This document shows positions 1 through 64,000 of a stretch of 64,000 nt of DNA, piece by piece (position 1 is the first letter of the stretch; every line of letters starts with the position of its first letter). The position numbers and the translations under genes were made by a program. The notes under the pieces were generated by a model. The model was given only the letters and a program-made list of their open reading frames with translations, searched no databases and was not told the DNA's origin. This stretch comes from Sphingobacterium sp. UBA4616 (lineage in GTDB: Bacteria; Bacteroidota; Bacteroidia; Sphingobacteriales; Sphingobacteriaceae): assembly GCA_002386525.1 (NCBI GenBank), contig DGIS01000004.1:1-64000 (forward strand), written 5' to 3'.

Positions 1-2
1 AC

Positions 3-113
3 CTTTTTCAGGAATGGACACCTATTAGTGGTGTATTGGTTGATTATATCTTAACCCAAGATCGACTACAGGTTGAAACAACGATCACACGGTTGGCTAT
101 AGCGCGTGACTAG
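3..113 (+). CDS. Possible 3' end of an upstream gene (partial)
   Basis: One frame is open from the window edge to a TAG at 111-113, giving 36 residues (LFQEWTPIS...LAIARD). It would be the C-terminus of a gene that starts outside the window. I do not recognise the family, and a frame this short can be open by chance, so the call rests only on the frame and on the ordinary-looking amino-acid mix. Confidence 0.3.
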   Translation, partial: LFQEWTPISGVLVDYILTQDRLQVETTITRLAIARD

Positions 114-579
114 GTTTACTCCTTATACGTTTTTCTTTAAGCAGAATGATAGCTAAGTAATGGAACAGGGCCCAAGAAAGAGAAAAATTTTCACTAAGGG
201 TTTTGAGTTGACTTATGATACTATTTGTCTCTTTATGGAGTGTGAAATTTTTTTAGTTGCACTGGGATAAATTTTTATGGCTGGTTTTGAAGTTTAAGGG
301 AAAAGATTCACCAGGCAGGTAGTACGAGTGTCTATGTGGCGAGGTAGAGGATAGGGGGCAAGAAGTTTTTACCGTAAAGATAATAGGGGAAGCCATTTCA
401 CAGTGAAATTGGAAAGTTGCTATATTATTTTACATAAACAGATAAGGTTTGATGTAAATAGTTTTCCTTAATAATGTAACAATGTTACTTAAGTATGTTA
501 AATTTTTAAAATTAAAATACTACTATTCAGTACTTTAATTTTGTTTGTGAATTAATTGTTATCAATAAATTATGCTTGC
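114..579. other. Intergenic stretch, nothing recognised
   Basis: AT-rich and broken by stops in all frames. I see no RNA gene or repeat here. It ends at the promoter of the first SusC gene. Confidence 0.5.
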
Positions 580-610
580 ATTGCAAATGTTAAAAAAAGT
601 TATAATTTTG
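580..610 (+). promoter_or_regulatory. Bacteroidota-type promoter of SusCD locus 1
   Basis: ATTG (580-583), a 19-nt spacer, then TAATTTTG (603-610). This fits the known -33 TTTG / -7 TAnnTTTG consensus of Bacteroidota housekeeping sigma. It predicts a leader of about 130 nt before the ATG at 748. The -33 region continues as ATTGCAAAT, which recurs at the same place in the promoter of SusCD locus 2. Confidence 0.7.
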
Positions 611-747
611 TATTTAACGTTTTTTAACATGTGGAAACGATCCAAGGTAAAACGTTACTAACTATAACGCATATATAAATTATTGGAAAGTATATAGCTA
701 ACCAAAGTATATTATCAAGAATAAACATTTTTAATAAACATAAACAT

Positions 748-3700
748 ATGAAACACAAATTACTCAGTTTTTTCGTGGGTAGTATGATTCTTACTTCTGT
801 TGCGTTTGCGCAGGATAGAAAGGTCAGTGGTCATGTTACAGGAGCAGATGGAAAGCCATTAGCAGGAGTAACTATCGTTGTCCAAGGGTCAAATGTTGCC
901 ACACAAACAGATGCGAATGGTAATTATTCATTATCAGTGCCTAACGGTAAAGTTATTGTATTTCGCTCAGTAGGTTTTGCTGATAAAACATTAATTGTTA
1001 AAGAAGGGCAATCTTCTTTTAATGTGATGTTGGATAATGCAGATAATGCGCTGGATGAAGTGGTTGTAACAGCTATGGGTATTACTCGCTCAGAAAAATC
1101 ATTAGGCTATTCGGCTACAAAAATTGGCGGAGAACAGCTTGCTGCGGCTAGAAATACTAACGTATTAAGTTCCTTAGCTGGTAAAGTAGCTGGTGTAACT
1201 GTAAACTCGACGGGGCCCGCTCCTGGTTCCGCATCGTCTATTACGATTCGTGGTTACGGTTCAATGACGGGGAGCAATGAACCATTGTATGTGGTAGATG
1301 GGGTTCCGTTGCAATCGGCGACATTTAATACTCAAGGTAATTCAATTCAGGGTGGAGGTATTTCCGGTATATCTTCTGATGACATTGAATCAATGACCGT
1401 GCTTAAAGGGGCAGCAGCAACAGCACTTTATGGGAGCCGTGCGGCAAATGGTGTTGTTGTAATAACAACCAAAGCAGGTAAATCAGGTAATGGTAGAAAT
1501 TTTTCCATAGCATATAACGGTGGTATTCAATTGCGTCAGAATTCAGTATTTCCTATCATGCAAAATGAGTTCGGTCAAGGATGGAATGGACAACAAACGT
1601 TTATTGAGAATGGATCTTGGGGGCCTCGTTTAGATGGTAGTCAGCAAGTATTTGGTCCTATTTGGAATAATCAACAGCTTTTTCATCCTTACTCTGCCCA
1701 AAAGAATAATGTTAAAGATTTTTTTGAAATAGGAAAATCGTTTAATAATAGCGTTTCTCTTAATGGTGTATCTGAAGATAGAAAGATGAATTATTATTTA
1801 TCTTATTCAAATGTCAAAGATAATGGAATTATGCCTACAGATGCAGATTCTTATAAAAGAAATACCATTGCTTATCGTACATCTTACCAAGCTGCCGATT
1901 GGTTGAAAGTGTCTTCGAACTTGAATTTCAATACTAGTAAGACCGATGTGGCTGGTAACTATCAAGGAACTTCTATCATTGACGGTCTATTGGAATTGCC
2001 TAGAGACATCTCCATTATTGACAAAAAGGATCTAACAAGCCCGTTTAATACTCCAGAGGCCTATTTTACACCTTATGGTATTACGAATCCTTATTGGGCG
2101 CTTGCTAATAACTATAATAGATTAAATTCGAAACAATTTAATGGTAAGTTACAGTTGGATATTAAGCCAATCAAAGAATTGAATTTAACTTATCGTTTTG
2201 GTTTTGATCATATTGACTATGATCGTAAAGTTGGAACTCCTGAAATCAATCTTGACGACAAGTTGATCGATAATGATTATGGATATGCACCTTCTAATAT
2301 GAACCAGTCAGGAGCGGTTGATGTTTATTATGGACGAAACTATGAACTCAACCATGACTTTTTAGCAACTTACGATAAAAGTTTTGAGAAATTCACGTTC
2401 ACCGGTATTGCTGGAATGAACTTAAATGAGCGGTATAGCACATCTATAAATGGTAAAACCGAAAGTCTTGCAATATATGAGAATTTTTGGCAGCTAAATA
2501 ATGGTGCAACTAGATCTGCCTTGGGTGAGACACAATCAAAACGTAGACTAGTAGGTCTATTTGGGGATATTACCTTGGGGTATGACGAAACGGTATTTTT
2601 GAACTTAACTGCTAGAAATGATTGGTCGTCTACATTGCCAGTAAACAAAAATCATTTTTTCTATCCAGGAGCTACATTAAGTTGGATCTTTACAAACAAC
2701 TTACCTAAGAATAATATTTTGACTTTTGGTAAGGCCCGTTTGGCTTATGGGAAAACGGGGAATGATGCTGGCGTTTATCAGACTTCTGCTAGATATATCC
2801 AAGCTGCAGCAGCGGGATATTACGCTGGTAGTATTGCTGCATTTCCTTTTAATAATAAAAACTCATTCTTGCTAAGTACTCAAAATGGTAGTAATACTTT
2901 GACTCCGGAAATGAATAAAGAGTTTGAAGCTGGTGTTAACCTTAAGTTTCTTAACAATCGAATAGGATTAGACGCGGTTTATTATAGCAGAACTCGTACT
3001 AACCAGATTTTTCCACTATCTATCGATCCTGCCACAGGATTTGCAACTATGGTAACGAATGTGGGAAATGTAAGGAATAGAGGGGTTGAGTTTTTGTTGA
3101 GTACAACTCCTGTGAAAACTGAAAAATTCCGTTGGGATTTGGATTTGAATTTTACAGTGAATAAGAATAAGGTAATTTCTTTGCCAGCCGAGCTGGGGGG
3201 GAAATTCGAAGTGAACAGATTCTCTGCAGGAAATGATGCGGTATATATGTATGCTGAAGAGGGAAAACCTTTGGGAACTTTTTATACTTATCTTCCGCAA
3301 TATGTTGAAGATAAAAGCAGTGAATATTTCGGGAAGTTAATAGTTGGAGAGGATGGTTTACCGATCTTAACTGCTGATGTGCAGAGTACTGGTAAAAATA
3401 TTCAACCAAAATGGGTTGGCGGTGCCACCACTTCTTTCAGTGCTTATGGGTTTACACTTAGTGCAGCTTTAGATGTGCGCGAAGGAGGTTATATGTTCTC
3501 TAGAACTAAAAATTTAATGCAGTTTACAGGTAACGGTATTGAAACGATGTATAACGATCGTAATCCATTTATTATACCAAATTCTGTAGTTGATAACGGT
3601 AGTGGAACATATTCAGAAAATACCAACCCAATTAAAATGTCTACCTCGGGACTTCAAAACTATTGGAATAAAACAGGTGGAGTGGCAGGTGGAGAATATT

Positions 3701-3963
3701 ATTTGTTAGATCGATCTTTTAGAAAAATTCGTAATCTTTCATTGACATATAATTTACCTAAAACTTGGGTAAACTCCGTCAAATTAAGCGATATTGCTGT
3801 GACAGCATTTGTGAACAATCCATTCGTATGGACGCCCAAAAGTAACAAATTTATTGATCCAGAAGGATCAACAGGGGGAATTGGATTGGATGGACAATTT
3901 GGTGAATTGTATATCAATCCAGCAACACGGATTTATGGATTTAATGTAAGTCTTAAGTTTTAA
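748..3963 (+). CDS. SusC/RagA-family TonB-dependent outer-membrane transporter (locus 1)
   Basis: Outer-membrane pore of a SusCD complex, expected to import an oligomer captured by the SusD-like partner directly downstream. Residues 1-22 are a signal peptide ending AFAQ. Residues 25-100 are a carboxypeptidase-regulatory-like beta-sandwich. A TonB-box-like DEVVVTAMG follows near residue 105, then the plug, with the family motifs PLYVVDGVPL and ALYGSRAANGVVVITTKAGK. The remaining ~800 residues are the barrel, ending in the aromatic-rich YGFNVSLKF typical of outer-membrane insertion. The length of 1071 aa is normal for the family. The substrate cannot be read from the sequence because no glycosidase is linked. 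The first ~107 residues closely match the SusC at 8722, while the barrels are unrelated in detail. Confidence 0.96.
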   Translation: MKHKLLSFFVGSMILTSVAFAQDRKVSGHVTGADGKPLAGVTIVVQGSNVATQTDANGNYSLSVPNGKVIVFRSVGFADKTLIVKEGQSSFNVMLDNADNALDEVVVTAMGITRSEKSLGYSATKIGGEQLAAARNTNVLSSLAGKVAGVTVNSTGPAPGSASSITIRGYGSMTGSNEPLYVVDGVPLQSATFNTQGNSIQGGGISGISSDDIESMTVLKGAAATALYGSRAANGVVVITTKAGKSGNGRNFSIAYNGGIQLRQNSVFPIMQNEFGQGWNGQQTFIENGSWGPRLDGSQQVFGPIWNNQQLFHPYSAQKNNVKDFFEIGKSFNNSVSLNGVSEDRKMNYYLSYSNVKDNGIMPTDADSYKRNTIAYRTSYQAADWLKVSSNLNFNTSKTDVAGNYQGTSIIDGLLELPRDISIIDKKDLTSPFNTPEAYFTPYGITNPYWALANNYNRLNSKQFNGKLQLDIKPIKELNLTYRFGFDHIDYDRKVGTPEINLDDKLIDNDYGYAPSNMNQSGAVDVYYGRNYELNHDFLATYDKSFEKFTFTGIAGMNLNERYSTSINGKTESLAIYENFWQLNNGATRSALGETQSKRRLVGLFGDITLGYDETVFLNLTARNDWSSTLPVNKNHFFYPGATLSWIFTNNLPKNNILTFGKARLAYGKTGNDAGVYQTSARYIQAAAAGYYAGSIAAFPFNNKNSFLLSTQNGSNTLTPEMNKEFEAGVNLKFLNNRIGLDAVYYSRTRTNQIFPLSIDPATGFATMVTNVGNVRNRGVEFLLSTTPVKTEKFRWDLDLNFTVNKNKVISLPAELGGKFEVNRFSAGNDAVYMYAEEGKPLGTFYTYLPQYVEDKSSEYFGKLIVGEDGLPILTADVQSTGKNIQPKWVGGATTSFSAYGFTLSAALDVREGGYMFSRTKNLMQFTGNGIETMYNDRNPFIIPNSVVDNGSGTYSENTNPIKMSTSGLQNYWNKTGGVAGGEYYLLDRSFRKIRNLSLTYNLPKTWVNSVKLSDIAVTAFVNNPFVWTPKSNKFIDPEGSTGGIGLDGQFGELYINPATRIYGFNVSLKF

Positions 3964-3974
3964 AATTGAGCAAA

Positions 3975-5465
3975 ATGAAAAAAATTATACTGCCTTTATT
4001 GGCTATAGCAATAGGAATCACCTCGTGTAATAAATATTTGGATATTAATGTGGATCCAAATTCTCCAACAGCTGAGAATGTAACGAGCACATTAATTCTT
4101 CCTGGTGTTGAAATGAATTTAGCAACAAGCTATGGAAACTTCTTCCGTATTTTAGGAGGTTATTATTCCGAACAGTACGCACACTTATTTGGCACAAGTA
4201 ACTATGTAGATTACTCTCAATTTGTTACCTCTCAAACCCGATCAAGTGGCACATACACACAATTAAATACGAGAGTATTAAATAATTTGCAGACGATCCG
4301 AGAAAAGTCAGTTGCAAAAAACAGTTGGGGAGATAATCTTGCAGCTACCACGTTAAGAGCTTTTACCCTTCAAGCACTGGTGGATGCGTATGGAGAAACA
4401 CCCTATACAGAAGCTTGGAACAAGGATATTTTGGCGCCTAGATACGATAATGGGGATGTTGTATATAATGGTATTTTAGCAGAATTAAATGATGCATTAT
4501 CAAAAGTTTCAGATGACACACCAGTAATTGAATCATTTCTATTCGGTAAATCAAACTCGTCAAAATGGATTAAATTTGCAAACGCATTAAAATTAAAAAT
4601 TTTAATGCGTATGAGTAAGGTACAAGATGTCAAAAGTCAGTTAGCAAGCTTAATCGCAGAAAATAATTTTCCAACAGAGGACGTTGCTTGGGCTGGAATT
4701 TGGGCTGACGAAACAGGCAAAGCGAATCCGTATTATCAAGAAGAATTTGCTGCATATTTCGGTTCTACTCAAAAGAACGTTACTTTAAATTTAGCATTAT
4801 CAGCAGTAATGGAAGAATCTAATGATGGGAGATTGGCCGCGTTTTTCGATAAGAATAAAGATGGAAAATTTTTAGGAGGAGTTTCTGGTACGAATTATTC
4901 TACATCGAAATTATATAAGGCTGAAAACTTCAATAGGCCCGCTATGAGATATGATTCTCCAGTATATTTAATTACTAAATCAGAGGTCGAATTTTTTATA
5001 GCAGAGTATTATGCTAAAAATGGATCTGCTGCGAATGCAAAAGCACATTACGAAAAAGGAATTATAGAATCTTTTTTATCTGCAGGGTTATCGGCGTCTG
5101 ATGCACAAAATGTTATTACTGGAATCTACGCCTACAACAATGCTAACTATGAGAAGTTAATTGGTATTCAAAAATGGGTAGCTCTATCAGGAACGAATAA
5201 TTTTGAAGCGTGGTGTGAATTGAGACGTCTCAAATACCCTGCATTTGGAACAGTGAATGGAACAGCTATTTACAATGTAGCAAATGATGTTTTCAAACCT
5301 GAACTTCTTGTACCTGGTACATTATATACACCAATCGATGTATTTAACACTTTGGGTAATAATCAGCTGTTGCAAAGAATCCGCTACGCGCAAAGTTCTA
5401 CAAATGCCAACAGTAACGCTCCTGCTGTTAAACCAGATAAAGAACCTGTGTTTTGGGCTAAATAA
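3975..5465 (+). CDS. SusD/RagB-family lipoprotein, SusD-like_2 type (locus 1)
   Basis: Surface lipoprotein that should form the lid of the SusC pore encoded 11 bases upstream. The signal peptide ends in a lipobox, ITSC, and the mature protein opens NKYLDINVDPNSPT, the signature start of the SusD-like_2 family. NALKLKILMRMS in the middle is another family block, and the C-terminal region is Ala/Asn rich. I take the ATG at 3975; an in-frame TTG lies three codons earlier. The product is 496 aa, usual for the family. It is transcribed with the SusC and with the two small lipoprotein genes that follow. Confidence 0.93.
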   Translation: MKKIILPLLAIAIGITSCNKYLDINVDPNSPTAENVTSTLILPGVEMNLATSYGNFFRILGGYYSEQYAHLFGTSNYVDYSQFVTSQTRSSGTYTQLNTRVLNNLQTIREKSVAKNSWGDNLAATTLRAFTLQALVDAYGETPYTEAWNKDILAPRYDNGDVVYNGILAELNDALSKVSDDTPVIESFLFGKSNSSKWIKFANALKLKILMRMSKVQDVKSQLASLIAENNFPTEDVAWAGIWADETGKANPYYQEEFAAYFGSTQKNVTLNLALSAVMEESNDGRLAAFFDKNKDGKFLGGVSGTNYSTSKLYKAENFNRPAMRYDSPVYLITKSEVEFFIAEYYAKNGSAANAKAHYEKGIIESFLSAGLSASDAQNVITGIYAYNNANYEKLIGIQKWVALSGTNNFEAWCELRRLKYPAFGTVNGTAIYNVANDVFKPELLVPGTLYTPIDVFNTLGNNQLLQRIRYAQSSTNANSNAPAVKPDKEPVFWAK

Positions 5466-5495
5466 TATTGGGTGATTAATTTTAAATATAAAATA

Positions 5496-6125
5496 ATGAA
5501 AAGATTTATATATAATATTATTCCTTTTATGCTTGTCTTGTTATTGTTTCAAGCATGCAAAAAGGATGAAACAACGGATGGGATGACTCATATTACAACT
5601 TATCCCGTTTTGACAATGACTGGAGATGTTTATCAATCGATTGTTGTTGGAGGGAAGTATGTAGAAGCAGGAGTTACAGCTAAGGAGGGGGATACACCAC
5701 TGGAAGTTAAAGTCACCGGTTCAGTTAACACATCCAAAGAGGGAATTTATGAATTGGTATATAGTGCTGTAAATTCAGATGGTTTTCCTGGTTCTGTTAG
5801 TCGTTTTGTTGCAGTTTTATCAAGTGCTCCAAAAGGGGATCTTTCCGGTAGTTATTCTTACCAAGCGAATGCCGCTTATTCTTCAACAATGACGAAATTA
5901 TCAGCTGGTTTTTATAGGTTTTCTAATGTTTGGGGAGCGTCAACTATTCCGGTTTTTGTATTGTCAAGTGATGGAATTAATGCTATTGTGCCTGAATGGT
6001 CATTAAGTGCATTCGGACCAGCAGTCGGCACGGGCGTGTTAAACGGTAATATTTTAACTTTTAGAATTACATTATTAGGTCAATCAACACCTCCGAACAC
6101 ACCAAGGATTTGGGTAAAAAAATAA
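5496..6125 (+). CDS. Lipoprotein with DUF5011 / Ig-like domain
   Basis: Predicted 209-aa lipoprotein. The hydrophobic signal ends LLFQAC, and KKDE follows. Residues ~30-110 (PVLTMTGD...VEAGVTAKEGD...GIYELVYSAVNSDGFPGSVSR) have the pattern of DUF5011 / HYR-like Ig modules: YVEAGVTA, then a strand reading YSA.N.DG. The second half is glycine/serine-rich and unrecognised. Genes of this type often follow SusCD pairs and probably encode surface glycan-binding or scaffold proteins; that role is inference. An in-frame GTG exists at 5472, but the ATG at 5496 directly precedes the signal peptide. Confidence 0.8.
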   Translation: MKRFIYNIIPFMLVLLLFQACKKDETTDGMTHITTYPVLTMTGDVYQSIVVGGKYVEAGVTAKEGDTPLEVKVTGSVNTSKEGIYELVYSAVNSDGFPGSVSRFVAVLSSAPKGDLSGSYSYQANAAYSSTMTKLSAGFYRFSNVWGASTIPVFVLSSDGINAIVPEWSLSAFGPAVGTGVLNGNILTFRITLLGQSTPPNTPRIWVKK

Positions 6126-6137
6126 ATTTGAGATATT

Positions 6138-6656
6138 ATGAAATTAACAAATGAAGTTTTGATATGTTTTCTTGTATTGGTAGCAGGCTTTACCTCTTGC
6201 AAAAAGGATGAAGTGGAAGGAACTGCTACACAAGAAACCGCAGGAGAATGGTACGTTACAGCAGATGCTGTTAAAGCAGATGGTTCTCTTGTTGAAAAGG
6301 ATGTCTATGGTTTGGGGCATTTTAAAATGGGCACATATAATACAGTAGATAATACTCCGAGTAAGATGTGGGTAGATGATTATGGTAATTTTTGGGTGTT
6401 CAAGGGTAGAGTTGATTTAAACCTGTCAGATAAGTCTTTTTCAGGAAAAACCATCAAAAATGAATCCGCTGATGGTGATGAAATCTCATTTGATATAACA
6501 AATGGTAAAATTTTAAAAGGTGCTGCGAAATATCCCAATGGAACAGTCGCAGATAGTATCATTTTTGACGTAAAATTTAGTGATGATAATCCAAATGGTT
6601 TTGATCATTATCGAATTAGTGGAGTGAGATACTCAGGTTTGGTTGATAATGATTAA
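6138..6656 (+). CDS. Lipoprotein of the putative lipid-binding (PF12888-like) family
   Basis: 172-aa predicted lipoprotein with signal ending GFTSC. The body contains AGEWYVTADAV, GTYNTVDNTPSKMWVDDYGNFW and the C-terminal FDHYRISGVRYSGL. These are the blocks of the small Bacteroidota family annotated as putative lipid-binding or calycin-like proteins, which typically sit last in SusCD operons. It lies 12 bases after the previous gene, and a strong terminator follows at 6707. No catalytic residues are evident, and the function is not established. Confidence 0.8.
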   Translation: MKLTNEVLICFLVLVAGFTSCKKDEVEGTATQETAGEWYVTADAVKADGSLVEKDVYGLGHFKMGTYNTVDNTPSKMWVDDYGNFWVFKGRVDLNLSDKSFSGKTIKNESADGDEISFDITNGKILKGAAKYPNGTVADSIIFDVKFSDDNPNGFDHYRISGVRYSGLVDND

Positions 6657-6706
6657 GCATTCTTTTTAAGATATAATGAAATCGAAATAGAACGATAGAA
6701 ATTTGC

Positions 6707-6747
6707 AATGCCCCCTGAAAGTTAAACACTTATTTGGGGGCATTTTT
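6707..6747 (+). terminator. Rho-independent terminator of SusCD locus 1
   Basis: AATGCCCCC (6707-6715) pairs with GGGGGCATT (6736-6744) and is followed by a T run. It lies ~50 bases after the lipid-binding lipoprotein gene. Confidence 0.85.
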
Positions 6748-6972
6748 ATAATAGATAACCAGCGACATGGATTGAGGACGAATGTAAATCCATGATGTAT
6801 ATATGTGAAAGTCTTGTTGCTAGCTTTAACTTTGACAAAGAATTTGTTAATACTTAAGGTATATGATGGAACTTAAAATATCGTATAAAAGGAAGGGTAC
6901 TTGAAAACTCCATTGAACACTCCCAAATTTAGGAGTGCTCCAAAGTAGAAAATTCCGCTGTTTTGACCTGTT

Positions 6973-7870
6973 TTATATAAATATCTCAGGCGCCATATCC
7001 TCTAAACTGCTGTGGGGTCTGAAGGTGTTGTACTATTATCTTCAGATTTCAATTTTTTCCTTCGCATCTTCCAATGACAGAAACTAGTACGTATTGATGC
7101 GCTCTTCCCGAAGGCTTCCGCTGAATGACTCAATATACAGATTATCTGTCGGTTTTCCCTGTCTGGAGAATATTAATTACACCTGATGTTTTTATTCCCG
7201 CTTATCCACATCCTTGGAACTAAATTATTCACTTGTGCTTGCCTTATTTCGTGTTCATGATTACTTTGCAATTGCGATCATGTATTATCCATTTGGATTT
7301 TCCTGGCTATTGCTTGCTGGAACAACCTGAGTTCTTCCTGAGTACAAACAACATCACTTCCCTTTAGGCACTGTCCAACCTCAATAGCCATAAATTTACG
7401 GCTATAATTATCCACTATAGTTAAGGAGTGGATTTTTCTGCCGTCGAACAGCGCAGCGACAAAATCCATACTCCAGCAGTAATGTAAATTGGAAAAAAAA
7501 CAGTCTCTCGGATCGATGAGCGGCGACTCGACAACGTCTGGGCCTTTTAACCCCTAGATTTAAACCTTCTTCATCACAAATACGGTAAATCTGTTTTGGA
7601 TTATCATGCCAGCCTTCACGTTTCAATAGAACAACAATCCCTTCTATTCCGTAACGGGCACGTGTTTCAGCAATACCTTTTTATGCTACGGTGTAACCGA
7701 CCGTCATCGCATCTATGGTATTTATAATACCAAACGGAGGTGCTTAGCAGAGATACCTCGCATGCTCTGCGTAGGGAAATTCGATAATCGGAAAACAGGC
7801 CGGTAACAGCGGTTCTACGCTGCGAAGGCTTTGAAACTTTTTTTTAATACATCCTAGAGTATCTGTTTAT
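6973..7870 (-). pseudogene. IS3-family transposase OrfB remnant
   Basis: Read leftward on the minus strand in changing frames, the pieces are REGWH...KQIYRICDEEGLNL, KRPRR, MDFVAALFDGRKIHSLTIVDNYSRKFMAIEVG, GKPTDN.YIESF.GS.REE, FLSLEDAKEKIEI and YNTFRPHSSLEDMAPEIF. These are the successive blocks of the IS3 OrfB integrase core: HTH_21, the first DDE aspartate in SMDFV, and the final glutamate in YIESF. At least four in-frame stops (for example near the REE and WR positions) and several frameshifts break it. It is a pseudogene. Confidence 0.88.
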
Positions 7871-7897
7871 CGAGACTAAGATCGGTCGCAAGCTTTT

Positions 7898-8041
7898 TCA
7901 GCTGTACATTTTCTTCTTCCAATTATAGAACGTAGCTTCACTGATACCCATTTTTCTGCAGACTTCTTCCACACGCGTACCTGTCTCGGACTGTTTGATC
8001 GCAAAGGTGATCTGTGCTTCGGTAAACTTTGATTTTTTCAT
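7898..8041 (-). pseudogene. IS3-family transposase OrfA remnant
   Basis: The ATG at 8041 begins MKKSKFTEAQITFAIKQSE..., followed by GTRVEEVCRKMGISEATFYNWKKK. This is the classic HTH_Tnp_1 domain of IS3-family OrfA. A small deletion after YNWKKK shifts the frame, and translation stops at 7898-7900. The lost coiled-coil part (EENVQLKKLATDLSLDKQIL) is readable in another frame and is itself closed by a TAG. Confidence 0.88.
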
Positions 8042-8125
8042 CGCTTTTCCTCCCTTTCAAAATTAGTAATTCAAATCCGAATTCTCTACTTTTAAATGCT
8101 TGAGTTTTTTGGGGGGAGATCAATG

Positions 8126-8533
8126 AAGCTAATACATTAATTTGAATCGAATATCTGTTAGAAGTAAGGAATACTTTTTTTAATGTTACATATACAAGCG
8201 GAATAGTCGCACAGATACTTATAAACTGGATCTTAAATTAGTAGAGAGTATTGAAGAAAATTAAAAAATCCGTAACAGATTAGAATTTATCTTTTACACA
8301 AATATAGTTATTAAATTTTTTTTGTAAAATTCTATCTTGTAAGCTTTTTTTGTTGTTTATGCTATTTGTTGGAGATTACTAATTTTAAAATTAGACATCT
8401 CTCGTTTTTATCTAATTTTAGGTAATAACTAAAGTTTTGTGAATGAGGTTAACTTTTTAATTAAATACTATAGTTGAAATGTTTTAAAAAAGATTTTATT
8501 TATTCCAATTATTTTTAAAAAAAACACATATTT
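8126..8533. other. AT-rich intergenic stretch between the IS remnant and the SusC promoter
   Basis: No open frame, RNA gene or clear repeat seen. Very AT-rich towards its right end, where the promoter of SusCD locus 2 begins. Confidence 0.5.
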
Positions 8534-8564
8534 ATTGCAAATTTAAAAATCTTGTTTATCTTTG
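8534..8564 (+). promoter_or_regulatory. Bacteroidota-type promoter of SusCD locus 2
   Basis: ATTG (8534-8537), a 19-nt spacer, then TATCTTTG (8557-8564), an exact TAnnTTTG. It has the same spacing and the same ATTGCAAAT context as the promoter at 580. It predicts a leader of about 150 nt before the ATG at 8722. Confidence 0.75.
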
Positions 8565-8721
8565 TTTTAACAAAATTTTAACATTTACCGTTTAGTTTTG
8601 TAAACACTAACTGTATTAGCCCGCGAGGCTCATCACTTTTGAATAACAGATATTAAAGCTCCTTTGGTGCCTTTATCGTATTTAGTTAGATAAACTACTT
8701 ATTTTAAACAAACATAAACAT

Positions 8722-11700
8722 ATGAAACACAAACTACTCAGTTTTTTCGTGGGGAGTATGATCCTGTCTTCTGTTGCCTTCGCACAAGAGAAAAAAATTA
8801 GCGGTCGGGTAACTGGAGCTGACGGCAAACCGTTGGTAGGTGTCACAATCGCTGTACAGGGATCAAATATTGCCACTCAGACAGATGCAAATGGAAAATA
8901 TTCATTATCAGTGCCTGTGGGCAAAATAATTGTTTTCAGATCTGTTGGCCACACTGACAAAACAATTATTGTTAAAGAAGGACAATCCTTTTTTAATGTT
9001 GCGCTTGAGAATCAAAATACAGCATTGGATGAGGTGGTAGTCGTCGCTTACGGTACTGCGAAAAAAGAGTCAGTAACAGGATCGGTAACATCAGTCTCTG
9101 CTAAGGATATTGAAAAAAGACCTGTTACCAATGCTTTTGCAGCATTAGAGGGGTCTGCCGCGGGTATTCAATTAAATAACACCTCGGGTATGCCCGGCGA
9201 TGAACCAAGTATTCGAATTCGTGGATTTTCATCGCTGAATGGATCTAATGATCCATTATATGTGGTTGATGGCGTGCCTTTTGGTGGTAATATCTCAGAT
9301 ATAAACCCAAATGATGTTGAGAGTATTTCTGTACTAAAAGATGCCTCTTCTTCCGCATTGTACGGAAGTAGGGCTAGTAACGGAGTTATTATTATTACAA
9401 CCAAGAAAGGAAAAGCGGGGCGTTCACAAGTTAATATTACTACAGATCAAGGATTCTATTCGAGAGGTATTGCTGAGTATGATCGTGTAAATGATCGCCA
9501 GTTTATGGAAGCAATGTGGACAGGGTACAGAAACAATTTGCTGACAACTAATGCTAAGACTTACCCGACTGTTGAGCTAGCAAACGCTGAAGCTTCAAAG
9601 TCGCTCGTTAGTAACTATCTGAAGTTAAATATTTATGATAAGGATGATGACAAACTATTTGATGCAAATGGAAAATTGGTTTCTGATGCACAGATAAAAA
9701 GCGGTTACCGTGATGATTTGGATTGGTTTAGCGAAGTGGATCGTGTCGGACATCGCCAAAACTACAATATCGATGGTACTACTGCGACTGATAAGGCCAA
9801 AGTGTTTTACTCGACAGGATACTTAAACGAGAAAGGATACATTAAAAATTCTGGATTAAAGAGGTTTACTGGTAGATTAAATGCGGAATTGCAAGCCAAA
9901 GATTGGTTCAAATATGGATTCAACCTAGCTGGATCGCATCAAATTTCAGATAGAATAAGTGGTTCGACAGATGACGCTGGTTCTTTTGCAAATCCTTTTA
10001 ATTACGCACGCTCCATTGCACCAATCTATCCAATTCACTTGCATAATGAAGATGGTAGCTATAAACCAGATCTTTTAGGAAACCGACAGTATGATAACGG
10101 CGAGTCGACGAGATTGCAATATGTTGGCCGCCATACAATTTGGGAAAATGAATTGAATAGCGATCAGACGATTCGAAATACCATGAACGGGAGAGCATTT
10201 TTAGAATTCAAATTCCTAAAAGATTTTACGTTTACGATAAATGGTGATCTGAATGTGCGTAACTCAGAGCGACGCACATATAATAATGCTATTATTGGTG
10301 ATGGTGTTGGGCAGGGGCGTGCTGCAAGACGTATTTATCGATACAAAAATTATACTGCCCAGCAGTTGTTAACATGGAATAAGGATTTTGGCGCGCATCA
10401 CATCGATGTATTGGCAGGACATGAAAATTTCTATGATAACATGAGTTATCTATATGGTTATAAAACGGACGAGATTTTCGCGGGAAAAACAGATATGATT
10501 AATTTTACGAAGATCACTTCTCTGTATGATTATCAAGAGGATTATCGTGTTGAAAGTTACTTATCACGTGCCCGATATAATTATGATGGTAAATATTTTG
10601 CGGAAGCATCGTTTAGAAGAGATGGGTCTTCAAGATTCAGTCCTGAAAACCGCTGGGGTAATTTTTGGTCTTTAGGAGGTAGCTGGATTGTGTCTAAGGA
10701 GAATTTTTTCAAGGATGCTCTAAATACCGTGAATAATCTAAAGGTGAGAGCTTCTTATGGTGAAGTGGGAAACGATGAAAGCGCCAAAAAATATGCGCAT
10801 CTTTCTCTCTATACGCTCGATCAAAATGCGAATGCGGGAGCCGTTTACAAAAGCCAGATTCCTTCTCCTGACCTAATTTGGGAGACATCAAGCTCATTTT
10901 CTGCGGCAATAGAGGCACGATTGTTTAAACGTGCCAACTTAAGTGTCGAGTATTTCAATAAACAGTCGAAAAATCTAATCTTCGACCTTAATTTACCGCT
11001 ATCTGCTGGACCTAACTCCACGACTACAGCTGTATCAACAGTAACTAAAAATATTGGTTCGATGGCAAATCGTGGTATTGAATTAACTTTCGATGTTGAT
11101 GTATTGAAAGGTGATGGATGGAGATGGAATGTTGGAGCAAATGCGACTTGGTTAACGAACAAGATTTTAAGTTTGCCAGAAGAGAATAGAGAAAACGGTG
11201 TCATCACTGGAAACTTCAAGTGGGTTGAAGGCGGGGGACGTTATGATTTTTGGATGTTTAAATTTGCAGGGGTAGACCAAATGACTGGTCGTTCACTATA
11301 CTTAGCCGATACTGAGCGTTTTAATGTTAACGGATCTGCGCCTGGTAAAGCCGAGATACCTACAGCTGAACTTATTGAAATCAATGGTAAATACTATGTT
11401 ACTAATGCTTCTAGCTATGGACGGAGAGATTGGTCCGGATCAGTTATTCCAAAAATGAATGGTAGCTTCAATACGAATTTCGAGTATAAAAACTTTAGTT
11501 TTTCGGCCTTGTTTACTTACGCGATCGGCGGAAAAGTTTATGATTCATCTTACGCTGGTTTAATGAGCATGTCAGGTACTCCTGGAGCATTACATAGCGA
11601 TATTATGAATTCCTGGTCTGGTGTTCCCGATGGTATGACATCAACATCCGTAAATAGATTGGATCCCAATGGAATTCCTGCAATCAATTTTTCGCAAAGT

Positions 11701-11964
11701 AATATGAATAATTACACAAGCGATCGTTTTCTGACCGATGGATCATACCTCGTAGTAAAAAATATATCGTTGGGTTACCGTTTGCCAAAACAGCTCATCA
11801 ATAGAATAGATCTATCATCGGTTACCGTCGTAGCAGGAATAGAAAATTTGGCAACAATGACAAAACGTAAGGGTATGAATCCGCAACAGCAATGGAATGG
11901 TATCAGTACAAACGCTTGGGTAACTCCGCGCACAGTGTCTTTTGGTGTAAAAGTTGGATTATAA
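8722..11964 (+). CDS. SusC/RagA-family TonB-dependent outer-membrane transporter (locus 2)
   Basis: 1080-aa outer-membrane transporter. The signal peptide is MKHKLLSFFVGSMIL...AFAQ, followed by a carboxypeptidase-regulatory-like domain (25-100), then the TonB-box region ALDEVVVVAYGT near 105. The plug holds PLYVVDGVPFGG and ALYGSRASNGVIIITTKKGK, and the protein ends PRTVSFGVKVGL. It pairs with the SusD gene 11 bases downstream. The VVVAYGT form places it in the commoner RagA subgroup, unlike the VVTAMGI form of locus 1. Its N-terminal domain, however, is about four-fifths identical to that of locus 1, pointing to domain exchange or gene conversion. Confidence 0.96.
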   Translation: MKHKLLSFFVGSMILSSVAFAQEKKISGRVTGADGKPLVGVTIAVQGSNIATQTDANGKYSLSVPVGKIIVFRSVGHTDKTIIVKEGQSFFNVALENQNTALDEVVVVAYGTAKKESVTGSVTSVSAKDIEKRPVTNAFAALEGSAAGIQLNNTSGMPGDEPSIRIRGFSSLNGSNDPLYVVDGVPFGGNISDINPNDVESISVLKDASSSALYGSRASNGVIIITTKKGKAGRSQVNITTDQGFYSRGIAEYDRVNDRQFMEAMWTGYRNNLLTTNAKTYPTVELANAEASKSLVSNYLKLNIYDKDDDKLFDANGKLVSDAQIKSGYRDDLDWFSEVDRVGHRQNYNIDGTTATDKAKVFYSTGYLNEKGYIKNSGLKRFTGRLNAELQAKDWFKYGFNLAGSHQISDRISGSTDDAGSFANPFNYARSIAPIYPIHLHNEDGSYKPDLLGNRQYDNGESTRLQYVGRHTIWENELNSDQTIRNTMNGRAFLEFKFLKDFTFTINGDLNVRNSERRTYNNAIIGDGVGQGRAARRIYRYKNYTAQQLLTWNKDFGAHHIDVLAGHENFYDNMSYLYGYKTDEIFAGKTDMINFTKITSLYDYQEDYRVESYLSRARYNYDGKYFAEASFRRDGSSRFSPENRWGNFWSLGGSWIVSKENFFKDALNTVNNLKVRASYGEVGNDESAKKYAHLSLYTLDQNANAGAVYKSQIPSPDLIWETSSSFSAAIEARLFKRANLSVEYFNKQSKNLIFDLNLPLSAGPNSTTTAVSTVTKNIGSMANRGIELTFDVDVLKGDGWRWNVGANATWLTNKILSLPEENRENGVITGNFKWVEGGGRYDFWMFKFAGVDQMTGRSLYLADTERFNVNGSAPGKAEIPTAELIEINGKYYVTNASSYGRRDWSGSVIPKMNGSFNTNFEYKNFSFSALFTYAIGGKVYDSSYAGLMSMSGTPGALHSDIMNSWSGVPDGMTSTSVNRLDPNGIPAINFSQSNMNNYTSDRFLTDGSYLVVKNISLGYRLPKQLINRIDLSSVTVVAGIENLATMTKRKGMNPQQQWNGISTNAWVTPRTVSFGVKVGL

Positions 11965-11975
11965 GAATTTAAACA

Positions 11976-13511
11976 ATGAAAAAAATTAATTATATAAAGT
12001 TATTAGTACTAGGTATTGTATCGCTTTCTTCCTGTAAAAAAGACTATTTAGATACGCGGCCTACGGATTCGGTTGAACATTCTGAAGTTTTCGCAACAAC
12101 AAAAAGTGCTAAAGTTGCAGTCAACGGTCTGGCGAAGATGATGACACAACAATATCTGAGTAGTCAGGGATTCAATGGTGAGGGAACAATCAAAATGTAC
12201 TATGGTAATTATCCTGGCAACAATTTTTTTGTTAATCTTAGCGGATGGGCTGATATCATTAATGCAAATTACAATCAAAACCTTACTAGTATTTATTTAT
12301 ACTACCCGTGGTATTATTACTATAAACTTATTGTAAATGCAAATGAGATCATATTAAATATCGATGCAGCAGAAGGTCCAGATTCGGAAAAGCAATTTAT
12401 CAAAGCCCAGGCGCTAACTTTTAGGGCATATAGCTTCATGATGTTGGCTCAAATCTATGGAAATCGTTGGAGCGACTCTAATAATGGTCAAACGGGAGGT
12501 TTAGTGTTAAGAACGGATGTTTCTACTGGTGATATGCCGTTGTCAACGTTGGGACAGACCTATGATTTAATCTATAAGGATCTGAATGAAGCAATAGGCT
12601 TATATGAAAAGGCTGGATTAAATCGCGAATCGGGAAAAAACTTTCAGGTAAACAAAGATGTTGCATATGCTGTTTTTGCTAGAGCAGCCTTAAATAAGGA
12701 AGATTATGCTAGTGCAGAAAAGTATGCTGTTCTGGCCCGTGCAAATTATAAGCTGATGACTAATGCTGAATACAAAAGTGGATTTTACGATCCTAATGGT
12801 GAGTGGATTTGGAGCAGTTATGGTGCCGCAGATGAAACCTTGTTCTTTTATTCGTTCCAATCATATATAGCTTATAACTCTAGCGCTAGTGCAGCAAGAA
12901 CAACTCCAAAATGTATTAGTCGGGAATTGTTTAACGAGATTCCGAAAACAGATATTAGAAGAGATCTGTTTCTTGATCCTAAAAACGATGCATATACAAC
13001 TGCAACGGGTATTGCCGGTGCAGCGATGAAAGCCAGAGCTTTTCAAACATTCCCAGATTTGCAATCGACAGCAGTTCCGTATGCTTATATGAATTTCAAA
13101 TTTAAAGCCAAAGACTTACCAGGAGTGGGAAATCTAAATCATTTTAGAGCTGCTGAGATGTATCTAATAGAAGCTGAAGCAAAATATTTCCAAAATAAAC
13201 CAGCTTCCGAGATTCAATCAACTTTGAACGCTTTAAATGCTACATCTGGCAGAGATGCTAATTACAGCTGTACAAAAACCGGTGCTGCATTATTAAAGGA
13301 AATTAAACTGTATCGTGCGATTGAACTTTGGGGTGAAGGATTTGACTGGTTTGATATGAAGCGATGGGGAGATCCTATTGTTCGCAATGCGTTTGCAAAT
13401 GGTGGTAATTTCTTGACATCATTGGCGGTTACCATCAATCCTCAAGATAAAAACAAATGGACGTGGTCTATTCCACTTCGCGAAAGTGATTACAATAAGG
13501 GATTAGAATAA
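11976..13511 (+). CDS. SusD/RagB-family lipoprotein (locus 2)
   Basis: 511-aa surface lipoprotein, partner of the SusC just upstream. The signal ends VSLSSC, followed by KKDYLDTRPTD, the canonical SusD N-terminus. TPR-like helices (AQALTFRAYSFMMLAQIYG) and the C-terminal block AIELWGEGFDWFDMKRWG are diagnostic of the main SusD family (SusD-like_3 plus SusD domains). The two-gene operon ends at a strong terminator at 13535. No accessory lipoprotein or enzyme is attached, so the substrate is unknown. Confidence 0.95.
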   Translation: MKKINYIKLLVLGIVSLSSCKKDYLDTRPTDSVEHSEVFATTKSAKVAVNGLAKMMTQQYLSSQGFNGEGTIKMYYGNYPGNNFFVNLSGWADIINANYNQNLTSIYLYYPWYYYYKLIVNANEIILNIDAAEGPDSEKQFIKAQALTFRAYSFMMLAQIYGNRWSDSNNGQTGGLVLRTDVSTGDMPLSTLGQTYDLIYKDLNEAIGLYEKAGLNRESGKNFQVNKDVAYAVFARAALNKEDYASAEKYAVLARANYKLMTNAEYKSGFYDPNGEWIWSSYGAADETLFFYSFQSYIAYNSSASAARTTPKCISRELFNEIPKTDIRRDLFLDPKNDAYTTATGIAGAAMKARAFQTFPDLQSTAVPYAYMNFKFKAKDLPGVGNLNHFRAAEMYLIEAEAKYFQNKPASEIQSTLNALNATSGRDANYSCTKTGAALLKEIKLYRAIELWGEGFDWFDMKRWGDPIVRNAFANGGNFLTSLAVTINPQDKNKWTWSIPLRESDYNKGLE

Positions 13512-13534
13512 TTTTAGCTGCTAATCATTACGAT

Positions 13535-13574
13535 AAAATGGCCGATACAACTTGTATCGGCCATTTTATTTTGA
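13535..13574 (+). terminator. Terminator of SusCD locus 2
   Basis: A perfect 16-bp inverted repeat: AAAATGGCCGATACAA (13535-13550) against TTGTATCGGCCATTTT (13552-13567), then ATTTT. It lies 24 bases past the SusD stop and could act in both directions. Confidence 0.85.
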
Positions 13575-13807
13575 AGATAGTACGTATGACTTGGAAAATA
13601 TTCAGTCCCATGATTTTTATAAATAGGCCGTTTATTACCAAATCATTAATTTTATGTATATAAATTAATAGACTAACAATTTATTAATATTAACTTAATA
13701 TTGGGAATCTATTTTTACGCCATTGAAATGATGATCATGTAGAAGAAGGAAAAATGATTCTCCTTATATAGCATCTCAATCGAAAAAGAAAATTTATTCG
13801 AAATCTC

Positions 13808-15043
13808 ATGAAAAAAGTAGTTTTACTCTTAGCACTGATAGGCCCTATCGTAGCGATTGCGCAAAATAATAATGCGCCTTCCAGCTATGACCCACATGAT
13901 ATCAAAATTACTGGATACCTTCAGACACAGTTTCAAAAGGCGCAGTCCCCCGGAATAACTTCTTTTTCGGGAGGTGATTTTTCAAAGAATTCGGACAATA
14001 GATTTATGATACGCAGGGGGCGTCTTAAAATTGACCGTGTAGACACTTACTCCAGTATTGTATTCCAGTTGGATGCAACCCAGGATGGAGTACAGCTAAT
14101 GGATGCATTTATCCAGTTACGACACCCTAGCCAGAAAGGCCTGAGTTTGACTGCTGGTCTTTTTAATAGACCATTTGGATACTCCATCGTATATTCTTCA
14201 GGATATCGGGATTTCCCTGAAAGAGCACGGGTATTTCAAACGTTGATGCCTCGAGAACGCGACCTAGGGGGGATGGTTAGCTACCATCCGGGAGGTAAAG
14301 CTAAATTTCTAAACCTCGATTTAGCATTGGTTAATGGCAGCGGCCATTCCGCTAAAGATTATGATTCAAAAAAAGATCTGATCGGTAATCTAGCTTTTAA
14401 ATTCGATAGTCTTGCGGATAAAAAAGTCCATCTCGGATTCGGTGGTTCGTTCTATAAGGGATCTGTCCGTAACGATACCAAAACCTACTACACTGCTAAT
14501 AATAATGGGTATAGTGCACATACCAGCGAAGAAAATGAGGGCAAAGCCATCGGTAGAAATTATTATGGCGCAAACCTACAGATCGAGCTTGACAACAGCT
14601 TTGGTAAGTCTAGTTTTAAAACAGAATATGTTGCTGGAGACCAGCCCGGCGTTGCGGGTGGTGTAGATATCAAAGGTCCTTATGCCAGTAGAAGTTTTAC
14701 AACACAACCGACAACCGACCTCTATCAACGTAAATTCAACGGTTACTATCTTTGGTTAACACAGGAAATCGGTGGTACCGGATTTACTGCAATGGTTGCA
14801 TACGATGTATATGACCCAAATACCAAAGCAAGTGGTTCGACGATTGGCATGGCCGGTAATTTTACGGCTGATGGTGATGTCAAGTTTAGTACACTTGGCT
14901 ACGGGCTCGCTTATCAATTTAGCAATAGACTTAAGTTTACGGTCTATAATGAACATGTCACCAATGAAGCGACAAGTTTGCCGAACTTTTCAGCAGATCT
15001 TAAAGATGATGTATTTACGGCTAGAATGCAATACCGTTGGTAA
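13808..15043 (+). CDS. Phosphate-selective porin O/P-type outer-membrane porin
   Basis: 411-aa outer-membrane barrel. A signal peptide (1-19, ending AIAQ) is followed by DIKITGYLQTQFQ, the first strand. The family block RFMIRRGRLKIDRVDTYSSIVFQLDATQDGVQLMDAFI lies near residues 75-115, then LTAGLFNRPFGY. The protein ends in the aromatic TARMQYRW. This is the OprO/OprP-type porin fold (PF07396). In Bacteroidota the family is common and its selectivity is rarely proven, so phosphate or other anion uptake is only likely. It is a stand-alone gene, convergent with the gene at 15129. Confidence 0.88.
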   Translation: MKKVVLLLALIGPIVAIAQNNNAPSSYDPHDIKITGYLQTQFQKAQSPGITSFSGGDFSKNSDNRFMIRRGRLKIDRVDTYSSIVFQLDATQDGVQLMDAFIQLRHPSQKGLSLTAGLFNRPFGYSIVYSSGYRDFPERARVFQTLMPRERDLGGMVSYHPGGKAKFLNLDLALVNGSGHSAKDYDSKKDLIGNLAFKFDSLADKKVHLGFGGSFYKGSVRNDTKTYYTANNNGYSAHTSEENEGKAIGRNYYGANLQIELDNSFGKSSFKTEYVAGDQPGVAGGVDIKGPYASRSFTTQPTTDLYQRKFNGYYLWLTQEIGGTGFTAMVAYDVYDPNTKASGSTIGMAGNFTADGDVKFSTLGYGLAYQFSNRLKFTVYNEHVTNEATSLPNFSADLKDDVFTARMQYRW

Positions 15044-15128
15044 GCTGAAATGGATCCGAACTTGTGGTGGGATAAAAATTAGTCACCATTTTCTCTTTTG
15101 AAGATTCGGCAAATTCATCGGATTGAGC

Positions 15129-15710
15129 TTATGCCTGTCTGTAACCGAGCTGCTGTACTTTATGTAGCCATTTGTCCCGCTGAATTGAATCGGAAGTTTT
15201 GATAATGCCTATGTAGGTGACCTTAACGGGTGATATTCCACAAAATTGCAGTGTCGATTTTTTTAGTTGATTAACGCTGGGACTACCGTATATCAGCGTG
15301 TAATACCAACTCGGCTGATCAAGTGTCGTAATGATTCGAGCGGATTTACCTTTTAATAATTTGTCCCAAAAAAGCGAGTTTTCACGGTATTGAAAAGCCA
15401 TCCCAGGTAAAAAGAGTCGATCAATAAAGCCTTTCATCAAGGCAGGGAGCCCACCCCACCAAACGGGATGTACCCAGACCAGATGATCGGCCCATAGGAT
15501 GTCTTCCCAGGCAAGCTGTAGGTCTTGTTCAAGTTCAGTCCGTTTGCGATAACCAAATTGAAGATTTGGATTGAACTCTAGGTCGATGATACGGATCGTT
15601 CGTACTACAGCTCCGGACGCTTCTGCACTTTTTTGATAAGCATTTGCAATGGCAAAATTGAAAGACTCCCGATTTGGGTGTCCATTGATAATAAGTATTT
15701 TTTTGTTCAT
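15129..15710 (-). CDS. NAD(P)H-dependent flavodoxin-fold quinone reductase
   Basis: 193-aa flavodoxin-like protein. It opens KKILIINGHPNRESFNFAIA, the FMN-phosphate loop of the NQO1/KefF/MdaB family. WADHLVWVHPVWWGGLPALMKGFIDRLFLPGMAFQY (about 75-110) is the conserved second block that lines the flavin. The expected activity is two-electron reduction of quinones in the cytoplasm, a protective redox role. The Crp-type regulator at 15769 is upstream on the same strand with a 58-bp gap, so the two are probably co-transcribed or the regulator acts on this gene. Confidence 0.9.
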   Translation of the reverse strand: MNKKILIINGHPNRESFNFAIANAYQKSAEASGAVVRTIRIIDLEFNPNLQFGYRKRTELEQDLQLAWEDILWADHLVWVHPVWWGGLPALMKGFIDRLFLPGMAFQYRENSLFWDKLLKGKSARIITTLDQPSWYYTLIYGSPSVNQLKKSTLQFCGISPVKVTYIGIIKTSDSIQRDKWLHKVQQLGYRQA

Positions 15711-15768
15711 GACCTTGTATTATATCTCAAAAATAGTCATACGAATACTGTTGTTAAAGGACAAATGT

Positions 15769-16344
15769 CTAAAAAGAGATTTGATTGCGAATGCGACTTA
15801 AATGACGTTGTGTTATGCCTAAGTAGGAAGCAACATAATTTAGAGGAAGCTGTTGGATAAACTCTGGATAGTCTTTAATTAAATTAGCATAACGTTGTGA
15901 CGCAGTCTCTTTTTGTAATTGAAAAACACGTTTTTCGAGCTCAAGATATTGCTCTTCAGCAATCATTTTAAGGTACGTTGTCCATTTTAGGTTGTTTGTG
16001 GCAAGTTTGTTAATGATATTTTTTTTGATCACCCATAGTTCAACAGGCGTAATCGCCTGCATGTTCTCTATACTTGGTCCGCCCGTAATGAAGGAGGAGT
16101 AGGCCGCTATCCAAGTATTCGGAAAGCGGAAACAATAAGTAATATCCTCTTTATTGACGCTACTATAAAAGGAGCGGAAAATCCCTGACTGTATTAATGC
16201 AACCTCATGACAGCGCTGATTTTCTTTGATGAAAAAGTCGTTTTTATTCAACTTTCTGTATTCGAAAAGTTCGACAATTTGATTGATCTCTTCTTCCTCA
16301 AAGAGACCAATAGAGCGGAAATATGTTGCTATCATGGATTTCAA
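15769..16344 (-). CDS. Crp/Fnr-family transcriptional regulator
   Basis: 191-aa regulator. Residues ~10-110 are a cyclic-nucleotide-binding-like beta roll (ENQRCHEVALIQSGIFRSFY). The C-terminal winged helix carries QRYANLIKDYPEFIQQLPLNYVASYLGITQRHLSRIRNQ, the HTH_Crp type common in Bacteroidota. The effector pocket lacks an obvious cAMP-binding arginine motif, as is usual for this Bacteroidota subgroup, so the signal is unknown. It sits upstream of and collinear with the quinone-reductase-like gene. Confidence 0.9.
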   Translation of the reverse strand: MKSMIATYFRSIGLFEEEEINQIVELFEYRKLNKNDFFIKENQRCHEVALIQSGIFRSFYSSVNKEDITYCFRFPNTWIAAYSSFITGGPSIENMQAITPVELWVIKKNIINKLATNNLKWTTYLKMIAEEQYLELEKRVFQLQKETASQRYANLIKDYPEFIQQLPLNYVASYLGITQRHLSRIRNQISF

Positions 16345-16425
16345 ACTTAGCGAAATTACTGTCTTTATGCAAAATAGATTCAGTTTTGTTGCGAAACCTA
16401 GCTATTAAATATTCATTCCACTATA

Positions 16426-17187
16426 TTAAAGATTCATTCCACCAGACACTTCAATACGTTGTCCATTGATCCATTTTGCCTCTTCGGTACACAGAAACGC
16501 AACCACACCACCAATATCGTCAGGTACACCGGCACGTCCCAACGCTGTAACCGCTGCAATTTGTGCATTAGTTTCCTTATTGTCCCGCACACGGCCGCCT
16601 CCGAAGTCGGTTTCAATAGCACCAGGGGCAACAACATTTGCTGCAATACCACGATGACCAAGTTCTTTAGCAAGATATCTAGTCAGCACCTCGATAGCTC
16701 CTTTCATAGCGCCATATGCAGATGCTCCTGGAGACGCAAAACGTGCAAGGCCTGAGGAGATGTTTATAATACGTCCGCCGTCGTTCAAATAAGGTAATGC
16801 TTTTTGCGTGAGGAAAAATACACCCTTATAGTGTATATTATAAGCTGTATCAAACTGTTCTTCGGTCGTCTCCATGAAAGGAGCATATAATGCAGTTCCC
16901 GCATTGTTGATCAAAAAATCGAAGTTGTGTTGTCCTGTTTCTTCCTTTAAATACTGTTTAATTTGTTCAATAAAAGTATCAAACGATCGTATACAACCAG
17001 CATCAAATTGAAAAGCAGTAGCTTTTCGTCCCAAAGATTGGAGTTGTGAAACGACCTTATCAGCTTCTTCCCGATTACTGTTGTAGGTTAATATGACATC
17101 AATACCCTTTTTCGCAAGATGAATTGCCATGTTTTTACCGAGGCCCCGACTACCTCCGGTCAACAGCGCTATTTTATTTGTTGCCAT
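16426..17187 (-). CDS. Short-chain dehydrogenase/reductase (SDR)
   Basis: 253-aa Rossmann-fold NAD(P)H oxidoreductase of the classical SDR type. The dinucleotide loop is TGGSRGLG (10-17), NNAG lies at 94-97, and the catalytic residues are Ser144/145, Tyr158 and Lys162 (YGAMK). The arginine after the glycine-rich Ser13 favours NADP(H). The C-terminus WINGQRIEVSGGMNL is typical of FabG-like SDRs. The substrate is not predictable. It is divergent from the ohr operon across a 243-bp gap that holds the OhrR-like dyad, so it may share that control. Confidence 0.93.
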   Translation of the reverse strand: MATNKIALLTGGSRGLGKNMAIHLAKKGIDVILTYNSNREEADKVVSQLQSLGRKATAFQFDAGCIRSFDTFIEQIKQYLKEETGQHNFDFLINNAGTALYAPFMETTEEQFDTAYNIHYKGVFFLTQKALPYLNDGGRIINISSGLARFASPGASAYGAMKGAIEVLTRYLAKELGHRGIAANVVAPGAIETDFGGGRVRDNKETNAQIAAVTALGRAGVPDDIGGVVAFLCTEEAKWINGQRIEVSGGMNL

Positions 17188-17364
17188 CTATGATTTGTTT
17201 GTAAGATTTAATAACACAAAAATTCTTAGTGGAAAGGATCATTCGCTTTATAAATGCTGTATCCTTGTAAGATTCAAATTATAACGTTTATTGCCTGAAA
17301 TTGTTTTTCAATTTCAGGTGGTCGTTCCAGTGGCAATGATTCTCATTTCAATGTAAATTACAAT

Positions 17365-17386
17365 ATTATATTTTGCACAATATAAT
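17365..17386 (+). promoter_or_regulatory. Perfect dyad, candidate OhrR operator
   Basis: ATTATATT (17365-17372), a 6-nt spacer TTGCAC, then AATATAAT (17379-17386). It lies 45 bases before the ohr start, where a MarR/OhrR-type repressor would block transcription. AT-rich dyads of this sort are typical of OhrR sites. Assignment to the OhrR at 18924 is inference. Confidence 0.6.
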
Positions 17387-17430
17387 TTCTTGATGTACAT
17401 TCGTATGGTCAAATTAAAACAAATTAAAAT

Positions 17431-17856
17431 ATGAAAACGTTATATAACATCGGTGCGACAGCAAAAGGCGGACGAAACGGTCAGGTAAAAAGTGAAAATG
17501 GCGTATTGGACTTAGCTGTTCGTATGCCTAAAGGTCTTGGCGGGGCCAATGACGATTATGCTAATCCCGAAATGCTTTTCGCAGCAGGGTATGCAGCATG
17601 CTTTGATAGTGCGTTGAATTTGGTGATCAGATCAGAAAAGATTAAAACAGGAGAGACATCTGTAACTGCTCATGTCAGTATAGGACAACTGGAGAATGGT
17701 GGTTTTGGTCTCGCCGCTGAACTACATGCAAATATTCCTGGTGTGAGCGTTGAAGTTGCACGAGAATTGATTGAAAAGGCACATCAAGTTTGTCCTTATT
17801 CAAATGCAACAAGAGGTAATATAGAAGTTAAATTGACAGTATCAACTAACGAATAA
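17431..17856 (+). CDS. ohr: Organic hydroperoxide resistance protein Ohr
   Basis: 141-aa OsmC/Ohr-family thiol peroxidase that reduces organic and fatty-acid hydroperoxides in the cytoplasm. It opens KTLYNIGATAKGGRNGQVKSENG, the Ohr signature. The two catalytic cysteines are Cys57 (AACFDSAL) and Cys121 (VCPYSNATRGNIEV), with the expected spacing. It is the first gene of a four-gene operon ending in the OhrR-type regulator at 18924, preceded by a perfect dyad. Confidence 0.96.
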   Translation: MKTLYNIGATAKGGRNGQVKSENGVLDLAVRMPKGLGGANDDYANPEMLFAAGYAACFDSALNLVIRSEKIKTGETSVTAHVSIGQLENGGFGLAAELHANIPGVSVEVARELIEKAHQVCPYSNATRGNIEVKLTVSTNE

Positions 17857-17859
17857 TAG

Positions 17860-18228
17860 ATGAACAATTTGGCCAATGTGCTTACAGCACTTGTACTTTT
17901 AGAACATGTGTACATTGTATGGATGGAAATGTTTGCTTGGGAAACGGCTGGAAAACGCAGTTTCGGAAAAGCCCTTCCTGCTGAGCTCTTCAAACCTACT
18001 AAGGGGCTTGCTGCAAATCAAGGCTTGTATAATGGTTTTTTAGTTGCAGGCTTGGCCTGGTCGTTCTTTATCACTGATCCGGTATGGAGTGAACATGTAA
18101 GGCTGTTTTTTCTGGGATGTGTTCTTGTGGCAGGAATTTTTGGTGGAATTACATCGAGCAAAAAGATATTCATTGTACAGGGGTTGCCAGCATTGTTGGC
18201 TTTATTAGCTGTTATTCTATCCAAATAA
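17860..18228 (+). CDS. DUF1304 small membrane protein
   Basis: 122-aa integral membrane protein with four predicted hydrophobic segments: LANVLTALVLLEHVYIVWMEMF, LYNGFLVAGLAWSFF, LFFLGCVLVAGIFGG and the C-terminal LPALLALLAVIL. The motif LEHVYIVWMEMFAWET near the N-terminus is diagnostic of DUF1304. It starts three bases after the ohr stop, so it is tightly coupled to ohr. No biochemical role is established for the family; the context suggests peroxide or membrane-lipid stress. Confidence 0.9.
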   Translation: MNNLANVLTALVLLEHVYIVWMEMFAWETAGKRSFGKALPAELFKPTKGLAANQGLYNGFLVAGLAWSFFITDPVWSEHVRLFFLGCVLVAGIFGGITSSKKIFIVQGLPALLALLAVILSK

Positions 18229-18240
18229 ATATATAATTAT

Positions 18241-18876
18241 ATGTCATTAATAGAAGATTTAAAATGGCGTCATGCTGTAAAAGCGTATGACCCGGAAAGA
18301 AAAGTTAGTCAGGAAGATATAGATAAGATTATAGAAGCTGCTCGTTTAGCCCCTACGTCTTCAGGCCTACAGCCATTTAAAGTGCTTGTTGTTGAGAACC
18401 AGGCATTAAAAGAGGAGTTGGCTAAGGGAGCACTAAATCCGGAGTGTATGCGTGAATGTTCGCACGTGCTGATTTTCGCTGCATGGGATCGTTATACAGC
18501 TGAGCGTATCGATCAGGTTTATGATTATACAACAGATGAACGCGATCTACCGCGAGGGCGCTTTGGTTCGTATACCGATAAGCTAAAGTCGATTTATCTA
18601 AATGAAGCTGCCGAAAGAAATTTTGCGCATACAGCAAGACAGACTTATATCGCTTTAGGCTTGGCGTTAGCCCAAGCGGCTGAACTTCGCGTCGATTCTA
18701 CTCCTGCGGAAGGCTTTGATAATCATATGGTGGATGAAGTATTGGAACTGGAAAAGCTCGGTTTAAAAAGTGTATCATTAATGTATGTCGGTGTAGCAGA
18801 CTCCTCCCGAGATTGGATCTCAACGATGAAAAAAGTTAGAGTATCCATAGAGGATTTTGTCGTTGAATATAAATAA
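18241..18876 (+). CDS. Nitroreductase-family NAD(P)H oxidoreductase
   Basis: 211-aa FMN-dependent nitroreductase-fold enzyme. It starts MSLIEDLKWRHAVKAYDPERKVSQEDIDKIIEAARLAPTSSGLQP in the manner of NfsB-like proteins; the RHAVK and APTSSGLQP stretches bind FMN phosphate. ALGLALAQAAELRVDSTPAEGF is the conserved C-terminal block. The likely reaction is two-electron reduction of quinones, nitro compounds or enones using NAD(P)H. It is the third gene of the ohr operon, 12 bases after DUF1304. Confidence 0.93.
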   Translation: MSLIEDLKWRHAVKAYDPERKVSQEDIDKIIEAARLAPTSSGLQPFKVLVVENQALKEELAKGALNPECMRECSHVLIFAAWDRYTAERIDQVYDYTTDERDLPRGRFGSYTDKLKSIYLNEAAERNFAHTARQTYIALGLALAQAAELRVDSTPAEGFDNHMVDEVLELEKLGLKSVSLMYVGVADSSRDWISTMKKVRVSIEDFVVEYK

Positions 18877-18923
18877 ATGGGCACTGCTTGCTCAATCACT
18901 TGAAAACTCGATATCTTTGTGAG

Positions 18924-19355
18924 ATGGACGATTTATTAAAATTAGATAAACAGCTTTGCTTTTCAGTTTACGTGCTGCATAGGGAAATTATGCAGCAGTA
19001 TCGAGCTATTCTTGAAGAGATCGACTTGACCTACCCACAATATATCACCCTGATGGCATTATGGGAAAATGATGAGCAAACGGTAAATCAATTAGGAAGT
19101 AAGCTATTTTTAGATAATGGAACACTTACACCACTGTTGAAACGTCTCGAGGCCAAAGCCTTGCTCACCCGGACACGAAGCAAATCTGATGAGCGGGTGG
19201 TAAAAATCAAACTAACGAAGCAAGGATTGCTGCTGAAAGAAAAAGCGAGTTGTATTCCTATGCAGATTTTTCAAACGTTAAATCTTGAGTATGATGATAT
19301 GGTCCAGCTCAAGTCATTAGCTGATAAAATCGTAAATAATTCGGGTAAACGCTAG
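18924..19355 (+). CDS. ohrR: OhrR-type MarR-family peroxide sensor
   Basis: 143-aa MarR-fold repressor, very close in pattern to Bacillus OhrR: LCFSVYVLHREIMQQYR, TYPQYITLMALWE, LFLDNGTLTPLLKRLE and TRTRSKSDERVVKIKLT. Cys12 in QLCF is the known peroxide-sensing cysteine of the family. A second cysteine, Cys110 (KASCIP), could be a resolving partner as in two-Cys OhrR proteins; that is inference. I take the ATG at 18924; the frame stays open to 18888, but that part does not resemble the family. It is the last gene of the operon, so autoregulation is likely, and a terminator follows. Confidence 0.92.
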   Translation: MDDLLKLDKQLCFSVYVLHREIMQQYRAILEEIDLTYPQYITLMALWENDEQTVNQLGSKLFLDNGTLTPLLKRLEAKALLTRTRSKSDERVVKIKLTKQGLLLKEKASCIPMQIFQTLNLEYDDMVQLKSLADKIVNNSGKR

Positions 19356-19370
19356 AAGTTTTCCATATTG

Positions 19371-19424
19371 AAATAGCAAGGGACTGGACATGGTTTGACT
19401 GTGCCCAGTCCCTTTGCTATTTTT
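19371..19424 (+). terminator. Terminator of the ohr operon
   Basis: AAATAGCAAGGGACTGG (19371-19387) pairs with CCAGTCCC.TTTGCTATTT (19405 onward), followed by T-rich sequence. A long GC-containing stem 15 bases after the ohrR stop. Confidence 0.85.
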
Positions 19425-19795
19425 AGTATGACCACATATTTCTCTTTATCTTTTTACAAGAACTGAATTTTATTAAAAATTGAACAGGAGAAGGTGATTT
19501 TTCTATTGTTTTTATTTGAATTTGTCAGTCACTTTTCTGTCGGCTGTGAGGAGCGAAGACAAGAGAAAGAAGTTGTACTACATAGTCTTTAGCCAGCGTG
19601 ATAGCGCCGTTTGGAACTTAATCTTTTCGACAACCGCCTTCATGTAAAATTATGGTTTTATAGATCCGGAGGTAAGGTCGATTCTGGATATGTACGCCTA
19701 ATTATCCAAAAGGATGCGGTGGTTGGTGATTATTAGGACTCAAAGTTTATTTTGGCTGGGTATTTAGCTTAAATGGCTATAAACCTGCTGTATGC
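19425..19795. other. Intergenic stretch, possible short gene remnant
   Basis: No complete gene seen. On the plus strand, 19614-19736 is open for 40 codons and reads ...HVKLWFYRSGGKVDSGYVRLIIQ.... This faintly resembles the arm-binding domain of Bacteroidota tyrosine integrases, but it is too short and diverged to call. Nothing else was recognised. Confidence 0.35.
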
Positions 19796-20377
19796 CTACA
19801 AGATATTTTTCAGTTTAATATATTGCAGCAACATAATAGTTTTTCCATCTTTGATTTCTCCTGTATCAATCATATGTAAAGCATCCTGAATTTTAATTTC
19901 AAGGATCTCTATATGCTCTTCTTCTTCCTCCAGTCCCCCTCCATCGCTAACTTTCATGTTGGTTGTATACTCTGCTATAAAAAAATGCAATATCTCCGTT
20001 ACTGACCCGGGGGACATGTAGGCCTCAAATATTTTTTGTGCTTCCTTGATTTGGTAGCCCGTTTCCTCTTCTGTCTCTCTACGGATGCAATCTTGGGGCG
20101 AATCTTGATCAAGCAAACCTGCGCATGCTTCTATCAGCATACCCGATTCGTTGCCGTTTATGTAAGTTGGGATTCGAAATTGTCTAGTCAATATAACGGT
20201 ATGGGAACTGATGTTATAGAGCAGAATAACCGCGCCATTACCACGGTCATAAGCTTCCCTGCTTTGTTGCTGTACTGTACCGTCTAGTTTGCTGTATTGA
20301 TAGGTTACTTTTTTCAGCGTGTACCAATTATCTGATAATATCTCGGTTTTTATAATTTCAATATCTTTTATTGCCAT
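19796..20377 (-). CDS. nudK: NudK-type Nudix hydrolase (GDP-mannose pyrophosphatase family)
   Basis: 193-aa Nudix enzyme, similar along its whole length to E. coli NudK: the N-terminal [76 protein letters not shown] and [12 protein letters not shown]. The expected activity is hydrolysis of GDP-mannose or a similar nucleotide sugar. The Nudix box runs from Gly87 to Tyr108 with RETEEETG intact, but the first glutamate of the consensus GX5E is a serine (Ser93), where E. coli NudK has Glu. I use the ATG at 20377; an upstream in-frame TTG adds 14 unconserved residues. Confidence 0.9.
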
Positions 20378-20493
20378 TTTTACTGTGTTAAGGTCAAACA
20401 GTAAAAATAAGGATTGCAATCCAAATGAAGCAGGGAAAACTAAAAGATGCTTCGATATCTTTCGCTAGTTTCCATGGCGCTATCCGATGGACT

Positions 20494-21408
20494 TTATTTG
20501 ATGCCATTTTCCAGTACCTGTCTGCTGGAAAGCTCGTATCTCTTTCTTACTGCTGCTAATACTTTTTTATAATATTTAGTCTTATCGGCTTCGTCAATTA
20601 CAATAATCTCGACATCATTTGCCTGAAGTAACTGCATCTTATCCTTGGAAAGCGAATACCATTTTTTTGTTGTATAATAAAATAATTGATTTTTAATAAA
20701 GCTACTCCGTTTATAATACTTATTACGTGCACGATACGTTAATAGCCACCAAAGATCGATTTCCACAAGATCTAGAGAAAGACCAAAGATGTGGATATCT
20801 TGCGTAAAAAATAGATCAATCCACGATTGTAGCTTGGTTCCTTTTTTCTGATTCAACCTTTTTATCAAAGAATCTTTGTAGACAGTTTCTGAACTGTAAT
20901 TTGTTCCATTAACGACATAATCCCTCATTTTTTGTAATTGACCACAATAATGCTCATATCCGAGATTAATAGACGCGGGGTTTAGACAGTCGCCATGAAT
21001 ATGCCAATAGGTTTTATGTTCACTTTCATGCCTACGAAAGACACTGTAGGTTGTTTCGCGGATTAAACCAGTATTAGGTGTGCTGGTACCTTCTAAACTA
21101 AAATCATAATTTGTGGTTATGATGTGTTTGATTGGTATCTCCCGAATTAACTGGTGTATTTCGTTTTGCTTGATCTGCGAAACACAATCCGAGATGTAAC
21201 TTTTAAGTTCCCTCTCGTTGATGTGTTGTTTTTTGATAGCGCCAAGGAATATTTCCTCATACAACATGGGGAAGGGCTTGAGGCCATTTTCTAACGAACT
21301 GACCTTATATTTCTCTTTAATATTATTTAATAAATCGCTCCAGCTGATCCCGGGTGAGATATTGTTGATGTCGTTCCCAACTAGTAAAGTAAACTTATTC
21401 ATCATCAT
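20494..21408 (-). CDS. Stand-alone SIR2-like domain protein, candidate anti-phage NADase
   Basis: 304-aa protein with the features of SIR2_2-type domains. A nucleotide-binding start, FTLLVGNDINNIS (6-18), is followed by WSDLLNNI. IITTNYD (96-102) matches the TxNxD motif with the catalytic-type asparagine Asn100. WHIHGD (135-140) supplies the conserved histidine 36-38 residues later. IFGLSLDLVEIDLWWLL resembles the C-terminal SIR2 strand-helix. In defence systems such as Thoeris ThsA, DSR and pAgo-associated SIR2, this fold degrades NAD+. No second effector domain is visible. I start at the first of three ATGs (21408), just after an in-frame TTG. Function is inferred from the fold only. Confidence 0.75.
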   Translation of the reverse strand: MMMNKFTLLVGNDINNISPGISWSDLLNNIKEKYKVSSLENGLKPFPMLYEEIFLGAIKKQHINERELKSYISDCVSQIKQNEIHQLIREIPIKHIITTNYDFSLEGTSTPNTGLIRETTYSVFRRHESEHKTYWHIHGDCLNPASINLGYEHYCGQLQKMRDYVVNGTNYSSETVYKDSLIKRLNQKKGTKLQSWIDLFFTQDIHIFGLSLDLVEIDLWWLLTYRARNKYYKRSSFIKNQLFYYTTKKWYSLSKDKMQLLQANDVEIIVIDEADKTKYYKKVLAAVRKRYELSSRQVLENGIK

Positions 21409-21762
21409 ATAAATCAAGCGTCATCCATTTATAAATTAAAGACGATGCCTAATAATCGTATAATTTGTTATTTGATAACCTGTAGCATTCAGGTTAATCC
21501 AATACTAAAATAATAAATTAAATCCTGAAGGAATATAGTGTGCGTGTTTTTTAGTGCGGATCTTGTTGGCTCTTAATCTGGGGATCTTGACATGTTTATA
21601 TGCATTAAATGCATCAATATTGTCTGCTGGTGCTTTTAATTGAACTTTCTTGCATAATGCTTTCACCGAGAGTCATGCTTTAATTAGCACGATATAGGTT
21701 ATGTAATATTAACCGAATGTAATTAGCGGGCACTGGTGTTATTCTGCTTATGATTATCAAAA

Positions 21763-21791
21763 AAGGCTAGGCGAACCAACTTCCTAGCCTT
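21763..21791 (-). terminator. Hairpin with T run on the minus strand
   Basis: AAGGCTAGG (21763-21771) pairs with CCTAGCCTT (21783-21791). Read on the minus strand the stem is followed by four further T residues, so it would stop leftward transcripts. No minus-strand gene of clear size lies to its right, which leaves the terminated transcript unexplained. Confidence 0.5.
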
Positions 21792-21833
21792 CACGGTATA
21801 ACTCATCCTATGCTATAACAAACAAATAACAAA

Positions 21834-21893
21834 GGAGAAAAGGAAATGTTTGATGGCCAGATTACACTTCGGTATGAAACTTTAACGATGTGA
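21834..21893 (+). other. Possible 15-codon leader peptide with a Shine-Dalgarno
   Basis: AAAGGAG (GGAG at 21834-21837) lies 8 bases before the ATG at 21846. The frame runs 15 codons (MFDGQITLRYETLTM) to TGA at 21891-21893. A strong SD is unusual for this genome type. A dyad TAGTCGGTA / TACCGACTA (21939-21965) follows. It is too short to be sure it is translated. Confidence 0.3.
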
Positions 21894-22045
21894 TCGTTTT
21901 TAGAACGCACCATTTATTGTTGCGGTGTTTTTCCAAAATAGTCGGTAAGTGCAACGTACCGACTACATCAATCTGTTATTCCGTGTTTTAATAGCTGACT
22001 GCCTTTAAATTTGTATTGTATAGAAAGCTAGAAATACTTTCATTG

Positions 22046-22057
22046 ATCACATGTGAT
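22046..22057. promoter_or_regulatory. 12-bp perfect palindrome upstream of the amidase
   Basis: ATCACATGTGAT reads the same on both strands and lies 70 bases before the amidase start. It could be an operator. No regulator can be assigned. Confidence 0.35.
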
Positions 22058-22127
22058 TCGATGCTTATGAAAGCTCGGAGTAATTTAAATACAAACATAA
22101 AAGAACTAATTAATAAGGATAAAAGCT

Positions 22128-22622
22128 ATGGAAATTAAAGAAAACAAGCTGTTAGGTGTTTCATATAGAGATACACCCAATAAAGGTGGTATTATCGAAC
22201 CTGTTTATATCATCATGCATTATGATGGTGCGTCCAACTCGACTAGTGCAATAGAGTGGATGACAGATTCGCGAAGTAAAGTATCTGCCCATCTTCATAT
22301 AAGTCGTACTGGTGTAGTAACCCAATTGGCCCCGTTTAATGTCAGATGCTGGCATGCAGGTTTCAGTGCATGGGCGGGACTGAAGGGGTTGAATACCTAT
22401 AGTATAGGTATAGAGTTACAGAATAAAGGTCAGGAAATCTATACCGAAAAGCAGATCAGTATTGCGCTTGAAGTGTGCCGGGCAATTATCAGTGAATATC
22501 CGATTCGGGATATTTTGGGGCATTCAGATATCGCGCCAGGAAGAAAAGAGGATCCAGGGAGACAATTTCCCTGGGAGAGATTTAAATCGTTAATAAAAGA
22601 GGATTGGAATGGACTTACTTGA
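22128..22622 (+). CDS. N-acetylmuramoyl-L-alanine amidase (Amidase_2, endolysin-like)
   Basis: 164-aa zinc amidase that cleaves the bond between MurNAc and L-alanine in peptidoglycan. The predicted zinc ligands follow the AmpD/T7-lysozyme pattern: His31 (IIMHYDG), His132 (GHSDIAPGRK) and Asp142 (KEDPG). SAHLHISRTGVVTQLAPFNVRCWHAG and YSIGIELQNKG are conserved core blocks. There is no signal peptide, as in phage endolysins that need a holin. It overlaps by 14 bases the gene for a small membrane-tipped coiled-coil protein, giving a lysis-cassette look, but no phage structural gene is near. Confidence 0.9.
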   Translation: MEIKENKLLGVSYRDTPNKGGIIEPVYIIMHYDGASNSTSAIEWMTDSRSKVSAHLHISRTGVVTQLAPFNVRCWHAGFSAWAGLKGLNTYSIGIELQNKGQEIYTEKQISIALEVCRAIISEYPIRDILGHSDIAPGRKEDPGRQFPWERFKSLIKEDWNGLT

Positions 22623-22971
22623 AATTTTGGAAAAATTGATTATCCCCGTGGCTACTGCGGTTGGAGGGTATCTAGTCGGAAAACCCAAAGAGCAAGCCCA
22701 AGTGGAGGCAACAAATGTTGAAAATGCTGGAAAAGTGATCGAAAAATGGGAAGGATATTCGAATAGGTTAGCGCAGGATATTGAGCAACTGCGGGCAATC
22801 ATTGAAGATCTTAATGAAGCGCTACGTTTAGCAAATGATGAACGTATGGCGTGCACAAGGACGTTAGCCGATTTGCAACTCAAGTATGATGACCTTATGA
22901 AACTTTATAATAAGTTACAAATGGAATTAAAGCAGGTCAAAAATGCACAACATAGTACACAAAATGAATAA
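22609..22971 (+). CDS. Small membrane-tipped coiled-coil protein, possible holin/spanin-like partner
   Basis: 120 aa. Residues 5-25 (EILEKLIIPVATAVGGYLVGK) form one hydrophobic or amphipathic helix with a glycine pair. Residues 30-112 are charged and heptad-like (IEKWEGYSNRLAQDIEQLRAIIEDLNEALRLAN..., then LQLKYDDLMKLYNKLQMELKQ), a long coiled coil. It overlaps the amidase gene, so the two are translated together. The layout suggests export or activation of the amidase (holin, pinholin or spanin-like), but no family is recognised. Confidence 0.7.
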   Translation: MDLLEILEKLIIPVATAVGGYLVGKPKEQAQVEATNVENAGKVIEKWEGYSNRLAQDIEQLRAIIEDLNEALRLANDERMACTRTLADLQLKYDDLMKLYNKLQMELKQVKNAQHSTQNE

Positions 22972-23089
22972 GTTGTTTGAATCTACATCCCAAGAATAGT
23001 CCTTGAGTATTGTTTCTCGAGGACTATCTATATGGTTTATAAGAAGTGGACGAATTTTGTCAATAAGGTTAACATGTACGTGAAATAAA

Positions 23090-23530
23090 TCAATAGTCTT
23101 TATTGAAACGTGCATCAATAAGGTAATAATTGGCAACCTGCTTGATCTCCATTTTGAAGTCCCGGTAAAGATCAAATTGGTTGCATGCGCAGATGATGGA
23201 TTTCTGTAAGATGTCATTATTTATTTTCAAATACGGCCCTAATTCTTTATAAATGGTGCTTTTAACTTTGGTTTTTAGATTAGTTAACTTTTCAGGTTGA
23301 AAAATGCGTAAAACAACCGCTATAGCTTTGTAACGATGTTGAATATCTTTATAATTGATATATTCTCCCATGATTTGTTGCTTTGGTATACCTACGAATT
23401 TACAATAACAGTCTATCACTTTGCTGATTTTAGAAAGATCAGGTTCATAAATCTTATCAATGGATTTTAGTATTTCGGGATGATTTTCTTTTAAGAAACT
23501 CATCATAAATGAATAATATAATGTGTTCAT
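23090..23530 (-). CDS. Hypothetical protein
   Basis: 146-aa soluble, lysine- and isoleucine-rich, mostly helical protein with no signal peptide or membrane segment. The middle reads VGIPKQQIMGEYINYKDIQHRYKAIAVVLRIF, then YKELGPYLKINNDILQKSIICACNQF. The spacing faintly recalls the DnaA C-terminal DNA-binding domain, but I cannot support that assignment. It is divergent from the S24 repressor across a promoter region, the layout of a phage immunity/early-gene switch, and it lies beside the amidase pair. Unknown function. Confidence 0.6.
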   Translation of the reverse strand: MNTLYYSFMMSFLKENHPEILKSIDKIYEPDLSKISKVIDCYCKFVGIPKQQIMGEYINYKDIQHRYKAIAVVLRIFQPEKLTNLKTKVKSTIYKELGPYLKINNDILQKSIICACNQFDLYRDFKMEIKQVANYYLIDARFNKDY

Positions 23531-23783
23531 GCGTTGTGAGCCATTTTTTACCTGTTAAACGTAGTGTTGCTTCTGTTCTTAAAACATTGTTTTGTTCGCG
23601 CGATTCATTAACATCTATATATTCGCAGCTATTTAATTGTTTTGTTAAACAAAGTTAAACTAAATTGTTAATCTTTTAATATTTTTTTTGATAAATTTTT
23701 ATGTTATTGAAAAATAATAAACTTATTTGTTTAACATTAAATTACTGATAATCAGTTGTTTTTATTTTTTTTTAATTGGTCTG

Positions 23784-23815
23784 TTTGTTTAGGTTTTATA
23801 AGTTGTGTAACTTTG
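23784..23815 (+). promoter_or_regulatory. Promoter of the S24 repressor
   Basis: TTTG (23784-23787), a 20-nt spacer, then TAACTTTG (23808-23815): a full match to TTTG / TAnnTTTG. The predicted start is near 23822, about 44 bases before the ATG at 23866. Confidence 0.75.
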
Positions 23816-23821
23816 TGTCAG

Positions 23822-23845
23822 AATGTTATGTTTTTGTGTAACATT
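23822..23845. promoter_or_regulatory. Dyad at the repressor start, candidate autoregulatory operator
   Basis: AATGTTA (23822-23828) and TAACATT (23839-23845) form a 7-bp dyad with a 10-nt spacer at the predicted transcription start. A CI/LexA-like protein encoded directly downstream could bind here. TGTGTAAC also occurs twice in the region. Confidence 0.45.
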
Positions 23846-23865
23846 TCTTAAGTACAGTATCAACT

Positions 23866-24672
23866 ATGGAGACTTATTCAAATAACAATTTTGAAGTTTT
23901 ACGCTTGGAAATGCGTGTCACAAACCGTGAATTTGCGTCGTTATTAGGTGTACGCGAACAGGTATACTCGCGTATAAAAAAGGGTGAGTATCCGATTGGG
24001 CTTACGATGAAAACACGAATCCAGAAGGCTTTTCCTCATATTCAATATGATTGGCTTTTGTATGGAAAGGGGGAAAGGCTAGCGACTGTTGCTCCAATTC
24101 TGTCTGACACTGTGGCGATGGTCAGTATGGGAAATGGAAAATCAATAGGGTACTTTTCGGAAGATGTTAAGTTTATTGATGAAAACAAGAACAATATATT
24201 TTTTGAAGTTTCCCCTGGAAGATATTTGATGCAGACAAAACTTGTTACTGAAAAAGCGAAAGCCGGTTATTTATCTGGCTTTTCCGATCCGGAATATATG
24301 GACGACTTACCTGCTCATTTTATTACAGTCAATGAGTTTCATAAAGGAGCTTATCGTTCTTTTCAAGTTAGTGGTGATAGTATGACCGATGGTACGGATG
24401 CAAGTGTATTGGATGGCGATATTGTTACAGGGCGTTTGATAAAGCCAGAGTTATGGCAATCCAAATTTCATACACATAAATATCGTTATTGGGTAATAGT
24501 GCATAAGTTTGAGGGGGTTATCATAAAAGAGATCGCTCATCATGATGTAAACAACGGAATTCTTACGCTTAGATCACTTAACACGGATAAAAAAAGATAT
24601 CCTGATTTTGATGTAAGTCTGGATGACGTTGATCAAATTTTCAATGTTGTAGATATTAGCCGCTCTTTATAA
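23866..24672 (+). CDS. XRE-HTH / S24 peptidase repressor (CI/LexA-like)
   Basis: 268 aa. Residues ~8-60 are a helix-turn-helix (VTNREFASLLGVREQVYSRIKKG). The C-terminal half is an S24 self-cleaving domain. The predicted cleavage pair is Ala133-Gly134 (KAKAGYLSGF), Ser172 lies in VSGDSMTDG as nucleophile, and Lys221 lies in GVIIKEI as general base. All elements for RecA-stimulated autolysis are present, as in phage CI and LexA. Many phages and mobile islands use such a protein to hold the element silent until DNA damage. Here it stands alone, with its own promoter and dyad. Confidence 0.88.
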   Translation: METYSNNNFEVLRLEMRVTNREFASLLGVREQVYSRIKKGEYPIGLTMKTRIQKAFPHIQYDWLLYGKGERLATVAPILSDTVAMVSMGNGKSIGYFSEDVKFIDENKNNIFFEVSPGRYLMQTKLVTEKAKAGYLSGFSDPEYMDDLPAHFITVNEFHKGAYRSFQVSGDSMTDGTDASVLDGDIVTGRLIKPELWQSKFHTHKYRYWVIVHKFEGVIIKEIAHHDVNNGILTLRSLNTDKKRYPDFDVSLDDVDQIFNVVDISRSL

Positions 24673-24740
24673 GCGCAAGAGTTTTTTTATTTGTTTTCTG
24701 GATTTTAAGATGTATAGGCATTTTGTATTTCATTGCTAAA

Positions 24741-24787
24741 AAATATAGAAATTAAAGCTAATTGTATTAGTTTTAATTTCTATATTT
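24741..24787. terminator. Very long AT-rich hairpin between convergent genes
   Basis: AAATATAGAAATTAAA (24741-24756) pairs perfectly with TTTAATTTCTATATTT (24772-24787), and the inner CTAAT/ATTAG extends the stem to about 22 bp with one G-T pair and a 3-nt loop. It lies 69 bases past the repressor gene and faces the convergent lipoprotein gene, so a two-way terminator is likely. It has few GC pairs. Confidence 0.6.
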
Positions 24788-25014
24788 GATTTTAAATTGA
24801 ACGTTTACGGTCATGTTGCTGTGTGCTAATTTGGCGCTTCTAGTATATATTGTGCATCGGGATAGATCGTTAGCATAGCAAGAATATAGGTTGCTCATTA
24901 TTCAAGCCTGTCCGTAGCGTTCAATTCAAATAGAAGACCGCTTTTAAGTTCAGGTTGCTTATGTTTTCGATTGATAAAATGAGTTCATCTTTTGAATTAT
25001 AGCGGCTATCATTT

Positions 25015-25518
25015 TTATTTTTTGACAAAACTTACGTCGGTTATTTTATAATTAAAGTTGTCTTTCTCTCGCTCATTTTCTGGCTTCTCTAATTCGCTGT
25101 AACGTACTGTACCTTTCATTTTAAATGTTGTATGTGAATCTAGATTGATTTTCTCTCCATTGTCGTCAAATACATAGAAGTTTTTTAGCGTATAATTTTT
25201 TTGGTCTGCAGGGATATCAAATAATACACTATTCTTTTCTGTTCCTACAGGTAAAATCACATTGAATGCTGTAAATTTTTCTGAACTGAAAGCATGAGAT
25301 TTAACAACAAAATTCATTTCCATTGTTTTCGATTTGCCAGAAGAAAAGGTGAAAGATGGTGCATCAAATTCTCCAACTAACTCAATGGTCTTGTCTTGGT
25401 TGTCGTAGTTGGATTCAATAGCTTTTACCGTATCGACAGAGTCCCCATTACAAGATGTGAACAGTGTTAAACTACAAGATGTTAACAATAATGCTGAAAA
25501 TAAATGTTTTGTTTTCAT
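25015..25518 (-). CDS. Hypothetical lipoprotein
   Basis: 167-aa predicted lipoprotein. The signal peptide ends TLFTSC, followed by NGDSVDTVKAIESNYDNQDKTIELVGEFDAP. The rest is a beta-rich, charged domain (FTFSSGKSKTMEMNFVVKS...) with a C-terminal KITDVSFVKK. No family is recognised. Single gene; its upstream region holds an 11-bp direct repeat (see 25719). Confidence 0.8.
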   Translation of the reverse strand: MKTKHLFSALLLTSCSLTLFTSCNGDSVDTVKAIESNYDNQDKTIELVGEFDAPSFTFSSGKSKTMEMNFVVKSHAFSSEKFTAFNVILPVGTEKNSVLFDIPADQKNYTLKNFYVFDDNGEKINLDSHTTFKMKGTVRYSELEKPENEREKDNFNYKITDVSFVKK

Positions 25519-25718
25519 GATAAAAATCTATTAATTGAATACATTTTATTGGTTCGCTTAGCCGTATTGAATAAAACTATACATATTTGATGTAGTAAAG
25601 GCTGATGATTCAAGATCGTCAACTCCACTCATTATAGCTTGAGCTTTCATTCAGTGGGCTCCTCTTTATTATTATTTTTCATAAAAGTAATGCGTGTATA
25701 AATAGATTTTACTGTATG

Positions 25719-25750
25719 ATTTAAATTCGTAAGGAATGAATTTAAATTCG
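25719..25750. repeat. Direct repeat ATTTAAATTCG, two copies
   Basis: ATTTAAATTCG occurs at 25719-25729 and 25740-25750, 21 bp apart (two helical turns). It lies in the 454-bp gap between the lipoprotein (25518, leftward) and the monooxygenase (ends 25973). A protein-binding role is possible; nothing else was recognised in the gap. Confidence 0.4.
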
Positions 25751-25972
25751 CATCCACAGAAATTTTTTTCGTTTGGAACTGAAGGTAAGTGTACAAATCG
25801 ATTGAAGGTTATCGTTGCAGATCGTCAATAGGATTTTTGGTTTAGTTCCCTGTTGGCAATTATGATTTTGAGTTTAAGATGTTACATTGTTTAATAACAT
25901 TTGATTTAAATGCTAGATTGCTTTTTCATTGCTGCGTTCTGACTTGAATTGCCAGTTTAGTTTGTTGTCTCT

Positions 25973-27076
25973 CTATATATTTAGACTGTGGCCGACGTTT
26001 GAAAGAGTATTCAGCAGTTCTCTGGCTGCGGCACTTCCGGCGCGGTTTGCTCCAATAGTGGATGCTGATGGACCATAACCCACGAGGTGAATTCTGGGGT
26101 CTTTGGCTACCATGGTAGCGAGTCTGCCTGTCATTTGGACTCCGCCTTGGGCTTCTTTTGGCAGAACGGCATCAAGGTGACTTAATGAGCTTTTGAAGCC
26201 CGTATTCCAAAGAATAACATCTGCTTTTTGCTCTATTCCGCTGTCCCATTTGATTCCATTTTCTGTTATTTCCTTAAACATAGGAAAACGTTTAAGGACA
26301 CCACGCTGTTCCATCTTATGGATTTCGCTGGTATAGGGAAGGCCTGTCACAGCTACTACAGACAAAGGCGGAAGTCCTTGCCTTACACGGTCTTCCACCA
26401 TCGCAACAGCATGATGACCTGCCATATCATCAAAGGGGCCTTCTCTAAACAAAGGTGGTCGACGTGTAACCCAGGTCGTTGTCGTTATTTGGGAAATTTG
26501 GTCGAGTAATTGAATGGCAGAAATGCCGCCCCCAACAACAATCACATGTTTTCCACTAAAATAGGCTGCAGTTTTAAAATCCTTTGTATGAAGTTGTTCT
26601 CCCTGAAATAAAGCTGCACCGGGATAGTCCGGAATGTATGGGTTTTCCCATGTACCTGTAGCGTTTATAATGCCTAGAGCTGAGAAATGCTCGTTTTTTG
26701 TATCGATGTGAAAACGATTCTGGTGTGCATAGACTTTTTCTACTTTGACTGGCCGATAGACCTGAAGCTCAAATTTCTTTTCATAAAGCTCAAAATAATG
26801 GGGAACTGCGGTGTTTGCTTGGACCTCCGTGTCGTTTGTAGATAGCGTTTCTTCAAACGACATACCAGGTAAATCGTGTATTTTATTAACAGTACTTAGG
26901 GTGAGCGAATCCCAACGGAATTGCCAGGCTCCACCAGGGCCAGGGGCTTCATCTAAGATAATAAAGTCTCTCCCGATCGTAAGTCCCATTCTTTTTAAAT
27001 GATATGCAGCGGAAAGCCCAGCTTGCCCCGCGCCTATTACAGCAATTTTTGTTTTGTACCGAATATTCTTTATCAT
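25973..27076 (-). CDS. FAD/NAD(P)-dependent monooxygenase-like oxidoreductase
   Basis: 367-aa flavoprotein of the CzcO/flavin-containing-monooxygenase type. The FAD Rossmann loop is IAVIGAGQAGLSAAYHLKRMG near residues 11-30, and PGGAWQFRWDSLTLST is the conserved block after it. The NADPH loop HVIVVGGGISAIQLLDQIS lies near the middle, followed by VTRRPP. WNTGFKSSLSHLDAVLP is the typical C-terminal segment. The likely reaction is NADPH-driven oxygenation of an organic substrate or metabolite; the substrate is unknown. I start at the ATG at 27076, 13 bases after the stop of the luciferase-like gene, since the longer frame overlaps that gene. Confidence 0.9.
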   Translation of the reverse strand: MIKNIRYKTKIAVIGAGQAGLSAAYHLKRMGLTIGRDFIILDEAPGPGGAWQFRWDSLTLSTVNKIHDLPGMSFEETLSTNDTEVQANTAVPHYFELYEKKFELQVYRPVKVEKVYAHQNRFHIDTKNEHFSALGIINATGTWENPYIPDYPGAALFQGEQLHTKDFKTAAYFSGKHVIVVGGGISAIQLLDQISQITTTTWVTRRPPLFREGPFDDMAGHHAVAMVEDRVRQGLPPLSVVAVTGLPYTSEIHKMEQRGVLKRFPMFKEITENGIKWDSGIEQKADVILWNTGFKSSLSHLDAVLPKEAQGGVQMTGRLATMVAKDPRIHLVGYGPSASTIGANRAGSAAARELLNTLSNVGHSLNI

Positions 27077-27089
27077 GAGTTCAGAAGAA

Positions 27090-28112
27090 TTAACGCCAGC
27101 CGAGTTCGGGCGCGACATGTTTCAAAATAGCCGAAAGGATATGAATATTATAGTCAACTCCTAACGTATTTGGAATGGTTAAGAGTAATGTGTCGGCTTC
27201 TTGGATGGCTTCATCTTGCGCTAGTTCTTTTATAAGTTGATCTGGTTCGGCCGCATAGCTCTTTCCAAAGATCGCCCGCTTGTCTGATTCGATCATTCCT
27301 ATCTTATCTTTTTTGTCCGCCGCCTGCCCGAAATAGTAGCGATCCAAATCGTTGACCAACGCAAAAATGGATCTGCTAACAGATACCCGGGGCTCGCCGG
27401 CGTGTCCAGCTTCCTTCCAAGCCTCTCTGTATAAGCGTATCTGTTCGGCCTGCTGAATATGAAAAGGCTTGCCATTTTCATCATATTTCAAGGTAGAGCT
27501 TTGAAGGTGCATTTTATTTTGCGCAGCCCATATGGCCGTTGAATTGGACGCTGCTCCCCACCAGACACGATCCCTTAAGCCATCTGAATAGGGTTCAAGC
27601 CTGAGTAGGCCCGGTGGGTTTGGAAACATTGGATAAGGATTTGGCTCAGCAAAACCAATACCGTTAAGCTTTTCCAAAAACGCCAAAGCTTTCTGCCTTC
27701 CCATATCTGCGTCGGTTTGATCTTCGCCTAGATTGTAACCAAAATAGCGCCAGCCATCAATTACTTGCTCTGGGGAACCTCTGCTGATTCCCAGCTGCAA
27801 TCTGCCTCCGGCAATTAAATCTGCAGCGCCGGCATCTTCCACCATATAAAGAGGGTTTTCATAGCGCATGTCGATTACACCAGTACCGATTTCAATTTTA
27901 GAGGTTTTGGCTCCAATGGCCGCGAGTAAAGGAAACGGGGATGCCAGCTGATTTGCAAAATGATGTACGCGAAAATAAGCTCCATCTATGCCTATTTCCT
28001 CTGCCGCTACAGCTAAGTCTATCGATTGCAGCAAGGTGTCACTTGCTGTCTGCGTAGTATATGCGGGATGTTTGGACCAGTGTCCAAACGATAAAAAACC
28101 TATCTTTTTCAT
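27090..28112 (-). CDS. LLM-class flavin-dependent oxidoreductase
   Basis: 340-aa bacterial-luciferase-like (TIM-barrel) monooxygenase. KKIGFLSFGHW at the N-terminus, AAEEIGIDGAYFRVHHF (helix 1 and strand 2), IEIGTGVIDMRYENPLYMVEDAGAADLIAGGRLQLGISRGSPE and the later YDENGKPFH region are typical. It uses reduced flavin and O2. It forms a two-gene leftward operon with the FAD monooxygenase-like gene, which may act on the same substrate. I start at the ATG at 28112; the frame's earlier TTG adds three residues. Confidence 0.9.
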   Translation of the reverse strand: MKKIGFLSFGHWSKHPAYTTQTASDTLLQSIDLAVAAEEIGIDGAYFRVHHFANQLASPFPLLAAIGAKTSKIEIGTGVIDMRYENPLYMVEDAGAADLIAGGRLQLGISRGSPEQVIDGWRYFGYNLGEDQTDADMGRQKALAFLEKLNGIGFAEPNPYPMFPNPPGLLRLEPYSDGLRDRVWWGAASNSTAIWAAQNKMHLQSSTLKYDENGKPFHIQQAEQIRLYREAWKEAGHAGEPRVSVSRSIFALVNDLDRYYFGQAADKKDKIGMIESDKRAIFGKSYAAEPDQLIKELAQDEAIQEADTLLLTIPNTLGVDYNIHILSAILKHVAPELGWR

Positions 28113-28296
28113 AAAACACAATGGAATATGATGTCTATCAAATTTAACAAATGTTGTGGTTATTTGTGTAATGTGTATTGTCCGGGCGGTGTCAATAATA
28201 TATCGTTTTTATCGAATTGTCAAATGAGCTATATACTAAAAATAGTAATTTTGTATATTATTCGATTGTATTGTTTTTAAGCGAAATGTATCCAAT

Positions 28297-29154
28297 ATGG
28301 TAGCAAATAGAATACTTGTTTTCTTCTTTATCTTTATTTATTATTCAACTTGTTTTGCACAAAAAACGACGCTATTATCGATCGGTAAGTCAGAAATATT
28401 GCATTCAAAGGTTTTGAGTGAAGATCGAACGATCAATATCTATCTTCCTGATAATTATAATCTAAATGATTCTGTCCGATATCCGATTGTATATGTGCTC
28501 GATGGTGGTATAGATGAAGATTTTTTTCATATCTCCGGGATTGTACGTTTCGTGACGCAACCTTGGATCGATAGATTTCCTCAAAGTATTGTTGTTGGAA
28601 TAGGAGGAAATAAAAGAAGGAGAGATTTTACCTTCCCTGTCGAAAATACTGATTTTATAGAGCGGGAGGGTTTTCAGAAAGCGAGCTTTTCTTCGTACGG
28701 CGGTTCTGAAAAATATATAGCATTCTTAAAAAATGAATTGATACCTTACCTCACTCGTAATTATCGTACGAATGGAAAGCAGATGTTAATAGGGGAGTCA
28801 CTGGCAGGACTTTTTTCTACAGAAATTTTATTAAAGCACCCCGAACTATTTGATGATTATATTATTATAAGCCCAAGTTTATGGTGGGGAGAGGAAGTTT
28901 TATTGAAAAAATCAAAAAAGCTTTTGCAACATAATTTGAAAAAAAATGTAAGGGTTTACCTTGGCGTGCCGAACAAAGAAGAGGACATTAGCATGTATAA
29001 TGAGGCTCTAGCATTATCTGACGTACTGAGGAGCGAAGAAAAGATTGATTTTGTATTTGATTATATGCCCGATGAATTGCATTCTACAGTAATACATCAA
29101 GCTGTCTACAATGCTTTTAAGAAGTTGTATCCAAAGACCTACTATTCCAAGTAG
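28297..29154 (+). CDS. Secreted esterase, alpha/beta-hydrolase (esterase D / PF00756 family)
   Basis: 285-aa periplasmic or secreted hydrolase. The signal peptide (1-21, ending CFAQ) is followed by INIYLPDNYNLNDSVRYPIVYVLDGG, the esterase-D signature with an oxyanion region. The nucleophile elbow is GESLAG, and SPSLWWGEE follows as in the IroE/Fes-like subgroup. The catalytic histidine is probably in DELHSTVIHQ. The substrate is likely an ester such as a siderophore or acylated sugar; this is not determined. It is divergent from the LLM gene. Confidence 0.88.
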   Translation: MVANRILVFFFIFIYYSTCFAQKTTLLSIGKSEILHSKVLSEDRTINIYLPDNYNLNDSVRYPIVYVLDGGIDEDFFHISGIVRFVTQPWIDRFPQSIVVGIGGNKRRRDFTFPVENTDFIEREGFQKASFSSYGGSEKYIAFLKNELIPYLTRNYRTNGKQMLIGESLAGLFSTEILLKHPELFDDYIIISPSLWWGEEVLLKKSKKLLQHNLKKNVRVYLGVPNKEEDISMYNEALALSDVLRSEEKIDFVFDYMPDELHSTVIHQAVYNAFKKLYPKTYYSK

Positions 29155-29167
29155 CAGATAAACTATA

Positions 29168-29713
29168 TTAATTATCTTCATTTTTTATTAGGTCTCTTCG
29201 ATCAAACCATTCATCCTTTAAAATTGACATCAATAGCTTATCGTGAAATTGGTTATCCCTAAAGCAGGCTTTGCGCATCCTCCCCTCCGGTTTAAATCCA
29301 GCGTTTTCATACGCTTTAATCGCCGCATAATTTGGCTCGGATACGGTAAGCATAATTCTATTGAGCCCTAATTTTTCAAAACCAATAGCGAGAAGTAATT
29401 GGGTAACTTGAGACCCTATCCCTTTAGCCCATTGTTGACGATCTCCTATGAAGATAAAATATTCTCCTGATCTGTTTAGCTTTGAAATATTACAAATGCC
29501 AGCATATCCAATCAATTTATTGGTATCGTTTAAGAAAATTCCACGATTAAAATTTTTTAGATCATTGACAACAGTTAAAAACCAAGCGTCGACCTGCTCC
29601 TTTGAGTGCATGGATTGAAAAATAGAAAGTGAATATTTTATCGAAATGTCATCATTGATCCATTCATAAAATGGTGAGACGTCTTCCAGGGTAAGGGGTT
29701 TTAAGTTAATCAT
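29168..29713 (-). CDS. GNAT-family N-acetyltransferase
   Basis: 181-aa RimJ/RimL-like acetyltransferase. It opens INLKPLTLEDVSPFYEWINDDISIKYS. QQWAKGIGSQVTQLLLAIGFEKLGLNRIMLTVSEPNYAAIKAYENAGFKPEGRMR covers the acetyl-CoA pyrophosphate loop (Q/R-x-x-G-x-G/A) and the C-terminal helix. FRDNQFHDKLLMSILKDEW is the usual ending. Possible targets are protein N-termini, aminoglycoside-like compounds or a nucleotide sugar. I start at the ATG at 29713; an upstream ATG at 29758 would add 15 residues not seen in the family. Confidence 0.88.
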   Translation of the reverse strand: MINLKPLTLEDVSPFYEWINDDISIKYSLSIFQSMHSKEQVDAWFLTVVNDLKNFNRGIFLNDTNKLIGYAGICNISKLNRSGEYFIFIGDRQQWAKGIGSQVTQLLLAIGFEKLGLNRIMLTVSEPNYAAIKAYENAGFKPEGRMRKACFRDNQFHDKLLMSILKDEWFDRRDLIKNEDN

Positions 29714-29870
29714 TATATTGGGTTTTACAGTATATGAAGGACTATGTTTCAGTTGCATAATGTCGCTATTTCGCTGCAAGCATAATATAATCATAGTTCA
29801 AAGAATTAAGCCTATCTCTTTGAAAATTTATCTAAAAAACTGCTGTATTACCTATATTTTAAAGCGGTAA

Positions 29871-29907
29871 TAACAGGGGCTGTCCAAACTGGTCAGCCCC
29901 ATTATTA
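29871..29907 (-). terminator. Terminator of SusCD locus 3
   Basis: GGGGCTG (29876-29882) pairs with CAGCCCC (29894-29900), extended by TAATAA / TATTA flanks. It lies just past the leftward SusD stop at 29915. Confidence 0.75.
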
Positions 29908-29914
29908 TAGTGTA

Positions 29915-31414
29915 TTATTTTTTGTCCCACCATACTTTAGATAAGAAAGAATCTCCATTCGTCATTCTGGCTGCCGCTTCCTTTACATGTGTTGCGTTCA
30001 ACTCAGCCTCTTCACTGGAGTATATTGCCCTGCGTGGTATCTGTCCGTTGGTTGAACCTGGATTAGGGCCAGGGGTTAAGCTGGGGTATCCGGTACGTCG
30101 CCATTCCGCGAAAGCTTCCATGTTCCTGCCAAAAAGGTGAATCCATTTTTGCGTCGCTATTTTTTCCATTTTCTGTTCGTCTGTCAAACCACTTAAATTG
30201 ATCACAGATTCGTATGCTAAAGGAATAGACGAAATATTATATGGCGGTAAAGCCAGCGCAGCTTTGACACCTTCTGTAAAAAATGCTTGTGCATTTGCAC
30301 TTGTAGCTCCCCAGCCCAGCAGCGCAGCTTCAGCTTTGTAAAAGCATATATCCGAATAGGTAAAGGCATAGCTTGGAATCGGAGCAAAGGTGAGACTGAA
30401 CCATGTTGACTTATTGGCCGTGGAATAGTTGGCACGAATCAACTGTGACAACTGATTATCCGTTAAAGCAACGCCAATACCTTGATATGTTGCTGTACCA
30501 TTGAATTGGACAGGCTCGGCAAGCAGTGAAAGCCTAGGGTCCTTATATTCTTTCAGTTTATCGACTAACGTATTGGCAAGATAACGCAGATCCGCACTCC
30601 CTGTTGTCATTTGACGTAGAATAGGATTTTGATTTTCAGCTTGAGCATCGTTGTAGGTAGGAACTGCGGCATTATCACTATTGCTGGTGAATAGACCTAC
30701 AGGAGACGACATTGCTTCGCTAACTGTTTTTTGCGCCAAAGACGGGTTGGCATACCGCATACGCATACCGACTTTGAGTTTGAGCGAATTGCCGAATTTT
30801 TTCCATTTTTCAATACTGCCTTTGTAAAAGAAATCTGAAGATCCGTAAGACTGGTCTCCTGTTGTAAGCTTAGCGATAGCTGCATCGATTTTTTGGACCA
30901 ATGCTGGATAGATCTCTTCTTGTTTGTCAAATTTGGGCGTGCGATTGATTTCCTTATTGGATTGTGTGATCTCGGAGTAAGGGATGTCCCCAAACAAGTC
31001 AGTAAGGCGCTGATAGAGATATGCCTCGTAAAGTTCGGCGATAGCCAACTTACTTCTTCCTGCTGCATTGTCTTCCTTGCCGCTCAATTCCTGTTTGATC
31101 TGAACGATGTTGCGGAGCAAGGTGTAGTGCTGCGACCAGATCAGATTTTCGGGTCCTTCAAAATATCGAGAAACAGGCACTACCGGACCTCCAGCCCAAT
31201 GTTGGATCCAAGAGCCAAACTTGTTGTTGGGTAGTTCCCCAGATTCCTGAAAAGTACCATCACGTAGGATACGTGCTATGAGTAAAGATGGATCTACAGT
31301 GGTAACAGATGTGGGAGGCGTATTGATTCGTTCGAAATCTTTGGTACAGGCTCCTAGTCCTGCCACAGAAATAAGTCCGAAGATGAATGTATTTTTAAAT
31401 AGTTTCTTTTTCAT
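29915..31414 (-). CDS. SusD/RagB-family lipoprotein, SusD-like_2 type (locus 3)
   Basis: 499-aa surface lipoprotein. The signal ends GLGAC, followed by TKDFERINTPPTSVTTVDPSLLIARIL, the SusD-like_2 opening. KWKKFGNSLKLKVGMRMRYANP is the diagnostic mid block, and WIHLFGRNMEAFAEWRRTGYP the C-terminal one. It is the partner of the SusC encoded directly upstream, whose stop lies 10 bases before this ATG. The frame also opens at 31435, overlapping the SusC end, but MKKKLFK at 31414 starts the signal peptide. Confidence 0.93.
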   Translation of the reverse strand: MKKKLFKNTFIFGLISVAGLGACTKDFERINTPPTSVTTVDPSLLIARILRDGTFQESGELPNNKFGSWIQHWAGGPVVPVSRYFEGPENLIWSQHYTLLRNIVQIKQELSGKEDNAAGRSKLAIAELYEAYLYQRLTDLFGDIPYSEITQSNKEINRTPKFDKQEEIYPALVQKIDAAIAKLTTGDQSYGSSDFFYKGSIEKWKKFGNSLKLKVGMRMRYANPSLAQKTVSEAMSSPVGLFTSNSDNAAVPTYNDAQAENQNPILRQMTTGSADLRYLANTLVDKLKEYKDPRLSLLAEPVQFNGTATYQGIGVALTDNQLSQLIRANYSTANKSTWFSLTFAPIPSYAFTYSDICFYKAEAALLGWGATSANAQAFFTEGVKAALALPPYNISSIPLAYESVINLSGLTDEQKMEKIATQKWIHLFGRNMEAFAEWRRTGYPSLTPGPNPGSTNGQIPRRAIYSSEEAELNATHVKEAAARMTNGDSFLSKVWWDKK

Positions 31415-31424
31415 AATAAAGGGT

Positions 31425-34400
31425 TTACAGACCAACTGTGAGGTTAATACCGAATGTGCGCATCATAGGAAGTGAAGTTGATTCAATACCGATGGAGCTA
31501 TTGTTAACATTGAAGGCAGAGGCTTCTGGTGAAAATCCATCAGTTTTCCGTTGAAAATAAAATAGGTTTCGGCCATAGACGCCTAATTTTAGGGAATTAA
31601 CAAGTTTATGTGGCATCAGCTTTTTAGGGAAAGAATAAGAAAGACTGATCTCGCGCATGGCGACATAGCTCATATCATTGATCATTTCTTCAGAGACCAT
31701 GACTTCTTTATCACTGGCTACCATGTTCCAGTAATCTTGTGCGGCAACTTGCTTACTGTTTTGGGTTCCGGTACTTGTCCAGTTTCCTGCCCCATCTTTT
31801 TGGCCGAGCATCCCTGCCGCAACGTAAGTTCCATCTCGTCCTTCTAGGGTCTTCGTTGAAGTCCCATAGATAATCTGTTCGCGGTTCGACTGGGAGAAGA
31901 TCACACCGCCCTGACGGATATCGACAAGCGCGTAGAGGTTGAAACCTTTATATTTAACTGTATTGGCAAAACCTCCCAACCAATCGGGTTGTGCATTTCC
32001 AAGATCGGTTTCTACACGTCCAGCTGTGCGTACGGGGAGCCCAGTGGTAGGGTCAATCAACCTATTTCCCTGATCATCTTTGATCCACGCAAACTGTGTC
32101 CCAATCAGCTGGCCAAATGGTTTTCCGACCTCCGCAACTACGTTTATCCCGCGATCTGTAGCGAGTAAAAAGCTTTCTACGCCCGGGTAAAGTGATTCTA
32201 CTTTATTCCGGTTGCGGTTATAGTTAAACGTTGTATTCCACTCAAATCCAGATTCGCTTTTTACCGGTGTTGCTCCTAACACAAATTCAATACCTCGGTT
32301 GCTAATTTCCCCTGCGTTGATTCTGTTTTTCACATAGAGACTAGAAGGAGCAATGGGCACATCCAGAATCTGATTCTTTGTTTTGGCCTGATAGTAGGTG
32401 AAGGAGAACGAAAGTCTGTTTTTCAGAAATCGCAGATCTGCTCCAGCTTCGATTGATGTAGTCAATTCGTTTTTCAGATTTGGATCCGGTATGATTTCTG
32501 TATACGAAGCCATTGGTACACCGCCGTGGGTGTATTGGTTGAGACTATATGCTCCTGTCAATTGATAGGGGTTTCCTGAACTTCCTGCCTGTGCCCATGA
32601 AGCTCTGATTTTGGCGAAAGACAGTGCGTCAGATTGCCATTTGAAGGCATCCGATAAGACTAAACTGGAACTTACACTCGGGTAGAAAAACGAATTGTTT
32701 TCCTTTGACAGGGTCGAAGACCAGTCGTTACGGGCAGAGAAATCAACAAACCAATAGTCTTTGTAACTGAATTGACCCGATAGATAAGCCGAATTAATCT
32801 TGGACTGGATCAAGTCAAATATGTAACTGTTTGTGGTGGTGTTGTTGATGACAAAGAGGTTGGGTACAATAAACTGATTCCCTGAATTTCCTGTCATACG
32901 TAAATATCTATTTTGGTGACTGGCACCTAAGTTGGCACTGAGTTTAATATCGTCGGTCAACTTAAAGTTGGAACTTGCTAGGATATCAAAATTGTCTTCG
33001 CGGGCTCTGATGACCTCTTCTCGAATATCTCCCTTTCTGTTTAAGCTTTGGTAGGTATTGATTGGACGGTAGCGAAACCTTTGATCAGTATAGAAATCGG
33101 TACCTCCAGTCGCTGTTACCTTTAGCCAAGGGGCAAAGTCGTAACTCAGACGGAGCAAGCCAATAATGCGATCGCGGCGATCTTCATTGTGATTTTCATG
33201 AATGGTCCAGAACGGATTTGCTGTGGAGCTATTGGTGGCATATGTTTTTTCCAATCCTTCCGTCAATCCCGAAAATCCGAGTTGTCTACTGATCTCCTGT
33301 GCTGTCCATTTATACTGTGCCAGGATGTCGTTGCCTAGGCTTCGCGGCTGGCTGATGAATAGGTAAGCCGGGTTGTCTGCTGCATCAGCCAATGTAGGCC
33401 GGTTCTGTCCCTTTTGGGCGATATAGTTCGCCTTGATGTCGATATGAAATTTGTCGGTTATCTTGGCTTGGGTGCGCAGACCAAAATTGTTTCTTTTGAG
33501 CGTATTTGTAGGAATGTATCCTTTCACATCGGTATTAGCGAACGAGAAGCGATAGTTGACTTTGTCTGTTCCGCCGTCGATACTAAGGTTGTTGGTAAAC
33601 TGTTTCTCCGTTTGAAAAAAAGATGAGTAGGTATCTGGCTTTGGTGTTAACTGTAAGATGTTGCCATAAGCGTCTTCATAAGTCTGGCCTTCCATCTTCG
33701 CTCCCCAGCTTGCTCGCGTTGTACGATCACGTCCGGCGCTCATTTTAGGTATACCACTGTAACCATTTTTCAGCGCTTCACTCATGGAGACAATGGTGCC
33801 GTCATCTTTTCTAAAATGTGTAAATGTACCGTTCAGTCCCTGGCCGTAGACATTTTGAAAATCAGGTAAAACTAACCCATTACCTAATGAAAAATCTGTC
33901 CCATAGTTAAATCGGGTTTTTCCGGCTTTACCCGATTTGGTTGTGATCAAAATAACACCATTACTTCCTCTTTGTCCATAAAGTGCGGCCGCATTTGGGC
34001 CTTTCAATACCGACATCGTTTCGATATCTTCGGGATTAATGTTTCCAATTCCGTCACCATAATCTGTTCCCCCTGACTGATTTGGAGACGAAATATTTTG
34101 GTTGTCTATCGGTACTCCATCCACCACATACAGGGGCTGGCTATTACCGATAAGGGAGTTGTTACCCCGGATCACGACCTTGGACGAACCCCCGGCACCG
34201 GATGCGGCGCGGCTCACCTGTACGCCGGCAACCTTACCTGATAGGGCATTGGCGACATTGGTTTCTTTACCCTGCGTTAGCTCGTCGCCTTTGAGTTCAG
34301 CGACTGTATAACCCAGTGCTTTTTTTTCGCGTTTGATACCAAGTGCGGTGACGACAACTTCCTGTAGATTTTGCGCGCTCGATTCCAAACTGATATTGAT

Positions 34401-34781
34401 CGCTAGTTTGTCCCTGTCCGTAATGGTGTAATCCACCAGTTCTTTGCTCTCAAAACCAATGGAAGATACGCTGATTTGGTAGCCCTGTCCAGCGGGAATC
34501 TGGTCGAGCGAAAAGGTTCCATCAGGCCTGCTGCTTGTGGTTTTTTTCATTCCGCTTGTCGCATTACGTATGGTAACCGTCGCCGAGGGGATGGGCTTTC
34601 CTGTTTCATCTTTGATTACTCCATTAATGGTCGCATTTTGTTGGGCGTCAGCAAGAAAATAGCTTGTTGACAAAAGCCCCATGAGGCCTAGACGAAATGC
34701 CCAGTTTACGTCGGCTCTAATGTTGGATCTCAACAGTAGCATAGTCAGGATACTATGCTTGGAAGGTAAATAATTGTGCAT
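31425..34781 (-). CDS. SusC/RagA-family TonB-dependent transporter (locus 3, FecR/ECF-linked)
   Basis: 1118-aa outer-membrane transporter. A long, positively charged N-terminal stretch (MHNYLPSKHSILTMLLLRSN...) leads to the signal core GLMGLLSTSYFLADAQ. A carboxypeptidase-regulatory-like domain (~50-130) follows, then LQEVVVTALGIKREKKALGY. The plug holds PLYVVDGVPIDNQN and ALYGQRGSNGVILITTKSGK, and the end is MRTFGINLTVGL. Transporters that signal through FecR normally carry an STN domain before the plug. None is visible here, because the sequence runs straight from the signal peptide into the beta-sandwich. It is in an operon order sigma-FecR-SusC-SusD. Confidence 0.95.
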   Translation of the reverse strand: MHNYLPSKHSILTMLLLRSNIRADVNWAFRLGLMGLLSTSYFLADAQQNATINGVIKDETGKPIPSATVTIRNATSGMKKTTSSRPDGTFSLDQIPAGQGYQISVSSIGFESKELVDYTITDRDKLAINISLESSAQNLQEVVVTALGIKREKKALGYTVAELKGDELTQGKETNVANALSGKVAGVQVSRAASGAGGSSKVVIRGNNSLIGNSQPLYVVDGVPIDNQNISSPNQSGGTDYGDGIGNINPEDIETMSVLKGPNAAALYGQRGSNGVILITTKSGKAGKTRFNYGTDFSLGNGLVLPDFQNVYGQGLNGTFTHFRKDDGTIVSMSEALKNGYSGIPKMSAGRDRTTRASWGAKMEGQTYEDAYGNILQLTPKPDTYSSFFQTEKQFTNNLSIDGGTDKVNYRFSFANTDVKGYIPTNTLKRNNFGLRTQAKITDKFHIDIKANYIAQKGQNRPTLADAADNPAYLFISQPRSLGNDILAQYKWTAQEISRQLGFSGLTEGLEKTYATNSSTANPFWTIHENHNEDRRDRIIGLLRLSYDFAPWLKVTATGGTDFYTDQRFRYRPINTYQSLNRKGDIREEVIRAREDNFDILASSNFKLTDDIKLSANLGASHQNRYLRMTGNSGNQFIVPNLFVINNTTTNSYIFDLIQSKINSAYLSGQFSYKDYWFVDFSARNDWSSTLSKENNSFFYPSVSSSLVLSDAFKWQSDALSFAKIRASWAQAGSSGNPYQLTGAYSLNQYTHGGVPMASYTEIIPDPNLKNELTTSIEAGADLRFLKNRLSFSFTYYQAKTKNQILDVPIAPSSLYVKNRINAGEISNRGIEFVLGATPVKSESGFEWNTTFNYNRNRNKVESLYPGVESFLLATDRGINVVAEVGKPFGQLIGTQFAWIKDDQGNRLIDPTTGLPVRTAGRVETDLGNAQPDWLGGFANTVKYKGFNLYALVDIRQGGVIFSQSNREQIIYGTSTKTLEGRDGTYVAAGMLGQKDGAGNWTSTGTQNSKQVAAQDYWNMVASDKEVMVSEEMINDMSYVAMREISLSYSFPKKLMPHKLVNSLKLGVYGRNLFYFQRKTDGFSPEASAFNVNNSSIGIESTSLPMMRTFGINLTVGL

Positions 34782-34806
34782 AATTTGTGGGTTAATTGAG
34801 TGAATT

Positions 34807-35832
34807 TTATTCGGTTTGTACGTGAATGGTTATGCTATGAAGTGCTTGGATATCAGCTAGCATGTTGAGGTATGCGGATGCCGTATTTTTATACGTTCCA
34901 CTATAGTATTTATCTTGTATATCTTTAGGTTCAAAGTTTAGTTTAACCGCATAATTATGACTGATGATATGAAGTACATCGTGCAAAGAGAGGTTTTTAA
35001 AGATCAGTTGTCCACTTGTTTTTAGATATGATCCCCTTTTGCTGGATTGAGAAGCATTGATTCGGGTTTCGGCAACGATCTGTTGCTGCTTGCGGTCAAT
35101 GCTGATTTCTTCATTGGGTAAAAACTGCAGGTTTAAGGGTTTTTTATTTCCGGAACTTGTATTGCTTTTGACTTCAATACGGCCTTCATAGAGTTTTATT
35201 TTTGTAATCGCGCTAACATCTTCTTCCACACTGAAAACAGTGCCAAGCGCGGTTGTTGTCAAATCTGCCGTATGAACGCGAAATGGCTTTGCCTTATTTT
35301 TTGCTACGGTAAATTTGGCTTTACCTATCAATAGGATGTCGCGTGAAGTAGTGCCCGCGAAATTGGAACTAAATTTCACTTCAGAATTGGGGAATAGTTC
35401 GATCTTAGATCCATCTGGAACTTCAATGTGTTGAACAGTATTACCTGAATTGATATAATACAAATTGTCGGGCTGCTCCTGCGGAGATGCTTCAATTTTT
35501 TTGGAACTAAGATAGGTGGTATGAGGTTTCGGAGGATCTATCTGGGTAAATCCTATCCAAGCTCCGATTCCAACGAAGATAATAATGGCAGCATATTTTA
35601 ACCAGTTGAAACGATACTTGGCTTTTTGCGCTACTTGTTTGAAAATATGCGCTTTTATTTCTTTTTGGTTTTTAAAATCCGAATCCACCTCATATTCTTG
35701 CCATTCCGTCTCCGGCATAAGATCCTCCCAATAAAACTCGTTATTAGCTAGCGCGTTTTCTATGGCCGAAATTTCTTCCGCATTGGCTTTACCGCTTAGG
35801 TAATTGTCGATCAATTCTTTTGTAATCTTCAT
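34807..35832 (-). CDS. FecR-family anti-sigma factor
   Basis: 341-aa inner-membrane anti-sigma factor. Residues 1-75 are the cytoplasmic sigma-binding part (ITKELIDNYLSGKANAEEISAIENALA). One membrane helix follows at about 77-95 (FNWLKYAAIIIFVGIGAWIGF). The FecR beta domain follows at about 140-250 (VPDGSKIELFPNSEVKFSSNFAG, LIGKAKFTVAKNKAKPFRVHTADLTTTALGTVFSV). A C-terminal STN-like/DUF4974 domain ends it (GQLIFKNLSLHDVLHIISHNYAVKLNFEP). It holds the neighbouring ECF sigma (44 bases upstream) and should release it when the SusC transporter is loaded. Confidence 0.95.
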   Translation of the reverse strand: MKITKELIDNYLSGKANAEEISAIENALANNEFYWEDLMPETEWQEYEVDSDFKNQKEIKAHIFKQVAQKAKYRFNWLKYAAIIIFVGIGAWIGFTQIDPPKPHTTYLSSKKIEASPQEQPDNLYYINSGNTVQHIEVPDGSKIELFPNSEVKFSSNFAGTTSRDILLIGKAKFTVAKNKAKPFRVHTADLTTTALGTVFSVEEDVSAITKIKLYEGRIEVKSNTSSGNKKPLNLQFLPNEEISIDRKQQQIVAETRINASQSSKRGSYLKTSGQLIFKNLSLHDVLHIISHNYAVKLNFEPKDIQDKYYSGTYKNTASAYLNMLADIQALHSITIHVQTE

Positions 35833-35875
35833 CTAATAAGATTACGATCCAAAATGAGTTATCCCCCAAAAGAAG

Positions 35876-36406
35876 CTAAAAAATAATTTGCATCAGCATG
35901 CTGAACAATAAAGCCTTCCGAATGGTTTTTAGGGCTAGCGTTAGTTGATTTTCTACGGTTTTCGTCGATATGGCCATTTTTTCTGCAATTTCCTTATGCG
36001 AAAGATTGGAAAATCTACTTAACATAAAAATCTCCTTGCGTTTCTTTGGTAATTTATCGACAATTTCATGGAGGGTTGATGTAAGTTGTTTGGCATAAAA
36101 ATCATCCTGGGGGCTATGGCGTAAGACAAATGTCTGATCGTGATCCAGAAGTTTCTTTCGGTTATATTCTGCCTTGACCAGATCGATCACCACTGTTCGG
36201 GTGATACAGAAAATTTGGGATTCTATGGTGGCATCGATATTTTTGTCACTCATATTTTTCCAGAGTTTGATAAATACACGCTGTACAGTTTCTTCGGCCA
36301 GATAAGATGATTTGGTTTTATGAAGTGCATATTGATAAACTTTGGAACTCCATAAGTCAAAGTAATCTTCAAATCTTCGGACATTAATCGTATAACTGAT
36401 TTCCAT
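35876..36406 (-). CDS. ECF-type RNA polymerase sigma factor (FecI-like)
   Basis: 176-aa ECF sigma of the Bacteroidetes-1 type. Region 2 includes FEDYFDLWSSKVYQYALHKTKSSYLAEETVQRVFIKLWKN. Region 4 is LPKKRKEIFMLSRFSNLSHKEIAEKMAISTKTVENQLTLALKTIRKAL with the helix-turn-helix. It is the first gene of the leftward locus sigma / FecR / SusC / SusD and is predicted to activate the SusCD genes when FecR lets go. Confidence 0.94.
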   Translation of the reverse strand: MEISYTINVRRFEDYFDLWSSKVYQYALHKTKSSYLAEETVQRVFIKLWKNMSDKNIDATIESQIFCITRTVVIDLVKAEYNRKKLLDHDQTFVLRHSPQDDFYAKQLTSTLHEIVDKLPKKRKEIFMLSRFSNLSHKEIAEKMAISTKTVENQLTLALKTIRKALLFSMLMQIIF

Positions 36407-36590
36407 AGTGTAGGCTTGGGATAAATGAATTTAGCGATAAAGGGCTTTCGCTCCAAGTTTTTTCGACAATATTTTGCCTACGTTCTTATGCTTCAGAACT
36501 GAAAACTGATTATACCCTAAAAGTCACAAAATCCCATCTCATAGAATCAGTTATTAAGATATTATGCCAGCTAAAATCGTCTTTGTAGTT

Positions 36591-36621
36591 GGTATAAATA
36601 CCCTAATAAGGTATTTATACC
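36591..36621. promoter_or_regulatory. Double palindromic dyad, candidate operator
   Basis: GGTATAAATACC (36591-36602) and GGTATTTATACC (36610-36621) are perfect reverse complements 7 bases apart. Each arm is itself a GGTAT-NN-ATACC palindrome, so the site has four GGTAT half-sites. It lies in the 326-bp gap between the divergent ECF sigma (36406) and the lipoprotein (36733), the only structure I see there. A T run is absent, so an operator is likelier than a terminator. Confidence 0.55.
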
Positions 36622-36732
36622 TCTTCTTAGGAATTTGATACGGATGTTTATGAAGTGAAATTGGACTGGCATAAAGTTTGAATTTTACCCCGCTATAATA
36701 AAATAGAATATTTACATTAACACATTTGACGT

Positions 36733-37128
36733 ATGAAAAAATTAATTCAAACACTGGGACTAGGTATGCTTATTTTTACGGTATTAGTAGGTTTTACGGC
36801 ATGTAGCAAAGATGATGATCCGGCAGACAATGATCTTTTTATTGGAAAATACGAAGGTACAATCTCTTTTGATGATTTAAACAACAATGATAATGATGTT
36901 GCAGCGGCGGAAGGGACAGTTACGGTAACAAAAGCTGGCGATACCTATAATTTTGCTTTCGGAAATGGTATTCCTAATCTTAATGGAGTAGATTTTGAGA
37001 GAAAGGATAATGTCTTAATCAATATTGGTTCGGCAGGTACAGGAGTTATTCGTATTGATGCTGGAAAATTAACAATTGGCTACACAAAAGACGGAAAGGC
37101 TTGGACCGCTAATTGTAACCGAAAATAA
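36733..37128 (+). CDS. Small acidic lipoprotein, hypothetical
   Basis: 131-aa lipoprotein with signal ending GFTAC. An acidic linker (SKDDDPADND) follows, then a compact beta-rich domain (FIGKYEGTISFDDLNN...GTVTVTKAGDTYNFAFGNGIPNL...GTGVIRIDAGKLTIGYTKDGKAWTANCNRK). The layout resembles small calycin-like or DUF-type lipoproteins that follow the GxYxG pattern. The family is not firmly recognised. Monocistronic, with a GGTAT-type dyad upstream. Confidence 0.8.
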   Translation: MKKLIQTLGLGMLIFTVLVGFTACSKDDDPADNDLFIGKYEGTISFDDLNNNDNDVAAAEGTVTVTKAGDTYNFAFGNGIPNLNGVDFERKDNVLINIGSAGTGVIRIDAGKLTIGYTKDGKAWTANCNRK

Positions 37129-37240
37129 TAATACTAGGATAAAAAGTGCTGGTATAACGATTACGACTTTAAAAATAAATTTTTAAAACGATTATTTGAT
37201 TAATACTGTTCTATTAATAACTAATGAAAGGAGAATAATT

Positions 37241-37426
37241 ATGAGTGATTTAACATGGAAAGGCCGTTGGAATGAGATCAAAGGCAAGGTAAAACAACAA
37301 TATGCAGACCTTACAGATGATGATCTGATGTACGCCGAAGGCAAAGAAGACGAGTTAGTCGGTAAACTTCAAAAGAAGACCGGAAAAACACAAGACGAGG
37401 TTAATACTTGGTTAAATGACTTGTAG
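37241..37426 (+). CDS. CsbD-family stress protein
   Basis: 61-aa acidic protein. MSDLTWKGRWNEIKGKVKQQYADLTDDDLMYAEGKEDELVGKLQKKTGKTQDEV is the full CsbD domain; members are induced in general stress and have no known enzyme activity. An AAAGGAG Shine-Dalgarno lies 8 bases before the ATG at 37241, which fixes the start and is unusual in a genome where most genes lack one; it suggests very strong translation. A terminator follows at 37447. Confidence 0.93.
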   Translation: MSDLTWKGRWNEIKGKVKQQYADLTDDDLMYAEGKEDELVGKLQKKTGKTQDEVNTWLNDL

Positions 37427-37446
37427 AGTTAATATTGTGTAATAGT

Positions 37447-37488
37447 AAAATTCCCCACAGGTATCAAACCTGTTGGGGAATTTTTTTT
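37447..37488 (+). terminator. Terminator of the csbD gene
   Basis: AAAATTCCCCACAGG (37447-37461), a 7-nt loop, then CCTGTTGGGGAATTTT (37469-37484), running into eight T residues. Confidence 0.9.
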
Positions 37489-37598
37489 CAAAGTGCTCAT
37501 TAGAAAAGGTAGATGCTTATCTGTTTTTTAGCTTTTGAATTTGAAATTTACTGAGCGTATTATTGTCCTTAATGGTCTTTAATTCAGTTTTTTAACTG

Positions 37599-38528
37599 TC
37601 ATTTTTTATTGAAGTTGAAACGTCTAGCGATGCTGAATCCCCAGCGGAATTGTCCCTTAGCCCAAGAGCTATTTGTTTCGCTGATAAACTGAGATTCTTG
37701 AATTGCCGTCGCATTTGTGAAATTTAGATGGAATATATGTCCACCAGTATCCATTTCAATACCTATCCCTAAGGCATTATAATAACGCTGCCCACTTAAA
37801 TCTTCACGGTATTTTTTATTTGATGATTTTCGGAAAGGTATTGTATAGTCCGCCACTAATGCGACCCGATTGCTGACTTTCGCCCGTCCACCAATTCCAA
37901 GTGCAAACAAATCATTTTGATCATTATGTGCGGTATAGTTGCGGTGAAGATAGGAAGGTACCAAAACGAGCGATAGATTTGAACTGAATTTTCGAGCAAT
38001 AATGAGTTGCGTTACATAACTTAATCGGTCACTGAAGGTATCAAAGCTTGCAGCCGAAGCTTTATCAGTACTTGCCTCCATTGCAGATAGGGTAGTGCTT
38101 GCAAAAAGAGCTACGGAAATAGGGACACTATTATCTACTGTTTGGTCGATAAATCGGTATTTCACATTGCCCTCAAAGAGTTGTCTAACTTCTGTCGCAC
38201 CCTTCGCGCGGGCAATTCCGATATTTAGATTATCTAAGAGGCCATAATCAAATCCTATACGGATGTCTGTAGAATTATCCAGACCAAAGAAATTTTTCCC
38301 ACCGCCTGCACTGCCCGCGATATCACCAAAACGGTGATCTACTCGAAAGTCCATTTCATTTCGATGAATAGTCTCTGTTGTTTTAAGATTGATCAGGTTG
38401 CCGGATTTAAAGGTTGCTGTGACTTTTTCATTTTTCGGTGTATCGATATGAATCAATTTCTCAAGGTCTTCCTGGGCATATGATGTTGCAGAAGTTAAGC
38501 ACAAGAGTATAAGTAGCGTTTTTTTCAT
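37599..38528 (-). CDS. DUF5777-family beta-barrel protein
   Basis: 309-aa predicted outer-membrane barrel. The signal peptide is MKKTLLILL...SYAQ, followed by EDLEKLI. TETIHRNEMDFRVDHRFGDIAGSAGGGKNFFGLDNSTDIRIGFDYGLLDNLNIGIARAKG is the block that marks DUF5777, and the protein ends FRWGFSIARRFNF. It is the last gene of a leftward four-gene operon with YceI, a c-type cytochrome and a secreted-repeat lipoprotein. DUF5777 genes are often next to YceI and cytochrome genes, which suggests a role in extracytoplasmic electron or lipid handling. That is context only. Confidence 0.85.
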   Translation of the reverse strand: MKKTLLILLCLTSATSYAQEDLEKLIHIDTPKNEKVTATFKSGNLINLKTTETIHRNEMDFRVDHRFGDIAGSAGGGKNFFGLDNSTDIRIGFDYGLLDNLNIGIARAKGATEVRQLFEGNVKYRFIDQTVDNSVPISVALFASTTLSAMEASTDKASAASFDTFSDRLSYVTQLIIARKFSSNLSLVLVPSYLHRNYTAHNDQNDLFALGIGGRAKVSNRVALVADYTIPFRKSSNKKYREDLSGQRYYNALGIGIEMDTGGHIFHLNFTNATAIQESQFISETNSSWAKGQFRWGFSIARRFNFNKK

Positions 38529-38547
38529 TTGAAATGCATTCGAATTT

Positions 38548-39099
38548 TTAGGGTTTGTAGGTCGCATCAATATTTATTTTGACGACTTCAGCAATCTTTT
38601 TTCCAACGATCGATGGAATTGTTATTTTGTGATCTGCAAGTCTTACTTGAAAATTTGAAATAGCCCTTATCGTTCCATTTTTTACGATACACTCGACCTT
38701 TGTGCTGTAGGATTTGGTAACTCCATGAACCTGAAGTGTTCCTGTTATGTTGAGCGTATAATTACCGTCTTTTGTTAATTTGTCCGCATTTTCGACTTTG
38801 CCTTTAAATTCTGATAGGGGAAATTTGTCACTTTCCATGTAGTTTTCATTGAAATGCTCCTGCATCAGCTTTTTCTCAAATTGAAAAGATATATTTTTTA
38901 CTCTAAAAATGATGTCTCCGGTTTGAAGGTTTATAGCCGAAGCTCCTAATGTACTTTTAGCTTCAATATTCTCTAAAGGCGCGCTACTAAAAAAGGTAAT
39001 GCTGTTTTCTTTTGAAACAAGGTAGGTCTTTTGTTGAGCAAATGTCCCCACGCTGATAAGCATCATGAAGAGCACCATGTAAATGTTAATTTTTTTCAT
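38548..39099 (-). CDS. YceI-family periplasmic protein
   Basis: 183 aa with a signal peptide (ending TFAQ) and a lipocalin-like YceI domain: YLVSKENSITFFSSAPLENIEAKSTLG, FRVKNISFQFEKKLMQEHFNENYMESDKFPLSEFKG, NITGTLQVHGVTKSYSTKVE and the final VKINIDATYK. YceI proteins bind polyisoprenoid chains, such as quinones, in the periplasm. It lies between a c-type cytochrome gene (11 bases upstream) and DUF5777, consistent with a quinone- or isoprenoid-linked redox operon. Confidence 0.92.
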   Translation of the reverse strand: MKKINIYMVLFMMLISVGTFAQQKTYLVSKENSITFFSSAPLENIEAKSTLGASAINLQTGDIIFRVKNISFQFEKKLMQEHFNENYMESDKFPLSEFKGKVENADKLTKDGNYTLNITGTLQVHGVTKSYSTKVECIVKNGTIRAISNFQVRLADHKITIPSIVGKKIAEVVKINIDATYKP

Positions 39100-39109
39100 A
39101 TTGATATCA

Positions 39110-39517
39110 TTAATTTTCAGGTGAATTTCTCTTTATCCATGCGTCGAGCAGTTCTATTTCTTTTGAAGTTAGCGCCCCGCCTATCGGCATGGATTTGGTG
39201 ACCAGTACAGCGTTATTAATTCTTGCAATGTTGTCTTTTACGGAAGTATAGCCATTAAATGTCCATCGTCCGCTAGCCGAACGTCCTGTTCCGTGGCATG
39301 AACTACATTTGCTTTCGAAAAGAGCTTTAGAAAAATTCGTATACGATACATTCTCGGCTGTCACCGTTTCAGTACCGTTATCTGGATTGGTCGTAAGTTC
39401 CTGCGCCTGCTTTTTCGTACAGGCGGAGAAAGTGAGAGCCGATATGGTTAAGAGCGAAATGACGAAGTGATGATATGCTATGAGGCAAGGAATTGCTGTT
39501 TTGTGTTTTTGTGCCAT
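39110..39517 (-). CDS. Monoheme c-type cytochrome lipoprotein
   Basis: 135-aa predicted lipoprotein (lipobox FSAC, Cys33). It has one heme c motif, CSSCH (71-75), followed by GTGRSASGRWTFNGY. The sixth ligand is probably the Met in KSMPIGG, and the domain ends ELLDAWIKRNSPEN. It is a small periplasm-facing electron carrier, possibly delivering electrons to or from the neighbouring secreted-repeat lipoprotein. Second gene of the operon starting at 40395. Confidence 0.92.
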   Translation of the reverse strand: MAQKHKTAIPCLIAYHHFVISLLTISALTFSACTKKQAQELTTNPDNGTETVTAENVSYTNFSKALFESKCSSCHGTGRSASGRWTFNGYTSVKDNIARINNAVLVTKSMPIGGALTSKEIELLDAWIKRNSPEN

Positions 39518-39540
39518 ATGTTTGAATCGTTAGTATAGAT

Positions 39541-40395
39541 TTAGTTTGCAGCAGCAACGGTTGTATTGTCATTTACGATCGGCCAAACGCCAACACGTGG
39601 GAAACTTATTCCTTTATTGTCACCATGTTGTATATCCTGACCGAAGTAATATAAGGGCCATCCTTTGAAAGTCAACTGTTTCTTTCCATAGACGCTAATT
39701 ACGGCGATATCAGTTGTACGAACAAGCGAAGGAAGAGCTCCTGTTTCTTTTTGAAAAATTGGCCAGATCGGATCATTGCTGAAATCTGCGGCAGTATAAT
39801 TGTTTTTGTTGAATTTATCAGGCTTAAAGGCATACAGTGTTCTACCTGTATCATCTGTTAGATACATTGTTTTTGCTATTCCTTCGGTATAATCACCTAA
39901 ATAGTTTTTACCGTCGTGTCCGATGAGTTGGGCATTGGCAACCATAAGTAAATAGTCGGGTTTGGCTACATACCATATTTTATTTATAGCATCCCCTTTC
40001 ACCTGACCAGATTGACCATCGCCTGCATAGTAATAAAGCGGCCAGCCTTTAAATGTACTTTGCTTGGAACCATCTTCGCGTGTGATTTCACCCATCAGGC
40101 TTTTATCAATTTTTACATCCGTACTTGTTTCGTTACTGTGGTAAACTGGCCAAGTTGCCAAACAATTACCATTACAGGTTGAGATGCCTTTTGTATCATT
40201 GGAGAAAAAGTACAGTGTTCTACCGTTTGCATCGGTCAGGATATTACCAAACTGGGCATTGGCAGATATTTGTATACCCCTATTTCTATTTTCTACATTG
40301 TCAGGAGCTGCATCGTTTTTTGAACATGCAGAAAACATTGTTAAGGTCAATAGACCAAGAAAGACTAGCTTTACGTGTTTTTTTGTTACTTTCAT
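39541..40395 (-). CDS. Lipoprotein with two secreted-repeat (COG4315 / PF03640) units
   Basis: 284 aa. The signal ends FSAC at the lipobox, with SKND following. The body holds two related units of about 100 residues. The first has GNILTDANGRTLYFFSNDTKGISTCNGNCLATWPVY and FKGWPLYYYAGD; the second has TMYLTDDTGRTLYAFKPD...DPIWPIF and FKGWPLYYFGQD. The family is often linked to redox proteins and oxidative or electron-transfer roles, without a proven reaction. The ATG at 40395 is chosen because the longer frame to 40539 runs through the promoter. It heads an operon with the cytochrome, YceI and DUF5777 genes. Confidence 0.88.
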   Translation of the reverse strand: MKVTKKHVKLVFLGLLTLTMFSACSKNDAAPDNVENRNRGIQISANAQFGNILTDANGRTLYFFSNDTKGISTCNGNCLATWPVYHSNETSTDVKIDKSLMGEITREDGSKQSTFKGWPLYYYAGDGQSGQVKGDAINKIWYVAKPDYLLMVANAQLIGHDGKNYLGDYTEGIAKTMYLTDDTGRTLYAFKPDKFNKNNYTAADFSNDPIWPIFQKETGALPSLVRTTDIAVISVYGKKQLTFKGWPLYYFGQDIQHGDNKGISFPRVGVWPIVNDNTTVAAAN

Positions 40396-40428
40396 ATGAG
40401 TGCCTTTTTTTAAATAATCTGTTGATAT

Positions 40429-40454
40429 TACGATCATTTCAAAAGAAAGGTTGC
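40429..40454 (-). promoter_or_regulatory. ECF-type promoter for the redox operon
   Basis: On the minus strand GCAACCTTTCTT (40454-40443), nine bases, then TCGTA (40433-40429). An identical -35/-10 arrangement on the plus strand lies 34 bases away and drives the ECF sigma gene. Counting GCAACC as -35 and CGTA as -10, the spacer is 16 nt, normal for ECF promoters. The lipoprotein ATG is 33 bases downstream. Confidence 0.72.
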
Positions 40455-40488
40455 TTTGAAATTGATTCAAAAAAAATATTTTTTGCAG

Positions 40489-40514
40489 GCAACCTTTCTT
40501 ATAATCCGTTCGTA
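40489..40514 (+). promoter_or_regulatory. ECF-type promoter for the sigma gene
   Basis: GCAACCTTTCTT (40489-40500), nine bases, then TCGTA (40510-40514), identical in layout to the divergent copy at 40429-40454. The sigma gene starts about 45 bases further on. The pair implies that this sigma recognises the motif and activates its own gene. Confidence 0.72.
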
Positions 40515-40558
40515 TTAGACTTAATACTATATTTATCAAAAGAAAGAAGCAATATCGA

Positions 40559-41137
40559 GTGGCGATAACAGAAGTTGACGAAAAATCTATCCATATTATT
40601 AAAGGATGTTTTGATGAGGACCGGAGAGCTCAGAAAGATCTTTATACCATTTACTATGCGATGTCTTTAGGTATATGTCTGCGCTACGCTAATAACAGAG
40701 AAGATGCACTAAGTATTTTAAATGAAGGTTTTTTTAAGGTTTTTAAAAATATTGGTAAATATGATTTTCAGAAGCCTTTTTCCATATGGATCAAAAAAAT
40801 CATGACGAATACTGCAATTGATTTTTACCGCGCAAAGATTAAACAGGGCTTCCTCCTCGATGTATCCTTGTATGAGCACGCTATTGTGGAAGATGATAGC
40901 ATCACTCAAAAGTTAAACTATGAAGACCTATTGGCGATGGTACAGCAGCTTCCACCGGCATACAGAACGGTGTTCAACCTCTACGCAATAGATGGTTATG
41001 GACATGAGGAAATTAGTGGCATGCTGGGTATTGCTATTGGAACATCAAAATCGAATTTACATAAAGCACGCGGGCGACTTGTACAAATAATGGAAGTTCA
41101 AGGTGTAAAATTTGGTAAAACTCAAGAGAAAGCATGA
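40559..41137 (+). CDS. ECF-type RNA polymerase sigma factor
   Basis: 192-aa ECF sigma. Region 2 includes YYAMSLGICLRYANNREDALSILNEGFFKVFKNIGKYDFQKPFSIWIKKIMTNTAIDFYR. Region 4 is LPPAYRTVFNLYAIDGYGHEEISGMLGIAIGTSKSNLHKARGRLVQIM. It starts with GTG at 40559. The next gene overlaps its stop codon (ATGA), so the two are translationally coupled. The paired ECF promoters upstream point to autoregulation and control of the divergent redox operon. Confidence 0.93.
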   Translation: MAITEVDEKSIHIIKGCFDEDRRAQKDLYTIYYAMSLGICLRYANNREDALSILNEGFFKVFKNIGKYDFQKPFSIWIKKIMTNTAIDFYRAKIKQGFLLDVSLYEHAIVEDDSITQKLNYEDLLAMVQQLPPAYRTVFNLYAIDGYGHEEISGMLGIAIGTSKSNLHKARGRLVQIMEVQGVKFGKTQEKA

Positions 41138-42348
41138 TGGAAAAGGATAAAAATAAGATTGATGAAATTTTCAAAGACGGCCTAAGTGATGTTTATTTTG
41201 AGTTTGATGAATCACATTGGCAAAATATAGAATCACGGTTGAATCAGTCAAATCGTTTAAAGAAAAGAAAGATTGTACTTTTAATAACATTAGCGACCAC
41301 AGTTGCAGCAGTTTTAATAGCTTTTTTTATCTGGAATGACCAATTATTTAAGTCTAACGATGTGCTGAATGAAATCAATGAAGCCAATATTTTGTCTGAA
41401 AAAGAGGGGCTGGAAAATGGAACTATTCATCGCCAGGAAAATTTGCGACATGAACCTGAACAAGATTTGGGTAGGGTTGCATTTCAGCCGCATACAGGTA
41501 TGAATAGTGGTTTAGCGGTACCAAGTGAAAATAGAATACTGCAAGATATTCTTTTAATGCAGGTCGCCGATATAAATTTGACAAGGATACAGGATGGAAA
41601 ACAGGAAACAACATTTACTATTCCTCGTATAGAATATAGTCATCGTAGATTACCTAGTTTCAACTTAAAAGAAGAACCGATTGAAGGGATAGGGGAGCGC
41701 TTGGCAGCTGTTTATCAACCTAAAGAAACCATAGGTGCCATGAGGAAGGAAGAAGAGCGGTCGGTTGTTAGTTTCCTAGTTGGGCCAGATCTTACAAGCG
41801 TACGTGGAGCAGGGAAATCTTCCCTTAGTGAAAATGTCGGCTTGGCTTATTCCTATCCGCTCGCAAAAGGATTTCATGTTTCTGTGGGAGCGACTTATGC
41901 TAAGAAGAATTATAAATCAGCATATAAGTTTTATACACCATCAAATCCACCGGAGATGGCTCAGTTGCCCAGCAATGTAAGTGCCGTTTGTGACGTTCTT
42001 GATGTTCCCTTGACAGCAAGTTACACCGTACTTAAAAGTAAAAACGTCAAATTTAATGTGAGCGCAGGGCTTTCAAGTTATTTTATGCTGAAGGAAAAAT
42101 ACACTTTCGATTATGAAGGTGGGGGGAGCTATAGCGGATCTCAAAACAGTGCCGTCTATGAAGTGAATGGCGAGAACCAGCATATCTTTGGTGTCGCGGA
42201 TTTTTCGGTTTCTATTGAGAAGAAAATCAACGATAAAATTAATATCGGCGTGAAACCATTTGTTAAAATGCCTTTGACGGGAATTGGGTATGGAAATGTG
42301 GATCTAGAATCTAAAGGGGTAGCATTTACTCTAGGAATGAGTTTGTGA
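41134..42348 (+). CDS. Membrane-anchored protein with periplasmic barrel-like domain, probable anti-sigma
   Basis: 404 aa. The N-terminal 45 residues are cytoplasmic and acidic (KIDEIFKDGLSDVYFEFDESHWQNIESRLNQ). One membrane helix lies at 47-67 (IVLLITLATTVAAVLIAFFIW). A linker to about 210 follows, then a beta-rich domain (VSFLVGPDLTSVRGAGKSSLSENVGLAYSYPLAKGFHVSVGATYAKKNY..., GVKPFVKMPLTGIGYGNVDL...GMSL) resembling the outer-membrane beta-barrel repeat of Bacteroidota porin-like proteins. The overlap with the sigma gene and the topology suggest an anti-sigma that senses through the barrel-like part. Proof is lacking. Confidence 0.82.
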   Translation: MMEKDKNKIDEIFKDGLSDVYFEFDESHWQNIESRLNQSNRLKKRKIVLLITLATTVAAVLIAFFIWNDQLFKSNDVLNEINEANILSEKEGLENGTIHRQENLRHEPEQDLGRVAFQPHTGMNSGLAVPSENRILQDILLMQVADINLTRIQDGKQETTFTIPRIEYSHRRLPSFNLKEEPIEGIGERLAAVYQPKETIGAMRKEEERSVVSFLVGPDLTSVRGAGKSSLSENVGLAYSYPLAKGFHVSVGATYAKKNYKSAYKFYTPSNPPEMAQLPSNVSAVCDVLDVPLTASYTVLKSKNVKFNVSAGLSSYFMLKEKYTFDYEGGGSYSGSQNSAVYEVNGENQHIFGVADFSVSIEKKINDKINIGVKPFVKMPLTGIGYGNVDLESKGVAFTLGMSL

Positions 42349-42441
42349 TCTAATTGGGAATTCGAAAAGCTAAATCGTGTTTGTGTCATCGTATTATTAC
42401 ATAAATACGAATATATCCCTCTTTTTGACTCAATATCCCCC

Positions 42442-42472
42442 TTGTCTAGATAGAAAAAGGGTGATATTTTTG
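42442..42472 (+). promoter_or_regulatory. Promoter of the glycosidase operon
   Basis: TTG (42442-42444), a 20-nt spacer, then TATTTTTG (42465-42472), a TAnnTTTG match. The GH16-GH43 start is 47 bases downstream. Confidence 0.65.
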
Positions 42473-42518
42473 TTTGCGAATAATCAATCTATTCGCTCAA
42501 AGAGACTTAAAATAAATC

Positions 42519-44273
42519 ATGAAAACACCTATATCCGTCTGTCTTATTCTGCTTTTAAGCTGTTTTGCCGCATACAGCCAAAAACCCATCCCACAGGAGT
42601 ATGACTTAGTCTGGTCGGATGATTTCGATTATCAAGGCACGCTAGATACAACCAAATGGAGCTACGAAGAAGGTTTCAAACGTAACCGCGAAGAACAATG
42701 GTATCAAAAGGAAAATGCTTTCTGTCGTAATGGCCTATTGATTATTGAAGCAAAAAAAGAACAACGCGAGCATCCGGGTTTTATTCAAGGCAGTAAAGAT
42801 TGGATTAGCAGCCGAAAGCAGATAAGGTATACTTCAGCTTCAATAAATACCTTAGGAAAGCAAAGCTGGAGATATGGAATTTTTGAAATTCGGGCACGTA
42901 TACCTGTTGGCGCTGGGCTTTGGCCTGCTTTCTGGACATTAGGAACGACCAAAGAGTGGCCATCCAATGGCGAAATAGATATTATGGAGTATTACCGTGG
43001 CAAAATATTGGCGAATATCGCGACAGGTACTGATCAGCGGTGGAAAGCCCATTGGTTCGGTCAGACTCGGGCAGTTAAAGATCTTGGGGGAAAAGCTTGG
43101 GCTGATCAGTTTCATATTTGGCGAATGATTTGGGACGAAGATGCTATTGCGCTGTATGTGGACGATATTGAGATGCTTCGCGTTACGATGGACCAATTGG
43201 TTAACCGTGATGGTACAGGCTTTAACCCATTTACCCAACCGCATTATCTGCTGTTAAATTTGGCTCTAGGCGGTACAAATGGCGGTGCGATAGATCATAA
43301 ATTACTTCCGGCAAAATATGAAATTGATTATGTACGGGTCTATCAAAAAGTGAAACCTGCTCAAGTGAGGAGTTTTAAACCAGGGGAAAGATGGACAGAC
43401 GACAGCGGTGATGTGATCAATGCACACGGCGGCGGCGTACTTCATCAGAATGGAAAATACTATTGGTATGGAGAGAAACGTGGTGGAACAACATCTCAGG
43501 GAGTCAATGTGTATTCATCTAATGATTTGCATCACTGGAAGTTCGAAGGATTGGCGCTAACACCGAGCGCAGATTCTACAAGTGATATTGCTTGGGGCTG
43601 TATTATGGAAAGACCAAAAGTTATCTATCAGGAGCAACTGAAAAAATATGTCATGTGGTTCCATCTCGAATTGAAAGGTCAGGGCTATGCTGCGGCCAGG
43701 GCGGCTGTTGCAGTAAGTGACTCACCTCTTGGACCGTTTCAGTTTGTCCATAGTTTCAGGCCAAATAACAATATGTCACGCGATATGAGTTTATTTGTGG
43801 ATACCGATGGGAAGGCGTACCAAGTGTATTCATCCGACGAAAATTATGCTTTACGCATGGTTCAGTTAACGGATGATTACCTCCATGTAACAGCGAAGGA
43901 TTCTTTACTATTTCGGAATCATAGGGAGGCTCCAGCATTATTCAAATACAATGATCGGTATTACCTGATCACCAGCGGATGCACGGGTTGGGCACCGAAT
44001 CGTGCCGAGCTCCATGTCGCCAAGAATCTTTTTGGTCCTTGGAAATCACTCGGTGATCCGATGCGGGGACCAAATTCAGCCTTGACTTTTGACGGTCAAT
44101 CGACATTTGTACTTCCCGTAGCAGGAAAAAAAGATTCCTTTATTTTTATGGCCGACCGATGGAAGCCCAAAGAGCTTATGGATAGCAGGTATATCTGGCT
44201 ACCTATTGATCTTCGGCATGAAAAAGTACAGATAAATTGGAGAGACCAGTGGGATTTAAGTGTATTTCATTAG
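42519..44273 (+). CDS. Bimodular glycoside hydrolase, GH16 plus GH43 (galactanase-like)
   Basis: 584-aa secreted protein with a signal peptide (ending AYSQ). Residues ~25-285 are GH16: WRYGIFEIRARIPVGAGLWPAFWTLG, the catalytic E-x-D-x-x-E (Glu152, Asp154, Glu157) in NGEIDIMEYY, and a final strand EIDYVRVYQKV. Residues ~300-584 are a five-bladed GH43 domain: AHGGGVLHQNGKYYWYGEKRGG, ERPKVIYQEQLKKYVMWFHLELKG, SRDMSLFVDTDGKAYQVYSSDE, TSGCTGWAPNRAELHVA and DSRYIWLPIDL. These blocks match the GH43_24/34 group of exo-beta-1,3-galactanases, which lack the usual catalytic base. With the following beta-galactosidase it suggests beta-galactan breakdown; other GH16 substrates remain possible. Confidence 0.87.
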   Translation: MKTPISVCLILLLSCFAAYSQKPIPQEYDLVWSDDFDYQGTLDTTKWSYEEGFKRNREEQWYQKENAFCRNGLLIIEAKKEQREHPGFIQGSKDWISSRKQIRYTSASINTLGKQSWRYGIFEIRARIPVGAGLWPAFWTLGTTKEWPSNGEIDIMEYYRGKILANIATGTDQRWKAHWFGQTRAVKDLGGKAWADQFHIWRMIWDEDAIALYVDDIEMLRVTMDQLVNRDGTGFNPFTQPHYLLLNLALGGTNGGAIDHKLLPAKYEIDYVRVYQKVKPAQVRSFKPGERWTDDSGDVINAHGGGVLHQNGKYYWYGEKRGGTTSQGVNVYSSNDLHHWKFEGLALTPSADSTSDIAWGCIMERPKVIYQEQLKKYVMWFHLELKGQGYAAARAAVAVSDSPLGPFQFVHSFRPNNNMSRDMSLFVDTDGKAYQVYSSDENYALRMVQLTDDYLHVTAKDSLLFRNHREAPALFKYNDRYYLITSGCTGWAPNRAELHVAKNLFGPWKSLGDPMRGPNSALTFDGQSTFVLPVAGKKDSFIFMADRWKPKELMDSRYIWLPIDLRHEKVQINWRDQWDLSVFH

Positions 44274-44356
44274 TTTGGCCGCATCAATCTATTCAAGTTC
44301 GATTAGGCCAGACAAATCTGCCGTTTCGAATTAATTTGTTATCCCTAAAAATATAA

Positions 44357-47542
<3,186 letters not shown>

Positions 47543-47590
47543 TTGTAGTGTCCCGTGTTGCAAAAGATCATTTTAATTAACTAGTTACTG

Positions 47591-47619
47591 AGTCGCATCT
47601 TCCGATGCGACTTTTTTTT
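47591..47619 (+). terminator. Terminator of the glycosidase operon
   Basis: AGTCGCATC (47591-47599), a TTCC loop, then GATGCGACT (47604-47612), followed by seven T residues. Stem of 9 bp, 48 bases after the GH2 stop. Confidence 0.92.
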
Positions 47620-47802
47620 ATTGTGAACAGTTGGTTTTTGCCGTTGAGCTTATGAATTGCTTTCTAAGTTTCGGGAGGGTAATAGGTGTGTATGCTAATT
47701 TGTATTGCTAAGTTTGGAGCTTATACTCGCTTTTGGTAGGTACAAAGTTAACTTGTTCGTGGATGTTCTCTTGCTGTTTCTTTGCTTTTCTACCCATGAA
47801 AT

Positions 47803-48044
47803 AGCAAAGAAATACCAACGAAACAGCAAAGAATAAGCAGAGAATAATCAGAGAAACAGCAAAGAAATACCAACGAAACAGCAAAGAATAAGCAGAGAAT
47901 AAGCAGAGAAACAGCAAGCAAACGGCAGTAAATAAGCGAACAAAGCCCAAACCAAGCTCAAAGAAGGCCCGAACAAAGAACAAAGAATCGGCAGAGAAGC
48001 TCCGAAGGAATAGCATAGAAATATCAATGATACATCAAACAAGA
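47803..48044. repeat. Array of 22 degenerate 11-bp units
   Basis: From 47803 the sequence divides into 22 successive 11-mers with no gap. Type unit AGCAAAGAAAT; others include ACCAACGAAAC, AGCAGAGAATA and CCCGAACAAAG. Position 3 is C in all 22 units, and position 8 is A in all but two. The plus strand is A/G rich. The first five units are duplicated as a block: 47803-47857 and 47858-47912 differ at one base. Two overlapping minus-strand frames here (47708-48016 and 47848-48144) are low-complexity Phe/Leu/Ser strings produced by the repeat, so I do not call them genes. A partly inverted copy (TTGCTGTTTCTTTGCT) lies just left of the array, around 47771-47786. Confidence 0.85.
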
Positions 48045-48176
48045 AATAATAGCTAAAACTCCTATTTATACAACGAATAATGAAAAAGACTAGCGCATAT
48101 GAAAAGTTACCCTGAAGCATGAAGAAAAGATGTAAATTGAACAAATCTTTTTGTGCTCAATATCATTTTTAAGCAA

Positions 48177-48812
48177 ATGAACATCAATTATCTATTATTA
48201 TCGTTATTATTTCTAGCCGCCACAGGGAAAACATACTCTCAAAAGGCATTTGAAGGAGAAATTATTTATCAAAACAGCTTTCAAAGTAAAAACTCCACGA
48301 TTTCCAGCGAACAGATGCGTTTTCTTTTAGGCGACGAGCAAACGTGTTTTATCAAATCGGGAAATTACAAATCGCTAACAAATGGAGCTGGTATCACCGT
48401 ACAGCTCTATATTAGTGAGACCAATAGACTGTACAATAAGACGAGCCGATCAGATACCCTTTATTGGTTTGATGCCAATGTGCAGTCGGATGCAATCGTG
48501 AGTTATGAGCTGATTAAAAATAAAGAGAAAATATTGGGGGAAGATTGTGATGCCTTGATCTTAAAGACTCAAGGAGGGCAGACAACCTATTTCTACACAT
48601 CAAAATACCCTGTTGATTTTACTAAGTATCAGATGCATAGTTATCGAAATTGGAACTACTATTTAGCAAAAGCCAAGTCTGTTCCATTGAAAATTGTGAT
48701 TGATAATGAGCAATTCAAAATGGAGTCTATTGCCCGAAAAATTGAAGCAAAGCAACTTCCGGACAATTTTTTTGCGCTATCAGCCGATATACCAATTAAG
48801 AAAACGAAATAA
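48177..48812 (+). CDS. Secreted hypothetical protein
   Basis: 211-aa protein with a signal peptide (ending GKTYSQ) and a beta-rich body. It opens KAFEGEIIYQNSFQSKNS, an arrangement seen in GLPGLI-like and DUF4412-like Bacteroidota secreted proteins. Further blocks are SEQMRFLLGDEQTCFIKSGNY, KEKILGEDCDALILKTQGGQTTYFYTSKYPVDFTKYQ and KAKSVPLKIVIDNEQFKMES. The family call is tentative and the function unknown. I start at the ATG at 48177 rather than the in-frame TTG eight codons earlier. It is monocistronic, with a terminator at 48867. Confidence 0.75.
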   Translation: MNINYLLLSLLFLAATGKTYSQKAFEGEIIYQNSFQSKNSTISSEQMRFLLGDEQTCFIKSGNYKSLTNGAGITVQLYISETNRLYNKTSRSDTLYWFDANVQSDAIVSYELIKNKEKILGEDCDALILKTQGGQTTYFYTSKYPVDFTKYQMHSYRNWNYYLAKAKSVPLKIVIDNEQFKMESIARKIEAKQLPDNFFALSADIPIKKTK

Positions 48813-48866
48813 TCAACTTGGTCAGCAGACAGTAATCATCAATCTTTTGCCAGGTGTTTTATGCAG

Positions 48867-48922
48867 TGTGCGCATGCGAACAATTTATTTTGAAACTGTT
48901 CGTATGCGCACATTTTCTTTTT
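48867..48922 (+). terminator. Terminator with a long GC-rich stem
   Basis: TGTGCGCATGCGAACA (48867-48882) pairs with TGTTCGTATGCGCACA (48897-48912) with one G-T, followed by TTTTCTTTTTC. It lies 54 bases past the secreted-protein stop. Confidence 0.85.
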
Positions 48923-49166
48923 CGTAGAGAATCTTGAAAATGCCTTTAAATGTGCTGAGAGGCACAAATGTTTTTATTGTAGCCACTGGTATAGTATTTG
49001 GCATGCAGCAGTTAACATGGTTCTTATATTCACCTTTTCATTTCCGTCATTCACCGAGATTCAAAGACCTTTGGTCTAAAGTCTTTAGGTTAGCAGCATA
49101 TTGATCTGTAGTTTCGGATCAACAAGGAAGAGGATATAAACTAACACAATTGAACAAAAAGATAGT
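48923..49166. other. Intergenic stretch, nothing recognised
   Basis: No open frame of note, repeat or RNA gene was seen between the terminator at 48867-48922 and the NTF2-like gene at 49167. Confidence 0.5.
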
Positions 49167-49613
49167 ATGAAAGGATTCGTAAAAACATTCACAGTAGCAG
49201 CTTTAATCGCCTTATCATCAGTTGCCATGGCAGCTGAAAAACCAGTATCAAAATCAGAAAGAATTCCTATTAATCTCTCCACAGCAGAATTCGCCTTGCA
49301 GCATTATGTTGCGGTAACTACTGCCGGAGCATCCTTTGGTCTAGAGCAATTGTTTGCCCAAGATTTCAGTCAAAAAATTCATACTTCCACTATACATACC
49401 TATGGACGCCGTGCGGTGATTGAATGTTTGAATAAACAACAGGGTGAAATTTTGAATTGCAAAACGCATATCAAGATCGTCGAAAAATCTGCAGATTATA
49501 TGATTGCAAAAATTGTATTGAAATTTGACAGCTTTACCATGACTGACCTAGTGACTTTGGTGTATGAGAGTGGCAGTTGGCAAGTGTCAAAATCATTCCA
49601 TTCGTATCAATAA
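49167..49613 (+). CDS. Secreted NTF2-like / putative lumazine-binding-type protein
   Basis: 148-aa secreted protein with a signal peptide (ending AMAA). The body follows the NTF2-like pattern: a helix with LQHYVAVTTAGASFGLEQLFAQDFSQKI, then GRRAVIECLNKQQG, then beta strands THIKIVEKSADYMIAKIVLKFDSFTMTDLVTLVYESGSWQVSKSFHS. This resembles the putative lumazine-binding family (PF12893) common in Bacteroidota. No catalytic residue can be named. Single gene; the substrate is unknown. Confidence 0.72.
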   Translation: MKGFVKTFTVAALIALSSVAMAAEKPVSKSERIPINLSTAEFALQHYVAVTTAGASFGLEQLFAQDFSQKIHTSTIHTYGRRAVIECLNKQQGEILNCKTHIKIVEKSADYMIAKIVLKFDSFTMTDLVTLVYESGSWQVSKSFHSYQ

Positions 49614-49882
49614 GCCTATTCCTAACAGCAGTATAGGTTTTAGCGCCACATGACTGATGTGATTCTTATTTTTTCTTCTTGGCTCCATTATTGTGTAAGG
49701 ACGATTGCCGATTGGGCAATGGGGGCAGCAGGTCGGGTTGTAAATCCTTGAAATGAAGTATCTCAGATTTGAAATTACCAAATGTGGTTTGAATTCTTTA
49801 GTTTTGAATACACTGATTAGGGATACCCTATTGTCTCCTCGGCAAAGGAACGTTTGGAAAAATTCAGAAATACGGATGAATA

Positions 49883-52426
49883 ATGATATTGAAAGAAAGA
49901 ATCGGTCATAATTACCTAAAATACCTGTTTACTGGGACACTTTCGGCTTTGCTGGCTACGGGGTATGCACAGGAAATAGAGAAACAGCAGAAAGATAGAA
50001 AAGAGAAGCCGCAACACATTGAGCAAAGAAGTAGCGGAGAAGTTCAGACGATGGATTCCATTGAGGTTGTACGCGACTACCGGCCTATGCTGGCCGATGC
50101 CGTCAAAGTACGTCGGAGCCCAGATATGAAGCGTATCAATCGCGACGCTATAGAGACAGAATTACGTCAGATCGCTACCACCACTTATTTAGCGCAGCAA
50201 AAATATAAACAAGCGTATTATCATGAATTGATGAAACGTCATCCAGACGCATCGCAAAGTAATATTGATAATTATCGCATCAGCTACCTGGCTTATGGAG
50301 CCGGCGAATACAAAAGAGCAAGCGGTATGCTGGAGGCAATGAAATCTTCGGACGCCTTTTATCAGGGTGCAATTATGACTTTAGGCCACATTGCTTTGGA
50401 AACCGGCAACAAACAAGCTGCCCGAGATGCCTTTGTGAAAGTGACAAAATTAGACCTCGATCGACAGGTGAAAGCCGATGCGCTGTTTAACTATGCCAAA
50501 GTTCTGCTCGAAATGGATTCTACCCAAGCTGCGCAAAGAGTCCTCGAAAAATATATTGCCCAAGAAGTGAAACCTGTCGATCCGGGTTTAAAAAGAAAGG
50601 AAAGTGCCGAAACACTATCCGCTGAAATTCTACGTGGGACCACCAACTTCCATGCCGGCGTTAGTATGCTGGAATCGCTTAAAGAGCGCGGGCGGGAGGT
50701 CAATGCGATCTATCAAAAGGTAACCTACTACCGCGGACTGGAGTTTTATAACGAGCGCGCTTTCGAAAACAGCATATCGATGTTTATGCGATCGGAAAAG
50801 TTTCCAGCCAATGCTGAGATGGCTGCACTTGCCACCTATTGGAAGGCTGAGGCAATGTACGAAGTTCGCAAATTCGGGGAAGCAGTAGAAAACTTTTCCC
50901 GGTTCCTAAGTTTGCCCGCTGCTCGGAATAGTGAAGTATACAATTATGCCAATTATGGACTTGCTTATGCAGCCTATCGAAATAATCGTTTTGCGTTGGC
51001 GGCAGATTATTTTGAACGCTTTCTAACTGCCGGTGGAAGTACAGTAGATCAGGATATACGGTATGACGTCATCGCCCGACTGGGTGATTCGTATCTTTGT
51101 CTGCGCGACTATAGCCGGGCAAACAAATATTATGACCAGCTGATCAACAGCAAAGCGCCTAATCAGGACTATGCCTTTTTCCAGCGTGGTATCATCTTTG
51201 GTCTGCAAGGCGATAATGAAAAGAAGATGAGTACGCTACGTTCCGTGCTGAAGCAATTCCCCACTTCTAATTATGCGGATGATGCCGCCTTTGAAATCCC
51301 TTACACCTATTTTACGATGGGAGATTATGATAATGCACTCAAAGGATTGCAAGGTATGATTGAAAAGTACCCCCGTAGTAGTTATATTCCTCGCGCCCTA
51401 ATGACCATTGGGCTTGTGCAGTACAACAATGATGAACCCGAAGCAGCTAAAGTTACGTTCCAAAAAGTAGTGGAGAAATATGCCAGAACTGCTGAGGCGG
51501 AGCAGGCTATGCGTTTTATTGAAAATATTTACCTTGATCAGGGAGACGCTTCGAGCTATATTCGTTACGCTGTAGGTACTAATGTAGGAAACTTGAGTCC
51601 TGCAGAGCAGGATAATATGGCTTTCCAGGCAGCCCATTCGCTCTTTGCCCGGGGTGAGTATGGTGCAGCTGTGGAAGCTATCAACGCTTATTTCGACAAA
51701 TTTCCAAAACCTAAACAGGAGAAATTCGCGCGTTATATCCGCGGTGTAAGTTCTTACCGTATAGGCCACCCGCAGGAAGCGCTGCACGATCTGAATATGA
51801 TACTGAACGACTGGACGAGTAAGTATACGGAGAATACCCTGTTAACAGTGGCTGCTTTATATCTAGGCCTCAAGGAATACAATGAGGCTATTGTGCACCT
51901 GAAAAAATTAGAACTCAATGAGGAGTATAAAAAGAACTATGGGTATGCGGTAACCAACCTGATGGTGTGTTATTTTGAACTTGGTGATATGGAACAGGTG
52001 GCCAAATACGTGAATTTGATTAAGAATTATGCGGGGGCAACTCAGGAGGAAATTGCAAAAGCCTATTTATACAACGGAAGGTCGTTACTGAAAGAAAAGA
52101 ACGTCGCGTCTGCCTTGAAAGAGTTCAACCTGGCTGCGCTGAAAAGCCAGTCAGCTGTTGGTGCAGAAGCGCGTTACCGCGTGGCGCTACTGCAATATGA
52201 TAGTAAGGAATACGATAAAGCATTGGAAACTGCTTTTGACGTTATCAACAATAGGGGAGCACAAGAATATTGGGTAGCCAAGAGTTTTATATTGCTTGCA
52301 GATGCTTATGCGCGCAAAGGCAATACTTTCCAGGCAAAGAGTACATTGAAAAGTGTTATTGAAAACTATGAGAAGGATGATGATATTGTTCCGTCAGCGA
52401 AAGAACGCTTACAGAGATTGAAGTAA
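49883..52426 (+). CDS. Large TPR protein, secreted or outer-membrane associated
   Basis: 847 aa. After an N-terminal signal-like segment (LKYLFTGTLSALLATGYAQ) and a linker rich in E/K/R/Q comes DSIEVVRDYRPMLADAVKVRRSPDM (residues ~55-80). From about 90 to the end are at least 15 tetratricopeptide-type helix pairs, e.g. ALFNYAKVLLEMDSTQAAQRVLEKYI, ATYWKAEAMYEVRKFGEAVENFSRFL, DYAFFQRGIIFGLQGDNEKKMSTLRSVL and SSYIPRALMTIGLVQYNNDEPEAAKVTFQKVVEKY. Large TPR proteins of this kind are widespread in Bacteroidota and probably scaffold envelope complexes. The segment EVVRDYRPMLADAVKVRRSPDM recalls the start of a barrel protein usually found beside such TPR genes, which may mean a fusion. Confidence 0.82.
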   Translation: MILKERIGHNYLKYLFTGTLSALLATGYAQEIEKQQKDRKEKPQHIEQRSSGEVQTMDSIEVVRDYRPMLADAVKVRRSPDMKRINRDAIETELRQIATTTYLAQQKYKQAYYHELMKRHPDASQSNIDNYRISYLAYGAGEYKRASGMLEAMKSSDAFYQGAIMTLGHIALETGNKQAARDAFVKVTKLDLDRQVKADALFNYAKVLLEMDSTQAAQRVLEKYIAQEVKPVDPGLKRKESAETLSAEILRGTTNFHAGVSMLESLKERGREVNAIYQKVTYYRGLEFYNERAFENSISMFMRSEKFPANAEMAALATYWKAEAMYEVRKFGEAVENFSRFLSLPAARNSEVYNYANYGLAYAAYRNNRFALAADYFERFLTAGGSTVDQDIRYDVIARLGDSYLCLRDYSRANKYYDQLINSKAPNQDYAFFQRGIIFGLQGDNEKKMSTLRSVLKQFPTSNYADDAAFEIPYTYFTMGDYDNALKGLQGMIEKYPRSSYIPRALMTIGLVQYNNDEPEAAKVTFQKVVEKYARTAEAEQAMRFIENIYLDQGDASSYIRYAVGTNVGNLSPAEQDNMAFQAAHSLFARGEYGAAVEAINAYFDKFPKPKQEKFARYIRGVSSYRIGHPQEALHDLNMILNDWTSKYTENTLLTVAALYLGLKEYNEAIVHLKKLELNEEYKKNYGYAVTNLMVCYFELGDMEQVAKYVNLIKNYAGATQEEIAKAYLYNGRSLLKEKNVASALKEFNLAALKSQSAVGAEARYRVALLQYDSKEYDKALETAFDVINNRGAQEYWVAKSFILLADAYARKGNTFQAKSTLKSVIENYEKDDDIVPSAKERLQRLK

Positions 52427-52512
52427 TACCTCTTAGAAGTTGTCGCAGCGGATTTAATGGTAGGTATAAACCTATCCCGAATGTAGTTTATAGGTAGGAT
52501 TATGAATGGACG

Positions 52513-52579
52513 AGTCCGATAAAATCGGACTTTGTTATCAACAGGTCGATAAAAAGCGAGGTCTTATCCTCGCTTTTTT
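52513..52579 (+). terminator. Two hairpins after the TPR gene
   Basis: AGTCCGAT / ATCGGACT (52513-52531), then a stronger AAAAAGCGAGG / CCTCGCTTTTTT (52551-52561 and 52568-52579). The second is a clear rho-independent terminator. Nothing else is recognised up to the regulator gene at 52755. Confidence 0.85.
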
Positions 52580-52754
52580 CATTTGTATTGGCAAAAAAAT
52601 AAGATAAAATAGCGGTATTTAGACCATTACCAGCGCCCAATTACCACATCGACCTAAGAGCGCGCACATCGGATCATAAATAGTGTAACTCGAATTTGTC
52701 GATCCACCAGTTTTTTCGTAAATTAAGTGTCGCTAAAACAATTATAATCTTCTT

Positions 52755-55700
52755 ATGAAAACTGTCTACTTGATCCTTCTCGGGTTATTCTTGCCGATTC
52801 ATGTTGTCTGGTGTCAATCATCCATTGCTTATTTAGGCATTGATAAAGGACTTTCAAACGATTTTGTAACGGTTATCTTTCAGGATAGGGATGGGTTTAT
52901 GTGGTTTGGAACATCCAACGGCCTGAATCGTTACGATGGGTATGAATTTAAAGTTTTTAAAAATGATCCATTATCGAATAATACAATTCCTGACAATCGT
53001 GTAACGGCTATCGCCGAAAGTGCTTCCGCTCAGTTATATGTAGCGACCAAAAGTGGATTGGCAGTGATAGATGCCAATCGTACAGTTTGTAAGCAAGTGT
53101 TGGTGCGTTCGCAAAGAGAAAATAAACTTCTAAATTTTCCGATCCATCAGATAGAGAGGGATATGCTAGGTCAGTTATTTGTGCAAGGCGGATCTAAAGG
53201 ACTTTTTAAAATTGAGGAAACGAAGGATGGAAGTATTGCGAATAGGATACCTTTACAATATGCTGGCCAAAAGGATTTCGACTATCGTGTTTCGGCTATC
53301 TGCAAAGCAGCTGATGCTGGAATTTGGGCAATAATAGATCATCTTGGTTTGGCTTATTATGATAGCAAAAAGAACAGTTTTTCAATTGTAAAAGAAGGTG
53401 ATTTCCAGTCGACTACAATGGCTGTGTCAACGATTGGAGATGTTTGGTTTGCCAATTATCAGAAAATTAGTTGTTATCATATAAAAACGGGCGTGCTTGA
53501 ACGATATAGTTACGATACTTATCGAAAAGCTATCGTTAACCTTTATTTTGGAAAAGACAAAAAGCTGTGGATATGTACAGATGGGGCGGGCATTCAAAAA
53601 TTTAACCCCACGACAGAAACTTTCGAAGAGTACATCGGATTTGATCAACAACAATTAACCAGTCGATCTGTATTTGCTGTATGGGAGGATAAAGATGATC
53701 GGATTTGGATTGGCACTCTAAGGGGTGGAGTCAATATTGTGGATCCGGTAAAAAGAAGATTTCAGTCATTTAAACTTATTCCCAATAGCCAACGGGTAAA
53801 TACGGCCGATTTTATTTTATCATTCGAGCAGGCCGATCGAGATCATATTTGGATAGGAACTGATGGGGATGGATTATATAAATGGAGTATATCGAAAGGC
53901 ACTTTGGTGAATTATACCTATTCAGCTCCTCTGCAGAGCAGACCTTCTTTTATAACATCCTTAATTCAGCATCAAAATGACCAGTTGTGGATTGGAACTT
54001 ACGATACGGGAATTGTTAAATTAAACACAAAAACAGGCGAAATAAAACATTATAGCTGTTACTATCCGAATACTCCATACGCCAATAATGCTGTATGGCG
54101 CTTATTCAAGGACAGCAGGGGGACATTTTGGGCTTCAACCCTTGCTAGTGGAAATGTCTATCGCTTAGATACCACCACAGATCAGTTTAAATATCTTGAT
54201 TTGCCAATAAATGACGTGTTAACGTTTTACGAAGATAAAGATGCTACATTGTGGATGGGATCCTGGAATTCTTTATTTCGACTGGACCTGCGTACGATGA
54301 AATACAAGAGTTATCAGATAGGTACGCCCATCCGTTTTATCCAACAAACAGAAAATAGCTTTCTTTGGCTTGGCACCGAAGGGGGAGGACTTTTACATCT
54401 GAACTTAAATACAATGAACTATAGGCGCTATACTGAAAAGGATGGACTTGTTAGTAATACTTTGTTAAATGGATTACAGGATGCACAAGGTAACATGTGG
54501 ATATCTTCACTCGACGGACTGTCCAAAATGGATTTACGAAAAGAAACATTTCAAAATTTCTACCAGTCAGACGGTCTCCAAAGTAACCAATTTAATTACA
54601 ACGCTGCCATCAAATTACGCGATGATCAGCTGATTTTTGGAGGCATCCGTGGTTTCAATATCATCAGACCGAAGGATGTATTATTTGAGACCAGTTTTCC
54701 TTTATTAAAATTGACCCGATTAAGTATCGATAATATACCATATGACCAAAGTGGGCAGGAGAATCAAATTCCTTTAAATGATGTGAAGCATCTAAAAATA
54801 CCATTTGATAAGGCTGTATTATCGTTTTCCTATGCAGCATTAGACTTTAGTTTTTCGGATAGGATCGACTACGCCTATTATTTGGAAGGCTGGGACAAAG
54901 ATTGGAATTACGTCAATAAACAGCGTACAGCCTATTATTCTAATCTCAGAGAAGGAACATACAAATTACATATTAGATCAACCAATGCAAATGGCGAATG
55001 GAATCCGACGGAACGAATTATAGGTATAGAAGTTTTGCCTCCTTGGTACCGAAGTTTTTGGGCATATCTAGGATACTTTTTGCTACTCGCTGCGGTACTC
55101 TTTTTTTATAATAGGTATAGGGAGAATAAAGCATTGTTGCTCTTTAAAGTAAAGACTGCTGAGTTTGAACGTGATAAAGAACACGAATTACTCGAAGATA
55201 AACTGGCATTTTTTACCCATATTGTCCACGAGATCAGGACTCCATTGACCCTTATTGTAAATCCGATCAAGGATATTGTCGTCAAGTCAAAAAAGAATAT
55301 GACAGAATCAGACGAGCTACTGTCTATTTACAGTCATTCCAAGCGATTGTTAAACCTTGCGGATAAACTTCTTTTGTTTAGAAAATCCGATGGCAATTTA
55401 GACGAACTCGACAGTAAGGTTTTTGACATTATACAGGTTTGGCGAGACGCCTTTGAGTCCTTTAGGCAATTGGCCAGTTCTCGAAATATCACGTACTCAT
55501 TTGAAACAGCTATTGAAAAACTAACTGTAGATGCAGATTATGAAAAACTGGAGATCTGTTTCATCAATTTACTTCAAAATGCGCTTAAATATACAGACAA
55601 AGGAGGATCTGTCGCTGTTAAAGTGAGGCGCCTAGAAAGCGAATTGATCTGTGATATCATCGATTCTGGACAGGGTTATCCAACCCATTTAACAGAAGAT

Positions 55701-56807
55701 ATTTTTAAACCTTTTAAACGTAATTTTAACCTATTCAACCAAAGCGCAGATGGTTTTGGAATAGGACTGTTTTTTGTAAAAAAATTTATTACGCTGCACG
55801 AAGGTAAATTGGAATATACTACAAATCCAAAAGCTGGAGCTACTTTTACAATACGATTGCCGATTCATCAGGTCAGCTCAACGACGGTGGAGCCAACTGT
55901 CGAAATACAACAGGCTGCTTATGGATATCTTTCTTCTGCGGAAGAAGATAAGCTTGAGTATACACCTTCAATCTATCCAAAAAAACGACAACCACTTGAC
56001 GAGTGGTATGAAGATGATATGCAGGAGAAAATACTAATTGTAGATGATAATGAAGATATGTTAAACTATATTGCTGGAGTTTTTTCTGACAAATATCAGG
56101 TTATTAAAGCAGACAGTGCAGAAATGGCAATAACTGTGTTAGAAAAAATGGAACCAAGTATCGTCATTAGTGATATCATGATGAGTGGAGACTCTGGAAT
56201 CGATCTCTGCAAACATATGAAGAGCAATACAAAGCGGAGCCATGTCCCTATTATTTTGTTAACTGCAAGTGCGTCTTTTGATGTTAAATTAAAAGGGATC
56301 GAAGTTGGAGCAGATGACTATATCGTTAAACCTTTTGATAAAGAGTTACTCGTGGCACGTGTGGAAAGTTTGATAGAAAACAAAAATAGATTGCATACCT
56401 ATTTTTACAGTGAGATCACGTTGCAGTCGAAAGATCATCAGGTTCCGACCGCCTTTAAAGATTTTCTTCAACGGGCTATAGCGGTGGTTGAAAAGCACTT
56501 GTTGAATGAAAATTTTACGGTAAAAATGCTTGCCGAGGAGCTAGGCATGAGCCATTCCAATATGTATAGACGAATAAAGTCTATTTCAGGTAAATCTGCC
56601 AATGAATTTATCCGTTATATCCGGATGCGCCGCGCCGCGCAGTTGCTGATTAATAATAAAACGAATATTAATGAAACCGCTTATCAAGTAGGTTTTAAGG
56701 ATATCAAACATTTTAGACAGCATTTTTCCAAAATCTTTGGTTGTTCACCCTCAGAATACCGAAAGCGGTACAGCCACCTCGGAAATTTGCCTGATAATAA
56801 GAGCTAA
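52755..56807 (+). CDS. Hybrid two-component system (HTCS) sensor-regulator
   Basis: 1350-aa one-protein signalling chain. It has a signal peptide (1-20), and two beta-propeller arrays of Reg_prop repeats fill about residues 25-640 (DRDGFMWFGTSNGLNRYDG, DDRIWIGTLRGGVNIV). A Y_Y_Y domain (about 690-755: IDYAYYLEGWDKDWNYVNKQRTAYYSNLREGTYKL) and a membrane helix near 775 follow. Next come a histidine kinase with His825 in FTHIVHEIRTPL and an ATP-binding domain (about 930-1045). A receiver has its phospho-acceptor Asp1140 in VISDIMMSGDSG, and a C-terminal AraC-type HTH (about 1240-1345: NINETAYQVGFKDIKHFRQHF) completes the chain. It should bind a degradation product in the periplasm and switch on a polysaccharide locus. 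The nearest candidates are the convergent SusCD locus 4 or the GH16/GH2 operon. Confidence 0.95.
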   Translation: MKTVYLILLGLFLPIHVVWCQSSIAYLGIDKGLSNDFVTVIFQDRDGFMWFGTSNGLNRYDGYEFKVFKNDPLSNNTIPDNRVTAIAESASAQLYVATKSGLAVIDANRTVCKQVLVRSQRENKLLNFPIHQIERDMLGQLFVQGGSKGLFKIEETKDGSIANRIPLQYAGQKDFDYRVSAICKAADAGIWAIIDHLGLAYYDSKKNSFSIVKEGDFQSTTMAVSTIGDVWFANYQKISCYHIKTGVLERYSYDTYRKAIVNLYFGKDKKLWICTDGAGIQKFNPTTETFEEYIGFDQQQLTSRSVFAVWEDKDDRIWIGTLRGGVNIVDPVKRRFQSFKLIPNSQRVNTADFILSFEQADRDHIWIGTDGDGLYKWSISKGTLVNYTYSAPLQSRPSFITSLIQHQNDQLWIGTYDTGIVKLNTKTGEIKHYSCYYPNTPYANNAVWRLFKDSRGTFWASTLASGNVYRLDTTTDQFKYLDLPINDVLTFYEDKDATLWMGSWNSLFRLDLRTMKYKSYQIGTPIRFIQQTENSFLWLGTEGGGLLHLNLNTMNYRRYTEKDGLVSNTLLNGLQDAQGNMWISSLDGLSKMDLRKETFQNFYQSDGLQSNQFNYNAAIKLRDDQLIFGGIRGFNIIRPKDVLFETSFPLLKLTRLSIDNIPYDQSGQENQIPLNDVKHLKIPFDKAVLSFSYAALDFSFSDRIDYAYYLEGWDKDWNYVNKQRTAYYSNLREGTYKLHIRSTNANGEWNPTERIIGIEVLPPWYRSFWAYLGYFLLLAAVLFFYNRYRENKALLLFKVKTAEFERDKEHELLEDKLAFFTHIVHEIRTPLTLIVNPIKDIVVKSKKNMTESDELLSIYSHSKRLLNLADKLLLFRKSDGNLDELDSKVFDIIQVWRDAFESFRQLASSRNITYSFETAIEKLTVDADYEKLEICFINLLQNALKYTDKGGSVAVKVRRLESELICDIIDSGQGYPTHLTEDIFKPFKRNFNLFNQSADGFGIGLFFVKKFITLHEGKLEYTTNPKAGATFTIRLPIHQVSSTTVEPTVEIQQAAYGYLSSAEEDKLEYTPSIYPKKRQPLDEWYEDDMQEKILIVDDNEDMLNYIAGVFSDKYQVIKADSAEMAITVLEKMEPSIVISDIMMSGDSGIDLCKHMKSNTKRSHVPIILLTASASFDVKLKGIEVGADDYIVKPFDKELLVARVESLIENKNRLHTYFYSEITLQSKDHQVPTAFKDFLQRAIAVVEKHLLNENFTVKMLAEELGMSHSNMYRRIKSISGKSANEFIRYIRMRRAAQLLINNKTNINETAYQVGFKDIKHFRQHFSKIFGCSPSEYRKRYSHLGNLPDNKS

Positions 56808-56831
56808 ATGTAACGGATTATCTAAAAATCA

Positions 56832-56881
56832 AAGAGCAGAAAAACAGTAACTTTCGTGAGAAATTCTGTTTTTCTGCTCTT
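56832..56881. terminator. Bidirectional terminator between convergent genes
   Basis: AAGAGCAGAAAAACAG (56832-56847) and CTGTTTTTCTGCTCTT (56866-56881) form a 16-bp perfect stem in the gap between the HTCS (ends 56807) and SusCD locus 4 (ends 56902). T runs on both sides allow either direction. Confidence 0.8.
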
Positions 56882-56901
56882 CGTTTGTGTACAGCTAGCT
56901 A

Positions 56902-58134
56902 TTAATAAGTTCCACTGTGACTGGTCATACCGTCTTTACGCATAGCTTCAATGAGCAGACAGTTGTAGACATAGTCCCAACTAGAACTGACTTCTGAATT
57001 TTGATTTAAGCCATAAGGCCACCAGTGCATGCTATCGCCACTTAGCACAGCTGATTCGTCTAGCGTGATCATTTTTAGTGTTTTGTTGGCGTTTGCTAAA
57101 CTGTATTTGCCATTTATAATGGCCTGCGACCACCAACTTGTCGTTCCAGTACCCAAGGTATGATTCATCTCATGCAACATGGTACGTATGTTTTGGTACC
57201 CTTCACCCGAACCAAATCGCATCCAACCCTCATTGTTAGCGTCGGCTGTCGGCACGCCTGGATCGTAGTTAAGATAAATGTGTTTGGTAGCAGAAGTATA
57301 ATTATTGACATACCACACCGCACTGTCAAGGGCCACTTGCAATCGTTGATAAGCAGCAAGTTGTTGGGCCGTAGGGTTATCGGCTTTATTAAACGTATAG
57401 GTTACTTTACCCTTAGCAATCGTATGGAACGCAATATCTGGACCGTAGCTTACACCGGTTTCATTGATCGCATAAGCGCGTAAATGATAGTTCGTGCTTG
57501 GATTAAGGTTGAGTATACCTATTCTAAATTTTCCAGTACCTTTCGAACCGTTCGTCACTTTGTGATCATTTAAGGTCGGTTGTTCCTGTAGGCTCCAGCA
57601 TATCCCTCGTTCGGTAATGGCGCCACCGCCGCTACTGATTATATTGACGTCATAATAAGCCATTGATGATCCCACAATAAAGATCGGATTAGTGCCAAAG
57701 GTAACCGATTGTATATCGGCAGTGGTCAACACCTGTTGTTCGCCGTAAGCAATTCCGCCCTTATTTTTGGCGTAAGGTCTAATGTAGTATGTTTGCGAGG
57801 GGGCAAGGGTTGTTAGTGCCAAACTAAATTCACCAGAACCTTTACTGGAAGTTGCTTCCATCGGATTATTGTCGATTGTCGGATTCGGATCTTTGTTCCA
57901 GCAGATTCCACGACTCGTCACGAGGGCACCACCCGGTTGGAGTACTTTTCCAGTAACCATAGCACCGGTAGTGGTGATATTGGAAAAAGCCAGTTTACCG
58001 AGTTCAGCAAGTGCGATGTCGGCGGTTTTTTCCGGAGGCGTTACCATATTACTCTCTGTAGCCGCCTTTTTGCAGCCTGCTAAACTGCAGGCCGCAAGTA
58101 ATGTATAAAAAACTAACCTACTCATATATTTCAT
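56902..58134 (-). CDS. Lipoprotein with Fn3-like repeats and a zinc-peptidase-like HEMNH motif
   Basis: 410 aa. Lipobox LAGC (Cys21). Two related modules follow, ~45-138 and ~140-238, each with SRGICWN/ERGICWS and TLAPSQTYYIRPYAKN/NLNPSTNYHLRAYAIN, a fibronectin-III-like pattern. The C-terminal domain (~245-410) contains MLHEMNHTLGTGTTSWW with the zincin signature HEMNH at 321-325; a third ligand could be His370 in DSMHWWPYGLN. It is the last gene of the SusCD locus 4 operon and overlaps the previous gene by 4 bases. It may be a surface peptidase acting on a glycoprotein; this role is inference. I do not recognise the exact peptidase family. Confidence 0.8.
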   Translation of the reverse strand: MKYMSRLVFYTLLAACSLAGCKKAATESNMVTPPEKTADIALAELGKLAFSNITTTGAMVTGKVLQPGGALVTSRGICWNKDPNPTIDNNPMEATSSKGSGEFSLALTTLAPSQTYYIRPYAKNKGGIAYGEQQVLTTADIQSVTFGTNPIFIVGSSMAYYDVNIISSGGGAITERGICWSLQEQPTLNDHKVTNGSKGTGKFRIGILNLNPSTNYHLRAYAINETGVSYGPDIAFHTIAKGKVTYTFNKADNPTAQQLAAYQRLQVALDSAVWYVNNYTSATKHIYLNYDPGVPTADANNEGWMRFGSGEGYQNIRTMLHEMNHTLGTGTTSWWSQAIINGKYSLANANKTLKMITLDESAVLSGDSMHWWPYGLNQNSEVSSSWDYVYNCLLIEAMRKDGMTSHSGTY

Positions 58135-59369
58135 TGTAATTTTTCGAAAATCATATTGCCAGTAACTTTAAAGTACGAACCGTCCGAGGCTGTACCGCTC
58201 ATATTTCCGAGAAACCCTATGGTTACGGCGCCCGCTTCGCTTACTGTAAATTCTAATACAGCGTTGCTTCCCGATAAGGTTTGAAAACCTATGGCCGTGT
58301 TTAAGGCGGATTGATCCGGCAAGATATTGCCTTTTGCAGCAATGAGATGAACGACACCAGCGCTGCCTTTGTCAATCTTTGAGAGTGTAAAACGATATTT
58401 GCCCGGCTGTAAGTTGGTTGTCTGATAGATCTTACCATTTACTATTGGCGCTAAGTTGGGTGACGGTGAGGCCCATTGCCACCAACCGGCTTCCAATGAT
58501 AAACAGGCTTTTTTATCGCGAATCTCAATTCCACCATAATATTTTCCGTCTGCAGTCTTGAAATTTTTTACTGCATCATTGACTATCCATACAGCCGGTG
58601 TACCCCAGCGATCGCCGCCCATTGCGGATGTCTCGAAAGGAAAGTTCATGTTTTTTAGATAGACCTCCTTAGGCGATATATTTGCGGAATAATTTGTGTA
58701 GAATGTATCTATACTTAAGGAATCCGGAACAAATAATGTACGGTAGCGCAATGGTTTGCCAGGCATAAAGTCTGCTAAAATGCTTTTGCCAAGTTTAATG
58801 GAGTCTCTTTGTGTAATCAATTTACCGGAAGTATTGGTGTACTCCACTTCCGTAAACTGAGCACCGCTGGTCAGATCGATCCCCCCCCAATTGACTGTGG
58901 TTTTTTGATCTCCTGCGAAATAATCAACAGCATACATTGGTCTGTTGATGAGACCTGAACTAAATCGTTCACCATAAGATACTCCAGTCTTAAATACACT
59001 CAGCGATTTATTTCCTTGGGCATCGTAGGTGATGAGTTCAAAATTGTGTACCCCTTCGCTTATCTTGAGCGAAATTTTTAAGGTGTCTATGCCAGCGGTA
59101 CGATTGATTTTTAATTCTGTTGAATCTTGTCGATTGTCCCAGTATATTTTGAGGCGCTCCACCTTGGGGTCTGCCATAAACAAACCGGTAATATAGACGC
59201 GTTCTTTGCCCGAAAAAACTTTTACGGAATCAATTTTTCCAGTGTAGGAAATTTCGCCGCCCTCCAAATACTTTTTATAATCATCATTTTTTGAACAACA
59301 AAGGAAAGAAAGCATGACCATGCTCAGCAGGGAAATGACAAGGAATGTTTTAATATGTGGTACTTTCAT
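58131..59369 (-). CDS. DUF4998 / DUF5013-type surface lipoprotein
   Basis: 412 aa. The signal ends SFLCC. DDYKKYLEGGEISYTGKIDSVKVFSGKERVYITG (about 29-62) is the start of DUF4998. The C-terminal part (about 235-412: NMNFPFETSAMGGDRWGTPAVWIVND..., AGAVTIGFLGNMSG) is like DUF5013, a carbohydrate-binding-like fold. Such proteins occur in SusCD operons as surface glycan-binding accessory proteins. It is fourth in the leftward operon SusC / SusD / DUF4959 / this gene / peptidase-like gene. Confidence 0.85.
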   Translation of the reverse strand: MKVPHIKTFLVISLLSMVMLSFLCCSKNDDYKKYLEGGEISYTGKIDSVKVFSGKERVYITGLFMADPKVERLKIYWDNRQDSTELKINRTAGIDTLKISLKISEGVHNFELITYDAQGNKSLSVFKTGVSYGERFSSGLINRPMYAVDYFAGDQKTTVNWGGIDLTSGAQFTEVEYTNTSGKLITQRDSIKLGKSILADFMPGKPLRYRTLFVPDSLSIDTFYTNYSANISPKEVYLKNMNFPFETSAMGGDRWGTPAVWIVNDAVKNFKTADGKYYGGIEIRDKKACLSLEAGWWQWASPSPNLAPIVNGKIYQTTNLQPGKYRFTLSKIDKGSAGVVHLIAAKGNILPDQSALNTAIGFQTLSGSNAVLEFTVSEAGAVTIGFLGNMSGTASDGSYFKVTGNMIFEKLQ

Positions 59370-59399
59370 AATAGTCTAATTGATAATAAAAAAGTGATC

Positions 59400-60596
59400 T
59401 TAACGTGGATCGCCATAAACCTGTAGCTCGGCAATAGACATAAAGGAAGACCCCTGCCAATTTTTAATGGTTTTGATGCGCAGATAACGCACCTTTGGTG
59501 CACCGATATCAAAGTCAAAGCTTAAACCCGAATTGGCGAGTTGGTAATCTTCATCTGTTTGTTGTCCCATGGGCAACCCAGAGGGCTTTTTGCTTTCGAA
59601 GGTACCCAAACGTGTCCAGTTGTTCCAGCTTCCGTCCGAAGGAGGATTGTCGGAGCCCCATACTTCGAAAAATCGCACATTACCCCCGTAATAGTACATG
59701 CGGCCATTATTCGTATATTCTGGATAGTCCCAGATGACAACCCTACTCATTTTGGCCAGTGTACCTGTATCGAATGTAACCCATTGTGGACCGTTCACAG
59801 TGACATCAGTCAACGATATGTTGGGCCAGTTAATATTGTCTCCATCCCACATTTTGGATAGTCCCGTAGAAGAATATTGTTGTTTAGAGTCCGTGGGTAA
59901 TGTAACCGCCGTATACCTCGATTTTGGAAGAGCCTGTTCAAACAGGGGCGTCAATGTGGTGACAAGGGTATCGGTAAAATTCATATACTTATCTCTTACA
60001 GTAATCGCAAACTGTTTGGGATTAGGAGCAAAACCACGGATCGTACGTGAAATCTGTTTAGCGGAGGTATAGATATTATCGACAGAAGGCACCCATTCAC
60101 CCAACGAGTCGACCATCACCATCACCGTTAGATTTTTTTCTGACTCGTTTTCAGCCGTGATCCGAATGCCACCAAAAGCTGGAATGGCCTCCAAACTTCG
60201 GAAAGTATTCCAGATCGGGTTTTCTAAAGGAGTTACGGAGACTTCGATCGGCGCCGAACTGACTTCACTTCTATTTACGGCATAAAGTTTAATTGGATGT
60301 GGATTTGTATCTGCAAAACCTTCCACCAACAGTGAGTTGTTATAATAGGAGGATTTCACCTCCATTTCTTTGCCCGATTTTAATTGGTAGACAGCTTTGA
60401 CATATAATAGATCCTGATCCTTTGGTAAGGTATAGGTAATCCGTGCGGCCCCCGCCAAGTTTTCTACCTTCACGTTACTCACTTGACCTGGCGCTGCGCT
60501 GTTTACGACAGGGGCAACCTGAATTTCTTCTTTACAGTTTTGGAATAAGATGCAGAAGAAAAATATAGCCTGCATCAGTTTTCTGTTTATATTCAT
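59400..60596 (-). CDS. DUF4959 / DUF5126 / DUF5000 surface lipoprotein
   Basis: 398-aa lipoprotein whose lipobox region is LFQNC. Domains in order: DUF4959 at about 35-120 (PGQVSNVKVENLAGAARITYTLPKDQDLLYVKAVY), DUF5126 at about 125-215 (NPIWNTFRSLEAIPAFGGIRITAENESEKNLTVMVMVDSLGEW), and a C-terminal DUF5000/discoidin-like domain (LSKMWDGDNINWPNIS, SSFMSIAELQVYGDPR). The last resembles F5/8 type C modules that bind sugars. It stands directly after SusD (35-base gap) and is a typical glycan-binding third component of the SusCD complex. Confidence 0.9.
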   Translation of the reverse strand: MNINRKLMQAIFFFCILFQNCKEEIQVAPVVNSAAPGQVSNVKVENLAGAARITYTLPKDQDLLYVKAVYQLKSGKEMEVKSSYYNNSLLVEGFADTNPHPIKLYAVNRSEVSSAPIEVSVTPLENPIWNTFRSLEAIPAFGGIRITAENESEKNLTVMVMVDSLGEWVPSVDNIYTSAKQISRTIRGFAPNPKQFAITVRDKYMNFTDTLVTTLTPLFEQALPKSRYTAVTLPTDSKQQYSSTGLSKMWDGDNINWPNISLTDVTVNGPQWVTFDTGTLAKMSRVVIWDYPEYTNNGRMYYYGGNVRFFEVWGSDNPPSDGSWNNWTRLGTFESKKPSGLPMGQQTDEDYQLANSGLSFDFDIGAPKVRYLRIKTIKNWQGSSFMSIAELQVYGDPR

Positions 60597-60630
60597 TTCG
60601 TTATGACTTTAAGGATAAAATTGAAAAGGG

Positions 60631-62559
60631 CTACCATCCAAGACTTTGTGTCAATGAAGGATTTACGGTTAATTCGCCTTGAGCAATTGGCCAGAAATAA
60701 TCTCTGGGCGCTACAAATGTCTGCTGAAATAAGGTTCTTATCTGGTAGTAATCTGCACTGACCTCTTGGTTTACACTCCATCCGGTAATGTTTTGGTTGA
60801 AGTATTTAACGGCCAATTTCCAGCGTCTTAAGTCCCAATAACGTTTTCCTTCAAAGGCCAATTCGATCATGCGTTCGCGTTGGATAATTTCGCGAAGACC
60901 CTCTTTTGTTGTAGGCTTGTCAGGGTTTGAAGAAAATTGACTCCAAGAAGATAGTACACCAGAGATTCCTGCACGTTCACGAATGCGGTCTAAATACGTG
61001 TATACTTCATTGGAAGGACCATTTGCCTCATTTAATGCTTCTGCGTACATCAGATAGATATCGCTTAACCGCATGTTCGGCCAAGGGTAGGACTTATAAC
61101 TGACTCCGTTGCTGCTAAATGCTTGCTCCCAATTGACTAATTTTTTAAGAAAATATCCAGTTTCATTGATCCATCCATGGTTATTCGCGCCGGCAGGCTG
61201 ATTTAACTTTGCCTGCACATAGTAAGTATCCTCGTCTGAGAGGCTTTTTGTATCAAACTTAAACCAGATACCACCGTCAAAACCCAAGTCAGCATAAAAG
61301 CGTGGCTCTCGGTCAAAGTTTAAACGTGCCGTGGTATATCCTTCTTTGATATAGTAGCGATCTGCAGAGGTGGCCACACGTAAGGTTGATTTATCGTTAA
61401 AGTCTAACGTTTTATCCTCGTTGATGGGTACACCATTTTTTGTATAAAACATTTCTGCAATTTTCAGTGGTGCGCTGAGGTGCTGCCTTGCTGTACCGAC
61501 CACTGCCTCTGGAGTTAACAGCGGCATCGCGTCTCGCTGTATATTCCATGCCTGATAATTAGGGTTTGCCCAAATGTGTTCAGCAGACCAGCGCTCATTG
61601 AAAGCTAAATTAATACCTAGTACCTTTGCTGTTGCATCGCTCATCTTAAACTGCCCATATTCAGCCTTATTGAAAGGGAAGAAGCGGATACCCGCTGCAT
61701 CGGCAGATTCAATTGCAACTTTAGCGGCCTCCGCAGCTTTGTTCCATTTTGAGGCATCGTATGAAGGATTGAAAAGCTGTTCACCTTTGCTATTTCGCAT
61801 GGACTGATAATCTGTATTTCCGTTGAATAATGGGCTTGCCGCAGTGAGCAATACTTCAGCTTTTACAGCCTGAATGATGGGTTTAGTCACCCGGCCTAAT
61901 TCTGCTGCTTTGTTCGGAATAATTAAGGGGACAGCTTTTTGCGCTGCGGAATCTAACAAAGTAACGATATAATTCACAACCTCATCTACAGGACGTTGTT
62001 CTACGCGTACAGCTGACTGGTTTGCATCAAGTGATATATTATTTTCAACCACAGGAATTGGACCATATTGACGGAATAATAAATAATGGTAATACGCTTT
62101 TAGAAACAATACCTCTCCAATCCATCGCGAACGATCATCAATTGAGAGATCAGGTACTTTGGATAGATCAGAAACATTTTCCAAAAAGATATTGCAATCT
62201 CGGATAGCGGTCCATAAGCCACCTCTCCAAGAGTCTACTAGAGGTTGGTTGACATTTTGCCCGCCGCGCGCGATTCGCCAGTTGTTAGCCGGATAGATTT
62301 CACGTTGGGCGACAGGTAGCCAAACTTCGTCGCCAGCAAGAAATCCAATGTTGCTTTGAGCATCCGAATTATTTGGTAACCATGCATAACAAGTGAAGAG
62401 AAATTTCTCAGCTTCATTTCGCAAGGAAAAGGCGTTGTCAATTGTCGCCACATTATCCGGAACGACGTCGATATAATCTTTGCAGGCAGAAACACCAAAA
62501 GCACTAAACAAGAGGCATGCTAAATAGGTTGCTGTCTTTTTCATATTTTTATTTTTCAT
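60631..62559 (-). CDS. SusD/RagB-family lipoprotein (locus 4)
   Basis: 642 aa, longer than the usual ~500. Lipobox GVSAC, then KDYIDVVPDNVATIDNAFSLRNEAEKFLFTCYAWLP, the SusD opening. Further blocks are EVLFLKAYYHYLLFRQYGPIPVVE, LMYAEALNEANGPS, REIIQRERMIELAFEGKRYWDLRRWK and the last PRDYFWPIAQGELTVNPSLTQSLGW. The C-terminal RYWDLRRWK block is diagnostic. It forms a pair with the SusC at 62582; the gap is 22 bases. I use the ATG at 62559; MKK at 62544 is a second option. Confidence 0.94.
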   Translation of the reverse strand: MKNKNMKKTATYLACLLFSAFGVSACKDYIDVVPDNVATIDNAFSLRNEAEKFLFTCYAWLPNNSDAQSNIGFLAGDEVWLPVAQREIYPANNWRIARGGQNVNQPLVDSWRGGLWTAIRDCNIFLENVSDLSKVPDLSIDDRSRWIGEVLFLKAYYHYLLFRQYGPIPVVENNISLDANQSAVRVEQRPVDEVVNYIVTLLDSAAQKAVPLIIPNKAAELGRVTKPIIQAVKAEVLLTAASPLFNGNTDYQSMRNSKGEQLFNPSYDASKWNKAAEAAKVAIESADAAGIRFFPFNKAEYGQFKMSDATAKVLGINLAFNERWSAEHIWANPNYQAWNIQRDAMPLLTPEAVVGTARQHLSAPLKIAEMFYTKNGVPINEDKTLDFNDKSTLRVATSADRYYIKEGYTTARLNFDREPRFYADLGFDGGIWFKFDTKSLSDEDTYYVQAKLNQPAGANNHGWINETGYFLKKLVNWEQAFSSNGVSYKSYPWPNMRLSDIYLMYAEALNEANGPSNEVYTYLDRIRERAGISGVLSSWSQFSSNPDKPTTKEGLREIIQRERMIELAFEGKRYWDLRRWKLAVKYFNQNITGWSVNQEVSADYYQIRTLFQQTFVAPRDYFWPIAQGELTVNPSLTQSLGW

Positions 62560-62581
62560 TATTTCTCGGTTGTAGTTAACA

Positions 62582-64000
62582 TTAAAAGCCCAGTTGTAAA
62601 CCAATGTTGTAAACGGACTGAATCGGATAGCCTATTCCTTTTCCTCCCATTTCGACATCCCACATCTTAAAGGAGCTTAAGGCAAATAAATTCATTCCGT
62701 TGGCATAAACCCGTAGGTTTTTTGCTCTGATACGTTTCATCAAACTTTCTTTAAAAGTATAGCCGACTTCGACTGTTTTCAATCTCAAGAAAGCTCCACT
62801 GCGCATCCACCAGGTACTTCTTTGATTATTATTTGCAATAATGTTTTCACTTAGGCGAGGCCAGAAGGCATAAAGATTGCGATTTTCCTCACTCCAATAG
62901 CTATCAGCAATGACCTGTAAAAGGCCATTTTGTGAACCACCATTTAAATAGAAAGGAGAGATATTCTCAGAATTTATGAAAAAAGAAGAGCGTGCAGAAC
63001 CTTGAAAGTAAAAGCTGAAGTCTAAGCCTTTTCCACCCACAGTACCACCAAATCCATAGATCATTTCAGGTGTCGTTGGGTAACCTATCGCGACACGGTC
63101 TAGGTCTGTAATCTGTCCATCGCCATTGACGTCACGGTATTTGATATCTCCTCCAAGATAATCCAACCCTGGTTTTCCGAACTGTACCGGAGAATTCAGT
63201 ACTTCTTGATCATCCACAAATAGACGCTCAGCGATGTAACCAAACTCTTGGGATGCTGAAGTTCCTACCGTATAGCGGCTAGCCTCTTTGTAAGCAGGTT
63301 CATCCACAATCAATTTTTTGCTCACGGCGTAAGTCATCGTTCCCCGTCCCTGAATGTACCAGCTGTCACCGAAATTTTTGTTATAATTGAGCGTAAGGTC
63401 TACTCCTTTACTTTCGGCTTTATTCGTATTGGCAACAATAGGAGCACGAAGTCCCATGGTACTTGGTATATAAGATCGCCCAGTGAGAATGTTGCTACGT
63501 ACCTGTTTGTATACATCTACATTTAGCTCAAGGTCTTTGAACAGGCCTAATTCGAGTCCTAAGTTTGTCTGCCGTGATCGTTCCCAAGTGATATCCTGGT
63601 TGGCATAACGACGAATGGCAATAGTTGGTCTGTTGTAGCCCGAAAGTTCACCAAATCCGATGGGAAAAGCGTTCATATCTACATCCGATAAATAGAAAAA
63701 GCGATCTTCCGAACGGCCTATCTGGTCGTTGCCGGCAAAACCATGCGTTGCACGAATTTTCAGTTTTGAAATAACGTCTTTGACAGGTTCAAAAAATGCT
63801 TCGTTGGATATATTGTAACTAAGCCCAAAGGAAGGAAAAAAACCTAAGCGGCGATTTTTGGCAAAGCGTTCCGAACCATTGTAACCAAAGTTGAATTCGG
63901 CAATATAACGATCATCGAAATTGTAAGAAAAGCGACCAGAAAGACCGATGTTACGTGAAGGCAGCGAGAGTTGCAAGTTTCCGGCATTCCCACTCAATGA
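62582..64000 (-). CDS. SusC/RagA-family TonB-dependent transporter, C-terminal part (locus 4)
   Basis: The 3' portion (about 472 codons) of an outer-membrane transporter whose start lies beyond the window edge. Visible barrel blocks are LSLPSRNIGLSGRFSYNFDDRYIAEFNFGYNGSERFAKNRRLGFFPSFGLSYNISNEAFF, KIRATHGFAGNDQIG, NTNKAESKGVDLTLNYNKNFGDSWYIQGRGTMTYAVSKK, RDVNGDGQITDLDRVAIGYPTTPEMIYGFGG and SAFLRLKTVEVGYTF. The end reads YNIGLQLGF, the typical outer-membrane signature. It heads the leftward operon with SusD and three accessory lipoproteins. Confidence 0.93.
   Translation of the reverse strand, partial: SLSGNAGNLQLSLPSRNIGLSGRFSYNFDDRYIAEFNFGYNGSERFAKNRRLGFFPSFGLSYNISNEAFFEPVKDVISKLKIRATHGFAGNDQIGRSEDRFFYLSDVDMNAFPIGFGELSGYNRPTIAIRRYANQDITWERSRQTNLGLELGLFKDLELNVDVYKQVRSNILTGRSYIPSTMGLRAPIVANTNKAESKGVDLTLNYNKNFGDSWYIQGRGTMTYAVSKKLIVDEPAYKEASRYTVGTSASQEFGYIAERLFVDDQEVLNSPVQFGKPGLDYLGGDIKYRDVNGDGQITDLDRVAIGYPTTPEMIYGFGGTVGGKGLDFSFYFQGSARSSFFINSENISPFYLNGGSQNGLLQVIADSYWSEENRNLYAFWPRLSENIIANNNQRSTWWMRSGAFLRLKTVEVGYTFKESLMKRIRAKNLRVYANGMNLFALSSFKMWDVEMGGKGIGYPIQSVYNIGLQLGF

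Follow-up and report, generated by a model that had tools for sequence, protein, structure and literature searches.

Two outward-facing ECF-type promoters at a Sphingobacterium locus probably couple a sigma factor and its predicted Dma-type partner to an envelope redox-type operon

Introduction

In Escherichia coli, the RpoE-RseA pair is autoregulated from a promoter whose -35 element contains AAC and is followed by T-rich bases, with a spacer of ~16 nt, and the gene of the anti-sigma factor is adjacent to that of the sigma factor. ECF sigma factors are abundant in Bacteroidota, where the functions and networks of many of them are obscure, and the Dma class of proteins has been described only recently. 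According to excerpted text of PMC12596196, Bacteroides thetaiotaomicron has 50 ECF sigma factors, and an earlier survey, likewise as excerpted, associated 6% of Bacteroidetes ECFs with a class I anti-sigma domain (PMC7406223). The available portion of PMC13088901 describes Dma2 as an anti-sigma domain followed by a helix, a disordered tether and a barrel, encoded beside a putative ECF21 sigma factor, and reports that the genes most strongly induced in the dma2 mutant were those of its own operon and their neighbours. In respect to promoters, the SM6 ECF-type promoters of Flavobacterium psychrophilum have a CGT box at the -10 position of mapped transcription starts (PMC9723704, in the part available). 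An autoregulated ECF sigma factor with a Dma-type partner is an already known kind of system; the comparison presented here gives one such system an explicit promoter and a near-complete regulon of two promoters.

Results

The locus lies in a window of 64,000 nucleotides (the whole stretch of DNA that was analysed, from Sphingobacterium sp. UBA4616) and contains two promoter motifs. The right one, on the forward strand (40489..40514), has its -35 element GCAACC at 40489-40494 and its -10 element CGTA at 40511-40514 and points toward the sigma factor and partner genes, while the left one, on the reverse strand (40429..40454), has GCAACC at 40449-40454 and CGTA at 40429-40432 and points toward a lipoprotein operon. 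Both have a spacer of 16 nt, are oriented outward and are separated by 34 nt between their -35 boxes, so that our motif search of the window confirms the identical elements and spacer reported for the two strands in the preliminary description. Written as GCAACCTTTCTT-N9-TCGTA, the motif has only these two occurrences in the whole window, and no match was obtained in 100 dinucleotide-preserving shuffles of it. The 163 nt between both start codons (40396-40558) contain no exact match to TAnnTTTG, the box read by the primary sigma factor of Bacteroidetes. Ahead of the sigma factor gene we find an AAC-type -35, a ~16-nt spacer and a CGT-type -10, which is by motif the make-up of an ECF promoter, and the -10 assignment is supported by the CGT box of the mapped ECF-type starts of F. 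psychrophilum. The gene layout first described, with lipoprotein, cytochrome c, YceI and DUF5777 genes to the left and an ECF sigma factor gene overlapping that of a barrel protein to the right, agrees with the open reading frames and Pfam matches, with the correction that the lipoprotein gene likely starts at the ATG at 40395.

Further out, a separate run of ECF sigma factor, FecR-type anti-sigma factor, SusC-like and SusD-like genes is located to the left of the target operon (29915-36406), and a conserved 131-aa frame without Pfam match (36733-37128) follows the 3' end of that operon in the window and in the related locus L031; in loci L033-L035 this frame is found ~2.2 kb downstream of the sigma start. 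At 42519-44273 there is a single 584-aa frame with GH16 and GH43 domains, followed by a GH2 beta-galactosidase-like gene.

Relatives of the locus were taken from 59 genomes, from a genome collection (33 loci) and from loci added later, and we compared 21 divergent lipoprotein/sigma loci from Sphingobacterium and Pedobacter which, many being from closely related species, do not represent 21 independent events. The preliminary description had proposed conservation of the pair at orthologous sigma factor genes as a check, and the outcome was positive: all 21 divergent loci keep both sites, each with at most one change. Among the 42 sites, 38 are without mismatch and four have one change, being GCAACT at the left site of three loci (L033-L035) and ACAACC at the right site of one (L125); the spacer is of 16 nt in 41, and of 15 nt in one right site. 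When the 21 regions were shuffled in two-base blocks (n=10500), a site appeared in one shuffle and both sites in none. The conserved core comprises GCAACC and CGTA, usually with TTT after GCAACC and with A, and often G, before it; these best-kept bases beyond the core are stronger at the right site, and some flanking bases are similarly well kept, as is expected among related species.

A distinct arrangement is seen in four collinear loci, in which a single motif heads the joint operon, exact in three (L044, L046 and L144) and with one mismatch in the fourth (L157). In Solitalea (L044) the genes for a CHRD lipoprotein, a small CxxxCH protein without Pfam match, YceI, DUF5777, the sigma factor and the partner run in one direction, and the sole exact motif in 12.5 kb (3459-3484) is found 45 nt ahead of the first of them. 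In the remaining three the motif precedes the sigma factor gene: the order is sigma factor, partner, Rieske protein, DUF5777 and YceI in Arundinibacter (L046, where it is again the sole exact motif), sigma factor, partner, SprB-repeat protein, YceI and DUF5777 in L144, and sigma factor, partner, YceI and DUF5777 in L157, whose mismatch is CGTG. Since collinear loci bear one motif, at the operon head, motif number and place follow the operon layout, and divergent versus collinear gene order amounts to a natural experiment tying motif to target. Altogether, a common promoter motif before the sigma factor gene and the target operon is kept across species in 21/21 divergent and 4/4 collinear loci (one of these with one mismatch). 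As a separate observation, the only exact GCAACC-N16-CGTA of L157 (12213) is on the other strand, ~2.6 kb from the sigma factor gene and ~41 nt ahead of a frame that resembles a membrane protein and is cut off by the end of the locus.

We have also analyzed the size of the putative regulon in 60 Sphingobacterium genomes. With orthologues defined by at least 51% identity (the next best in the genus having ~44%), the sigma factor is found in 12/36 and 7/24 genomes, i.e. 19/60, and these 19 are also precisely the genomes that have a lipoprotein orthologue. DUF5777 is present in 18 of these 19; in addition, a broken DUF5777 gene is found in G036 (locus L128), a genome without the sigma orthologue. 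This co-occurrence, together with the head motif of the four collinear loci, supports the operon as the target, as had been proposed. A strict pattern, GCAACCTTT-N13-CGTA, has 28 matches in the sigma-bearing genomes, 27 of them at the locus, and nine in the 41 genomes without the sigma factor, the reversed pattern used as a control giving 17 in all 60. The one off-locus match is the third strict match of G024 and leads into the 3' end of a frame that runs toward it; three sigma-bearing genomes (G067, G082 and G083) have the pair without a strict match, owing to differences in the bases following GCAACC or in one core base. A relaxed pattern was run on 13 sigma-bearing genomes and matched 88 times, the locus accounting for 24 of these, compared with 90 matches of its reversed control; three genomes without the sigma factor gave 8, 10 and 9. 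Neither the strict nor the relaxed motif revealed a wider regulon, relaxed off-locus sites being no commoner than the control, and a plasmid search gave no match. The simplest reading, counting near-consensus sites only, would be two promoters per genome, which fits the small, self-contained regulon first suggested. A further case is L012, from genome G017, where both promoters are intact while the sigma orthologue is spread over two frames and an inner stop interrupts the second of these.

The sigma factor gene (40559..41137, forward strand) has a GTG start, kept in the closest orthologues, and codes for 192 aa which contain sigma-70 regions 2 and 4 only, with Sigma70_r2 (PF04542) and Sigma70_r4_2 (PF08281) over their cut-offs, as in ECF sigma factors; we regard it as Das-like. 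Many of the Sphingobacterium genomes searched also have a paralogous sigma factor (38-44% identity to the one studied here) with a short partner, an open frame of 246-317 codons that matches the front of the partner profile and not the barrel end. Upstream of the paralogue, GCAACC-N16-CGTCT is found in 23/24 loci, starting 34-50 nt upstream of the point where the first residue of the sigma profile aligns. The -35 and the 16-nt spacer are therefore those of the locus studied here, whereas the -10 reads CGTC followed by T instead of CGTA, also in the five genomes that carry both sigma factors (G011, G024, G070, G082 and G083). Beyond the orthologue set, which L015 overlaps, the regions upstream of 38 sigma relatives were scanned for GCAACC-N15..17-CGT, which occurs on the sense strand in 16 and is absent from 22, with no occurrence on the other strand or for the reversed control. 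The fourth -10 base in those 16 is C in 11 (seven being the CGTC paralogue), T in four and A in one; this last case, L015, is the same locus as L144 and is wired to YceI and DUF5777. In Siphonobacter (L051, L053 and L054), related sigma factor genes are preceded by GCAACG-N16-CGTA, with a variant -35; this pairing indicates that A as the fourth base is not confined to the orthologue group.

As the -35 is common to paralogous sigma factor genes, specificity may depend in large part on the fourth -10 base. Five residues distinguish the two groups of sigma factors fully or nearly so (16 versus 23 sequences), namely N55/Q, D88/E, N166/Q, K169/R and I14/W, and may reflect nothing but ancestry. One of them, D88, which we take to lie in region 2.4, is no more than a candidate for the residue behind the -10 difference.

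The common -35 also invites the reading that the sites are promoters of other or of several overlapping ECF sigma factors, the neighbouring one being just one of them, and overlapping ECF regulons are discussed for Flavobacterium in the accessible text of PMC9723704. We consider this improbable, as the paralogue's own site is CGTC in nearly all of its loci, those of genomes with both sigma factors included, and as strict CGTA sites are at chance level in genomes without the sigma factor. Recognition of GCAACC-N16-CGTA by the neighbouring sigma factor, as initially put forward with the operon as its target, is thus the reading that the comparison supports, through the 21/21 loci, the co-occurrence and the regulon counts, and the dependence of both promoters on this sigma factor appears likely on these grounds.

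The partner (41134..42348, forward strand; 404 aa) overlaps the sigma factor gene by 4 nt, and in the aligned loci the two genes overlap or are at most about 15 nt apart. An AlphaFold2 model built with 16 sequences has a mean pLDDT of 64 and a pTM of 0.49. By eye, the N-terminus has a charged stretch followed by a single hydrophobic one (~47-67), with no signal peptide at the very start, and the model places low-confidence helices at 6-18 and 26-84 (pLDDT 50-63 over residues 21-70). A mostly disordered tether extends to residue 205, with pLDDT below 50 in the poorly conserved residues 71-170 and 172-205. The C-terminal part is an eight-stranded barrel (211-403) with block pLDDT mostly of 82-93 and dips to 60 and 72, which matches PF13568 (OMP_b-brl_2) and whose fold matches include OmpA, NspA, OmpW and OmpX. 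Taken together with the gene neighbourhood and the likeness to Dma2, sequence and model suggest a Dma-type anti-sigma factor as the most likely identity of the partner.

Relatives of the partner, where named, are called PorT family, outer membrane beta-barrel, porin family or hypothetical proteins, and it might thus be an ordinary barrel protein encoded downstream, with no anti-sigma function, a view to which the low model confidence of the N-terminal part also lends itself. This is unlikely in our judgement: the sequence opens with the charged and hydrophobic stretches and not with a signal peptide, and the N-terminal half of the partner matches the short partners of the paralogous sigma factors in 23 loci, in addition to the tight coupling of the two genes. 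An anti-sigma factor anchored in the membrane thus remains our preferred assignment, with action and topology both predicted.

The four target genes, all on the reverse strand, are closely packed. The first (39541..40395) codes for a Lipoprotein_15 / SCO0930-like lipoprotein (PF03640, E 2.5e-35; the SCO0930-like model is below its curated cut-off), for which a sequence search against solved structures gave no match at E up to 0.1 and the AlphaFold2 model is of low confidence (mean pLDDT 59.1). It is followed by a small c-type cytochrome-like protein (39110..39517) with one CxxCH, for which PF13442 (E 1.5e-4) is below the Pfam cut-off and so is a cytochrome c551 model below its own. Next are a YceI-family protein (38548..39099; PF04264, E 2.3e-11), with no match among solved structures by sequence search at E up to 0.01, and a DUF5777 membrane beta-barrel protein (37599..38528; PF19089, E 2.2e-87), whose likely start is the ATG at 38528, two codons downstream of where the query began. 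YceI proteins bind isoprenoids; the term DUF5777 is absent from the open-licence papers listed among the matches of the literature search.

DUF5777 is widespread, being present in 133/149 genomes of a class-wide search. In 40 DUF5777 stretches, YceI was found in 31 and a cytochrome-like frame in 25, using our own profiles and with modest scores for the cytochrome. Pfam analysis of 69 hand-chosen neighbour proteins gave Cytochrome_CBB3 in 24, PSCyt1 in 13 and Cytochrom_C in four, the same protein possibly being counted in more than one cytochrome family, as well as Rieske in two and a plastocyanin/azurin type in one; tRNA_anti-like, in 12, is uninformative on redox function. The cytochrome, Rieske and cupredoxin-type neighbours, along with the Rieske protein of L046, point to envelope electron transfer, and we infer that the target operon is a module of this redox type. 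The sigma factor and partner are found beside only two of the 40 DUF5777 loci, L144, with the exact motif before the sigma factor gene, and L157, with one mismatch, so that most relatives seem to run the module without the circuit. An exact-motif scan of the other 38 stretches gave no match, and three of them match the sigma profile weakly (scores 30-37) and the partner not at all; all 40 (510 kb) contain two exact matches, one being the distant site of L157, and none for the reversed control.

It remains to consider the inverted repeat itself. The perfect inverted 12-mers first noted at 40443-40454 and 40489-40500 are indeed found in the window, and GCAACC and CGTA are conserved as a mirror-image pair; the full 12-mer mirror is not, bases 10-12 of the arms being identical between left and right in 1/21 loci, that of the window. 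Judged from these alignments the perfect mirror is partly a coincidence, and a function of the 12-mer identity as such was dropped from consideration. Palindromic operators are common between divergent genes, and so perfect a repeat could be that of a repressor or activator placed between two ordinary promoters. Such an operator is highly improbable, and we reject it: the arms are spaced variably, with 29 to 92 nt between the -35 boxes among the 21 loci, while GCAACC-N16-CGTA within them is fixed (one N15 apart), which indicates two promoters and not one palindrome, and moreover a single arm, heading the operon, is present in the collinear loci, and the paralogous sigma factor genes have one-sided GCAACC-N16-CGTC sites. 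Hardly credible, and equally rejected, is the reading that a transcript across the region forms an RNA hairpin or terminator here. The stable fold of the 86-nt stretch (-22.7 kcal/mol, z -4.63, with 0/200 shuffles as stable) is expected of any mirror-image promoter pair, whereas stem pairing is not conserved: the other 20 loci each match at 6 to 11 of 12 positions, and the four one-base changes each disrupt a pair that no second change restores. Moreover, conservation includes the -10 boxes, which lie beyond the 12-bp arms, and the single-motif loci are without such a stem.

Discussion

The locus as a whole is best explained by two back-to-back promoters of one ECF sigma factor, with autoregulation, a Dma-type inhibitor as partner and a four-gene envelope redox-type operon as target, a reading to which we assign, from sequence comparison, a probability of about 85%. 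The right promoter would drive the sigma factor gene and the overlapping partner gene, thereby accounting for autoregulation, and the left promoter the four-gene envelope operon. The cytosolic N-terminus of the partner would hold the sigma factor at the inner membrane, which a single helix would cross, with the disordered tether spanning the periplasm and the 8-stranded barrel residing in the outer membrane. If the outer membrane or periplasm were disturbed, the barrel or tether would sense it and the sigma factor would be set free to fire both promoters, yielding more sigma factor, more inhibitor and the redox-type module; the newly made partner would close the loop by shutting the sigma factor off.

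A broader proposal, which we offer tentatively and at somewhat less than even odds, is that a fixed -35 GCAACC with a 15-16-nt spacer is common to the Das/Dma-type sigma factors of Bacteroidota, which would be told apart largely by the fourth -10 base (A here, C in the paralogue and T in others), the locus studied here being a private sensor circuit in which an inhibitor tethered to the outer membrane would turn on a single envelope electron-transfer module, one that in most relatives works in the absence of this circuit. The parts that merit a bench test are the common -35 with a one-base -10 difference, which is directly testable as the paralogues occur in the same cells, and the redox-type target. 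The results also provide a functional lead for the widespread DUF5777-YceI module, often near cytochromes and now and then near Rieske or cupredoxin-type proteins.

In the open-licence literature, of which a small part of the matching text was covered, no GCAACC promoter was found for such sigma factors. Compared to known systems, the one described here shares with RpoE-RseA of E. coli the AAC-type -35 with T-rich bases, the spacer, a predicted autoregulation and an adjacent predicted anti-sigma factor, but RpoE-RseA has a large regulon whereas here there are two promoters and a predicted anti-sigma factor that would reach the outer membrane by its own barrel. With SM6, as far as the available text of PMC9723704 describes it, it has in common the CGT -10 box and the presence of an ECF sigma/anti-sigma pair among the targets; unlike here, SM6 precedes T9SS and other genes. 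The closest resemblance is to the Das/Dma systems of B. thetaiotaomicron (Das1-Dma1 and Das2-Dma2; ECF21), to which the locus is likened by their published layout: there the ECF sigma factor gene lies beside that of a protein with an N-terminal domain, a transmembrane helix, a tether and a barrel, the layout predicted for the partner, and the partner shares with Dma proteins the disordered tether, the C-terminal barrel and the adjacency of its gene to that of an ECF sigma factor. The difference lies in the targets, which in Das/Dma are polysaccharide loci or vesicle functions and here would be a divergent operon of the electron-transfer type.
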